From Amanita rubescens (taxonomy: Eukaryota; Basidiomycota; Agaricomycetes; Agaricales; Amanitaceae): a stretch of 64,000 nucleotides of DNA. A program made the translations under genes and the position numbers. The notes under the pieces are model-generated. The model had not been told where the DNA came from and made no database searches. It worked only from the letters and a program-made list of their open reading frames with translations. The stretch covers positions 1 to 64,000 of the forward strand of contig WION01000203.1 in the NCBI GenBank assembly GCA_015039365.1, in the 5' to 3' direction. Of the stretch, positions 1-64,000 are shown piece after piece. Numbering within the stretch: the stretch's first letter is position 1; the number at the start of each line of letters is the position of its first letter.

Positions 1-1037
1 TCGAATTTTACATGCAAGTGAATATATTCGCCGAATGGCATGAAACCCCAGGCTGCGGATTTATATGTTGAATCTAATCACTAACACGTCGATTGTCTAT
101 TTTAAATTCTGACCTCCACCTCGAGGTCGTACGACGAGGCAATATCATCTCCAATGGTATCTTTTTCTTCGAAATTGTTTCATAGATGCCAGAGAGTGCA
201 CATATAGCAACAATGGTGAAGATAGCATGCGGCGGTGGCGAGCATCCCGCGCAAGAGGGTGAGCAGGCGGCTGGAATCAGTGGGCGTGGAAGGGTGGCAT
301 CAATAAGCAGCGAGTCGTTGTTCATTGCGGATTGGAGCACTGGGGCGTGGTAGCAGGCGTGGAGGGACTGGGCACGTCTGCAAGCAGTGAGTAAAGGCTA
401 CGGCGAAGGAGAACAGCGGCGGCGAGGAAGGTTGTGTTGGCTCGGAGTCAACCGTGGGCGGGGACCATCAGCAGTAAATAAAGCAGTGGGAGATAACACT
501 CACCATTAAAAGTAGTGCACCGTGCATCCCAGAGCGACTTGAGCAATGAGACAGGTCGTGGCCTGAGCTAGAGTCACCGGAGCTGTCGCTGCCAGAGCGG
601 GAGTGGTCATCCATACGATTTGCAAGACGGGAACTTCCGTTCCGAGAAATTTGACCGCGACACACAAGACCTTCGTTGTTCTTGACGTGGCAAATCGGGG
701 CCCTTTGTTTTTCGTTCTCACTAGAAAGCCCGGTGAAGTGAGCGCGGGATTCCGGGTATAGCTGGCCAATATACCCGGTCGATACCCTGCGTTTCGGCTA
801 TCAATAACCGGGATATAAAAGGGTTAAAAGACCGAAGCCTCGGAATATGAGCTCAGAGCGAGTCGAGATGTTGCTCTAGGTCCTTCTAAGGCGTGGGGGG
901 TGCACGACCCCTTTCTCATTACTTACTCAGATGGGAAAATCTCAAGTGCCTTGTGAGTTTTCATGTCCGGACGCGAGAATCGAATTCAAGCTGTTTGCAT
1001 TTGCAAAACCTTAGCTTTCCACTGTCCAGCACAGGGG
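1..1037. other. no supported gene
   Basis: No convincing gene is seen here. Several short open frames exist on both strands, but none has recognisable motifs or a consistent exon structure. The stretch around 780-860 contains a TATA-like run (gatataaaag) that could be a promoter, with nothing to confirm it. The last part of the interval is the 3' flank of the transporter gene that follows on the minus strand. Confidence 0.4.
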
Positions 1038-2555
1038 CTATCCCTCCACTTCGGCCATTTCCAGCAACCCCACCTCAACATCCTCAACACCCCTCTTCTC
1101 ACTCAATCCTTCCGTACCTGAACTACTCTCCTCACCCTCCCTCGCTTGCTTCATCACCACCACAAACACCGCCGAACCCAATATCAACACAATTCCAATG
1201 ACAGACAACGCCCCAGGTACAGTCCCAAACACTACCCTTCCCAAAATCAGCGCGAATATGATTCCAGAGTACACGCCCGTCGACGCGCGGCCTACTGCTT
1301 CACGTTGAAATCCGAGGATCATGCAGATCTGCGCGAAAAGGCCGAATAAGGTGACCAGCAGGAGGAGAGCGGCGAATAGTGGCCATTTTTGGGAGGTCGC
1401 AGGGATGGTGAGGTGGGTTTGTGTTATGGCCATGCTAGCGTGTAAGTGGGTTAAAGTGGACGCGGGATGTGTAGTACTATGTACGTACCCGAAAGAAGAG
1501 GCGATGACGCTAAACGAGGAGAGGTATACGATGTTATGAAACGGATGAGCGCGTTTTCCGATGACGCGGAGTATGTTGTCTGTCGTTCGTTCGTTTAGAC
1601 GGTAATGCATCTCGGTGAGGAACTTACATTCGCAAGTCACTGCGGCGACTCCCAACAATGCAACGCTGTTTATGAAAGTTGTTTAAATAGTTTCCAAGAT
1701 CGACTAGCACGTACCCGACCGCAACCATTCTCTCTCTCGTTGTGACCAATTTTGCTGCGTCGACTTGGAACGCGCGTAACGACAGTTCTTTCTCTCCCGG
1801 AAGATGTCCGACTCGGATAGCATCAAAAATGAAAGGTGGTCGTGCAATAAGCACGACGCCTACGAGGCTCACAACTACCAATAATAAGTCTAACATCGTC
1901 TCGGAAAAAATTAATACTTACTTCCCGCTAGTACCTCTTTCATCGTAAATTTTTCTTTAAGCAGAAAGGATCCGACAGCGGCGGAACATAGCGGGGTAAG
2001 GAACGTCAAAACTATTGCATCGGAGAGGGATAGGTACTGTAACGAGAACCAAAGACCAAAGATGCCAAAGAATCTACAATGAGGGAAGGTAGGCAGGGTG
2101 ATTGAAGACAACTTGGATACCTACCCCGTAAATCCACGAAGGCAGAGCAAAATACGAATGCCCGGTGGCCCAAGCACGGGATCGTTTATTTTTGCAAAGT
2201 GCCTTCCGAGATGTGTTAATTACCACCTCGTTCGGAGCACTCGGACGCACGTACATGTATGCGACTGCACAAAGGCAAGTTATTATCTTGAAATTGGAAG
2301 CAAAAAAATCAGCTCCTTCTTTACTCGGTGGCTAGGCTTACCATTCGAATCCACATAATCTAGTACGGAGAGCATCAGAATAAAGATTAACCGCGTCATT
2401 TGATCGACAATTACCTCTAGAACAGATACATCCTCTCCAAGAATTTTAACTGAGAGGTTCATCAACGCAAAAAATCCCTCTGCGGCCATAACGAATAAAA
2501 GGCCTTCGTTGTTCGCAACGTACGCCTTCAACGTCCCAAGACTAGATGCGAGCAT
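1038..2555 (-). CDS. DMT/EamA-family membrane transporter (copy 1)
   Basis: Multi-exon gene for an integral membrane protein of the drug/metabolite transporter (EamA, formerly DUF6) superfamily; the substrate cannot be told from sequence. Reading from the ATG at 2555, exons join into hydrophobic segments typical of the family: residues reading GLLFVMAAEGFFALMN, then FSLQYLSLSDAIVLTFLTPL, VVSLVGVVLIARPPFIFD, and near the end GRASTGVYSGIIFALILGRV with a GTVPGALSVIG motif. Short introns with GT-AG ends lie between these blocks, including an 18-nt exon after the first intron that is also present in copy 3. No frameshift was found, so this copy looks functional. It is one of three paralogues in the window; the others are at 34128 and 37195. 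An upstream in-frame ATG exists, so the start is uncertain. A tRNA-Glu lies about 600 nt upstream on the other strand. Confidence 0.75.
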
Positions 2556-3164
2556 GAAGGTATATCGAAAAACGCAATTGTTCGGGCCCAGCCTCGCTTT
2601 CAAGGAATTAATCTCCGTTATACAGAATTGAGCTTGGAAAGCGTCCATATGGACGTGTACTGGGAAACAGGACAGGCACAATCCATTGAAATGATCTCCT
2701 ATGTCGTTGAAGAAAAGACTGTCACTAGCAAAGGAAAGGCCCCTATATCAGCCGTCTTTAACCTTATCGGGGGTGGCGGCTGACATGAAAAAATGCCAAA
2801 GATGAGATTTGTAATGTTAGAAATCCGCACGTCGTATCTTCCCTGCCTCCCTGTCCCTGAGATGTGGAGATAGAACACCTAGAACGCCGTCAGGGTGAGG
2901 CAGAAATTAAACGATATTACCCACGTCAACGCGCATTGAGCTTACTAAATTTTTTTGGTTTCGTCTCGTGCCATGATTCTGAGTGCGAGCGGTCAGGTTC
3001 GGGCTAGAAACAGACTTCTGGGGCTGGAAGGGTCATGACGCACACGCGGGAGTCCAAAGTAAATGGCACTGAGGGTACTAGCGTGGGTGGTTGACTACGG
3101 TAAAAAGCCTCCAATGTGATCTTTTGCCCGTATCGTGTACCACAGACTAGTCTGTTATAACACA
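2556..3164. other. intergenic region between transporter copy 1 and tRNA-Glu
   Basis: No gene is seen. The interval should hold the promoter of the minus-strand transporter. Equivalent spacing between a DMT gene and a divergent tRNA-Glu recurs at 35543-36098 and 38682-39006. Confidence 0.4.
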
Positions 3165-3251
3165 TCCGGTATGGTGTAACGGCTAACATTGCCGCCTTTC
3201 AATGTGATTGACCAGAACGCGGCAGCTCGGGGTTCGATTCCCCGTACCGGA
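3165..3251 (+). tRNA. tRNA-Glu (TTC) with intron
   Basis: Complete tRNA. The 7-bp acceptor pairs TCCGGTA with TACCGGA. The D arm reads TGGTGTAACGGC (box A) and the T arm GGGGTTCGATTCCCC (box B). The anticodon stem GCCGC/GCGGC holds loop C-T-TTC-A, so the anticodon is TTC at 3198-3200, decoding GAA. A 16-nt intron at 3202-3217 sits at the canonical position after base 37. A run of T follows the 3' end and would serve as the Pol III terminator. It differs in anticodon from the other tRNA-Glu genes of the window, which read CTC. Confidence 0.93.
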
Positions 3252-3537
3252 ATTTTTTTCTCTTCCTACCACAAGGTCATGTTCCGTTCCTGATTTCCGT
3301 TTTTCAACCCCCGCAGTCAGCACTGGGGCAGAGTTTCATTCACATCGCCGAAAGCCATTGCGTACTTGCTCTTTTTTGACAAGCGAAGCGACCTACAATT
3401 CGCCCGAGTCGACAGCATACCTTTGGGAACGAAAACGAGTCACCCATATTTCAGACACCTTGCAACTCGCAAGTCAAGTAACTTGAAGTAGCATTAACGT
3501 TCTTGTGGGCCAAAAGGATTGCGAGGAGAAAAAAATT

Positions 3538-3622
3538 TCGGATACGGGGAATCGAACCCCGAGCTACCGCGATCATCTCGCTCAATGAGAGGCGGTAATG
3601 TTAGCCGTTACACCATATCCGA
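3538..3622 (-). tRNA. tRNA-Glu (CTC) with intron
   Basis: Complete minus-strand tRNA with acceptor TCGGATA/TATCCGA and the same D and T arms as the neighbouring copy. The anticodon stem here is ACCGC/GCGGT, a compensatory change relative to GCCGC/GCGGC. The anticodon is CTC, decoding GAG, with a 14-nt intron after base 37. A T-run follows the 3' end on the minus strand. It is convergent with the tRNA at 3165, with 286 nt between them. Confidence 0.93.
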
Positions 3623-3780
3623 TTGAAGGATATTGACATCAATAAGGTAAGCCAGAGCAACCTTCCACGAATCCATCGATTTCAACCATCACAATCAGAT
3701 ATCTGAACAACTCTACAATTCATTGTTATCTTATTACTACGCAACTACCTCTATACAAACAACAGACTCTATTTCATACA

Positions 3781-6700
3781 TTAATTCGCACGGATGAACA
3801 GTTCAAGCACATTCTTGGCCTCGCTAGGATCCAACTTCCATTTAGCGTCTGTTCTTCTGCCACTAGTGGAGCACGTTTCAGACCTATCAAACTCGTTCAG
3901 GCGTCTGAGTAACTTCTCGTCCGAGCTGATGGCGACGAGTAGATCCAGGTCTTCGCCTACATTGGTGACCTCGTCGAAATCAGACGAAAGCCAAGGGCCT
4001 CGAGTTCCCGACAACGGAGAACGCGCAGGTCCACCGGGATGGAGGATGGCACCCACGGCTGTGGATCTCGAAATGTTGTTAGGAAGGACGAGGAAGCTGT
4101 TCTTCCCGGGAATGATACGGAGCCCAAAGCGCTCGCCAAGACTAGAAAACAATGTAAGTGGTTGTACACACAAGTCGTGAATCCCGTTACCTGTCAAAAA
4201 TGTGGTTTTGAGCTTCGGCGGCTTGTCGCCTCGCCCAAGGTCTGACTGAACCGTCCTTCGTCTCTCCAGTCCAGTAGCGCCATACGACCGAAGCCTCACG
4301 TTCCTCGACGAACGATCCAGGGGTTCGCTCAGTGAACTGAATAAAACTTGTCAACCGATCAATATCATATTATCAAGAAAAAGGGCACAGACATAGTGCA
4401 ACATTTCCAAGCAAGCATTTTTCCAGGACATGTCAAGGTTAGACACCATGTTCAACCATTCACCAGTGTTCTTGCGTGCGTTCGGACGAGGACGGATGAA
4501 GCATCCATTTTCAGCGCTGCCAGCCGCACGTTCAGCGATCACTTCCGAACCAAACAAAAAACGGGCGTGTTACTCACACAATACCAAGTTTAGGTATTTT
4601 CTCTGCCACACGGTCCAGGACGCCCTTGACTTGAAGCCCACTCAAAAGCCATACTTCGTTATTCTTATTCTCCGCGAGAGATTTCAGGACGTTGAGCGGC
4701 TCTTCCGGTATTTCAACTTCACCCGCCATGACTGTCGCCAAACCTTCCTTCGTGAGATCTCTCTTCCATAATGTTGCCTCAAAGTCAACTACATAACTGT
4801 CAGTCAATAAACTAAGAGGTCAGCCATCTTACGAACCAAGAATTATTCTTCGACTCGAGTGTTTCCATCTAGGAATTACGAGCGGCGCATCAAAGGTGGG
4901 CACTTCTGAAAGGTCGTGCAGCATGTGTTCCGTATGAGCCCGGACGCAGCGCGTCAAGAAAGATGTGACAAACGCCTGTGCCGTTTGGGCAACGACGTGG
5001 CTATGAAGTTCCTAAAACCAGGTTGTTCTGAGAAAACTTGTAAGTTACTTTGGGGAAACAATCACCTCCCAACGGGTCTTCATTTGCTCGCGATCCATGG
5101 TGAAGGCCTCGAAGGTGCATCAGCAAAACGGATGCGAGCGAAGAAAGTTCTGGAATACCTGATGTATAGCATTCGCGGTGTCTCTTTTGTCCCATGGATT
5201 AACCGCGATGCAAGATCTGAATCCGCTGTAACTGTAACTGCCGGTGAACTAAAAGCTACACTAAGCGTCTGCGTATGAAAAGCAGTGGATGAATGCTTAC
5301 CTCGGACAAGATCAACGGATGGTAGTTGCCTTCCTGACAAATGACGTATTCATGCGTGCGCAACGCCATTCCTTCTCGCAGACTTGTCACCATGAAAGCA
5401 TCCGCAACAATCAAAAGCGCAAGATATTGGCTAAAAGTTAAATCCTGTACACGACTGAGTTCGAAAATCCATGTGAACGGGTCATGAATATTACCTGAGT
5501 GTGCAAGAAAATCACAGGTTGATATGTCAGCGTCGAGTATCTCGAATTAATCCTTGACACGACATCAGCCACTCCGCCGTGAAATTCGTTAATTTCAGTC
5601 GTTTGAAGTGCAACCTGTATAAGCACAACCTGTCAAGAAAGTGAGTCAAAGTATCGATTAACGAAGGAAGAAGCACACCTTCTCCTGAAATTCTGGATTT
5701 TGGTCCAGGAACCGTTCAAACGCCAGAATCTTGTGCCGTACACCCTACCCGCTGGTTCAGCAGATCTATATAACTCATAACCTGAATATAGTACCTGAAC
5801 TTCGTCCAACTTGTCTCTTCCAACGATAATCTTCTTGCCTGCATACCGTTGCTTCAAAACCTGAACCCATTCACGTACTTCGGGGTTCTTCCTATGAAAC
5901 GAACAAGTTAGCATCTCTCTAATGAAAACCGGGCAGCAGAATCTTACTTCTTTTCCTTCAAGGCCGTTACATCGATTCCCATAGGGAAAACGCCGACGTC
6001 AACAAACCGACCCATGCTAGCTGTTCCCATTCCAGCTTCATCTCTAGTCTTTCCATTCCTAAAGTTGTTCGCTTCGGTTTGATCAGTTTCGGTATCAGTA
6101 ATGATTTGAATTCCTTTGGGCAACGCTTCATAAGCAAGAATACGGCTAACAGTCTGACGGAAGTGCCGCGCATAGTTGGCGGTTTGGAAGCCAACGAGAT
6201 CTGCTCCCAGTATTCCGTTTAATAGCGCCTCACGGACACTAAGACACCGGAAAATCTCGGAAGAGGGGAATGCGACGTGCATGAAGAACCCGATAGCGTG
6301 TGAGGAGGAATATTTGGGGTGATTGCGGATGAGCGCAGGAAGAAGCATAAGGTGGTAATCGTTGACCCAAACTACATCTATGTTCAGCCGAAAAACTAGC
6401 TGTTAAGAATGAAGGCAACATACTGATATCTCCGTCTCGAACGTGCTCCATGATGACATCTGCAAATCGACGGTTAACAGCGACATATTGCTTCCAGGTC
6501 GCAGACTCGTAAAACAGTTTTGTCTTTGGAGCATCGGGAACTGCATAGTGCAAGCACGGCCACAATACCTACCAAAGCATGAGTCGAAACATGGCGGAAC
6601 AAATAGAGTGACAAACCTGATGACAAAACTCGTCATAAAAGCTGTTAAATTCGTCGTCTGGGATCCAAACAGGGACACTGGAGCGTTCTTCACTCATTCT

Positions 6701-7602
6701 GGTATCGATATCGTTCCGCATAGCTTCGCTAAAGCCGTCGGTATGGGTACCGAGAGTGCCAACCCACAGTAGATTCTTCAACTTGTCAACACTTTGAATA
6801 GCGTTCTTGAGCCCTCCATTGCAGTGGGAGTTGTCTACAAAGTGCCAGGCGTTCTCATTCCCGCCATTGATACTGTTGGCGTAAGAGGAAACGTTCGAAA
6901 CAGAAGCGCGCAAAGAGGTGGCCGTATCCGTGTCCGTGACGCGTCGAGAAGACGAGCGAGACTTTTTGCGCTTAACACGGGGTCCGGAACCGAGGTCAGA
7001 ATGGGTGGTTATATGCCTGCGTGAAGCAGACCGAGAGCCGGCTCCAGGAGAATCGGAAGGAGGCACAAAGTCAACGGGTGAAGAAACTGTGTCGCCATCA
7101 ACATCACGGATCTCTTCAATTGTCTTGCCTGCCGCGTTGACGACGACGTCTGTGCTGAACCTAAGAACTTTGGCAAAGGGATTGGCTATTTCCGCTGTGG
7201 GTGAGCGAGAACTGGGGGTGGAAAACCTCGTCTAGAACAACAAAGTGTTATCTGTGTTGCGTATATATGCTCGAATAGTGTGCGTACCTTGTCTTTGAGA
7301 TCATCGACGATACTCTTCAAAGGGCTTAGGCTGCTACCGAGTGCCGCGCCGCCAGAGTTGCTGGGCTTCCGAGAATGGGTGGCAAAAGAGGATCGCTTGG
7401 GAGCAGGCGAAGTTGGCGGAACACCGAGCTTTGATACCTCTGTTCCGGGTAGGCCCGCGGCGACAGCAGAAGCGGCAATGGATATTGAGATAGGATAGGA
7501 ATATGAGAGATCTGGGGTGGAAGGCTGGGATTCGCCTTGAACGGCGGTGGTTGGGAGGAAGAGTGAGGCGACTAGGACGCGATGGGTCTTGAAGGAAGAC
7601 AT
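3781..7602 (-). CDS. trehalose-phosphate synthase complex subunit, Tsl1/Tps3-like (both catalytic sites degenerate)
   Basis: Large spliced gene, ATG at 7602 and TAA at 3781, with more than ten introns (for example 7232-7287, 6569-6616, 6378-6423, 5892-5947, 5745-5794, 5445-5494, 5249-5300). The order is a low-complexity Ser/Pro-rich N-terminal extension, then a GT20 (trehalose-6-phosphate synthase) domain with VPVWIPDDEFNSFYDEFCHQ, VWVNDYHLMLLPALIRNHP and FFMHVAFPSSEIFRCL, then a trehalose-phosphatase (HAD) domain. In the GT20 domain the canonical DRLDYIKG sugar-phosphate motif reads DKLDEVQG. In the phosphatase domain motif I (DxDGT) reads DFEAT, and the late GDD motif reads ISSD. This suggests a non-catalytic regulatory subunit such as yeast Tsl1 or Tps3, acting in the cytosolic trehalose complex with catalytic Tps1 and Tps2. 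The family assignment is firm; loss of activity is inferred from the motifs. Confidence 0.88.
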
Positions 7603-8137
7603 GAGGGATAAAGACTAGGAAGCCATAGTGAGCCTTTTTACTAGATGTCAATTGTTTCAGTGGTCGTCCTTATTTGGGTGTTGTTCCCAGTTTCCGCTCG
7701 TCCTCGATATATTTGGCTTGGCAATCGGATCCTGTGGCAATGAACGTGCGACTGAACCTCCTAAGTCGCTCATGCGGTTGTCCTTATCCTTCTGGCGCAG
7801 TCTAACTGCGTCCTCGCTATTGTGTGCACTTATACTTTGCTCCACCACCGCCTACCACCAAATGGATCTAGACTTCTCGGTCTCCCGAAGAGTCGTTCGG
7901 GGAGCTTGATATATCCGTCTCATTCCGACGCCATCAACCCATCAGCGCCCACGGTAATGTCCGCGGCTAAAAGTGACGCTATTTCTGTTCGTAAGATAGG
8001 CCCTCGGAAGACTACACTAAAACGCGTTAGGCATAGATAACATGTCGATAAGTGCGTATCGAGCGCATCATAGTCTATGGACTGCTCACATACACTGCAA
8101 CAGTTAACAGTCTGATTGATGAGTGACAAAAAAATAT
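7603..8137. other. 5' flank of the trehalose complex subunit gene
   Basis: No gene is seen. This is the upstream region of the minus-strand gene and should contain its promoter. No clear stress-response element array was recognised. Confidence 0.4.
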
Positions 8138-8223
8138 TCGGATACGGGGAATCGAACCCCGAGCTGCCGCGTTCCATCTCGCAATATGAGAGGCGGCAAT
8201 GTTAGCCGTTACACCATATCCGA
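8138..8223 (-). tRNA. tRNA-Glu (CTC) with intron
   Basis: Complete minus-strand tRNA. The acceptor is TCGGATA/TATCCGA, the anticodon stem GCCGC/GCGGC and the anticodon CTC, with a 15-nt intron after base 37. D and T arms are identical to the other copies, and a T-run follows the 3' end on the minus strand. It lies just before the left edge of the duplicated monooxygenase block. Confidence 0.93.
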
Positions 8224-9141
8224 CTTATTGATTGAGCTTACGCCAATTTATTACTACCATTACGTTGAGATTAGCATATGCTGGTGATATGCAGCCCAAA
8301 AAAGCTTGCTGCGCTCATGTACATAATACGATCGAAGCAGTTTCCTTTCGTAACCTTACATGTTAGCTTAGTCACAACTAAAGCGATCGCCTCGTCGTCC
8401 ATCATTTGCTCTTATTTTTGACGCAGTCCTTATCACCATCTCCCCGACGAAAGCGCGAACTGACAGCTCAAAGAGGGGAAAATGCCGTCCAGATTGAGTA
8501 GAATGGAAGCGAGTGGCGGGCAAAACGTGCTTCACAACGAGCTATCGGAAGTGTGGCATGAGAAGAAGGCGGGTGGCCATTACTAAGTCCCGAGGCGAAC
8601 CATCCTGGACATTTTTTTATTGCGGGCTCGATAGCTTGAGGAACAGTTGCAGCATAAGACTCACGCGTGACACCACCTGCAGGTTCAACTTTACCCAGTC
8701 ACGGGTCCTTGCCCTTCCTATACCCTAATATGCGATAACAAACCCATTACAACGAACATTACGTCCGATCACGGAATACTACGCGACGTGATAGTGGGTA
8801 AAGTCATCCACTATTGGGATTTCTCGTGAACCATCCGTACTTTTTTTGCATGGTCTAATTATTGTCAGGTGAAAATTGTTGCATTTTGGTAAACCATGAC
8901 AAACCACCAGTGAAAAGTTCGACATATTGGGTAGAGTCCACCAGCTTCGCTCTCTTTACTCCTTACACTCGTCTTCACTCCTAGCCTTGTCCAAAAATAG
9001 GTTCGTTTATCTCTAGAGCTCTGATCTCCTTTGACACGGACATTTACACAGAATTGACATGACTGACCTATTTATAGCCGCAATACATTTCTTACTGAGC
9101 TCGTTACGCAATGATGGTATCTCTCTCTCCATGAGATACTT
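8224..9141. other. 5' flank of monooxygenase copy 1, duplicated at 19283-20442
   Basis: No gene is seen. From about 8300 the sequence matches, with indels, the region upstream of the second monooxygenase copy. A segment of about 370 nt at 19340-19707 is present only in the second copy. The matching flanks show that the duplication included the promoter. Confidence 0.6.
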
Positions 9142-11849
<2,708 letters not shown>

Positions 11850-12455
11850 TAACCTGCCATCCCCTGCGCAGAGTGTGACCGGATATTGAATTAATGTAAT
11901 ATAAATGGTACTATAGAATGTACAAGATGCTGATAGATTATGGATGTCCTTACCTCCTCTCGCTGCAACCTCTTAATCGGAATTCGTTTTGTCGTTTGCT
12001 TTGTGGTTAAAAGCTTACCGAGAAGCGCTCCGCTGATTTCATGTTGCCCATTTGGTGGAGTTCCAAATAATCCTTTGATGCGCATAACCTATCACCCGAA
12101 AGACAGGATCAGTCCGTTAGAGAGTGTCTAGAGCCCATGATTGCGATATCAGTCGCCGCTCCCGGGCCGCCGACCGTCGTGAACATCTTACGTTCTTACT
12201 GGGTTGCTTTATTGGGTCCGATCGAGCTGGCAGGATCGTAGGAGGATATATGTGATCGTATACGGACGCAGTAGTTAGCTCACAGGAGCGCCAAATGCCA
12301 GATCAAAGGGTGAGAGAACGAGGAAATTTGTTAGTGACGATTACTAATCACATGCCGCAGCTCCTTCTGCGTGCTCTTTAACTTTCAGGCTCTCCGTTCT
12401 TTACCTGTGCTTATTGCGAGCATCTCACTAGTATTTGCTAGATCAAACAATAGTT
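11850..12455. other. 3' flank of monooxygenase copy 1 and 5' flank of the GTPase gene
   Basis: No gene is seen. Up to about 11998 the sequence matches the 3' flank of the second monooxygenase copy (to about 23275). Beyond that point the copies diverge, so a duplication or deletion junction lies near 11998. The rest has ordinary CpG content, unlike the gene that follows. Confidence 0.45.
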
Positions 12456-15400
12456 ATGGCAGACTCGGAGATCACCGATGCACATCCGAGTCGTCAATCA
12501 AGGCTGGCAGAGATTTCAAAGTTAAACTACAATTCCGGCAAGGTGTCCAGTGAGTTTTATCATCAGTTGTTTGGATCTGAATTTGACTTGCTAACCGATG
12601 CAGACTTCTTGCTTAGGACACTTAAAGATCGATACAGATGCCCTTATTTTCGTATCCTTGTCATAGGGAGGGCTAATGCTGGAAAAACAACCATTCTTGA
12701 GAAGGTTTGTAGTGTGGCACGGGGGACAATCTCCATGATATATGACCAGAATGGTAAGCTGAGCTAAAATAAAGGCTTCTACTGTTGTGACATTCAGGAT
12801 TTTTAGGTGAAAAACTGGAACCCTCTAAAACACATTTGATGCCATCTGCTGAAGTGAGTCAAATAAAGGAATATGGATGCTTTCATGGATTGCAACAATC
12901 TTCAGAGGGGTCTCCATGAGATTGAGCACCAGATTACTTATAAAGGCAGCAACTTTGTCTTCCATGATTCCCAAGGATTTGAATCTGGTGGTACTGAGGA
13001 GCTGGAGCTTGTTTGGAAATTCATTGAAAAGCGTTCTGCTTCAATTGAGCTAAGAGATCAGCTACATGCAATTTGGTATTTTATTCTGGTTCTTTGCATT
13101 GCTGTGAATGAATGAATTTTCATAGGTATTGTATACCCATGGACAGCCCTCGCCCTCTCTTATCTGCAGAACTTGAATTTTTCAGCAAGGGAACTGGGAA
13201 GGGTAAGTCCTGTCCAAGGCCAACTGCAGTCTACATACATATAAATTTCATCTAAATAGTCCCCTTGGTGACTATATTCACTAAATTTGATGGCCAAATC
13301 ATTGCAGAATATGGAAAATTGTGTGATTCAGGAGAAGATAAAGATAAGTGGGGTGAAGCTAGGATAAATGCTAATGCTGCTTTCCAGCAAATTTATCTGC
13401 CCAAGGTTTTGAACACTAAACATCCTCCAAAAGCATATGTACAATTGGAAGGGAGGGAAAACAAATAATCCTTGTTGCAAAAGTAATGATTTTTGGCAGA
13501 TATGGATTTGCCAGAGAAGGACTGTCCTGAATTAGCTACAGTGACAGCAGAAGCAATTGATGATAGTAGCCTACAAGAACTCTTTGTCTCAACACAAATG
13601 AACAATCTTGATCTTTGTTCAAATACTGCACTTCAGTGAGGATCAGATTCAGAATGTTAATTTCAGATATTAACTACCCTTAGACATATCTTGGCTCAAA
13701 GTGAACTCTCATGGAGTACAGTCATGAGCATGGTTCTTAGCAAGTTTCCCCATTATTGGGTAGGTTTGCAAAATATTGTGATGTGGATCTACAAAGCTAA
13801 GTAAAAATCAGGTAGACAGAAATGTGAGCTCCATTTGTGCAAAGATGCATGGACTGTTGGGAAAATTGAAATAGGACGTGAGTATGATTTTCCAAAACAA
13901 ATGCTTGGTTGACTGATAATCAGGATGTATGTTACACTTTTCCCTTGACCTGTAGGAAGGTCTGATAGGCAACAACATCTTGAAAACAGGATAATGAAAT
14001 GAATGTGAGTGAAACTGCAACATTTTCTACAGTTATCTAATGACATTGATAACAGTGGGTAAGAAGTAGCCATGACCATGATACTAAGTGTTCATCTTAC
14101 CATCACCAGTTTGTGAGTGACATGGCCCATTTTTCTGCCATGCTTTTCATCCATGGCCCCACCAGAACTCCAGTGAGCAAAATTATATTCTGATAGGCCA
14201 TTTGATTACATAAGCATTGTACAACAAATAGAGAGTGTGTTATATTCCACACCACACATTATCATGCTATCTCAATTCCAACAGACTGTAAGTATCACTT
14301 TTTTTTCTGCAAAGATGCACCATGCATATCCTAATTTGCAACTGAATAAAGTGAGTATACCCACATTCTCTACCAGAGGCTTTGCATCTGATGCCACATG
14401 ACTAAAAGGCAGTGAGTGGTGCTGTACATTTCACTGCTAGGAACATCTGGCATCTCATTTGAGTCACTGTGTGACTAACAGACAGTAAGTTTACCCTGTT
14501 TTGTGTAGGGATCTCATTTCATTTTATCCTATTGTCAATAGCAGGTGAGCATACTTTGTTTTAATCACTTGGACTGCATCCCATTTCATGACCAACAGCC
14601 AGTGAGTGACTTTGTACATTTCTCTTGGGTGTTCAACATTATGCCAAATAGACAGTGGGTTTTTATGTAACCCTTTATTGTAGAACACCTGATCTCATTT
14701 CATGACCAGGAGGAAGTGAGTATTAACCAATAGAGTCCTCTGCCAAGCACTCACTCCTGACCTCATCTGATCACAATAGTTTGTAAGTGAATCTGCACAT
14801 TTTTTCCAGGCCATCTCATCATGTATATCACCAATAGAAAGTGAGTAACACCAACTGTTTGCTAGATGGCAGCCTCACTGATTAAAATGTTGTGACTAAT
14901 AGACAGTGAGTCACACTGCTATTTTCCCATGAAACACTGTTCCCATGCCACATGATGAATAGCTTGTAAGCATACAATTTGTGTGGTCAGGCAGTTTTCA
15001 GACTATGAGCCAACAGTTTGTGAGTGGTACTGTAGATTTGTTCTACTGCAACCTCAAAGATCTTGGCATACACTGTCATACAGTCTGTAAGTGGGCTGTG
15101 ATCTCTCAGGCAGTCTCCATATCTTATTCCAACAGGATGTAAGCAATGCTGCATTATTCCTGTCAGGCAATCTCATCTGCCAAATTTTGTGGTCTACAGA
15201 AAGTGAGTGATGTTATGCACATCTCCTAGCTAGTCTAAAGAATATATCATTGATGGCAAACAGTTTGTAGTGACATCATGCCCAACCTCGTGTTTTTGAT
15301 TTTCTTTGGTCATAGACAGTCAGTGATACATTATATTTTTTTTTTAGTCTCATTCTATTAACAACAGACAGTAAGTAACTCACATTTATAATATCATATC

Positions 15401-17516
15401 TCATACATTGACCAACAGAGAGTGAGTGGTAGCATAAACTTTATGGCAGATGGTCTTATCCCATGACCAACAGACAGTGAGCATCAGCCATATCTCTCAG
15501 ATAGGTTTATCTGAGTCATGTCATAAATCAAACAGAGAGTGAGTGATAGTGAATGATAGCCTTGTGTTGTGTTAAGCAATGTGTGTGAACAGTATGTAAG
15601 TGGTGCAGTGACACTGGTTGGCAAGTTTTCCCATATGTCTGCATTTCCAACAGATGGTGGTAAGAAGGAATCTTTCTTCAAATAGTTTTGTCATTTTGTC
15701 CCATGCAACAGAATGTAAGGAATGCTGTAACATATTTCTATTGATTATTATGTAATATGACCAATAGCAGTAAGTGTTATCAATTTTTTCTGAAAGGCAG
15801 TTTTTTTCTACATCATACATGACAGCATGTGAGTCAAATTGGACATTTCCCCACCAGGTGATCTTTCAACAGATCAATAGGGAGCCACTATGGTAAGTGA
15901 CACTTTACATTTTCCTCAGTTCATCTCATTGCAATACAATGAACAGCAAGTATGCACCACTATACCTTTCTTTTTTTGTTAAACACACTCACCTTGGACA
16001 AAAGCTTGTGTGTATCACTGAATATCCTCTTTCTTTCAACTTAAACACTCATGACATGATTGACCTCAGAAAGTGAGTAACAATGCATTTTCCTTTTCTA
16101 CATACTTTATTGCATGACCAAAAGAGTGTAAGTCATATTGCACATATTTCCACTTATGTAGTCCAAGTCTCATCCATGACCAATAGATGGTAGAAACATA
16201 TATCTTTTACCAGGCAAACTCCTATCCCATACTAATGACCAGCAGTGAGTGACACCAGCATTGATCTCTGCACATTCTCACTGTATGTATAATTGTCAGT
16301 TTGTGAGTGATGATGCATTTATTCTGCCAATTAATGTCATCACATTCAATTCTATCATGACAGTTTGTGAGTGACACCATATTCCTTTCCTCAGCTGTCT
16401 CATCATAGTATTACATTGCATTGATGGAGTAGGAAGTAAGTGATTCTGTATTTTGGAAACCTTATCAAATGAATCCTCATCAACAGGAAGTAAGCAATAT
16501 CATATTTTATTGGACAGTCTAATTGATTCCAATCCAATGTCCAATAGGTGGTAAGTGATTTTAGAAAAATTCTCTTGAGACTTATATCTTATCATCTCAT
16601 CCCATGACCATCAGGAAGTGAGTAATACAATGGTCATGCCAACTTCTTATTACAATTATCACCTGAAAAGGAAGTGAGTGCCACTGTATTTTTTCTCCTA
16701 GACAGTGTCATTATACTGCATTGCATGTGTTAGGCAGTGAGTGCCACAATCTTGTTTTATGGGTAACTTCAGCACATGATTAACAGCAGTGAGTGGCAAT
16801 GCACACACTTGGGCATGAATATCTCATCCATTGTCAATAGGAGGTAAGTGGATCAAGTTTTTCCCAAAGTGTACAACTTAGTGACATGTGTAAACTCATC
16901 AGAAAGTAAGTAAAGACTAGCCTACTCATATTTTTTTTCTTCATTGATTTTACTGCTGTATATTCATAGATTGTAAGATATTATTTACACCCCTTTGTGA
17001 CAGATTTATTCTTTCACCCTTTAGGTGAGAAATGATATTATTAATGGTTTTAATGAACATGCTAATTCATCTCTTACATAGCTAGTATGTTCACATCTAA
17101 ATTTCAATTGAAGAGTATTGCCATCATCATTCAAAGTCTGAGCTTTTCTCTTCATTTGGAGATGCAAAAACAAGCTTTTTCAAGGATGTAAGACCTACAT
17201 ATCTTTGATATACAATATGCAATTAACCCTCTTGTGATCAGATCACAGCTTGCCAAATCCTAGTTGGTAATGTGTTCAATTATGTTGGATTTACTTGCTG
17301 GGCTAATATCCAAAAGCAATCAATATCATTGCCAAGCTATCATTCTTTATCAAGAAGCCAATCCAGGCTTCAATCTTGGATGCCTTGGACCAGTTCAAGA
17401 CACAAGACTGTGCAGAGAACCTGAAGATTCAGATGACTTCAAAGTCTATACCCTCTGATGAGGATGATTTGTATACATTTCTCTATGAACAGATTACTAC
17501 CCATGTGACCCAGTGA
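12456..17516 (+). CDS. P-loop GTPase-like protein with a micro-exon tail
   Basis: The 5' half encodes a clear G domain spread over normal exons (12456-12753, 12798-12853, 12906-13075, 13126-13202, 13260-13451, then from 13500). The motifs are G1 GRANAGKTT, G3 DSQGFE and G4 TKFD, with WYCIPMDSPRP between. This matches the large basidiomycete family of HSR1/IMAP-like G-domain proteins, whose role is unknown. The exon ending at 13451 has a GG instead of GT donor, so this gene may be damaged or use an unusual site. From 13760 the gene becomes a chain of micro-exons to 16972 (described separately). Longer open segments follow at about 17078-17187 and 17308-17516; the latter ends SDEDDLYTFLYEQITTHVTQ before TGA at 17514-17516. 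The G domain is firm. The joining of the micro-exon part and the terminal exon is inference. Confidence 0.6.
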
Positions 17517-17775
17517 TGGTGTGTGCATGCACAGTTTGCATGGGAAATATGCTCAAATATGCTACAGGTCAGAATGGGATATTAAAGACTATGACATGTT
17601 CAACTACCTATCTTTCTTCCCAGTCTGCCCATTTTGTTTGTCTGTATATCATTCCTTTGTCTGGCATCCATACATTTCATTTAAAGCTGTTTTTCTTTTC
17701 AACATGGTACTGCAGCCTTTGTTGACTTGTATATTGATGCTCTGCCTTCAAGTTTGTAATGTAAATGTGTCCCTT
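13200..17775. other. CpG-void island
   Basis: Reading line by line, only two CG dinucleotides were found between 13200 and 17775 (near 13877 and 15289), while flanking DNA on both sides has CG in nearly every line. At the local base composition of roughly 38-40% GC (estimated by eye), well over a hundred would be expected. TG and CA are abundant, as left by deamination of methylated CpG. The right edge is sharp near 17776, where the ordinary flank of the next gene begins. The left edge is gradual through the G-domain exons. Confidence 0.85.
13760..16972 (+). repeat. array of 54 apparent micro-exons, 45 of them exactly 3 nt
   Basis: The strand reads as a regular chain: acceptor (CAG or TAG), a few bases, donor (GTGAGT or GTAAGT), then an intron of 46-70 nt. 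Exons longer than 3 nt: 13812-13823, 13990-14004, 14166-14172, 14710-14715, 15654-15659, 15881-15892. Two-nt exons start at 15768, 16243, 16787. Three-nt exons start at 13875, 13924, 14056, 14110, 14232, 14285, 14348, 14409, 14482, 14542, 14599, 14652, 14780, 14838, 14903, 14963, 15017, 15084, 15136, 15200, 15264, 15316, 15368, 15419, 15474, 15536, 15593, 15712, 15826, 15947, 16005, 16070, 16125, 16187, 16300, 16364, 16433, 16487, 16548, 16615, 16671, 16734, 16841, 16903, 16970. The one at 14348 lacks an AG acceptor. Read as whole codons, none of the triplet-multiple exons contains a stop, while the first exon stops in both other phases. The introns resemble one another: the starts are like GTGAGTGACACTG and the ends like CATGACCAACAG. 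The pattern is seen directly; splicing is inferred. Confidence 0.7.
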
Positions 17776-18003
17776 TTGAAGCGTTGATCATCACGACCAG
17801 CAAGTAATCAATCTGTAACTTCAGCATTGGCTGACACATGACAGTTGCGAGAACTGAGGTTTTAACGAAGGTAGAATAGCGAGCTGGGGTGCTATAATTA
17901 AAGTAACTACTATTCAATGGACACTATACATATAATTAGGTTGTGCCAGTGTACGATTAGTTTGAACGACATCTCGACCCACCAATCTCCGAGTTTACGC
18001 TCA
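17517..18003. other. intergenic region spanning the edge of the CpG-void island
   Basis: No gene is seen. CpG-free sequence continues to about 17775 and then changes abruptly to ordinary composition, which marks the 3' flank of the minus-strand membrane-protein pseudogene. Confidence 0.45.
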
Positions 18004-19058
18004 CTACGCGATAATAACAAACCCTGCTTCGGTTTTGGCAAGGACCGATTTCTCCATCAAGTCTCGCCCTACTGTGGCCAAAAGGTATAGTGACTGCCGG
18101 TCATCATTTCCCAAGGGCATAGAGTGGTCCACTGGGAATCCCCGCCAAACATATCCGAAACGGGTGGCGAGACCAACGAAAAGAGTAGCACCGACAGTTA
18201 CGGGTAAAGCCCAGAGAGCAGTTGCAAGGAACGCCAAAAATATCATAACGAATTGATGGCCTACGTCCGCCCAGTGCGCAAACCTGCGTATGCCTTGCGT
18301 AGAATCCATATATCCGGCTTCGAAAGCGACCTGCTCCAGTTTATCGGGCCATAGAAGCATCGTTCCGCCAACACAGATACACCAAGGAACGAAGCAAATG
18401 ACTCTTGTAATCGATGCTATATCCAGAGAAGAAAAATGTTCGGGACGAAGGAACCATAGCAGATCTTCATCGGCGAAAGCGAAGTCGTCGCCAGGAGTGC
18501 AGTCTTCTGTCGCTGAGGAATCAACCAGTAGTATATGCGTCCCATTATCTTCCGAGATACAAGCGTCCCGTGTCGTCCATCGGGTCGAACACAGAAGAAC
18601 TCTCTGAAGCTGAGCGCCTAAAATGCCGGGCTTGTACACCGATAGGCGAGTTAGGCAAGTTGTATATGCTCTATCGTCTCCGGTATTTAGGACGGGATCG
18701 GGTAATTCATAGGTGCTTACCTTCTTGCGGACGAGCGTGTCCTCGGCGGGCGTACCGATCGCGCTGCATACACGCGATGTTCCTGCATTCGTGTAATCCG
18801 AGGCAATGTCTTCAGCCGTTAACTTGCCCTCAGAGCTCAACTCGCGGGCCATCGACAAGATAGGCGAACCATTTCTCTTGAATTAAAATAGTCGAGGAGA
18901 GGGGCGTCCCCAGCCCCAGCGAGAAATCGCAACGCCGAGCCTGCGGAAGTCGAGGTGTTCCTCAGACTAACGTCATCCGGATCGAGAGGCGTCGCAAGGC
19001 TGGAACCAAATGGCGAATCTTGCGTTTCTTGGGAGTCGTTTGAATGACCGCGTTTCAC
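18004..19058 (-). pseudogene. unrecognised membrane protein, copy A (two frameshifts)
   Basis: Minus-strand gene whose N-terminal part is hydrophilic (begins MKRGHSNDSQETQDSPFGSS) and whose C-terminal part carries at least three hydrophobic stretches (residues like ITRVICFVPWCICVGGTMLL and FVMIFLAFLATALWALPV). I do not recognise the family. Compared with copy B at 23276-23882, copy A lacks one base near 18890 and two bases near 18572. Each deletion shifts the frame, so copy A cannot give the full protein without a change of frame. An intron is likely around 18670-18720 (gtaagc ... gatag). The C-terminal 150 residues are kept only in this copy. Confidence 0.6.
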
Positions 19059-19282
19059 AGGATTCCGGTCAAATCCTTCCCTAGACTTGAAGTTATATGC
19101 GTATATAACGCGTCAGCGCGACGAAAATGCTGGAGCCTTTGCATAACATCGTACCTGGGCGAGAGCAGGGGTGAGCGTACCAGACATGGATGATGCGAAC
19201 AAACACACACAGACGTACGCAATGAGTCTGATCGGAATATGCCGCCATGGCACTTGCTATCTCCGACCAAATGAGCATAAGT

Positions 19283-20442
19283 AATGCGATCGAAGCAGTT
19301 TCCTTTCGTAACGCGTAACCTTGCATGTTAGCTTAGTCCATCTACAAAACGGCTCGAACATGGATCAATGGCTGTGCCCCTGGCCAGGCCAGTTCCAGGC
19401 TCTGCCCCGCCTGGCAAGGGTGTTCCCAGCCTCACATCCGCCTGGCAAGGCTTGTAGCAGGCTGGCAGCTGACACCATGGCATCGGGAGGTAGTAGCGCC
19501 CAATTACAATTATAGTAATTCCGAGTCGTATATACATGTATCTCGACGCTTGTACTTCAAGTTACTGTTAATAATAACTACGTATGTGGGTCGCTTTTTG
19601 AATGAAACCAATACCTGGCCGCAAGCCAAATGTCGTTCATAGTGCATCATAGCCAACGTCCTCGTCCTCGTCGTGGTCCTCGCCATCCTCAGGACCCAAA
19701 GATTCAACTAAAGCGATCGCCTCGTCGTCCATCATTTGCTCTTATTTGTGACGCAGTCCTTATCACCATGATGATCTCCCCGACAAAAGCGCGAATTGAC
19801 AGGAGTAGAAAGGAAGCGCCGAGTGGCGGGCAAAACGTGCTTCACAACGAGCTATCGAAAGTATGACAGGAGAAGAAGACGGCAGGATGCCATTACTAAT
19901 CTTGAGGCGAATCTTGTTATTACGGGCTCTTCGATAGCTTGCAGGTTCAACTTTACCCAGTCACGGGTCCTTGCCCGTCCTATACCCTACTATGCGATTA
20001 CAAACCCATTACAACGAACATTAGGTCCGATCACGGAATACTACGCGACGTGATAGTGGGTAAAGTCATCCACTATTGGGATCTCTCGTGAACCGTACTT
20101 TTTTTGCAAGGTCTAATTAAAATTGTTGATTTTGGTAAACCATGACAAACCACCAGTGAAAGTTCGACATATTGGGTAGAGTCCGGAAACGTGTGTGTAA
20201 GACGGGATCGCTCGCCATGAAAAATTTTTAAACCATAAACCACCTTCGAGACCTCGTCTCTTTGCTCCTTACACTCGTCTTCACTCCTCGCCTTGTCCAA
20301 AAATAGGTTCGTTTATCTCTTGAGCCTTGATCTCCTTTGACACGGACATTTACACAGAATGACATGACGACCTATTTATAGCCGCAATACATTTCTTACT
20401 GAGCTCGTTACGCAATGATGGTGGTATCTCTCTCCCATGTAG
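19283..20442. other. 5' flank of monooxygenase copy 2, with a 370-nt segment absent from copy 1
   Basis: No gene is seen. The sequence matches 8310-9141 with many small indels. The part at about 19340-19707 has no counterpart in copy 1. It has a short GC-rich stretch with repeats of CCTGGCAAGG and CCAGGC-like words, and no reading frame of interest. Confidence 0.55.
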
Positions 20443-23112
<2,670 letters not shown>

Positions 23113-23275
23113 TGACCTGCCATCCCCTGCAGAGAGTGTGATCGGATATTGAATCAATGTAATGATATAAATGGTTCTATAGAATGTACAAGATGCTGAT
23201 AGATTATGGAAGTCCTTACTTCCTCTCGCTGCAACCTCTTAATCAGAATTTGTTTTGTTGTTTGTTTTGTGGCAA

Positions 23276-23882
23276 AATAGTAGATCTTCATCGGCGAAAG
23301 CGAAGTCGTCGCCAGGAGTGCAGTCTTCTGTCTCTGAGGAATCAACCAGTAGTATATGCGTCCCATTATCTTCCGAGATACAAGCGTCCCGCGTGTCGTC
23401 CATCGGGTCGAACACAGAAGAACTCTCTGAAGCTGAGCGCCTAAAATGCCGGGCTTGTACACCGATAGGCGGGTTAGGCAAGTTGTATATGCTCTATCAT
23501 CTCCGGTATTTAGGACGGAATCGTGTAATTCATAGGTGCCTACCTTCTTGCGGACGAGGGTGTCCTCGGCGGGTGTACCGATCGCGCTGCATACACGCGA
23601 TGTTCCTGCATTCGTGTAATCCGAGGCAATGTCTTCAGCAGTTAACTTGCCCTCAGAGCTCAAATTGCGGGCCATCGATAAGATAGGCGAACCATTTCTC
23701 TTGAATTTAAAATAGTCGAGGAGAGGGGCGTCCCCAGCCCCAGCGAGAAACCGCAACGCCGAGCCTGCGGAAGTCGAGGTGTTCCTCAGACTAACGTCAT
23801 CCGGATCGAGAGGCGTCGCAAGGCTGGAACCAAATGGCGAATCTTGCGTTTCTTGGGAGTCGTTTGAATGACCGCGTTTCAC
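23276..23882 (-). pseudogene. unrecognised membrane protein, copy B (3' truncated)
   Basis: Second copy of the gene at 18004-19058. It keeps the reading frame at both positions where copy A is shifted, but is cut off at about 23276, immediately after the codons for FADEDLL, where it abuts the 3' flank of monooxygenase copy 2. All the membrane-spanning part is missing. Similarity to copy A continues upstream of the start to about 24122. The two copies are thus damaged in complementary ways, and together they show the ancestral frame. Confidence 0.65.
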
Positions 23883-24123
23883 AGGATTCCGGTCAAATCC
23901 TTCCCTAGACTTGAAGTTATATGCGTATATAACGCGTCAGCGCGACGAAAATGCTGGAGCCTTTGCATAACATCGTACCTGGGCGAGAGCAGGGGTGAGC
24001 GTACCAGATATGGATGATGCGAACAAACACACACAATCGAACTCGGACATGGCTTGACGTGCGCAACGGGTCTGATCGGAATATGCCGGCATGGCACTTG
24101 TTATCTCCGACCACATGAGCATA

Positions 24124-24903
24124 ACAACAGGCGGACTTGATGCAGGCAATCACAATGCCTCTGAACACACCGGTGGTGGAATGTTTTGGGATGTCACTTG
24201 ACGCAGTTCTTTTTCGCATTCATTCAATTGTTTGACAGGTCGACTTGATGCACGCTCGGCCCGTTTGCCACGGGAGTGGTCAGCTCGACCACTTCGACAA
24301 CCATTAACCTGAATGTGGATACAAACACATACAATCAATCAACGGGCGAGACGGGCAACGAGGTTACGCTAACCATACTACAGGAGAAACGTTGTCAACA
24401 AGCCATTTGCTAGTCTCATGTTACCTCCGCACAAGATAAATTCCGCATTCAATTGGTCTTGGCAGAATCAACTTCAAGTTGAACCTCAAGTTTTTCATAC
24501 GAATGAGCAGACCGCTGGAATGTTGGCACCCTATCGGAGAAGTTAAATGTCACTTGACACCATTGCTTCCCCGCCTCCCTTCACATCGTTTGACAGAAAG
24601 ACTTGATCCACACCCGGCCCGTTGGTCTAAATGGGCACCGTCCTTAGTTCGGCGTCGTACATTCTCATCGACTGACAAACGTGCTGCTGTGTTCAGCCTT
24701 TCGAGGGTCGTACTAATTTTCACCGCTTTTCACCGCGTGTGTACTACAATTATCTGACAGTTTGAATGTTCTGACAAATCTACAAGAGGCTCTTTCGCAT
24801 ATAAATCTTGCGATGCGTACCCTTGAGCTCCAGTTACTTTGCATTACCACCCCATCTCGCAACAACCACTTCGCACATCTCACATCACTCGAAGTCTCGA
24901 ACA
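24124..24903. promoter_or_regulatory. upstream region of small-protein gene 1, with repeated modules
   Basis: No gene is seen. The stretch carries two versions of a module that starts ATGTCACTTGAC (near 24194 and 24547), continues through TTTGACAG and ends near CCCGTTGG or CCCGTTTG. The same module occurs before the paralogue (near 28015) and again near 29498. The last 100 nt hold a TATA-like CATATAAATC and CA-rich leader before the ATG at 24904. Confidence 0.5.
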
Positions 24904-25605
24904 ATGTCTGACGACTCTGATATTCCGCCTACTTCAATGGCTGACGAGGTAGAGTCGATTTCCATGATCAAAAAGTTGCGACTAACGTCAACATTAGGTC
25001 CAGTTGACCGACGCTGGAGAGGTATTTCACTATTCATATTCGTAACAAGATGTCGTTAATGCTATCGTTAGATTATCGCGAAAGCCGAGGAAAAAAACGT
25101 TCAGGTCGACAACCCGGCCAAAGCGGTCGTTGAAATCAAGAAAGCGGTTATTGCGTACCTCAACAAGGAACAGTATATCACTGGGACTATGCGCAAAGTG
25201 TGCATAGAAACTGTGGGCCCTTTAATCGACAGCTTTGCAAACCGGAACAGGGACAACAAGGTAGTTGAGAACGGGATTATCGTTCAGGAACGTAAACCAG
25301 GGGATAAATACAAGGAGATGGGGTTCGAAATCGACTCGGATCCACTGAACAAGGCCCGAGACCAAAAGGCTCACTTTGGCGCCGAGATTTATTGGGGAAA
25401 GGATCCTAATCGAGACCATCCGGGCGAAGAACCGTGGCGCTTTGGTACTCGAGGTTTCAAGATGCACGCCGAATGTCTCAAACAAACGGCTCCGTACTGG
25501 CGCCATCAGGATAAATACACGGAGACTGAGGTCGGACCGGAGAAGGAAATGAAGGAGAAAATTTATAGAGTTGAGCGTTGGGAGACGACGAATCATCCCC
25601 GGTGA
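24904..25605 (+). CDS. small unrecognised protein, paralogue 1
   Basis: Three exons: 24904-24948, 24998-25021 (only 24 nt, eight codons) and 25072-25605, joined by GT-AG introns of 49 and 50 nt. The product of about 200 residues starts MSDDSDIPPTSMADE, has a charged middle (PAKAVVEIKKAVIAYLNKEQ) and a conserved C-terminal block with EIYWGKDPNRDHPGEEPWRF. There is no signal peptide or membrane segment, so it is probably cytosolic. I do not recognise the family. The paralogue at 28403 keeps the same exon structure and most of the C-terminal block, which supports both as real genes. Confidence 0.75.
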
Positions 25606-28402
25606 GAAATCTTCGGGTGACGGCCGCTGACCCAGCCGCGCTGCCCTCGTGTATCCCCTTCTACCAACTTCTACCGTATGTACCACCATGTCCATGTACG
25701 AAAATTTCCCACGTCGAGAAGCACCATCAGGTTAAGGAACGAGCCGGAGTCCGGACGGTGATCCGCGATAATGCGCAGCATTATCTAAGGATAAGTTCGG
25801 AGGGCGCCGAACAATTGACGGAAGTTCCCGAACCGAAAGACGCGGCGCGCGCCCCAACACGTCTTCCCCATCTTTCTTTCTCTTTCATTCTCCTCTCTGC
25901 AGCTCGTACACTCGCAATAACATTTTTCACCCACCCACCTCTCCCTCTATAGGTCTGGGCAGCAAGCCCGTGCCGCAGCACTTATCCCCTCATTAGCACG
26001 GGTTCGCCCTGACTTCTGAGCCTTTTCGGGCCATACCGCTTCGGGCATTTCCCAATCGCGCCACTACCACTTTGGGACCTCCCAATTTGGCGCGACTTCC
26101 CGATCTGGGCCTTCCCCAAACGGAAATGCCACGTGAGCGCACACGCCGGCTCACCCCCCAAACTAAAGTATTATAATAAAACATAAAACTTTGGAAAGGA
26201 CTAAAACAACACAATACAACTTGCGAGAGATATATAACCTTTATCTCGAGCTCACTCCTTCACAATTGGCCATAGCCCGACAAATAACTTATCGGACTCA
26301 AAAGGAATCCGACGGATCGTGTGACTCTGTGAGATTTGTCACGTTGGACTCCCGCCTGATCAAAATATTCATGTAAACTGCTTTTGAAACCACGAATCCG
26401 TTAAAGCGCATGAATCAACTGCGCCCATCCCACCTTGTGGCAATCATCATGCCCATTATACCGGGCGACCGCAGAAGATTGTCTGGTCATGTTGCAGGTG
26501 GTACGTAGAAAAATCCCGGCATATTCCCCCGTTATACCTTAAGTTCCATCGCCCGTCTTTTTTCGAATCCTGCAACAACCCAACCATTTCCAATCCAAAG
26601 GGCTCGAACCCCAGCTCAACAAGCGTTCACCGCATTGACGTCCAGTTACCGCGACTACCTCTGCTTGCTCTACGCCGGGCTGACAAACTCCAACCTCTCT
26701 ACCAGGACAAAATAACCTCAGACAGGCACGAGTGCTTGACTCAACGGCGGAGCTGGAGGGACCTTTCTCCCCTGTATCGAGCGCCGTCCGCAGGGCTCTT
26801 CCGCCAAAGTCTTCGGAAAGGCCATCATAAAGCCGCTCACGCAGTGAACCCGCTCCTTGTAGCAACGCCGATTCTGACTCTGACTCTAAACAGGAGGACG
26901 CGACGACGACCATCAACGAGGGGTAAAGCAAAAAAAATCAAATGAACGCCGTGGACGAGGACGAAGTCACCCTCAACGACCCTAAGAACAAACAGGAGGC
27001 AAAATGGTAGATGCTCATCGGACGTATTGTGCCTAACCCCGCTCCCTAAACTAGTCGTGGAGGCGCTTAGGCAACACCATTTGGGGAAGCCTCAGTCGGT
27101 TGATGGGAAACAAGGGGGTTGTCGAATATGGAACAACTTTGATTTGACAGGAGGTGCGTTTTTTGTGATCCGGGGCGAGGACGGGTCTAACTTGAATGAA
27201 TTTTGGCAGATTGATAATCTTATTAATAACCCGCATAACGTGCATACTTGGAAGGCTAAAGAGCAGGCGGAGGCGGAGAAAAAACATGCGGAGGAAGTGC
27301 GAGTTGTGTCGTGCTGCAGAAGAGAGAATGCACACCGAAGAGCTGTAACCTCAGCTCGCGGAGCTCAAGGTCCAGTTGGCAGGCAAAGGTGATGTTCTTG
27401 CCAACACTTGACGGTGGCGGTTGGCTGATGTTCGCAATTCTGCAGCCTACCGTGGCGATGACATTCCTTCATTGTTTTTCACTTTTCATCATGACTTCTC
27501 GCATGATTACATCTACTACTAACAGACACTAGTATCCCTCGGGATTTGGACAGAATATAAACGATGTTTTACGACCATATTATGGCTTGTATTATGTATG
27601 AAGAATCTTGAGACTAGGAGGGGGGAAACGAACTTCAAAGGCACAACGATGCACCAATCCCACAGCCAGTGCCTCGAGGAAGAGAAGCTGATGCCGCGGC
27701 CGCAAGCGGTCAAATACCGTCTCACTCCAACCACAGTTGTTAAGTAATGGAACCTTGCGAAGGACAATATGTCAAGCAAGGTTCGAGTCGATATTTATAT
27801 AACTTGAACGAGAACACAAATACTTCAATCAATCAACGATACCTTCGGAATCGGGATGCGACGGCCTACCTGTTAACCTCATGCTACCTCCCACCACTTG
27901 ATCAGCCTGAGGCTGCGGTGCAATTCACAAGATCAATCCTGCATTCGATTGGTCTTGGCACCAACTTGAAACTGGCAGACTATTGGAAATTTGAATGTGG
28001 CGCTATAGGAGTTCAATGTCACTTGACACCATTCCTTCTTCGCCTTCCTTCATATCGTTTGACAGATAGGCTTGATCCACGCCCGGCCCGTTGGCATTGG
28101 AGTGGTCTGGACACCTATAAATGGGTACCGTCCTTAGTTGGGCGTCGTACTTTCACATCGACTGGCATTGATTGACAAACGTGCCGCTGTATTCAGCCTT
28201 TCGAGGGTAGGAATGTCGTACTAACTTTTTCCGCTTTTCACCGCGTGTGTACCACAGTTATCCGACAGCTTGAATTTCCGACAAATCCGCAAGAAGCTCT
28301 TTCGCATATATACCTTGCGATGCGTGAGCCTTGAGCTCCAGGCTCTTGCATTACCACCCCGTCTCGCTACAATCACTTCGCATACCTCACATCGCCCGCA
28401 CA
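25606..28402. other. spacer between the two small-protein paralogues
   Basis: No complete gene is supported. Around 26940-27400 short open pieces occur in different frames (for example residues EDEVTLNDPKNKQE and NEFWQIDNLINNPHNVHTW), interrupted by stops; this looks like a decayed gene or transposon fragment that I cannot assign. The stretch 25940-26160 is rich in CGGG and CCCAAT-like words without a frame. From about 27920 onward the sequence is similar to the upstream region of paralogue 1, so the duplicated unit includes about 480 nt of promoter. Confidence 0.45.
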
Positions 28403-29115
28403 ATGTCCGACGACTCTGATATTCCGCCCACGTCAATGTCTGACGAGGTAGAGTCAATTTCCTTGACTAAAAAGTTGCGACTAACGTCGACATTAGGTCC
28501 AGTACGCCGCCGCTGGAGAGGTATTTCGCATTCTACTACTCGTATTCGTAACAAGATGTCACTTAATGCTATCGTTTTTAGATTACCATTCAAGTCGATG
28601 GTACAGACGTTAAGGTCGACAGCCCGGCCAAAGCGGTCGTTGAAATCAAGAAACAGGTTGTTGCGTACCTCAACAAGGAACAGCAAATTACTGGGACTAT
28701 GCGCAAAGTGTGCATAGAAGTTGTGGGCCCTATAATCGACAGCTTCGCAACCCGCAACAAGGACAACAAGGTAGTTGAGAACGGGATTATCGTTCAGGAA
28801 CGTAAAGAAGGAGGGGATAAATACAAGGAGATGGGGTTCGAAATCGACTCGGATCCAGCGAATACGACCCTAAAACAAGCAGCTCACATTGGCGCCGAGA
28901 TTTATTGGGGAAAGGATCCTAATCGAGACCATCCAGGCGAAGAACCGTGGCGCTTTGGTATTCGAGGTTTCAAGATGCACGCGGAAACTCTCAAAGAAAC
29001 GGCTCCGTACTGGCGCCATCAGGAAGGGTACAAGGAGACTGAGGTTGGGCCCGCGACTGAACTGAAGGAGAAGATCTATAGAGTTGAGCGTTGGGAGACG
29101 ACGAATCATAAGTAG
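28403..29115 (+). CDS. small unrecognised protein, paralogue 2
   Basis: Same architecture as the gene at 24904: exons 28403-28447, 28497-28520 (24 nt) and 28582-29115. The third exon begins ITIQVDGTDVKVDSPAKAVV and ends in a block very similar to paralogue 1 (EIYWGKDPNRDHPGEEPWRF shared), stop TAG at 29113-29115. Differences are mostly conservative substitutions plus one inserted codon, the pattern expected if both copies are under selection. Function unknown; no localisation signal seen. Confidence 0.75.
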
Positions 29116-29136
29116 GCAATAGGAGGTCAAAGTTGC

Positions 29137-29390
29137 AGAATATGTAATGTGCAGATCATCGAAATAGTTACTACTATGATTGTATGGAAAGCCACCAATT
29201 TGGATGGTATATCTGATCGATCTGATCCGCCACTGAAGAAACAGCCCTTGTACAAATATCAAGGAGGCAGCCAAGTCTTGCCTCTCTTGATTGATAAGCG
29301 TTAGAAACGAGAAGGACCTCATCCGCAATGTCGTACTACTTGCCCACGCTTTGTCAAAGTGAATGCGTATTCTTACCTCCATAAGGGATC
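29137..29390 (-). pseudogene. fragment of the TFIIIC TPR subunit gene
   Basis: Minus-strand remnant that matches two separate parts of the neighbouring TFIIIC gene: about 29137-29265 resembles its last exon (residues like GAVSLADQ and WLSI, next to the shared flank GATCATCGAAATAGTTAC), and about 29270-29390 resembles the stretch at 30740-30850. The sequence between those two parts in the full gene is missing. It lies directly after small-protein paralogue 2, so it marks a duplication breakpoint. Confidence 0.6.
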
Positions 29391-29654
29391 TTCTACATAT
29401 AATTACGCTGTGTACGATATCGATATATTTTGAGCGGCATCTCGACTGCCCTAAAATGAATACCCCGCCTTAATTTTTCCCACTACTATTGGAGTTCAAT
29501 GTCACTTGACACCATTTCTTCTCCGCCAAGAATAACGTCCCGCTTGACTGACACGAATGGTCAGATCTAGGTGCCGTCATTGTGATCATCATTAGGCAAT
29601 AGTTCCTTGCTCGTAAAATGCATGACTAGCAGATCATCGAAATAGTTACTATGA
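29391..29654. other. intergenic, with a fourth copy of the upstream module
   Basis: No gene is seen. Near 29498 the words GTTCAATGTCACTTGACACCATT repeat the module found upstream of both small-protein paralogues, followed by a shortened TTGACTGACACGAATGGTC. This suggests another partial copy of the duplicated unit, whose gene has been lost. Confidence 0.4.
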
Positions 29655-32600
29655 TCATATGGAAAGCCACCGACGGTACAGCTGATCCGCCAAAGAAACA
29701 GCCCCAGTTTGTACGAATATCAAAGAGAGGTTGTGGGCTGCCTCGCGAGCTAAGGTGTGCTCCTGCAATGGTCAATCTCCTAACCGTTTGAGTAACAAAC
29801 AATACTCACGATAGATTCTACCTTCTCAGCTAGCTCGAGAACTTTTTCATAGTATTTTACGGCGTAAGAATAGAGTCCTATGACAATGAATGGCTTTAAA
29901 GCTTAAGACGTTACACTCTCGCTGCTTACCCAACTGATGAAACGTTCGTCCAAAGTTGAACTCTACTTCTCCAATCGCGTTTTCTTCCTCATTCCTCAAT
30001 TCTCGGTATTTAGACAGGAACGCCATCCCTTGCGTCACGAGATGATGGCGATTGTCAGATTGTCTCTGCATCGCACGCCCAATGGACGCCACAGCTAAGC
30101 AGAGACATATCATAGGATCATCGGGGCAATAATCGTAAGCATGGAGAAGATAAACTGACATCACAGCGTCAGCTTGTGAAGTGGAAAAAGCACTTGAAAA
30201 CATACATATCGCACTCTGGTAGCTCCGTGCAGCGATGCATATTTGCCCATAAATCGTGACGATGATCGGATTGTGCTTTGCTGGTATCTTCGGTGCACCG
30301 ACAATCTCCTGTGATTCTCCTCCGCCGGCACATGCAGCCGCATCATCTACGTCATCCTCTCCAGCATCTTCTTCTTCTCCCGCTCCCATACCGGACGCTT
30401 TGCCTTGTAATGCTGACGCGTATCTCTTATTGATAGGATTCCACTTTAATGATCCAGGATCCTTCACGGCGGCATCGGCCATTTTGATCTCCCTGAACAA
30501 ATGCTTCTGAAGTGTGGATGTGATGAATGCGTCTGTAGCGCGCAGGCCGCTAGAAAGAGAGGCGAGCAATATGCGAAATGGTTCATTGTTGAACTGATGT
30601 GTTGTGATAAGCTTTCGAGCATGCTCCACGATTGCTGTGTGCCGCTCAGCATGAATAGCGCACGCTAAAAACCATCGTGAGGTCCATAAAATTCGATAAA
30701 TAATACGATTTACTTATCAACGCCAGCCGAATTGAGTCCTGCCTCTCCCTTGATTGATAGGCATTGGAAACAAGAATATGTCGAAGGACCTCATCTGCGA
30801 CCTCGTGTTGTCCGCGCTTTGTCAGAAGAAATGCGTACTACGTTCATGTCAGCCAACTGATATGAAACACGACATTATCCTTACCTGCATGAATAACCTT
30901 AGCCAGTCATCAAAGTTGACGCTACGGAACACCTGAACGCCGATAACCTTACTCTTTCCTGCCCTTCGCGACATACTATCGTACTCTAAGTAGACCCTAT
31001 TAGCCATCCCGTTACTCTAGATCCGCTGAACACATACCAAGATTGAGATGCAGCCTCGATGCCATCCGCTCCTCAGCCGCCTCTCTCTCCGCTTCCGCTT
31101 GCTGTTGCCTGGCAGCTTTACTCCTCGGAAACATTCCCCTGAATGGCAAGTTCTGCGATGTGCCGTATTATGGCTGATACGTCCAATCGAGGCAACGAAT
31201 CGACTCACTCTACTTGTCAAAAACAAATTCCTCGTCTCTCTAAACGTCTCCACCAATTTCTCCGCCTCGAGCAACCACTCCCTCTCCTCTTGCGTGGGCT
31301 CTTCTCTATGCATACTCGTCAACGTTTCACTCCACAAGTCCTGCACCCTTGCCCATCCCCTTAATACCTCCCTTTCTTTTTCGGCCTCTAGCTCCCTTAA
31401 CTGCGCGTGCGTAAGTCGATTTTGCGGACGAGCGGCGGCTCCACTGGTCGTTTTTGTCTTCACCATCATGCGGTCTTCGTGAAATAGCGATGTAGATGCT
31501 GTTCCTGTAGAAGGTCCGGCTGTCGCTGCAGAAGCAGCTTCTCTTGGCCGTTTTTTACGAGAGTCGATTACTAAGAATAAAAAGTTGAGCATTGAGACGA
31601 GTCAGGTATAGGGAGGGAGAGGTCATTTACCTTCGTAAACGAGCTCCAAAGCTTTACGAGGTTCATTCATGATCTCGTATATCTCCGCCAATTTCATTTT
31701 GGCATCGTTATTCGTTGGATCAGCCAGTCGCACTGTTTATAACTAAAATCATCTGTCCGTGATTGATCAAAGATGTACGAACCATGCTCGTATACTTCAG
31801 CTGCCTCCTTCAATTCGTTCAGCATGCGCAGGCACGCAGCTGTTTGCAGTAAAATGTATATGCTACTCGTCTTAGCATCAGGAGAGGAAAAGTCAATTCC
31901 GATCAGTTAATTGGATATGAACGATACGCACCGCAACATCTGAGCCGAGCATCTCGTATATCGGTTTAGCCTCCGCATACATTTTGCGATCAAAATAAGC
32001 ATCCGCAATTTCACAAAACAGGGGTGCGTAGTCCAGTACGTCTTGCGACAAGACTACATTAGCATGAAGCTGACGTCGGGACACGAAATGAGTTGGATAT
32101 CGCTGCAAAAAAAAGAATATCAGAAGCAAGTACCTTGCCCTCGTCCACGTCCCCCATCTTGATCCTTCCCACAGCCAATCTGTGCCGTGCATTAATATCC
32201 AACAAGTAATGTCCCTGTTCGACACCCGCGACACCCTCTCCCATTACGCTTCTCGTCCCTAGCGGAATCTCTTCTCCGTCATATTCTCTATCATCCCCGC
32301 ACAGGTCCCAATACCGTTGATCTGCGCGTCCCTGTAACCATCGACAACCTTTTCTGATGGATACTATTGCCTTTTCGTACTCCCCTTGCGTATTGTACAG
32401 GTCCGCAAGTACGAGGATCTCGAGAAGCGTAAATCCACCTCCAGGAATATCGCTAGCAGGTGTCGACGACATGTCTATGAGGCGGCCCGAGGGATACATC
32501 GTCTGGTAGTGATCGAACGCTTGTTGGAAGAAGATAGTGCAGGTTGGAAGGTCAGATAGCTCGATAAGGATTGGTCGGAGGGAGGTCAGGACGGCCATGT

Positions 32601-33575
32601 CATGAGGTATTTGTTTGAGGATACCGATGTATGCATTGCGTGCCTGAACAAACGATGAGTTCACGATAAAGTAAGCACGCGAGAAAACGTAACTGTTTTG
32701 AGTTCTCCCATCTCCATGGCTAGAGAAGCTCTATCCCAGAGTGCATCTACGTTTGTTGGGTCCAGACTGTACACTTTGCGATAGCAATATAAAGCCTGTT
32801 GTTTGAGCCCCACGTCTCTATATGATTTATTAGGGCGAAATGTAACAGCAATTAATTCACCGTGACTGCCTGGCCAAACGATCCCACTCCTCCGCGTCAT
32901 GTGTCAGATGAGCCCCCATGATTCTCAACTGGAGAGCCTTTTCTTGTTGGTTTGTGTCAGAGTAGCACTGCGCAAGGACAGACCAGGCCGCTACTGCCCG
33001 TGGCTCTATCCGAATGACTTCTTGCATGATGCGGATGGCTTCGGGGAGGTCGTTGTCGACGTAAGCTTGGTTTCCTTCACCGATCAATGAGCGGACTTGG
33101 AGAGACAGTGTTGGCCCTGCGGCCCGCCCTCGCTGCTGCTGTTAGCAGATAGTAAATTGAAAGAGAATTGTAACGCACCTTCTTCCTCCTGCGTCCAATA
33201 CCAGAAGCTTCGCGAAGGTCATCCCGAAACTCGGCCTCTCGCTCTTCAATACTGATATCCCAATCTTTCGCCAAGACACCCGCAGTTGACGCGTCTCTGA
33301 ATCTGATACTCTGCACAAGTCGACTTCAGATCGGTTAGAGTCCAATGGAAGGTGAAAATAGATATGATGAGACACACTTGAAGTCTCCCTCGATTTCCCT
33401 CTCGGCGCTTGCATCCGCTTGGTCGAACTCGCTCTCCTCACTTTCAGATACTTCACTCTCGCTCGACCCTTATGGAGTGAAATTTAAATTCAGAGCGCAT
33501 CGAAGCGAAATGCACACCTAGCGCGTCTTCTTCACTGGATTCAAGGCTGGCGTGTTCAGGTTCCGATGAAATCAT
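29655..33575 (-). CDS. TFIIIC subunit with TPR repeats (Sfc4/TFC4, GTF3C3-like)
   Basis: Spliced gene from ATG at 33575 to TGA at 29655-29657, for a large TPR protein of the RNA polymerase III initiation factor TFIIIC, which binds the A and B boxes of tRNA genes and recruits TFIIIB. The N-terminus is acidic (ESEVSESEESEFDQADAS). TPR repeats follow: GEGNQAYVDNDLPEAIRIMQ, AAWSVLAQCYSDTNQQEKAL, QALYCYRKVYSLDPTNVDAL and others. A charged insert contains KKRPREA. The end has SYAVKYYEKVLELAEKV and the family-typical LAREAAHNLSLIFVQTGA with LYRRWLSI at the C-terminus. The last exon lies after an intron that follows KVESI. No frameshift was seen. A decayed fragment of this gene is at 29137. Confidence 0.85.
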
Positions 33576-34127
33576 ATGGGCAGGCCCGGCAGGTCATTAC
33601 CGTGTGACGTCCGTCACGGTCACATAGCCACCACGTTAAGCGCTCCATAGCACCCTCGTCGTGCTATAGATGTTACTAGCTCTCTGTTGCCTTCCGGAAA
33701 TGCCCTACTCCCTCTCTTTTGAGGCAGTCGGATAATTTTCATTCAGAGTACTATATCTGTTTACTCCCTCAATCCCACGGTGATAAACAGTTCTTTCCTC
33801 TCTATAACGCACGTACAGTTCCCTCCGGCTAACCGGTACATGCTCATCACATCCCTGCTTTTCTGCACCCGCCCGTAGAGTCGTGAGGTTTACTCTGGCA
33901 GTGGCTCTTGCCATCATTTCTTAGAATAGCTCTGAAGCAGACTGCAAGATTGGGAATTACAAGCGGGGAAATGTTTGTCACTAATTCAATGCTGACTAGT
34001 CGTAGGCATTCAATCCGACGGATCAGAGCCCATGTTGCATCGCTAAAGCCATGCCGTATCAATCCTGGTGGGACATTATTTTGATAATCGCGTCTACCTA
34101 TCATTGAGTTAAACTCGGTTCGCCCAA
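33576..34127. other. intergenic region
   Basis: No gene is seen. It lies between the 5' end of the TFIIIC gene and the 3' end of the transporter pseudogene; the only open frames are short and without motifs. Confidence 0.4.
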
Positions 34128-35542
34128 TTACTGCCTTGCTTGACAACGTGACGATTGCCTTAATTTGCTGGTGCAATCCGGTCTATTCATCGTTATATTT
34201 ACATACAAACCCGAACTCAAAATCAAACACGTCCCCAAAATCGACAAAAGGCCTGGTACAGTCCCAAACACAAGGCGTTCCAAAATTACTCCGAAAACCA
34301 CTTGGGAGTATATACCCATCGAAGCTCTACCCGCCGCTTCAATTTGGTAACCAATGGTCATGAGCGTTTGGACGATAAATCCAAAGATGCCAATCAGGAA
34401 GAGCATGTAGACAAATGACTCTTGTCTGGGGATCACTATGGGTGTACGTGTTGCGATCAAGCTGGGGGCCATGTCAGATATACTGGGGAATTTGACGTGA
34501 GAGAAACTTACACAACAGAAGACATAACGACACTCCAAAAGGAGAAATAGGTCATGCTATGGAGGGAATGAGCACGCTTTCCTATCGCTCGTATTGAAAC
34601 GTCTAGATAATGCTGTCAATTATAGCGCCATTTTATAGATAAGAAATTTGATTTACATGCGACGGAAGTTCCAAGGACGCTAAGTAAAGCCGTGCTACAT
34701 CAAGTTTAAGCCTAGAAAAGTATAAAGAATGAGTCAAGAGCGCACCAAACAGCCACCGTCCGCTGTCCTATGGTCTCGTCATTATCGTTTCTGTTAGTGT
34801 GCCCGTCGAGTCCAAAAGGCCGAGCGATCAAAATTACCAATTAGACTGACGACTAGAATAAAAAAAGGTCAGCATCTTATTTAAAGTCAAAAATGTAAAT
34901 ATACGCAACTCCCTGCCAATGCTTCTCGCCTGCTGAATTTCTCCTCGAGAAAAAGTAAGCCACCGACGGCCGTGCATAAGGGCGTGAGGAGAGTAAGGAC
35001 GATGGAATCGGAGAGCGAAAGGTATTGCAATGCGTGATAAATCCCAAAGACACCAACGAATCTTGAGGTAGAGTGAGTGGCCATCATCGGTCATCAATGA
35101 TTTGAATTCAGCGTCTACCCAAAGAAACCACGACTCATGAGCAGCCATCGAACGCCAGGTGGGCCCAGGATTGGCTGGTTTATTTTCGCGCATAACCTTT
35201 CCCTGGATAAGTTCGATGGTATTAGGCGTCGAATTAAGACTTACATGTACACAACAGAGAAAACGTATGTTACGATCTTCAGACGATTTTATGTTTAGCT
35301 CATTCCTAGGATATCGGGTAATTATCAGAACTCACCATCCTGAGCAATATAATCTGGAAACGTAAGTAAGAAACTGTACGGGATTTGATTTGTTATAAAA
35401 ATTCCTCCAAAACGGGAACTTGCAATTCTTCTTGCCAGTGTGTCGTAAGAACCTTGACCGATACATTCATGAGCGCATAGAACACTTCAGATGCGACGAT
35501 CAGGAAGAGGCCAGCATTATTCTTGATTAGAGCTCGCAACAT
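34128..35542 (-). pseudogene. DMT/EamA-family transporter (copy 2, broken)
   Basis: Paralogue of the genes at 1038 and 37195; starts MLRALIKNNAGLFLIVASEV at 35542. Recognisable blocks are HALQYLSLSDSIVLTLLTPL and GRASMGIYSQVVFGVILERL with GTVPGLLSILG. Two lesions are visible. The donor of the first intron near 35405 reads GAATTT where the paralogues have GTATCT or GTAATT. The segment that should read VVLIARP is shifted by one base near 34830, with a frame change after VVSLIG. The C-terminal cytosolic tail is also shorter than in copy 3. It could still be transcribed but should not give a full protein. Confidence 0.7.
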
Positions 35543-36098
35543 TTATGTTTTGAAGTCGTTCAACTGGATAGCTGGCATTCGCTGGGGTTTTATGAGCGAA
35601 ACAACGAGGGAACTGATTGAGGCCTTGCTATTCAGTTCAACAGTTCCTTAATTATAGGCGAGCGGGGGATAGCTAGAAATAACTTGAACCGAAAAAAGGT
35701 GGTCCGGGGCGGCTGAATTTAGGGCATGATACATAGCTTTGTTCCTAGACGAGCTTGTGAGCAATTATGCAAGCTGCCAGCGGTGACACCACTGATGGCA
35801 CTAACCGTCACGGCTACTCGCAAGATAGTCACACTCAAGTTCATTGATCCAATCCAGGGGGGCAATGCGGATAAATTGAGGATGGCGTGTGGATAATGCC
35901 AGTGGTAAGTACGTTGATGCTGCACTAAGCGCCAAGGCGAGAAGATAAGATAAGATACTAGGATCTTATTCGGTTTAGCATGCTTCTCACACTGGTGCCA
36001 GATCCGTGGAGCCGACTGTGGAGTCGATCAGCCTAGATAGAAACTTGAGACGGGTATGTTATTGTGCCGCAGAAAGCAAACGAGTATTAAACACTTCT
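35543..36098. other. intergenic region between transporter pseudogene and tRNA pseudogene
   Basis: No gene is seen. The spacing corresponds to that between the other DMT genes and their divergent tRNA-Glu. Confidence 0.4.
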
Positions 36099-36182
36099 TC
36101 GGATACGGTGTCAGACTAGCATCGCCGCCTCTCATTAGAAGGAGTTAACCGCGTCACCTCGGGTCCCGATTCCTGTCATGAT
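36099..36182 (+). pseudogene. decayed tRNA-Glu (CTC)
   Basis: The 5' half is still clear: TCGGATACGGTGTCAGACTA resembles the start of the intact copies, and GCCGCCTCTCA gives the anticodon stem and CTC loop. The 3' half is degraded: the anticodon stem partner reads GCGTC, the T arm reads GGGTCCCGATTCC in place of GGGTTCGATTCC, and the acceptor 3' strand is lost. Not expected to be functional. It sits upstream of and divergent from the transporter pseudogene, mirroring the intact units. Confidence 0.8.
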
Positions 36183-37194
36183 CATTTTCGATGTTCATTT
36201 TCGCACCATCGAGTCACTGTCAACCACTTCAGTACGTAAATGATACGTGCAACCATTAAAAGCTACTTAGTCGAATCGGCACTCAAGCCCATATGCCACT
36301 CCAATGATTTTGTCAGTTTCTCACCAAGCCCGGAGGCGAACTTGGTGGCCCGAGTGAGTTCCTACTCACTTACGTGCATTCAAATCCCTAAAGTGGCCTT
36401 TAACGTCATTCACGATGTCACCTTGCGTTGTTATCATGACGCGTACCTTGATCAGCGACGCCCATCTCGCTATCCGCTGGCTGCGGATCTATTAATGTCC
36501 TCGACGCTGGTGTTCCCCACAGCACTTGCGGCATATTTGTCTATGGTTGTACTGGCCTGAACAGCATCCAGCACATCCCAAGCTCTGGCAAGCAACTATT
36601 CAAGAGGTGACCTCTATGATATATGTTTGGGCATCGGTAACGTAACAAATAAAAATTACGTACGTTGATTCAACCTCTAAACAGTATATCACTGACACAC
36701 TCTATTGCCCCAGTAAGTCCACTTTCTTCTAGACGCGGGATTACGGTTCCAATGTGCCGTATGAAACCCAATTGCCGTGTCGAGAGAATAAGGTTCGCGG
36801 GCGGGTAGGTAGGCTACTATGGACCAGTTGACAAGCGGAAATTCTTGCTGCTGGCGAAGGACGTGGAAAGCCGCTCAGACTCAGTATATGTTTTTATGCT
36901 GATTGGGATTCGGCGTCTCGAACTGCAGAGAACTTCCTGCTGGTGTCACCTTTGCGGCTACTTGCTCGGTCAGGATAATGTTATCGAGAGCAGCAGCTCG
37001 AGATCATCAGCTATTGTAGCTTGGAATGTGATTCAAGAACCACATAACATCTTTTTGATGAAGTGTGTCTGCTGAACACCAGGAGAGTGGATGTACGGGA
37101 CCTCGTCATGGACGTTTTCATCTGTTTCTTTTCATCACTTCTAATTGGGGTAAGTTATAAATTTTCAGACTCCCAAGTTTATTCGCTTCGACAT
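36183..37194. other. intergenic region
   Basis: No gene is supported. Two plus-strand frames of 76 and 106 codons are present (from 36845 and 36240), but neither has motifs or a paralogue among the other repeated units of the window. Confidence 0.4.
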
Positions 37195-38681
37195 TCATTC
37201 GTTGGTATCCATATCCCCATCCTCGTATGGTTCAAATAAAGTCGGGCCATTCTCGACATCCTCCCCTTCCGGTAATGCGATCTTGCCGTCGGTACTAGCG
37301 CCGTTTCCCTCCGTCGCCTTCGTCATCGTAACATACAACCCTGAACCCAGAATTAGACATGTCCCGAGAATCGACAAAGGACCTGGTACAGTCCCAAACA
37401 CAAGTCGTTCTAAAATCACTCCAAAAATCATTTGGGTGTATACACCCATGGAGGCTCTGCCTGCCGCTTCAATTTGGTAGCCCATGGTCATGAGCGTTTG
37501 GGCGATAAATCCAAAGACGCCGATCAGGGAAAGCATGGCGAGAAATAGCTTCTGTCTTGGGATGATGATGGGAGTACGTGTTGCGATTAAGCTAGTCATG
37601 TCAGAAATAGAAGGGAATATAACTTCGACAATGAACTCACGCAACGGAAGACACAACGATGCTCCAAAAAGAAAAATAGACCATGTTATGGAGGGGATGG
37701 GCACGCTTTCCTATTGCGCGGATTGAAATGACTGAGCAACGCAGTCAATTCATAGGACCACTTGAAGGATACGGATTTAGATTTACATGCACCGGCAGCC
37801 CCGATGACACCAATTAGAGAAACGCTATAGCCAGGGTGAGCCCAAAACTTGATAGATAATAACGGGAACACACACCAAACAGCAGCCATCCGCTGTTCTG
37901 CGGTCACACCATTTTCAATCACTGCCCCTAAGTCTTTCTCATTTGGATGATCATCGGAACCAAAGATGAACGGTGGTCGAGCTATCAGAACAACGCCGAG
38001 TAGACAAACCACTGGAACGACGTGAGCATCTTAAAACCAAAATAGATGATAGGTGCACGCAACTCCCTGCCAATGCTTCTCCATTTCTGAATCTCTCCTT
38101 GAGAAGGATTGAACCTCCAATTGCTGTGCATAACGGCGCAAGGAAAGTAAGGACAATGGTATCGGAGAGCGAAAGGAATTGCAGTGTGTAGTAGATCCCG
38201 AAGAGACCAATAAATCTTAGAAAATAGTAAGCTATCATCAACGATTCGAATTCAGTGCATACCCAAAAAAACCACGGCTCATAAGTAACAACCGAACCCC
38301 CGGTGGGCCGAGGATTGGATCGCTTATTCCTGAGCAATACCTTATCCTGGGTGAGTTCGCTTGTGTTAGCTAACTCGGGTCAGGACTCACATATACGCAA
38401 CCGAGAAAACATAAGTTACAATCTTCGTAGCACAATTTTATGTTTAGCCTGTTCCTCTATATATTTCAGACCTCACCATCCTGAGCAATATAATCTAAGG
38501 AACTCGGGTAAGGATCTGGTACGTAAAAGACCTGTGATAGAAAGATACCTCCAAAATAGAAACCTCAGACTCTCCGTCTGTCGTGAGAACCTTGACTGAT
38601 ACATTCATGAATACAAAGAACACTTCGGACGCTACGACCAGGAGGAGACCGGCATTGTTCTTGACTAGGGCTCGTAGCATT
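37195..38681 (-). CDS. DMT/EamA-family membrane transporter (copy 3)
   Basis: Spliced gene starting MLRALVKNNAGLLLVVASEV at 38681 (an in-frame ATG also lies at 38710) and ending at 37195. Exons give the same chain of hydrophobic segments as copy 1: YTLQFLSLSDTIVLTFLAPL, VVCLLGVVLIARPPFIFG, FGFIAQTLMTMGYQIEAAG and GRASMGVYTQMIFGVILERL, then a hydrophilic acidic tail (NGPTLFEPYEDGDMDTNE). A short exon (IILLRM) follows the first intron, as in copy 1. All donors and acceptors examined are canonical and the frame is open, so this copy looks functional. Substrate unknown. A tRNA-Glu lies 326 nt upstream on the opposite strand. Confidence 0.75.
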
Positions 38682-39006
38682 CTGTGGCCTTGATTGTTGA
38701 CAGCGCCCAAGTTTTACAAAAACAGTGGTGGGGAGCAAAGAGGGGGAAGCGATTTAGATCGCCCTGTCCCTGCCGGCACAATGCAGAAAAATGAGGTTTA
38801 TATAACATATTTAGCAGGTCGTAATTCGTGATCGGTTGAGTCGGATCAACTGCCGGTGTTCGGATAGAAATGATCAGTTGTACGGAGTTTTGATGCCAGC
38901 CTGCTCAATTTTGGACAGTCCAAACGTAAAACGTGAAGTTGACTCGAGAGTCGAGGGTAGATCGAGTCATTCATCAGATGGGGGGCTATACGAAGGACTT
39001 ACCATA

Positions 39007-39092
39007 TCGGATATGGTGTAAAGGCTAACATTGCCGCCTCTCACCGTGAGAGACTGAACGCGGCAGCTCGGGGTTCGATTCCCCGTATCCGA
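39007..39092 (+). tRNA. tRNA-Glu (CTC) with intron
   Basis: Complete tRNA: acceptor TCGGATA/TATCCGA, anticodon stem GCCGC/GCGGC, anticodon CTC, a 15-nt intron after base 37 and an intact T arm, followed by a T-run. The D arm has TGTAAAGGC where the other copies have TGTAACGGC, a single change within box A that may affect its strength. Confidence 0.9.
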
Positions 39093-39322
39093 ATATTTTT
39101 CAACTTTCTACCCTTCATGTCTTTCTTTCGAGCGTGAGGCCGTCGATAGGTCTCAAACAACTAGCTCTTCGAATTTTCCCTCTCGCAGTCCCGCTCTCCT
39201 TTCTTTGGATGTGTTCATCTGCTATCAAGCCCTTCCACTTTGACGGCATACGTGAGTCCTACATTCATTCAAAAGATCCATCCACCAACACTGTATCGCA
39301 GATATCTCTATTTCTTTCGAAA

Positions 39323-40624
39323 ATGATCCTTTCTTCCTTCGTAACCGCCCTGCTGTCCTGTTTTACGACACCCTCGTTCTTGGGATACCCCTTTGACAAC
39401 CCCAACGTGCCGACAACTTCTTCACCCAGTCACCAGTTCCCAGTACAGACTCCGGTTCAAGATTTATCATCTCTCCTGGCAAACCACCTTTCGTTGATCA
39501 TCCAAAGCAACCTCACACTGGACACATATGCAGCAATCCAACCTACACCTTTACAAAGGGTCTCATGGCGCAACGTCGTGACCTCCCTGTTGAACGTAGC
39601 TACTGGCGGTGGGAGCTCTGCCTGTTTTTCCATCCAGGAGGCTATCCCCGACGCGTTGCAAGGAATCTACACCGTCATGGAGTTGGACAACGGCAAGCTC
39701 TGCGCGTTGGTCGAAGTTGGCACTGTCCGTCGTGGGGACAGCGAGGAGTACGGAAAAGGCTGGGGTATTTTCGTCGTACCCACCGGAAAATACGGAAATG
39801 GCGCACTAGGAACGATTCTACACCTGGCGGCTCCCCATCCGGTTTTTGATTTATACACGGCGGGCCAGGCTGCGCATGTTTTCGAACACACGGGAGCGAA
39901 GAGTTTGTATATCCCTGGACGATCTCGCCAAGCGTTTCTCGAGGAGACCGATTGTGTTGCGAACACGTCGAAAAGCCAGTACTGGAAAACAGATCCCACA
40001 CATGATAAGGTTGGTTGTGTTTATGCTTTGCTCACGAACCGATGGTTGATCTGATCTGCTTGCAGGGAGAGATGCTGTTCGAAACCTATAGGGCAATCCT
40101 GGATTGGCAAAACGACCCGAGTGGTAGGGGAGGCTGTCAGGATGCGGACACAGGGTCAGGGTCATGTGCATACGTTCAGTTCCACGGAAAGGGAAAACGG
40201 ACGTGTAGAAAGGAACAGATTTTCCTCTCAGCTGGGTTAGGTACGCATTTCTGCTGACAACAATGCCCAAGTTAACTACCTATCACATCTAGGACGCGAT
40301 CCTGCTAGTGTATCGTGGTACACTGATCACGCTCATGATCATTTCCCTATTCATCGGTTATCCACCCACCTCAAGGAGCGCTTCCCCTTGTGGAACGTGA
40401 CTATGCCAACATCACCCCATTCGTCATGTAGCCTGACAGCGACAAAGGACGTTGTGGGGAGGCTGATAAATGGTGTACCTGAAGATCGGGTTTGTACAGA
40501 TTCTGCCACTACGGAAGGAGCCACCGGATCTTTTGTGCACATCGAACTAGATGTAGAGGCTAGGAAAAAGGAAGCTTGGGACACCTGGGTTGAGGTGTTT
40601 TTGGATGCGTTCAAAAAACATTGA
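39323..40624 (+). CDS. putative secreted protein, paralogue 1 (family not recognised)
   Basis: Three exons (39323-40009, 40066-40240, 40293-40624). The start at 39323 is chosen because it gives a signal-peptide-like MILSSFVTALLSCFTTPSF and matches the start of the paralogue at 41143; the frame is open further upstream but lacks such support. Conserved blocks shared with the paralogue are LAAPHPVFDLYTAGQAAHVF, TGAKSLYIPGRSR, QIFLSAGLGRDPAS and RLINGVPEDRVC, with several conserved cysteines. The histidine/aspartate-rich spacing (PHPV.D, WYTDHAHDHF) could suggest a metal-dependent hydrolase, but this is a guess. Location inferred as extracellular. Confidence 0.7.
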
Positions 40625-41142
40625 AATTGGGAATGCTCAATACCAATACACTAACGCCTTCCGGTTCTTCTCCTTCCTCTCGCCGAGGGGATTATTTGGC
40701 AACACGAGTAAAACCAAACAATATATCGAGGACAAATAACTGGCACTGCCACTTGGCGATGCTTCGAGAGTAAACTCAAGCGTTCCCAAAGGCTCGTAAG
40801 TTTCCTCAATGTTGAATAAAGGGAATTTAAAGATCAACCGTGTGCAGGCACCCTAGTCGTTGTTATAGGCTCAACATGACTCAGAGACTATCTTTTCTCC
40901 GGATCACCAAATTGAAAGTACGGCAGGCAGACCACGGGATACAAATTAAATTAAGGGCCCCTGAATTTCTGATGCTTTTAACGTATAATTGAAGGCTAGC
41001 TTCGGCGGTTCTTTACCTCATGTTCATTCGTTATTCGGTTCCACGTAAAGGCCGGAGACGAACAAGGAGGGTAGCGTCTTAACCCCGCTCGAGTTTTCTT
41101 CCCCATTTAAGCATACCCGTCGCGCACAGTGCTGTTATCGAA
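40625..41142. other. spacer between the secreted-protein paralogues
   Basis: No gene is seen. It contains the 3' end of paralogue 1 and the promoter of paralogue 2, with a TTTAAGC stretch about 30 nt before the start. Confidence 0.4.
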
Positions 41143-42433
41143 ATGGTTCTTCCCTCTTTCGTGACGGTTCTACTGTCCTCTTTCACGACTCTTCCCTGGA
41201 TTGGGGGAGCCCCCAATATACCGATACCACACCCAGCGGCGATTCGGACTCAGGACCTATCATCTCTCCTGGCAGACCACCTCTCGCTGATCATCCAAGG
41301 CAACCTCACTTCAGAGACATATACAGCCATCCAGCCAACTGATCAACAAAGGACCGCATGGCGAGACGTCGTAACCTCCCTATTAAACGCGGAGGACTAC
41401 GAACACCCTGATTGTTATACTATCCGGGAGAATATTCCGCACGAACTGCAAGGCATATATACCGTGACGGAAGTGGACAATGGGAAGTTTTGCGCCTTGG
41501 TGGAAGTTGACACCGTCCAACGTCGTGGGGATCATGGCGACGGTGAGGAATACGGAAAAGGCTGGGGGCTTTTCGTCGTTCCCATCCGGAAGAATCCGAA
41601 TGGGGTAGGTGGGACGAGTGTGCACTTGTCGGCGCCTCATCCGGTTTATGACCTCTATACGGCGGCACAGGCTACGTATGTTTTCGAACAGACGGGAGCG
41701 AAGAGTTTGTATATCCCTGGACGGTCTCGGAAGGCGTTCCTCGAGCCTACGGATTGTGTTGTTGATCCGAAATCAAAGACGGAGTATTTGAAAACGGATG
41801 CTACACATGATAAGGTTCGTTGCGCTGATGGAGTCTTGTGTTTAAACCTGTTCATCTGTTTATTTAATAGGGAGAGATGATGTTTGAAACGTACGCTGCG
41901 ATTGTGAATTGGCAAAATGATCCGAATGGTGGAGGAGGATGTATCGATACCGATGTTGACGGATCGTGCGCATACATTCAATTCAACGGAAAGGCAAAGA
42001 CGACGTGTAAAGGGGAGCAAATTTTCCTCTCAGCTGGGTTAGGCACGTCTCTCCATTCCCAGTTAATGCTCAAAGCTAACCGTTTTTTTCACATCTAGGA
42101 CGTGACCCGGCAAGCCAATTATGGTACGATGACTGTGACCATGATGATTTTCCTGTGCATCGGCTGGCTGCTGAGCTCCGGGAACAATTTGAATGGTGGA
42201 ACGTGACTATTCCGACATCACCTCATTCGACGTGTAGTCTCACCGGTACGAAGGATATTATTGGAAGGTTGATCAACGGTGTACCCGAAGACCGGGTATG
42301 CACTGAGTTTGCTACTGTCGAGGGAGCTACCGGAGCTTTCGTACAAATCGAAGAGGATATTGAGGCTAGGAAGAAGGACGCTTGGCCCACCTGGGCTTCG
42401 GCATTTTTGGATGCGTTCACTTCTGAGATCTGA
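41143..42433 (+). CDS. putative secreted protein, paralogue 2 (family not recognised)
   Basis: Exons 41143-41814, 41871-42042 and 42099-42433. It begins MVLPSFVTVLLSSFTTLPWI, a signal-peptide-like start, and shares with paralogue 1 LSAPHPVYDLYTAAQATYVF, TGAKSLYIPGRSR, QIFLSAGLGRDPAS and RLINGVPEDRVC. Intron positions are identical in the two genes. The second intron has a GC donor (GCACGT at 42043) where paralogue 1 has GTACGC. The frame across that junction (GLG to RDP) is preserved only with the GC donor. Function unknown. Confidence 0.72.
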
Positions 42434-43383
42434 TGCTCGGGTTGAAATCCACTCAGCTGTATTAGATTTGGAATACTTGTTGTCAATAATGTATCACTAA
42501 GTAATGGTAGGTAATGTGGTGCTAATGGCTGAAGTATCGCTATGTATGTGTGAATGATAATAATCCATGTGTTTATAGCTGTCTGCATCCAAGGTAAGCG
42601 CTGAGGATGTGGCGGCGTTCAGCAACGAGATGCGGTACCGGAATACCATAACCGTTGAGATATTCAGTAATCTGAACCCCCTGCAGAGCGTCAATGATTG
42701 CAGTTGAAGTAAGAGCGGGAAGGTTATGCTATTTGTCAAGGGTCATCAATGTCTGTCACTGTGACCCGTGACTGGGTTGTTTTTCGGCGTGAAAATGACA
42801 AGTTTGCTCGTTTCCACACATAAACGGCAACATTGATCAGCCACCGTTTTTCAACATTTAGTGTCAAATTTGAAAGTTGCCATTAAAGGTGCAAAAAGTA
42901 TGCTCTTCAGGTAAATTGTACTAGTGCCATATGTACTCGTTAGTGATACAATATAATACTGTTCTAAGTCGTTTTTATGGTGTAATTGCGAAGACAATGA
43001 GATGAAGCGCGACTACGACTCGCCGCGGAATGATAACAAGCTGTGAGAAAGATCAATAGAGTCATGTGCCATAGACAATAATCACAAACAATGGACTTGG
43101 CAATTTTCGCTGTCACCCGAGTCAGCCCCAGTCTCGACTCTCGACTATCACCATTGCCGCCGTTGCAGGCGCGGGAAAGACTTTGGGTCACCCCGCGTCG
43201 CTCGCAGACAAGACTTTGGGTCCGTCTGTGGGCAGGGAAAGACTATGGGTTGCCCCTTGCACAGAATTGCGAGATTTTGTACGTGCCTGAAGACCACGCC
43301 AAGTCCTCATTCTTTGGTTGCGCACTGACTCACCGATAATGTCTAGGTGCCGTAGTGATGTCCGCGCGAGGAGAAGCGAACTC
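42434..43383. other. intergenic region up to the LTR element
   Basis: No gene is supported. Around 43090-43340 there is a repeated word (AGACTTTGGGTC, AAGACTATGGGT) without a frame that continues. The region ends at the target-site duplication of the retrotransposon. Confidence 0.4.
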
Positions 43384-43388
43384 AAGAG

Positions 43389-43663
43389 TGTAACGGGTCG
43401 TTCGGAGGCTTATATATTCAAGATACCCTAGGACGGGAGCTAATCCTAGCTCCCTCATTATCCCCCGTATATAGTTTCCTTTTATAGTAGGTAGTCACTT
43501 AGTATACCATATGCGCTAGTCACGTAGTCACGGTTCACTTTTACTTAACTTGTACTCACCACACGCGCACCCGCACGGTCTCAATAGACATTGATCCAGT
43601 GCAAGGCGCAAGGTGCGAACAGTCCCGGAACCATCCCCTGGTTCCGTCTTAGTAAACGTTACA
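43389..43663 (+). repeat. 5' LTR
   Basis: 275-bp repeat starting TGTAACGGGTCG and ending AAACGTTACA, identical by eye to 52577-52851. It contains TATATA words near its start and middle that could serve transcription. The inverted ends TGTAAC and GTTACA are standard for integrase recognition. Confidence 0.95.
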
Positions 43664-43799
43664 CTTTTTTGCACTTCCACAAGTGCGGAACAATATTCGA
43701 ACCAACAAACTTTCAAACACGAAAACTACCGAAATTAATACAAAAACCCTTCAAAAAACCTATATATAAACAAAAACCCAACATATTATAAACGACGCA

Positions 43800-46700
43800 A
43801 TGGCGTCAGGGCCAGGCAAAAGAAAAACCAAGCAACAAGCCACCTCGAGCTCCCCCTCGGCATCAGCCGGGAGCTCGCCCCATATAATCCAACGTTCAGC
43901 GAGTATCGCGAACTTAGGTAATCCTAGTAACACTAGGGATACCAGTAAGGTTACGACGAGAACCGTAAGCACCGCCCACGCCGCTTCCCATGCCAAAGTT
44001 GCAGCACAATCACCCAAAGGGAAAGGACGAGTACCGGGGACAATTCCATTGTCCCCTCCAGTTCACAATACCACGGGACTATCTTCGTTAAGTCCCAGAC
44101 AACCTGGTTTAGACGTTGAGTCCGGTAACACCTACAACATAATAAGTCTGAACTCGCCAGTACCCCAGGAGACAGCACAGCTATCTCCGCTAGACATCCA
44201 GCCTCCCATGGCTATACGTACGGGAGGCCCTGAATCGATAAGTGATGAAAGGGAGGTAGCAGAGCTAGCTTCTCCCGCGAAAGAAGACGGATACGCCGGC
44301 TCGTTTAAAAGACGTGAAGATGCTCGACTTGAGTACATTCCACAAGTCCAAAGGCCTGTCGGACTCGGGTTCCCGCAAACCAGTCGTCGACTGGGGGAAC
44401 CCTCACCTCACAATACTCAGTTTTACCCTTACCCACGACCGGGCGACGCAACTAACAGGAGGCTCGAAGAGACTCAAGCCTCCATATTAGAAGGACAACG
44501 AGAAAGCAAAGAACAGCTCTCTCAAATTGCCCACAGAATAGAACAAAGCAACTCGTTGCTAGCAGACTTGATCTCCGAGTTCAGACGGGACAGGAGATCA
44601 ATATCATCGGGATCTTACAGAGGAAGATCCCCAAATCCAAGACGAGTTTCTCTGTCCCCGCTAAACGAAGCCACGGGACAAGATGATGAAAACGAGGAAG
44701 AAGCAATGATACTTCAACAGAACGCCGTCGTTCCTCCGCAGAACGAGGAGGTGAACGTAACGAATGACTTTCCCCACCTAATCAGGTCCGGGGAAATGGA
44801 TGCTCTTATTCAACTAAAGGTCTTGGAATACAAGAGGGACGCGAATAGCGGATCCCAGCTCAGGGTACATAGGAGAGGTAATCGAGAAACCTCTCCAGAC
44901 TACGAAACCCGACTGTATAATTCAGCAAACAACTTCGTCTTGACGGAGCTACGATCAGGCGTAGACGTGAACATACTATTTGAAAGGTTATCCCCGCTAC
45001 GGAGACAAGCTAGATTCGATAACCCACGTCCTAACACGAGAGCTACGGGTTCCAATGCCATACCCGTACGCTCTGAATGGAGAGTAAACGAACTCCCCGA
45101 GAGTACTCCAAGACGAGAACAAACGCCAGCTAACATCGGCCACGTAGCTCCCTCACCATCGGGAAACGGGAGCTCCAACGTATCTCGCCAAAGCTCGGTT
45201 GGTTCACCAACACAGAAAGGACCGCCGCTCAGTTACGTTGCTAGGAGATTGAGGCCTAGCATGTCCATAAGTCACATCGGAGGACTCCCTAACGCGGACC
45301 CTCCTGCGACAACAAACAAATCATCTGAACGAACAGATGGTATTGTCCGACAAGAAATACAGGACGCATATATGGCGAGCCAACACAGGTCGGATAAGAT
45401 TAACGTAGGGAAGATGATGAAAATCCCTCTTCCCGAATATGCCGGAGGAGAATCCATAGATACATATCTACTGTTTCTCCGCGAGATCCTTCTATATCTC
45501 GTGAATTACAATGCCATGGGACCAGATGACAATGCAACTAGAGTCGGCATCCTAGGATCTACGCTAAAAGATAGAGCATTGAAATGGTATCAACATACCA
45601 TCCATCTCAACGCAGAGGGATTGTGGACGTTTGAGACGGCCATGATCGAACTCAAGAGATACTTTGTTAAGGAGGCCTCATCTCGCGACGCGGCCTCCAA
45701 ATTCGACCGTTTAGAACAGGGCAGTAAAACGGTCATGGAATTACGCAAGGACTTAGAGAGGTTAAGCCAACTAATGGTTCAACCTCCAACTGAGTACGAC
45801 ATGTCACGACGATTCGTCGACGCGCTCAATGAAGAAATAGCAGGGGCTGTCGTGAAGTACGGTATCAACCCCGAAAAGAGTCCTTTCGAGTTGATCTTCG
45901 AAAAAGCCAACGAAGTAGAACAGGGCTTGTTCTACGAAGATCGACAGATCCGACACAAACGAAAGTTAAAGCTACCGGACAGGAGCCCCGTAAAAACGAG
46001 CTCCAAGCCTATAAAGAAAAAACCCGGTACTAGCTTTAGACTTAACACGTCCAAAGTTATACAGATGAAAACCAAGGATTATAAACCAACCGGAAGCACG
46101 TCTAAACAGATCGAGTGCTTCCATTGCAAACAAAAAGGACACTACAGTAACAGATGTCCGAAAAAGAACGGCCGCACCAAACAAGCAGCAAATGTCGAGA
46201 CAATTGATGAAGAAAACGACGAAGCTGTTGCTAACGCCACTGAAGGGACACACTCCGACTCCCAGCACGAGGACGATGCCTTGGGAGACGAAGAGGAGGA
46301 AGAACAATCAGAAGAATCGTCCCACGAACAGTACGAGGACGATGAAGATCCCTCGTTAAATGATTGGGCGGCAGAAGCGTTCGTATCTGTTTTAGTCTCC
46401 ACTCACACCGAGAGTAACGGAGACTATCTTAACCCAAAGAATTCACGAAGAATAAATGGGACCAAATTAACAGATTGGTCCCAAACGGAAGACACAATCA
46501 ATGCAAGCCAATCCGAGGAGGAGAGTGACATACTCTCCGAGACAAATTGCGAATCCGACATCGCAGACACAGCATGCATCATACGATGTGTTGACGACGA
46601 TGAAGACGACGTTGCCAAATGTATGAAAGCGTCTGGGATAAATGACGAGCCAGTCGCATACAGACAACGGGGAACGAAAGACCTCGGGCCGATCAAGGTT

Positions 46701-47279
46701 GAAGACGGCCCTAAAAGGGATTTCAAACGCCTCGGCGTCATCGAAGGCTTTATCCGTATTAACGGACATAAAGCCCATGTTTTATTGGACGGCGGAAGTA
46801 CAATCGATATGATTTCCGCCAACTTTGCCAAAGTTCATCAACTGGACGTATTCCAGTTAAAGAAACCCATAAAACTACAAATGGCAACATCAGGATCGCG
46901 CTCCTCTATCCAATACGGAGCGCGCGCAGAACTGAAGTTAGGCGACCTCAGCCAGAGCAGATACTTTGACGTCGTCAACCTGGACAGATACCACGCTATA
47001 CTTGGTACTCCGTTTCTGAAGGAACACGAGGTCTTGCTCAATTATGCCGGACACGGTTCCTTCAAGCTGAAGAACAAATGGTTCCCCGTCAAAGACGGCG
47101 ACTTCGGGAACCCTCTCTCTCTAGAAGGGGAGAAAGCGGAGAAATCCGCTAATAAGAAGAAAGATACAACCAATAAAAAAAAGGAGTCTTCAAGCGTTAA
47201 GACTCCAAGCAAGAAGCCGATTGTCAATAAGGCCTCAACCTCGGACAAGGTGTCAACGCGCGCTAAACGCGCTGAATGA
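43800..47279 (+). CDS. gag-protease polyprotein of the LTR element
   Basis: 1159 codons. The N-terminal 380 residues are Ser/Pro/Arg-rich and look disordered, with a short coiled segment (RLEETQASILEGQRESKEQL). A capsid-like helical region follows at about residues 520-720. A single CCHC zinc knuckle CFHCKQKGHYSNRC lies at about 772-785. A long acidic linker precedes a retropepsin-like protease with LLDGGST near residue 995 and HAILGTPFL near 1065. The frame ends at TGA (47277-47279), and the same frame stays open beyond it into pol. The start is the first ATG after the leader. Confidence 0.9.
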   Translation: MASGPGKRKTKQQATSSSPSASAGSSPHIIQRSASIANLGNPSNTRDTSKVTTRTVSTAHAASHAKVAAQSPKGKGRVPGTIPLSPPVHNTTGLSSLSPRQPGLDVESGNTYNIISLNSPVPQETAQLSPLDIQPPMAIRTGGPESISDEREVAELASPAKEDGYAGSFKRREDARLEYIPQVQRPVGLGFPQTSRRLGEPSPHNTQFYPYPRPGDATNRRLEETQASILEGQRESKEQLSQIAHRIEQSNSLLADLISEFRRDRRSISSGSYRGRSPNPRRVSLSPLNEATGQDDENEEEAMILQQNAVVPPQNEEVNVTNDFPHLIRSGEMDALIQLKVLEYKRDANSGSQLRVHRRGNRETSPDYETRLYNSANNFVLTELRSGVDVNILFERLSPLRRQARFDNPRPNTRATGSNAIPVRSEWRVNELPESTPRREQTPANIGHVAPSPSGNGSSNVSRQSSVGSPTQKGPPLSYVARRLRPSMSISHIGGLPNADPPATTNKSSERTDGIVRQEIQDAYMASQHRSDKINVGKMMKIPLPEYAGGESIDTYLLFLREILLYLVNYNAMGPDDNATRVGILGSTLKDRALKWYQHTIHLNAEGLWTFETAMIELKRYFVKEASSRDAASKFDRLEQGSKTVMELRKDLERLSQLMVQPPTEYDMSRRFVDALNEEIAGAVVKYGINPEKSPFELIFEKANEVEQGLFYEDRQIRHKRKLKLPDRSPVKTSSKPIKKKPGTSFRLNTSKVIQMKTKDYKPTGSTSKQIECFHCKQKGHYSNRCPKKNGRTKQAANVETIDEENDEAVANATEGTHSDSQHEDDALGDEEEEEQSEESSHEQYEDDEDPSLNDWAAEAFVSVLVSTHTESNGDYLNPKNSRRINGTKLTDWSQTEDTINASQSEEESDILSETNCESDIADTACIIRCVDDDEDDVAKCMKASGINDEPVAYRQRGTKDLGPIKVEDGPKRDFKRLGVIEGFIRINGHKAHVLLDGGSTIDMISANFAKVHQLDVFQLKKPIKLQMATSGSRSSIQYGARAELKLGDLSQSRYFDVVNLDRYHAILGTPFLKEHEVLLNYAGHGSFKLKNKWFPVKDGDFGNPLSLEGEKAEKSANKKKDTTNKKKESSSVKTPSKKPIVNKASTSDKVSTRAKRAE

Positions 47280-47325
47280 CGCCAGGCTGCCGAAGACGAA
47301 ACAAAACCTTCTCCAGAAACTGGCG
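47277..47325 (+). promoter_or_regulatory. possible UGA readthrough site between gag-protease and pol
   Basis: The TGA at 47277-47279 is the only stop between the two large frames, which are in the same phase: codons from 47280 to the first pol ATG at 47355 are all sense. The base after the stop is C, a context often linked to leaky UGA. Immediately downstream CGCCAG (47280-47285) can pair with CTGGCG (47320-47325), giving a 6-bp stem with a 34-nt loop. Readthrough is inferred; a recent nonsense mutation or an independent start at 47355 are alternatives. Confidence 0.5.
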
Positions 47326-47354
47326 CAAAGGGAGGGAAAACACTCCATATATCT

Positions 47355-50300
47355 ATGGAGGAACGTCTAAGGCTGCGCCAAAAATGGATCGACAAGATCC
47401 AAGATTTATACACCCCTCGGGAGCCAACTCTGCCTCCCTTACGGCCAATCAATCATGAGATTCCGTTAATCAACCCGAATCTCAGAATAATACACAGGGC
47501 ACCCAAATGCCCCGAAGCACTCAGAGAAGAGCTTAGAGCGAAGGTTGACAAATACATAAAGGCGGGCTGGTGGGTCCCTACAACCCTCCCATCGTCGGCA
47601 CCTCTTTTAGTCGTCTTCAAAAAGGACGGAAAGATTCGAACGGTAGTAGACGCACGACAGCGTAACGACAATACGCTAGCAGATGTTACTACGCTACCGG
47701 ACCAGGAAACAGTTCGAAGTGACGTTGCAAAAGCTTGCTTTAGAACGAAAATAGACCTCTCGGACGCGTTTGAACAAATACGCGTCCTACCCGAACATGA
47801 GGATCGTACTGTATTCGCAACCATATACGGTAACATGAAGAGCATGGTAATGCAACAGGGAGACAAGAACGCGCCTCCCACATTCCAAAAGCTGATGAAT
47901 CACTCCTTTTCGGATATGATAGCAGTATTCGTACACTGCTATCAGGACGACATTTTTGTATTTTCAGATACCCTGGAGGAGCACGAAATGCACCTCCAAA
48001 GGGTATTTGATCGATTAAGAGAGCTCAAGCTATATTTAAGCAGCAATACCAAAAAACTCGACTTGTTCTCGACCTGGATGGACTGTCTAGGATTCTACGT
48101 CAACGACGAAGGAATCTACATCGATCCAGCAAAAATAGACAAAATACGGGAGTGGAGAACTCCCAGAAATTACCATGACGTCCAGAGGTTCAGCGGCGTT
48201 ATACAATATCTCGCCCAGTTCCTCCCGAACGTCACTGATTATACATCCCCGATGACTGGGATGTGTAGCAACAATCGAGAATTCGTCTGGACGGATTTCC
48301 AAGACGAATGCTTCAAAACACTCAAGAAGCTCGTTTGTAAGAACCCCGTTTGCAGACCTATCAATGGCCGAATGGAGACGCCTATCTTCGTGATTACCGA
48401 TGCATCAGCAACAGGCATAGGCGGTATGTACGGCCAAGGACCAACTTGGGACACAATCAGACCAGCCGGTTTTGTGTCCCGTAAATTCACGTCTGCGCAA
48501 ATGAACTATTGCACCTGGGAACAGGAATTGCTCGCCGTTCTCGAAGCGCTTATGCGCTGGGAAGACAAATTGCTCGGTCTTCCCTTCACCATTGTAACAG
48601 ATCATCAAGCGCTCACGTTCTTCAAGGAAGCGCCGACGAGATCACACAGGAGAATAAGATGGTGGGAGTACCTCTCCCGATTCAACTTCACGATGAAGTA
48701 TCTGAAGGGAGAGGATAACAAAATAGCAGATGCTCTCTCCCGTTATTATTCATCAGACGAGCCCGGAGAGATACACAACATCGCAACATACGTCAACGCA
48801 GATGCTAGATTAGACCCGGAAGGCGATGATTTAACAATCGCTCGCAACGCCGAGCTTAGCGCCTTCCAAGTCAATATTCTTCCCGGGGAGGAAAGGGAAG
48901 AGATCATCAAAGATCACGTTGAACAGAGAATCAACGATTCTCATCAGCTTTCATTACACAAAGAACTGGAGACGTCACAGTCTCCCGATTTAAATCTTAA
49001 GGACGACAACGTTCAAGCCGTCCTACAACACATTCCAAAGATGTACGAAGGCGACAAATTCTTCTCGAACATCTGGAAACATTCAGACCGACATGAAAGA
49101 TTCAGCTTACACAAAGAGCTTCTCTGGACAGTCAACCGAGCGGGATACAAAGTAGTATGCATCCCAGGAGGGCTGATAAAGGGAAAGTCTACACGGGGTC
49201 TGATTATAGATGCCTGTCATCAAACGATAGGACATCTAGGCTCAAGCAAAACGCTCGAATACGTTCGACGCTGGTTCTGGTGGCCGAACATAAAAGAAGA
49301 CGTCGAGGATTTCTGCTGCTCGTGCGGAAAGTGCCAAGTCACCAAGGTCTCACGTCTAAAGACACCGGGATGGGTACACACGATGCCAATCCCTACAAGG
49401 CCATGGGAAAGCATCGGAATGGATTTCACCGGTCCTTTCGTCGAAATCGGAGGATACGACTATATCCTCCTAGTAATTTGCCGAATGACAGGAATGGTCC
49501 ACCTCATTCCAACCCGAACCAACGCGTCGGCGAAAGATATCGCCAGGCTATTCATAAAAGAAGTCGTCAGGCTCCACGGTATACCGGAGTCTGTCGTTTC
49601 TGATCGCGACACGAAATTCACCTCCCAGTTCTGGAGTGAATTCAGCAAAACGTTAGGACAGAGACTATTAATGTCAACGTCTTATCATCCTCAAACGGAC
49701 GGCTCTTCAGAACAAGCCATCCAGACTATGTCTCAAATCCTCCGCGCCGTCGTAAACGATTATCAAACCAACTGGGTTGAGCAACTCCCGTTGGTTGAAT
49801 TCGCTATGAATTCAGCCACAAGCGCTTCTACTGGACAAGCCCCTTTTGAATCCAATTACGGATGGATGCCTCGTATGATCAAGGGAGTCAATTATGACTC
49901 CCCACGCGAAGGCGTCCGACAATTCGCAGAAGACATTAGAAACGTCTTGGACAAGACGTTTGACAAGCTAGTCGTCCAGTGCACAAGACAGGCGATCAAA
50001 GCGAATAAGAAACGACGCGAAGGACAACGTTTCAAGACGGACGAACTGGTTCTCCTGTCTACGGAGAACCTAAACCTCCCTAAAGGACGCACAAGGAAGC
50101 TGTGCCCTAAATATATCGGACCGTACAAGATCCTCAAAGCCTCTCCGGAGAGTTCAACTTACAAGCTAGAACTCTCCCCAGATCTCAAGGCACGACGTAT
50201 TCATGATACTTTCCATGAGAAAGTATTAAAGCCTTATGTCGGGAACGACTACGATAAGTTCCCTAAGCGTGAATCACGCGTGCGATATGATATTGGAGAC

Positions 50301-50492
50301 GACCCGGAACAGGAATGGGTCGTCGAAGCAATAGAGGACCACAAATGGTCCCCCCGTCTTACGTTCAAAGTACGATGGGCATTGGGAGATCACACATGGG
50401 AACCCTTACATGTTGTCAACGAACTCGAGGCTCTAGATCAATACTTAGAGCTCGAAGGGGTTACCAAACCCTCAGATCTCAGAAAACATTGA
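47355..50492 (+). CDS. pol polyprotein: reverse transcriptase, RNase H, integrase, chromodomain
   Basis: 1045 codons from the ATG at 47355. Reverse transcriptase motifs are TTLPSSAPLLVVFKKDGKIR and the catalytic YQDD near residue 196. RNase H begins near residue 348 with ITDASATGIGGMY and later TDHQALTFF. The integrase zinc domain HQTIGH ... CCSCGKC lies near 620-660. Catalytic D, D, E of integrase are in GMDFTGPF, VVSDRDTKF and DGSSEQAIQ. The C-terminus holds a chromodomain (EWVVEAIEDHKW ... FKVRWALGDHTWEP), which in chromoviruses can direct integration to marked chromatin. All catalytic residues are present, so the enzyme looks active. It may be made only as a readthrough product. Confidence 0.93.
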   Translation: MEERLRLRQKWIDKIQDLYTPREPTLPPLRPINHEIPLINPNLRIIHRAPKCPEALREELRAKVDKYIKAGWWVPTTLPSSAPLLVVFKKDGKIRTVVDARQRNDNTLADVTTLPDQETVRSDVAKACFRTKIDLSDAFEQIRVLPEHEDRTVFATIYGNMKSMVMQQGDKNAPPTFQKLMNHSFSDMIAVFVHCYQDDIFVFSDTLEEHEMHLQRVFDRLRELKLYLSSNTKKLDLFSTWMDCLGFYVNDEGIYIDPAKIDKIREWRTPRNYHDVQRFSGVIQYLAQFLPNVTDYTSPMTGMCSNNREFVWTDFQDECFKTLKKLVCKNPVCRPINGRMETPIFVITDASATGIGGMYGQGPTWDTIRPAGFVSRKFTSAQMNYCTWEQELLAVLEALMRWEDKLLGLPFTIVTDHQALTFFKEAPTRSHRRIRWWEYLSRFNFTMKYLKGEDNKIADALSRYYSSDEPGEIHNIATYVNADARLDPEGDDLTIARNAELSAFQVNILPGEEREEIIKDHVEQRINDSHQLSLHKELETSQSPDLNLKDDNVQAVLQHIPKMYEGDKFFSNIWKHSDRHERFSLHKELLWTVNRAGYKVVCIPGGLIKGKSTRGLIIDACHQTIGHLGSSKTLEYVRRWFWWPNIKEDVEDFCCSCGKCQVTKVSRLKTPGWVHTMPIPTRPWESIGMDFTGPFVEIGGYDYILLVICRMTGMVHLIPTRTNASAKDIARLFIKEVVRLHGIPESVVSDRDTKFTSQFWSEFSKTLGQRLLMSTSYHPQTDGSSEQAIQTMSQILRAVVNDYQTNWVEQLPLVEFAMNSATSASTGQAPFESNYGWMPRMIKGVNYDSPREGVRQFAEDIRNVLDKTFDKLVVQCTRQAIKANKKRREGQRFKTDELVLLSTENLNLPKGRTRKLCPKYIGPYKILKASPESSTYKLELSPDLKARRIHDTFHEKVLKPYVGNDYDKFPKRESRVRYDIGDDPEQEWVVEAIEDHKWSPRLTFKVRWALGDHTWEPLHVVNELEALDQYLELEGVTKPSDLRKH

Positions 50493-50582
50493 CGTTTACG
50501 GGGGTGGCTGTGTACTTTAGGACTGGCCTTCCAGCACCCCCTTAAATTCCCACGAGCCAGATTTCATCCGTTAACCACCACC

Positions 50583-52508
50583 ATGTCAGAACGTCACACA
50601 CAACGCCAACAGAACGAATCAGGGAAAGAGGAGTCCAGCCGCAAGCGGATCCGATCTCCCCAGACTCAACATCAAGACATCGGGAGAGACGAACGCCGGC
50701 CACGCGTGAGCCGCTCTCCCTCAACCTCGTCAAATCAGGCATCGACCGCGATATCATCGGGGAGATCCACGTCTCCCCAGTTTTTCTTAAATGCGTCGGA
50801 TATCTTCTCTCAAATGCGCCCAGAATGGCAAATCGAGCCCAAGTCGCACCTCCCTTTACACCTCTCAAACTGCCGTGATTGCGCACACTTTGCGCAACAT
50901 GTCAAGAATGAGACGTCGGGAGGCGCATTGGAGATCTTCAACCAAAAACAACGACACCACTGGCGTGAAGCGCTAGATGATGAGATTGAAGATCGCTGCC
51001 ACGAGGCATACCGACGCGGCCAAAAGGACAACGACGACGAGATATTAAGGCTGAGAAACGAGCTCAGCCGATGCCACAGACGAGTCGAAAACTTAGAGAG
51101 AAATATAGACGACCTGGAGCGTCGAAACAACGCGCTCCGTTCCTCTTATCAACACGGAGGGTCTCAACGGCCCTCCACCACCTTTGGAAGGGGAGGATCC
51201 CGCCCGTTACTAGCGGAAAGAAAAAGATCACTTTCTCCAAAACGTCAACTACCCATGCCAACCGCATCGTCATCAAAGAAACAACTCACTCCGCCGCCAC
51301 AGGAAATGGCTGTCGACACAGAGTCAAAAATGACATCTATCGCAGCCAAGGGAAAGGAGCCGACCAGGCCCCTCAACCGCATGTACCAATCGGACGAAGA
51401 GGACGACGATGACGACGAAGTATCAATCAATAGCGGTAACATGGATCATCTCGGAGGCGATAATAACTCGCCTCCTCACACCGATGCCGAAGAGAAAGAA
51501 GAAGAACTAGGCCTAATGAGTAGATATATCGGAGACCTGGCACCGTTCCGTCTCCATAAGAACTCAAAGGCCTTTCAGAGCAAACACGGACACGCATGCA
51601 TGGACTGGAGAGACGGCACCAACTGGAACACGACCAGCTTCAAGCTGTTCAGAAAACGAGATGCAAACAAGACCAGCCGCTGGATGTGGAGTAGCGGCTT
51701 CCCTATGCAGATGGCTCGGGAGGCCGCAATAATTCCATTTGACCAACGATCGCTTGCACAACGATGGACGATTCGAGAGGCCACCCGAGCCGGGTTCCTG
51801 CCGCTGGACGATACCAGCGAGGAGCCAGACGTCGAATCCCTAGCGAAAGACGGTCGTCTACCTGCATACATACGCCGAGGAGAAGGCAATCGTCTCAACG
51901 TCAAGGACGTCACCGCCTGGCTCCTCTTCAAGATGACGGAGCCAGAAGAACCAGAACTAGTCGAATGGTTCTGGTGGGCGTCATGCACTCTATTCAGTGA
52001 ACTTGGACGATACGCAAACGAGATGTCCACGCTCGGTCTCAGAGACGATGGCCAAACTCTGGCCCCCCTACGTTTTGTTCAGAACGGGGAGCCAAATCAA
52101 GAAACACTCGTTCGGCACTTCAAGCAATGCGGCATCCGAATACAAGATGCAAACGAACACCTTCTGGACTTCAGCAAGATATACATCGCGAACATCAAGC
52201 CACCGACGGTACCAGACTGGTCCCGGATACCCCCATCCAACCCTAGGGTATCCCGACCATCTATCAACCAACGGCGTAAGCGTGGCAACAAGGCATTCGT
52301 CGATCGAAACTTACCCGTACCTGGACGCAGTCAAAGGCACCTCGTCGACCGAATCAGTGACGGGTCTCATGCCAGCTCTCACACGTCGTTACCGCCAGTT
52401 TACATCGACAGGACACCATCAGGCTCTGCTCCTGAATTCCCTTCTGAACCGCAGACCGGGAATTCATCACGGCCTCCTACAAACGAAGACCGTATGCACG
52501 TCGAATGA
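50583..52508 (+). CDS. third ORF of the LTR element, function unknown
   Basis: 641 codons between pol and the 3' LTR, the place where envelope genes lie in some elements. It shows no signal peptide or membrane segment, so it is not an obvious envelope. The first part is basic and Ser-rich with a predicted coiled coil near residues 155-185 (LRNELSRCHRRVENLERNID). An acidic run EEDDDDDE lies near 280. The C-terminal third is globular in composition with GRLPAYIRRGEGNRLNVKDV and ELVEWFWWASCTLFSELGRY. I do not recognise it. It is uninterrupted and lies inside the LTRs, so it moved with the element. Confidence 0.8.
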   Translation: MSERHTQRQQNESGKEESSRKRIRSPQTQHQDIGRDERRPRVSRSPSTSSNQASTAISSGRSTSPQFFLNASDIFSQMRPEWQIEPKSHLPLHLSNCRDCAHFAQHVKNETSGGALEIFNQKQRHHWREALDDEIEDRCHEAYRRGQKDNDDEILRLRNELSRCHRRVENLERNIDDLERRNNALRSSYQHGGSQRPSTTFGRGGSRPLLAERKRSLSPKRQLPMPTASSSKKQLTPPPQEMAVDTESKMTSIAAKGKEPTRPLNRMYQSDEEDDDDDEVSINSGNMDHLGGDNNSPPHTDAEEKEEELGLMSRYIGDLAPFRLHKNSKAFQSKHGHACMDWRDGTNWNTTSFKLFRKRDANKTSRWMWSSGFPMQMAREAAIIPFDQRSLAQRWTIREATRAGFLPLDDTSEEPDVESLAKDGRLPAYIRRGEGNRLNVKDVTAWLLFKMTEPEEPELVEWFWWASCTLFSELGRYANEMSTLGLRDDGQTLAPLRFVQNGEPNQETLVRHFKQCGIRIQDANEHLLDFSKIYIANIKPPTVPDWSRIPPSNPRVSRPSINQRRKRGNKAFVDRNLPVPGRSQRHLVDRISDGSHASSHTSLPPVYIDRTPSGSAPEFPSEPQTGNSSRPPTNEDRMHVE

Positions 52509-52564
52509 TATTTAGGCACAACCTTAGATATCAGATCTCCCTCATCTTACCCTCGGGTCGATCT

Positions 52565-52576
52565 TGTGGGGGAGGG
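52565..52576 (+). promoter_or_regulatory. polypurine tract of the LTR element
   Basis: The purine-rich run GTGGGGGAGGG lies directly before the 3' LTR, the expected place for plus-strand priming during reverse transcription. Confidence 0.75.
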
Positions 52577-52851
52577 TGTAACGGGTCGTTCGGAGGCTTA
52601 TATATTCAAGATACCCTAGGACGGGAGCTAATCCTAGCTCCCTCATTATCCCCCGTATATAGTTTCCTTTTATAGTAGGTAGTCACTTAGTATACCATAT
52701 GCGCTAGTCACGTAGTCACGGTTCACTTTTACTTAACTTGTACTCACCACACGCGCACCCGCACGGTCTCAATAGACATTGATCCAGTGCAAGGCGCAAG
52801 GTGCGAACAGTCCCGGAACCATCCCCTGGTTCCGTCTTAGTAAACGTTACA
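52577..52851 (+). repeat. 3' LTR
   Basis: 275-bp repeat identical by eye to 43389-43663 and followed by the AAGAG target duplication. Confidence 0.95.
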
Positions 52852-52856
52852 AAGAG

Positions 52857-54041
52857 TCAAGACCTGTCCTCGAAACATTTAAGGCTTAGACCTATGTCAG
52901 CCTCTCTCGCTTGGCTCGGCTACAATAACTTGTCCTTCAAGAGTCCCGCAATAGTACTACAGCCAAGGATCAGAGCGGGACTTGTGCGTAAGTCACCATT
53001 TTCCATTTCTTGTTATTCGAGCTGACAGCGTCATGTAGGCGTTGTCCATCTGATCTTTGTGCCGAATCTCGACAAGGACTCAACTGGTGTTGTAATAGAG
53101 GGCCTCTAGAGCTCTTGCCGGCGCTAGGACCTACAATGAATCGACTGCGACTATCTCCAGTCCTTTCCCCTCCAAGAAGAAAGGGAGTGCAAGAGAAAAT
53201 TAGAGACAAGGGCTCGAGCAAGTCCTGTCTAACGTCAAATATAATTAGGTGAGTCGTTGAATGACTCAAATGTATTGTCTATGTTAACCTTTATATTGTG
53301 GGTACCAGATCAGCTTAAAATCTGATTTCTAGGGCTGTACGAAGATAGCAAGGGATGAGGTAGAGGGAGGAGAGCCACGAACTAGGTGCGTAGCATACTC
53401 TTCATCTCAGTTCAATGTTAATAACGGCCATGTTTAAAGGCCGTGGGCTAGCCACCCCATAGTGGGTGGCTTAAGGACTTGCCAGACCCGTTTGTGAGAT
53501 GTATCAGTCCAAGCACAGTCGGGCTTGGAGACGGGTAGAGTGTCTCGAACTCAGGTGAATGGTGGCATATCACTTCAAACGATCAACATATGATAAGTGT
53601 CATTGGGTTACTACCACCAGTGTGCCGCGTTCGGTAGTCTGATTGTGAAAAACAGAAGACTTTAAAGTCAAGGGACTCGAGGCGAACGACGAGGGCAGCA
53701 ATGGAATGACGTGCATTGATGTACATATATACTATGTAAATACTACCAGATAATAACATCTTTTCTGCCAAAAATTGAGCATTCTAAACTGACTGAATTG
53801 GGTGGAATTGAGGTCGTTAAATGATTGTTCAGCGAATAATGTTACACATTATGGCGAAAATAATCTTACCAACAATTGACGATAATGTCACCACAATCGG
53901 TGCAATTCGTAGTGCTAAAATTTTAACGTGTGCTGGCGGAAAGGCACAATTTAAGATCTGAATTTCATACCCTAAAATCAAGTTAATCAACCGAAATACT
54001 TTGTGGTAGGTGTCTATAAATACACTCCTTTAATTCTGTTT
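52857..54041. other. intergenic region
   Basis: No gene is supported. It contains the right flank of the retrotransposon insertion and the 3' flank of the minus-strand Mug135-like gene; short open frames have no motifs. The words CACCCCATAGTGGGTGG near 53453-53469 form a short inverted repeat. Confidence 0.4.
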
Positions 54042-54716
54042 TCACCGTGTGAAAAACAGCCATCCCACGGCGCCCAGTGTGTCATCAAGCAAAAAAGTAC
54101 GAACAGGAGGTGCCGTAGGATTTGTTCCGTCCACAAAAAGGACGATTTCAAATGGGAAGATTAATCCATCTTCATTTGTAGCATTGAGAGCCTAGGGGTA
54201 GCACATAGAGGGTCGAGAGAGGGTCGAGACATTGGTACGGACATACTCGTGATGCCTTGTTATCAATCCGATTAAGTTGCTGTCGGATATTGTTCTGCTC
54301 CTGTTGAATACCGTTCAGCTGTTGCTGCATATTGTTCAGCTGCTGCTGAACCGGCGCAAACCAGGGAGGCGCTACAGCTTCAATAGCGAAAGTTTTCAAC
54401 ACACATCGGGGCGAAGAACTTTTCACAAACCAGGACCAATGGCAGCAGCAGAAGCAATTTGCGCCGCAGAACTTTCGTAGAGTATTGCACGTCCCACATC
54501 ATCAACGGTCGCACAATCAGGCTCCGCGCTTCCTAGATGGCGTGACATGGTCAGCATTGCACTGGCGAAATGAATAATCAACTTGCTCTTGCTTTGCATA
54601 ATACGAACGGTATATCGGTGAGCTTCGTAGATGTTGTCGAGGGTTGGAGGGTGAGCGGGAGCTGGGGGAAGGTGAACACGGGGGTCGCGAGGTGGTGGGG
54701 GTAGTTGCAACGCCAT
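54042..54716 (-). CDS. Mug135-like fungal protein
   Basis: Minus-strand gene starting MALQLPPPPRDPRVHLPPAP at 54716, with at least two exons after an intron near 54185-54245 and stop at 54042-54044. A Gln/Asn-rich coiled stretch (PVQQQLNNMQQQLNGIQQEQ) precedes a C-terminal block GLIFPFEIVLFVDGTNPT, which resembles the Mug135-like C-terminal domain found in many agaricomycete proteins of unknown role. The family call rests on that short block. The start codon lies only 38 bp from the end of the KDZ transposon, so its promoter would lie in the transposon repeat. Confidence 0.55.
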
Positions 54717-54754
54717 AGTTTGTCTGTAATGTCACGCTCGAGTCCGAGTCTCTC

Positions 54755-55624
54755 CCACCTGATCTACCCAGCTGTGACGACAAACTAGTGGGCAGGATCC
54801 GTAACGTCACGCCTACCGCTTTGCCAGCGTTCCACCACATTCCCTTACCCTCTGATATATCTCTCTGGAGCTCTTCGACTTGTTCGAAGAGCTCTTCACA
54901 CCCATTTCCTTTGCTCGTCATCGGCAACGCCTCACACGCAACGTTCCGACAGTTCCGTCATCATTCCTAAACTAGCTAGCATTCTGCTCGCTACGCTCTC
55001 CCGCACTTCCTATGTCTTCCGCATTGTTCTCACTGTCGTGCTCAAATGATCCGATGCCCTCATGGTTTCCTCGGCAAAAATTTCAACGTTTCTCACCATC
55101 AGCGCCCATTGACAGATATAAGCTACCCCTTGCCTCGTTCTGTTCATTCCCCACCTCCCTGACGCATACGACTCTGACGCTGCTTTGTCCCCTCCACGGC
55201 TACCGCTATCTTCGCCCCCTCACTGCGCCCTTGTATCCCTGCCACTGTCGACATATCCCTTGCTTGCGGCGGCGGCGGCAGCCATTCCACATCCACTCTT
55301 ACTACAGAAATGTTTGAGTACGTGACGAACGACTTTCCTATATTTGTTTCTGACTACCATTATCTAGAGGAAGCGAAGACAGGGTGTTCGTATCGCCGGT
55401 CCCGATCATGATGGTAGTCAGCTGCCTCAGTCACAGGCGTCGATGTTAACGACAACGACGACAACGGAACTTATGCCGACGATGGGAAAACATGATTTAT
55501 TTTGGGATTGCCAGCAATAACTCATTGCCGTCATCAATCTCGCTTAGCGCGTGCTACCGCTAGCGCTCCACTTGTTTGGTACGTACGACGCTTGACACTT
55601 TGGCTGAAATTTTCACTTACGACA
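54755..55624 (+). repeat. left terminal inverted repeat of the KDZ element
   Basis: 870 bp, nearly identical in reverse complement to 62380-63249; only a few substitutions were seen (for example in the stretch near 55510-55600). It holds a 58-codon frame that reads outward (minus strand from 54927, starting MPMTSKGNGCEELFEQVEEL) and leaves the element into flanking DNA. Confidence 0.93.
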
Positions 55625-55861
55625 CATTTAGGTCCTTTTAAATCGCAACGCCTTGATTCGTTTATTCGCTACCCCTATGCTATCCTTTGTCTCCGTCATT
55701 CATTCCCTAATCTCCTCATGTCCCTGATGATTAGTACGTCTTTCCAACCATGCTCCGTTCACATTAGGTTAATTCCCTATTTGTCCTTGCCCTTTAGCTG
55801 TTATAAATATGCGTGATGCACCAGCCAGTCGCCAACCCCTCTTTTCTTGCAGAAAGCAACA

Positions 55862-57148
55862 ATGGCATCCCTTAACGCATGGCGTCAAGTTCATCTCAAT
55901 CGTCAAGGGATGAATAATGTGCATCGACTCTTTGGGATTGCGCCTGCAATTTATCAAGAATTTTCGAAGCGCTTTGCTGCTGCCGAGCTTGCATGGTTTG
56001 TTGGTGGAGCATCTAATGATGGGTTACACTTACAGTTACGTGATTTTCCCTCAATTCTATGAATTACTAACGCTTTATTAGGGTTGCTCCGGACGGTCTT
56101 CACCCACTATTCACGGAAGTTCACGGAAATTCCTATGATGCAGAAACCCGTGTAGCGCTGTTAGATTTACTTTTTGACGTTGTAAGTTATTTATCTGTTA
56201 CAATAGATGATCTCTAATTTATGTCAGGCCACTGTACTTGATCGTGCGTATGGTGGGAGTACTATGGTTATCCAATTGCATGGTACCATGCGTCCGAATG
56301 CGCCTATCCTCCCTGCATATATGAAGACTAGTGTTTACATGCCCCCAGTCATTGTTCGCGACGTTCCACTTTGGGAGCATTCACGTCTCATTCATATAAC
56401 TCAGGAGTTTCTTGAGGTAATCGGAACACGGGCGGTTACGCGTTTTCAGGATGCTCTTCGGCACCGTGCATGGAGGTACCGTCAACCATCAGAAACAGTA
56501 GCTAGGGTCAACCCTCGTCAAAACACTCTTCCCACACCTGTGGGAGGCTCAGCGTGTTATGTCATTCACGGACATCCAGTTGCCGAGACGTCTAGTAGTG
56601 TGGACAATAATGTATCCCCTCCCCCCGATCATTCGATAACCACGCTCCAAGCAGAAAATACCGAGTTACGTACTCGCCTTACAGCAGCGATCGATGAGAT
56701 TACTCTTCTCAAGTTGCGGATCCAGGACCTTGAATGTCAAGTCCAGGGACACGCTACCAATACTCGGAGTTTTGCGCACACTTTAACACGCCCAGTCTCA
56801 ATGCCGCACACTACGCTATCCTCCCATCAGCGTCCTAGCGCTGTGCCGCACACTACGCTATCCTCCCATCAGCATCCTAGCACTGTGCCGCGCACTATGC
56901 TATCCTCTCATCAGCGTCCTAGCACTGTGCTGGATGATGATCAACTGCCCATGTATTCGGCCGCTCCACTCTCTTTTGAGGATGTTGTAGAGAGGAATGG
57001 CCTTGATTCTTCTGTTGACACCATTGTCCAGATTGCTGAGTTTTTCCCAGATGAAAATTGGAAATGTGCACTTGATGCCATTGGTATTGATCAGAATGCC
57101 ATTCTGGAATTGGTTAATACGATGCAGGGAATGCGTGTCAGTGATTAA
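55862..57148 (+). CDS. accessory gene A of the KDZ element, function unknown
   Basis: Three exons (55862 to about 56034, about 56082-56180, and from about 56228), starting MASLNAWRQVHLNRQGMNNV. The middle contains MVIQLHGTMRPNAPILPAYM. A coiled coil (TTLQAENTELRTRLTAAIDE) precedes a threefold 14-residue repeat (HTTLSSHQRPSAVP, HTTLSSHQHPSTVP and a third), then a short acidic C-terminal domain with WKCALDAIGIDQNAIL. No known domain was recognised. Because it lies within the inverted repeats it moves with the transposon. Confidence 0.7.
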
Positions 57149-57271
57149 CTAGTCTTCGTTGAAGTGATGGATTTCGGTAATTAACTAGTCTTGACTTGAA
57201 GTGATGGATTTCGGTAATTAACTATAGTCTTGACTTGAAGTGATGGATTTCGGTAATTAACTAGTCTTGAC
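57143..57271 (+). repeat. short tandem repeat after accessory gene A
   Basis: A unit of about 40 bp (GAAGTGATGGATTTCGGTAA with TTAACTAGTCTTGACTT) repeats three times directly after the stop codon of gene A. The first unit overlaps the stop. Confidence 0.8.
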
Positions 57272-57366
57272 ATGGATGTAATGCTATGTTATAGAGTTGA
57301 TTCTTCAGTGAAGATGTGGGTGAACACACATTAACTTAGTATAAAGGCAATTGGGCAATAGAGTGA

Positions 57367-58789
57367 ATGGCAATGCCTTTAGGTGCCAGTGCCATCTGTC
57401 CTCGACAGAGGACCAGCAAACCTAGGCCCTATATCCCTGTCCCTCCTGAACAGCGTGCCCAGCGAAGGGAGACCAATCGCGAGCGCAGGGAAGAAGTTAA
57501 TGCCGCCATCATTGCGTGGGAAACATATACACTATCAAAGGCCGAGGAACTCGCCGAGCGATTTAAGCGACGGCCACGGTACTTCTTAGACCTCTTCTAT
57601 CAGTCAACCTCCCGTCTGGCCTCCCGTCATGAGAAAGCGAATGGCTTCAACTTGTACAAGCGCAAGAGAATTGCAGAAATGCGTGAACGTACGTCGCCAT
57701 TTGACAGATGTTGATTTGACTTACTAATGCACAATACAGTTGGCATAACCGCTAATCTCATTGAAATCCAACCAACGCTTGTCCAAGAATGGAATGCCAT
57801 GACTCCCGAGCAGAAAACCCAGATAGTTGAAGAGGAAGAGGAGGAATGGAATGCACCAGTTATCAAGCGTCCCTCAGCCCGCAGTCGAATCTTAGATGTT
57901 ACAAATGTTAAGCGGAACATGCAAGCCCTGGTACAGTCTTACGTTGCTGCTCCTACCTGCAGCATGCAGTTATTTACTGGATATCATAGTTATCGTCATT
58001 GAAAATGCGTGTCGGCATTGAAGGCTTCTTTTGCATTGTTCGTAATACAACGGAGTTCAACATGGCACCAACGTGGTTTTTCACTTCAGCCGAGCTGGAG
58101 GCATACATGGATATTGCAGTGCGTAGAAAATGGGATGCAACGGAGATTGGAAGTCGACTTGAGGCGTTCGCCATCGCTGGCTGTGATGCTACGAGTATGT
58201 GGTCCAATCTTCTATAAGCCTGTACTAAATGTTGCCTAGACTTTTGCAAGACATCGAAGGAGAAGGCTGATGCGCTCAAGCGAGAGATACGCCAGCTGTT
58301 GAATGCAAACCTCGGTCAGTGTATCATCAAAGTATTTTTTAAATTGCTGACGGCCTTACAGCTCAAATTACGGGTGATTCTACCACCACGATGCAATATG
58401 TTCGATATGAAGAAGAAATTATTCATAAGCGAGGCGTCGAACTTGTTGGCTGGACATATGACAAGATTGTTAATCCGAGTCAAATGAGTTCGGCGCTTGA
58501 GCCGCTTTCTAAGCTTCGTAATGCGATAAAAGAAGGACGATGCAAATTTGTACGGCTCACCCAGCAGGAGATCAAGGAGAGAATTGCCGCCTATGACAAT
58601 AGGATTGAGAAGGGGGAAATGCAGGCACGGAAGCGCAAAACTCGCAAAGATAAAGGCAAAAGACGCAACGTACCTCAGGCTTCATTATCAGATGAGGACG
58701 ACAGCGATGGCGAAGAAGGTCGGCCGTCAAAGAGGCGACAGTTAGGCACTGGCGATGATGACTCTGACGCAAGTCCGTTAGAGTCGTAA
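57367..58789 (+). CDS. accessory gene B of the KDZ element, possible DNA-binding protein
   Basis: Spliced gene (at least five exons) starting MAMPLGASAICPRQRTSKPR. The first part (FKRRPRYFLDLFYQ ... NGFNLYKRKRIAEM ... LVQEWNAMTPEQKTQIVEEE) has the spacing of HMG-box-like proteins, a weak resemblance. Further blocks are MRVGIEGFFCIVRNTTEFNM and ELVGWTYDKIVNPSQMSSAL. The C-terminus is highly basic, then acidic (KRKTRKDKGKRR, then SDEDDSDGEEG), suggesting a nuclear protein. It ends at TAA 58787-58789. The function in the transposon is unknown. Confidence 0.7.
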
Positions 58790-58987
58790 TATGTTGATAC
58801 TTAATAGATATTAGACGCTCGCTTAATGAACCGCACTCCTTTCATGTTAGTACAATATACCTGCAGCAATCTAATGGTTTACATTGATTATGAAGTGTGT
58901 GCTGAGACTCGGACTCTGAGTTCGGACAGTTATGAACTCGACAAGTTGTATTGCTTAATATATACAAGGCAGCGTACAATTCACTAG

Positions 58988-61900
58988 CTAGTATTCGATG
59001 AGGCTTTCAATCAATTGATCACATAGAGAACTATCAACCACATCACGATCAACAAGAAAATCACCAATGCTGCTGTCGATCTCTTGAAGAGTACCGTTTG
59101 AGGAGAGCCATGGTGGTTGTATTAAAGTTTCACCACGAATCGAGCGGGTGGTATGCTGACCTACTTGTAACGTTCCTACAAGAAATTATTAGTTGGCTGA
59201 TGGCGTAAACATATCAACACCTACCTGAGAACCCGGATAACTTTGATAGCTGTATTAAGCGTTTGACAAGCTGTTGCGAAATCTTGTCACAATATTGAGA
59301 CCTCTCTACTAGCTCGCTCCTGAGTAGCGGGTCTACAGTATCATCACCAGACTTCATTGCTATCTGATAGTTTTCGTATTCATCGCGCATGAATGTAATC
59401 AAGCGCTTAATCTCTACATTAAGTCTATCAATCTCTTCTCGGGCGCGTTTAATCTTGAGATGGAGTCGTATTGCCTCACGAACATCATGCTTTGCCCATG
59501 GCTTATCATTTGTCCTTTGACGTGTGTCTTTGAGAAGATCAAATTCAGCTAAGTCAGCCATACGCATTACGCTTGCCCACGTCAGAGGTTCACGTGGAGG
59601 GTTGAGCTGGGAAGCGGTTGTATTGTACGCTTGAAGTGCAGTGCCAACAGCTCCAGCACGATTTTTAAGGCCTTCCCCTATTTTGGTACGCAACGCATAT
59701 CCTGTGACATATCTTTCGTTAGATGAGAGACTTGGCTAGATAAAGTTATGCCGCACCGACCCGAGCCATACCAAGCTTCGCCGTTTCTTGTGAACGCTGG
59801 ATAACCAGCCTCTCCAACCCATCAACCGCCTTCAGATACTTTTGCTCCGACAATAATTTGCTCGCTTCTTTATACTTGGAACTGTCTGGTGTCCAACGAA
59901 CTTCAATGAGGTGCATATCCTCATATTGCAGGATGCTATCGCTGATGACTTGGAATCGATCAGATGTGGTGCGATACCGTGTTATGATGCGTGATACTTC
60001 TGGTGACTTTTCATGAGAATTGCCATGGATACGGTGGAGATTCTTCTCATATTCGGCCTTTGCATTTTTGGCGTCGTCCCTATCAATTCATCACGTTACT
60101 GTCTTCAGGCACATTTTGACGTATGACATACGTTGCCTTCTCCAATTTTTTCAGGAGTACTAAGTATTCGGCTGCCATATTCACTTCGGGGCGCTCCTTC
60201 TTCAAGGACTTCAAGTATTCTCGCTCTTCACAAATATATTTCTCGTAGTCAGACGAGGTAGTTTTTAACCGAGTCTCCAGCAGCCTCAGCTCCACCGTTG
60301 ATGAGGTAATAGTTTCCAAGGCTTGACGATAGTTTTGATATATGAAATCGGCTGTGAAATATGTGAGAATTCATAGAATCAAGCGTGGAATGGCAGGATT
60401 ACAAACCTGAATTCACATGCTTGTCAATATCGTGATGAAAAATGAACTCATTTATTTCTTGATGGCGGTGATATGGGGTCGCAAACCGGGTGACTGTTGC
60501 AAGCTCATTTGATTTTGAAAAAGTCCGTTCACATTCCTCAAAGTCTTCCAGACCAACACCATCAGTATATAATGGATGCCAACCAAGTTGGCAGCCACGA
60601 TTATGCGCATAACCATGGAAGCTTGGCACTACGCCCACTAGTCCCGCATCACGAGCCTTAACACCAATGGAGCTACGGGCTAATGTAACATTAAATGCAC
60701 ACATGATGTCATAGCCGAAAGCAATACGTGGCCCATATGTATCGATTAGATGGTCAGTTATCGCCAAGGGGTACTTCATCCTAAAAAAAATTCTGTTACA
60801 TACTCTGAGAGATAGCGTGTGAAGACAAACTTACAGCTCACCACTCCGAATCATGTCGCATATTGATAATATATGGCCGTGCCGGCATACAGCCAGAAAG
60901 ATACCGGAAACCAAAAACAATGCAAACATTTTCTTTCTCGCATCTGGCCCTGCATTCTTCCACCTTTCAATGCAGACTGGTAAGTCAGAGCGCGGCTCGT
61001 CAGATTCCGTAACAGCTTTCAACCAGTCCTCATCCGTATCATTTTCACCTGCCGGCCGACTAGCCTTTGTCACTCCATCATCTATAAACTTGTCAACATC
61101 AACAGTGCTTATCCATCGCGGTGACAACGACTGCCGATTATCTGCTCGAGGCTGCCCTGCACGGATTGATTCATCCACAAGTTTAAGCGAGTTATTTCCA
61201 TCCATGGCAGCCATCATTGAATACATTAACGAAGGTTCATCCTTCACCTTGTACATGCACGGAGGACATGTAGCCGTTTTCAGATAAGTCAACGGGGACC
61301 TCTCAAGCGCATGCTCCACCCGCTTATCAACAGCAGATGTTATCTCAAGGTAACAATCATAGGCACATCTGAATTGCTCAGCTAAGTGTGGCTGTGGAAT
61401 ATTCTGACGAAGATACATTAGTCGGTCATTGAAAGAACGTGTCTGACTTACATGATGTACATTGTTCAGCGCACGCGTGAAACTTTCAATACCCAGGCGG
61501 GGGCAGACGCGATGTAACTGACGGTATATGTCAAAAACACTGAATGCAAACGCTAACGAAGGCTGGTCCGGGCTAGCTCCAAGATACCCATATCTAACGA
61601 GTGTTTCATTGATGTACTTTACTCCCGGCACATGGATGAAGTGGATTAAGCGACATTCTGGAATAAATTAGCATGTGTAACATTACGAGTGAAAAGGAAC
61701 ACACCCGTCATCGTCAACGTGTTAAGAGGCCAAGCTGATGTTGCTGATGGTGTAACCGGTTGTAAGGAGGCGCCGTGCTTCCACACTAGATATGCATCGA
61801 CAAGGGTTGATAACTGTCCCTGCCACGCATCAACCTGACGTTGAACACGATCATTACGTGTGCGATAATCCCCAATTTTCCTGATTTTCCCATCAAGATA

Positions 61901-62282
61901 TCGCATGCAATACTAGAATGGCAACTTACTGCTTCCCCATCTCTGTAATTATCTCGTCCATGAGAAAGTCATGTCCAGCATGACTATGACCCTCTCCTTC
62001 CTCGCCTGGCGGTAAAGTCATAAATGCGTTGTAATCATCGCTCTCCGCGACACCACTACTCAGCAATTCAGCACGAGTATTATAATCAAGTGCTGAAATG
62101 ATCAAGTTAACATTTGTCGTTGAGAACGACAACAACTTACTTGATAGAAGAGTTGCTCTCGTCGCCTTCTCCTTCTCAAGCTGAGCGCGAGTCTTGTTTA
62201 ACTTAACGAGTGAAGAACGATATGTTGGATGTCCAGGACGACCGGATTCAATTCTTACTGCCTTTGCGAGCCGTTTCGACAT
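58988..62282 (-). CDS. KDZ-family transposase
   Basis: Spliced gene from ATG at 62282 (MSKRLAKAVRIESGRPGHPT) to TAG at 58988. The order is a basic N-terminus, a cysteine pair CPPCMYKV, then the transposase core: FLAVCRHGHILSICDMIRSG, KYPLAITDHLIDTYGPRIAF, GYDIMCAFN, VVPSFHGYAHNRGCQLGWHP, GVGLEDFEECERTFSKSNEL and HRHQEINEFIFHHDID. A long helical C-terminal region with many charged residues follows. These motifs are those of the Kyakuja-Dileera-Zisupton group. Introns are short and canonical. No stop or frameshift was seen within the core, so it appears functional. It starts 98 bp inside the right inverted repeat. Confidence 0.88.
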
Positions 62283-62379
62283 GATGGGATTTGAAAATAG
62301 TATGTGGGTGAAGGGAGGAAGGAAAGGGAATAGAGCAACGGGAATTGCCCACACCGTTTAAATATGAATGATCTGGCCA

Positions 62380-63249
62380 TGTCGTAAGTGAAAATTTCAG
62401 CCAAAGTGCCAAGAGTCGTACGTACCAAACAAGTGGAGCGCTAGCGGTAGCACGCGCTAAGCGAGATTGATGATGACAATGAGTTATTGCTGGCAATCCC
62501 AAAATAAATCATGTTTTCCCATCGTCGGCATAAGTTCCGTTGTCGTCGTTGTCGTTAACATCGACGCCTGTGACTGAGGCAGCTGACTACCATCATGATC
62601 GGGACCGGCGATACGAACACCCTGTCTTCGCTTCCTCTAGATAATGGTAGTCAGAAACAAATATAGGAAAGTCGTTCGTCACGTACTCAAACATTTCTGT
62701 AGTAAGAGTGGATGTGGAATGGCTGCCGCCGCCGCCGCAAGCAAGGGATATGTCGACAGTGGCAGGGATACAAGGGCGCAGTGAGGGGGCGAAGATAGCG
62801 GTAGCCGTGGAGGGGACAAAGCAGCGTCAGAGTCGTATGCGTCAGGGAGGTGGGGAATGAACAGAACGAGGCAAGGGGTAGCTTATATCTGTCAATGGGC
62901 GCTGATGGTGAGAAACGTTGAAATTTTTGCCGAGGAAACCATGAGGGCATCGGATCATTTGAGCACGACAGTGAGAACAATGCGGAAGACATAGGAAGTG
63001 CGGGAGAGCGTAGCGAGCAGAATGCTAGCTAGTTTAGGAATGATGACGGAACTGTCGGAACGTTGCGTGTGAGGCGTTGCCGATGACGAGCAAAGGAAAT
63101 GGGTGTGAAGAGCTCTTCGAACAAGTCGAAGAGCTCCAGAGAGATATATCAGAGGGTAAGGGAATGTGGTGGAACGCTGGCAAAGCGGTAGGCGTGACGT
63201 TACGGATCCTGCCCACTAGTTTGTCGTCACAGCTGGGTAGATCAGGTGG
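62380..63249 (-). repeat. right terminal inverted repeat of the KDZ element
   Basis: Reverse complement of 54755-55624. It contains the same outward-reading frame from 63077 on the plus strand, which continues for about 60 codons past the element end into flanking DNA. Confidence 0.93.
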
Positions 63250-63255
63250 TCTCTC

Positions 63256-63704
63256 CAGTGTCTCTCCTTATAAGATTACAATCCATTCGTTTTTTGATCT
63301 ACAGCGGCCTCGTCCGAACATGCCAAGTTCACTCCTCGTAATACTTTGCATGCATGAAGCAGCTATTTCGATCATACCCCTTGTAGCTGAGATTCGCCAT
63401 TCAGAGGCAGCTTCTAACCGCCCTGGCCCTTTCGTTGCGTAGAATCCGTCTAACGATAACACGATTCTCGTATACATTCACGCTGATTGTCATCCGCTCG
63501 TCATCACGAGCTCCTATGCTCTCTGAGAGAACCTTCGCAATTGCATGGCATGTCACGTGAACGGGTTTCTCGGTAACTTCCGTTTGCACCCGTCGGCGCG
63601 GACGTGAATACACGCGAATACCAACCCCATGTTTAGGGCGTTCCCAAAGGTTTGTGAGCCGCCTCAATGATGAATAGAAGTAGCTGAAAACCAAGACATC
63701 ATAG
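63256..63704. other. 5' flank of the MICOS gene
   Basis: No gene is firmly placed. The first exon of the gene that follows should lie here, before an acceptor at 63703-63704, but its start codon could not be chosen. Minus-strand open frames here are taken as shadows. Confidence 0.4.
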
Positions 63705-64000
63705 CCGCGCGCAGGAAGGGCGCTCGCTTCTGCGTCCACGTTGGCGGTTGCAGCTGCCGGCGTGACGCTCTCTTCCGATCCTCAAACGACACAAAAGGTA
63801 CCTGGACTTGCTCTTCTCTCCGATTTTCCTTGCTCAAAGCAATCTTTTCGTCTCCCAGTTATCGATATACCCTCAACCCGAGTCTGAGACTATTCTTCTT
63901 GACACACCGTCACCTCTAGAACACCAGATCGGCCAAGCAAGGAGAAAAATTACCGAAACCATTAGACAAGTGAGGGATGAAGGTCAAGGGATAGTCAACA
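63705..64000 (+). CDS. MIC26/MIC27-like MICOS subunit (APOO family), partial
   Basis: Two exons are visible, 63705-63797 and from 63859 to the window end, with the 5' start and 3' end missing. The first gives an Ala-rich hydrophobic stretch (STLAVAAAGVTLSSDPQ), and the second LSIYPQPESETILLDTPSP followed by LEHQIGQARRKITETIRQVR. The pattern of a YP-x-P motif, then a PSPLE-x-QIG helix, is typical of fungal MIC26/MIC27 apolipoprotein-O-like proteins, which shape cristae junctions in the mitochondrial inner membrane. It is not an obvious alternative family member. Confidence 0.6.

Follow-up and report, generated by a model that had tools for sequence, protein, structure and literature searches.

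Aphid bicycle genes consist of many small exons of mixed length, evolve fast and form a large family of secreted insect effectors. In the Schistosoma micro-exon genes (MEGs), 35 genes contain 10-20 short exons of 6-81 bp (3-81 according to the abstract), mostly 15 bp, separated by introns of 0.1-5 kb, and the products are secreted and have a signal peptide (PMC10526429). That spliceosomes can include exons of 1-3 nt is documented by the 1-nt exons of Arabidopsis APC11 and Fusarium CYP621A and by the 3-bp exon of Drosophila homothorax (PMC4674806, PMC8831610, PMC12940212, PMC7392893).

We have analyzed a stretch of 64,000 nucleotides of the Amanita rubescens genome (the window), in which a GTPase domain is followed by a long chain of predicted micro-exons. 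We conclude that this chain is very probably the middle of a protein-coding gene, whose predicted one-codon exons would be spliced into a variable tail that links the GTPase domain to conserved C-terminal sequence. The following features were assigned:

12456-13759, plus strand: G-domain part, seven exons (12456-12753, 12807-12853, 12906-13075, 13126-13202, 13260-13451, 13500-13635 and 13684-13759), from exon joins, translation and relatives
13812-13823, plus strand: 12-nt exon GTAGACAGAAAT (VDRN), the first exon after the G domain
13875-16972, plus strand: micro-exon chain (52 predicted exons, 45 of exactly 3 nt), from the motif count and the chain parse
13875 (GAC), 13924 (GAT), 13990 (15 nt, DNEMN), 14056 (TGG) and 14110 (TTT), plus strand: first exons of the chain
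14166-14172, plus strand: 7-nt exon AACTCCA, which breaks the 3-nt rule and is common to three contigs of the locus
14377-14411, plus strand: parsed "exon" of 35 nt with a weak acceptor (-0.5), recurring in C772, C778 and C386
15768, 16246 and 16787 (15768-16788), plus strand: one-base deficits of the window contig, the base being present in both sibling contigs
16841 (GAG), 16903 (AAA) and 16970 (ATT), plus strand: last exons of the chain
17137-17187, 17242-17266 and 17317-17516 (stop), plus strand: terminal coding exons, starting in phase 0

When joined, the seven G-domain exons give a single open frame ending with ...SKFPHYW in phase 0. The translation begins with an N-terminal leader, and the G domain behind it contains GRANAGKTT, DSQG and TKFD, which we take to be the motifs G1 (P-loop), G3 (DxxG) and G4 (TKxD). 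With these motifs and the fold matches described below, we assign it to the TRAFAC class (MMR_HSR1-like). With the Pfam family MMR_HSR1 the window protein stays below the cut-off (E=0.0014) and the short-contig protein P0088 scores above it. The donor after 13451 reads GG instead of GT in the window contig and in two sibling contigs. An alternative exon before 13,759 (ILTT...) was rejected as it contains a stop and the paralogue on contig C1 places the intron end at 13,683. The VDRN exon aligns with V-I-R-E, which follows FPHYW in the protein P0021 (see below). At the other end of the gene the terminal exons translate into SELFSSFGDAKTSFFKD-ITACQILV-AINIIAKLSFFIKKPIQ...ITTHVTQ* and show 36-40% identity to the terminal parts of four further genes in the same genome (one on C124 and three on C1, near 110.7 kb on the plus strand and at 112 kb and 68.8 kb on the minus strand); they also resemble the C-termini of P0021, P0035 and P0036. 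In all genes fetched to their end the chain is flanked on both sides by conserved coding exons.

The initial annotation had counted about 54 micro-exons in the region, 45 of them a single codon long, and our parse, which used a prior favouring 3-nt exons, agrees well with this: 52 exons (45 of 3 nt, two of 2 nt and one each of 6, 7, 12, 15 and 35 nt) in addition to the 12-nt exon. The repeated succession of intron end, three bases and donor is real, since between 13,701 and 17,000 the motif [CT]AG-N3-GTRAG[TC] is found 30 times on the plus strand and not once on the minus strand, and all other spacings from 0 to 30 occur only 0-3 times on the plus strand. The introns are mostly 48-66 nt long; their donors resemble GTRAGT and their ends TGACCAACAG. 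No array over the chain is listed by Tandem Repeats Finder at a score of 40 or more, and the repeat units of this gene have therefore diverged outside the splice signals.

Beyond what had been noted before, such a chain is a family trait rather than a peculiarity of the window gene, and it leads into conserved C-terminal exons. The genome of A. rubescens harbors a large family of GTPase genes whose chains comprise some 40 to 80 predicted exons, nearly all of them one codon long, separated by introns of mostly about 46-71 nt. The last base of these codons is hardly ever C. Genome-wide the motif CAG-N3-GTRAGT is present 8,362 times versus 1,242 times in a reversed control, and spacings of 4 nt (1,066, control 1,370) and 6 nt (1,292, control 1,402) show no excess. 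The chains were scored with position weights built from 378 distinct introns between strict sites, and donor, branch-like and acceptor signals, as expected of spliced exons, flank the triplets. When the exon length was left free between 1 and 60 nt, 873 of 1,016 exons were exactly 3 nt long, and none of these 873 was a stop; with the 3-nt prior the figure was 1,060 of 1,107. The reverse complement, used as control of the free parse, gave chains of 1-2 introns in six of eight arrays, the other two having real arrays on both strands. As a rough estimate the whole assembly contains 12,000-13,000 predicted single-codon exons, duplicate contigs counted in. Seven arrays were picked because no adjoining G domain had been listed for them, and upstream G-domain exons are present in five of these. 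Locus L058 shows no G domain by tblastn, yet its chain matches the protein P0005 (score 76, maximum of 1,000 shuffles 46), and at L055, where a 10-exon chain borders the end of the sequence retrieved, no G domain was found in that sequence.

Stop triplets are clearly avoided. Within the strict motif there are 15 TAA/TGA triplets genome-wide (control 54) versus 547 of their anagrams AAT/GAT (control 39), and among 623 triplets of 19 arrays, parsed with the prior that favours 3-nt exons, 4 stops were observed versus 49.4 expected. Genome-wide, stops are thus nearly absent; at 16,246 of the window contig a TGA is read where the sibling contigs have an extra base. These counts bear on the possibility that the chain is what remains of a tandem repeat within one large intron, with triplets that never enter the mRNA and splice-like words retained for another reason. 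In C79 the units form a simple tandem array of 65 bp whose spacers are almost the same, and in the A. rubescens gene models inspected by eye the chain residues were absent from 11 of 11. However, stop triplets are avoided, only the 3-nt length is enriched among the spacings tested, residues are conserved where the spacers have drifted (in the paralogues on C1 and C124, 9 of 12 residues are the same and the introns have near random similarity), and P0021 contains the residues in order. We consider this explanation extremely improbable. Since the inspected gene models miss the chain, similar genes may be hidden elsewhere.

That the triplets behave as coding exons, as first proposed from the window, is supported by the stop avoidance, by the residues conserved between paralogues and by a protein, probably from a relative, in which the residues follow one another in order. 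The protein P0021 (478 aa) is encoded on a contig of 1,486 nt. Aligned with the chain at C1:31,250-34,151, it is identical at 40 of 49 residues without any gap, and every one of these residues corresponds to a separate exon; the score is 231, and 500 shuffles averaged 31 and never exceeded 52. At this locus two G-domain exons also share 86% and 90% identity with P0021. We compared 11 of 19 short-contig proteins with the best of 32 chains: P0021, P0005, P0026, P0035, P0036 and P0083 match with z of 9 or more, and no chain match was found among the 32 for P0023, P0046, P0071, P0088 and P0124. The six matching members lie on separate contigs of 1.4-1.9 kb. Since 478 aa are encoded within 1,486 nt and introns are missing, we take contigs of the P0021 type as probable spliced transcripts of other Amanita species. 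A search with the tail and the C-terminus of P0021 matched P0021 alone.

One could argue that these proteins stem from intronless relatives and that introns invaded nearly every codon boundary in A. rubescens, so that the match reflects common descent and not splicing. Identical introns between different codons do resemble one intron inserted repeatedly. But P0021 also lacks the G-domain introns found at its counterpart locus on C1, six different members on separate contigs match chains, and the intron variants recur together with blocks of codons, which is expected from unit duplication. Moreover, even after an invasion the triplets must still be joined for the gene to make its protein. This scenario therefore appears very unlikely to us. 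Introners with a 3-bp target-site duplication were rejected, since the triplets on either side of an intron mostly differ.

A single step from near 13,759 to beyond 16,973 had been named initially as the outcome that would speak against the exons. P0021 shows no such jump, whereas P0092, the public gene model of a paralogue, comes close to it, as FPHYW there runs almost straight into the terminal exons; this model is either an isoform or an annotation error. The former would fit a role of the chain as an isoform generator, in which differing subsets of real exons are skipped and each gene yields many tails. Each exon is a single phase-0 codon, and therefore skipping of any set of them would keep the frame. 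P0035 and P0036 could also be seen in this way, as 257 of 260 G-domain residues are alike and the tails have lengths of 60 and 77 (17 residues apart). In these tails, however, also substitutions are seen (34 of 58 aligned residues alike), so that P0035 and P0036 are likely two genes or alleles and not isoforms, and P0021 has a residue for all 49 predicted exons, none being skipped. We regard the isoform generator as unlikely. Between P0035 and P0036 the C-terminus is alike at 87 of 92 residues. The ordinary exon that immediately precedes the chain is alike at 22 of 32, so that the chain is not the only variable part.

If the chain is spliced into a tail in A. rubescens as presumed for P0021, the spliceosome would excise dozens of introns, each about 46-71 nt long, and join the codons one amino acid at a time. 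Presumably this would rely on intron definition, acting on short introns that have strong donors, and would be sequential, since simultaneous binding of two introns around a 3-nt exon is hardly feasible. For recursive splicing, which had been suggested as one possibility, we have evidence neither for nor against. Its variant with zero-length exons was rejected, as a codon sits between AG and GT and the codons are conserved.

The tail is variable. In one young array, 1.6% of the sites differ in the flanking introns and 65% in the codons that they enclose, and in C8 132 unit pairs give 1.9% for the introns and 54% for the codons. For this test unit pairs with both introns 95% alike were taken, and in C1:100-115 kb no such pair exists. 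C667 is without one whole unit of C79, and a MAFFT alignment of the two therefore shows 18 apparent codon differences. While the first and last codons of the tails are conserved, the middle differs in both length and sequence. A structure model of P0021 predicts a helix at 324-343, a low-confidence stretch at 344-358 and a further helix at 361-382. As the model sets the tail between two helices and the end codons are conserved while the middle is variable, we think that the tail may be a fast-evolving recognition or interaction loop. Gain or loss of one repeat unit would add or remove one amino acid. Tentatively, and with somewhat less than even confidence, we propose that the single codons serve as exchangeable modules, recombination between near-identical introns adding, removing and swapping single residues; such single-residue diversification could possibly serve self/non-self or pathogen recognition in mushrooms. 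As every exon is a single codon in phase 0, the frame would survive recombination as well as exon skipping.

The window copy itself shows several irregularities. The 35-nt stretch at 14377-14411 possibly is a missed weak intron, the real exon being its last three bases GCA. The deficits at 15,768 and 16,787 are the two 2-nt exons and that at 16,246 is the TGA triplet, which has a poor donor and is one of the 45; all three are either consensus errors of the window contig or recent losses. Because of the 7-nt exon, the 35-nt stretch and the GG donor in the G domain, the window copy may not be functional. It could thus be a pseudogene, only other members of the family being functional. The 7-nt exon and the GG donor, common to three contigs, and the two 2-nt exons and the TGA of the window contig are in line with this, but both sibling contigs are free of the 2-nt exons and the TGA, and between C772 and C386 the exons differ less (5 of 181 sites) than the introns (134 of 2,998), a weak argument with so few exon sites. 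A nonfunctional window copy is hence conceivable, and we hold it for somewhat less probable than a functional one.

Models of exon and intron definition presuppose that an exon offers enough room for splicing factors. A predicted exon of 3 nt is smaller than the region covered by a single U1 snRNP, and in the family described here such exons would repeat dozens of times per transcript and across a large number of genes. The chains would therefore be a natural system for studying the order and definition of intron removal, and they suggest a route by which a protein region changes by one residue per recombination event with no loss of frame.

In the literature searched, which is thin on subscription journals and preprints, we found no publication on chains of single-codon exons among the matches listed and none on Amanita microexons. 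As to the GTPase, the P0021 model gave matches to GTPase folds. The rows for the immunity-related GTPases (IRGs) are weak, with 8-12% identity and high rmsd, and with the G domain alone septin and EngB rows lie within about 1.2 in Z of the IRG rows. Among the sequences of solved structures nothing scored below E=0.08, the best rows covering the P-loop only. We know of no micro-exon chain in IRGs.

With the bicycle genes the family shares the many small exons, the fast-evolving proteins and the large number of members, but the exons of bicycle genes are longer and of mixed length and code for secreted effectors. APC11, CYP621A and homothorax are reported to have single ultra-short exons in otherwise ordinary genes, whereas here whole chains of repeated units are present. 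The Schistosoma MEGs are similar in having numerous very short exons with lengths mostly divisible by three, variable proteins and a structure that is hard to annotate automatically (PMC10526429). Like in MEGs, a large coding region is made up of consecutive very short exons; the mixed lengths of mostly 15 bp and the long introns of MEGs are not found. The chains of A. rubescens differ from MEGs in that the exons are nearly all 3 nt long, that about 40-80 of them follow in a row with introns of about 46-71 nt, and that they belong to a GTPase of a mushroom.

The gene in the window has the following parts.

12,456-13,759, + strand: gene start and G domain
13,812, + strand: 12-nt exon preceding the chain
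13,875-16,972, + strand: micro-exon chain, 52 exons in the chain parse, 45 of them of 3 nt
Stop at 17,516, + strand: three terminal coding exons

Between 13,701 and 17,000 the + strand contains 30 instances of the pattern [CT]AG-N3-GTRAG[TC] and the - strand none; each of the other spacings up to 30 occurs at most three times. Exon lengths were parsed with position weights for the donor (8 nt) and the acceptor (16 nt), derived from 378 different introns that are flanked by strict sites (CAG-N3-GTRAGT). When exon lengths from 1 to 60 were given equal likelihood, 873 of 1,016 exons in 32 arrays were parsed as 3 nt long, and a second parse with a 3-nt prior and GC donors permitted gave 1,060 of 1,107; both counts take in several contigs of one locus, and removal of 13 same-locus rows left 19 arrays with 623 3-nt exons among 650. 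In the free-length parse 87 exons have 49-60 nt, each of which looks like one weak intron missed, and 11 of the 18 exons of 7 nt consist of a 3-nt exon followed by GCAA. With the reverse complement as control only 1-2 introns per chain were obtained in six of eight arrays; the remaining two lie where both strands carry real arrays. GCAAGT-like donors (GC-AG introns) follow some micro-exons in the arrays on contigs C1, C124, C108 and C439.

The triplets of the chains behave as codons. No stop triplet is present among the 873 of the free-length parse; the second parse contains five, every one at a donor scoring -4.7 to -5.8, and in the 623 triplets of the 19 arrays 4 stops are observed versus 49.4 expected from base composition. 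A genome-wide search for the stop triplets TAA and TGA found 15 in the strict motif (reversed control 54), and the anagrams AAT and GAT are found there 547 times (control 39). Many chains start with WFE.GKK, and three end with KERD.R..F. At the end motif C1 and C124 share 9 of 12 residues, and the introns there are 61-73% alike, random intron pairs being 62% alike (sd 5). The comparison at the start motif, where 88% of the codon bases are alike, is less informative because the introns are still related (82% alike at the same position and 61% at different positions; 210 pairs). In the 19 arrays nearly one codon is used for several amino acids (Phe TTT, Asp GAT, Tyr TAT): among the 623 triplets there are 51 TTT versus 0 TTC and 51 GAT versus 1 GAC. 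C is the last base before the donor in 0.6% of them and G is also seldom found there; in the window's first exon 20 of 97 codons have C as third base. The scarcity of C before the donor is likely a splicing constraint.

Evidence for the joined product comes from proteins of short contigs. P0021 (478 aa, source jgi) stems from a 1,486-nt contig which cannot contain the introns, and we therefore infer that this contig is a spliced transcript of another Amanita. Its top listed identity is to C1:29,740-30,945, with two G-domain exons at 86% and 90%; other loci match over longer stretches at lower similarity. After FPHYW, the end of the G-domain part, P0021 continues with VIREEDDKHNEID and then with 49 residues which match the exons of the chain at C1:31,250-34,151 one-to-one, 40 of 49 being identical, with zero gaps over 2.9 kb of genome. 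One of these exons has 4 nt, and P0021 has Ser at that place. The score of 231 compares with a maximum of 52 in 500 shuffles. Eleven short-contig proteins were tested, picked from 19 of which the other 8 seemed to stop before or just past the start of the tail, the variable region encoded by the chain. Six (P0005, P0021, P0026, P0035, P0036, P0083) reach z >=9 against the best of 32 chains, and no chain match was found among these 32 for P0023, P0046, P0071, P0088 and P0124 (z 0.8-2.6). The more distantly related P0124 (458 aa, jgi) carries a stretch rich in His, Glu and Tyr close to the tail position, with no match to the chains (z 0.8); this region may thus be variable in other fungi too.

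We also inspected 11 public A. rubescens proteins by eye. Three models end before the chain (P0001-P0003), and seven end or go astray just past FPHxW (P0006, P0009, P0011, P0034, P0037, P0057, P0115). In P0092 (contig of 976,794 nt) FPHYWVMMKQ leads into the terminal exons; either the annotation skipped the chain or this is a skipping isoform.

The micro-exon chain is a family trait and not that of a single gene. In 75.7 Mb of genome CAG-N3-GTRAGT is present 8,362 times and the reversed pattern 1,242 times; the corresponding counts are 1,066 and 1,370 for a spacing of 4 nt, and 1,292 and 1,402 for 6 nt. From the 354 strict motifs among the 623 parsed 3-nt exons we arrive at a rough estimate of 12,000-13,000 3-nt chain exons for the whole assembly, duplicate contigs counted. 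The assembly is repeat-rich and many loci are found on two to four contigs (e.g., C117, which is the window contig, with C772, C778 and C386 for the window locus, and many pairs); it therefore keeps haplotypes or duplicates, and counts are inflated. The G domain of the window gene has at least 334 exon matches (E <=0.001, duplicate contigs counted) with 129 of 912 candidates scored. Each of the 27 assembled segments has a strand with at least five strict sites; 6 segments were chosen for their arrays, and the other 21 are the window or stem from the G-domain search, hence from those genes that most resemble the window's. Of seven arrays selected for having no G domain listed nearby, five have G-domain exons upstream. 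At locus L058 the chain matches P0005 and no G domain is within reach; L055 (C26:118,400-122,900, - strand) has a 10-exon chain which lies at one end of the retrieved sequence, and no G domain was detectable in the 4.5 kb examined. Among arrays fetched to their end and tested, the terminal exon lies behind five chains besides that of the window's sibling contig (C124, three C1 arrays, and C1:34,200 onwards). The last of these belongs to the gene matching P0021 and has frame shifts, so this copy may itself be damaged or contain consensus errors.

Up to NNLDLC, P0035 and P0036 share 257 of 260 residues, and in the C-terminus they share 87 of 92. Their tails have 60 and 77 residues, alike at 34 of 58 aligned, and the ordinary exon preceding the tail is variable too (22 of 32). 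In the young array C79, 1,727 pairs of units (a unit being a codon exon plus intron) are alike by 95% or more in each of the two flanking introns; 1.6% of their intron sites and 65% of their codon sites differ, and of the 287 pairs with both introns identical 226 have a different codon. C8 gave 132 such pairs, with 1.9% for introns and 54% for codons. Intron variants come back together with blocks of codons, which supports unit duplication and recombination. We prefer the reading that selection on codons combined with homogenisation of introns keeps the codons different while the introns turn alike. Between the contigs of the pairs C79/C239, C1/C170, C124/C410 and C108/C97 there are 0 exon differences, and introns differ by 0-0.4%. 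C667 is without one C79 unit, which means one residue fewer; this is possibly an assembly collapse.

The window copy was compared with the same locus on two sibling contigs. The window contig is without single bases at 15,768, 16,246 and 16,787 which both other contigs have, and these missing bases account for two 2-nt exons and a TGA in its chain. Consensus errors are the likely cause, real losses a possible one. Over 12,400-17,599 private substitutions number 6 in the window contig, which also shows 15 private missing bases and 1 extra base, and 18 in C772, where 27 bases are extra; thus neither contig is clean. All three contigs share a 7-nt exon and, in the intron after ...YVQLE (13451-13452), a GG donor (GAAGGGAGG) where the C1 paralogue has GTAGG; given the shared 7-nt exon and GG donor, the window copy may not be functional. 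Tandem repeats with units of 42 bp and 37 bp are present at 56802-56930 and 57144-57271 of the window.

The chain introns of about 46-71 nt with their strong donors would fit intron definition. As adjacent introns could hardly be bound simultaneously around 3 nt, sequential removal would be expected. Since the exons are in phase 0, any skip would be harmless to the frame.

An AlphaFold2 model of P0021, from a run on 8 sequences (mean pLDDT 67.5), predicts a GTPase-like fold in which the first tail residues form a helix (324-343). A stretch of low confidence (344-358) comes next, then a second helix (361-382), and the C-terminus is helical as well. The top structural rows for this model are immunity-related GTPases, though with 8-12% identity and a high rmsd, and for the G domain septins and EngB trail them by no more than about 1.2 in Z; any function assigned to the protein is thus putative.
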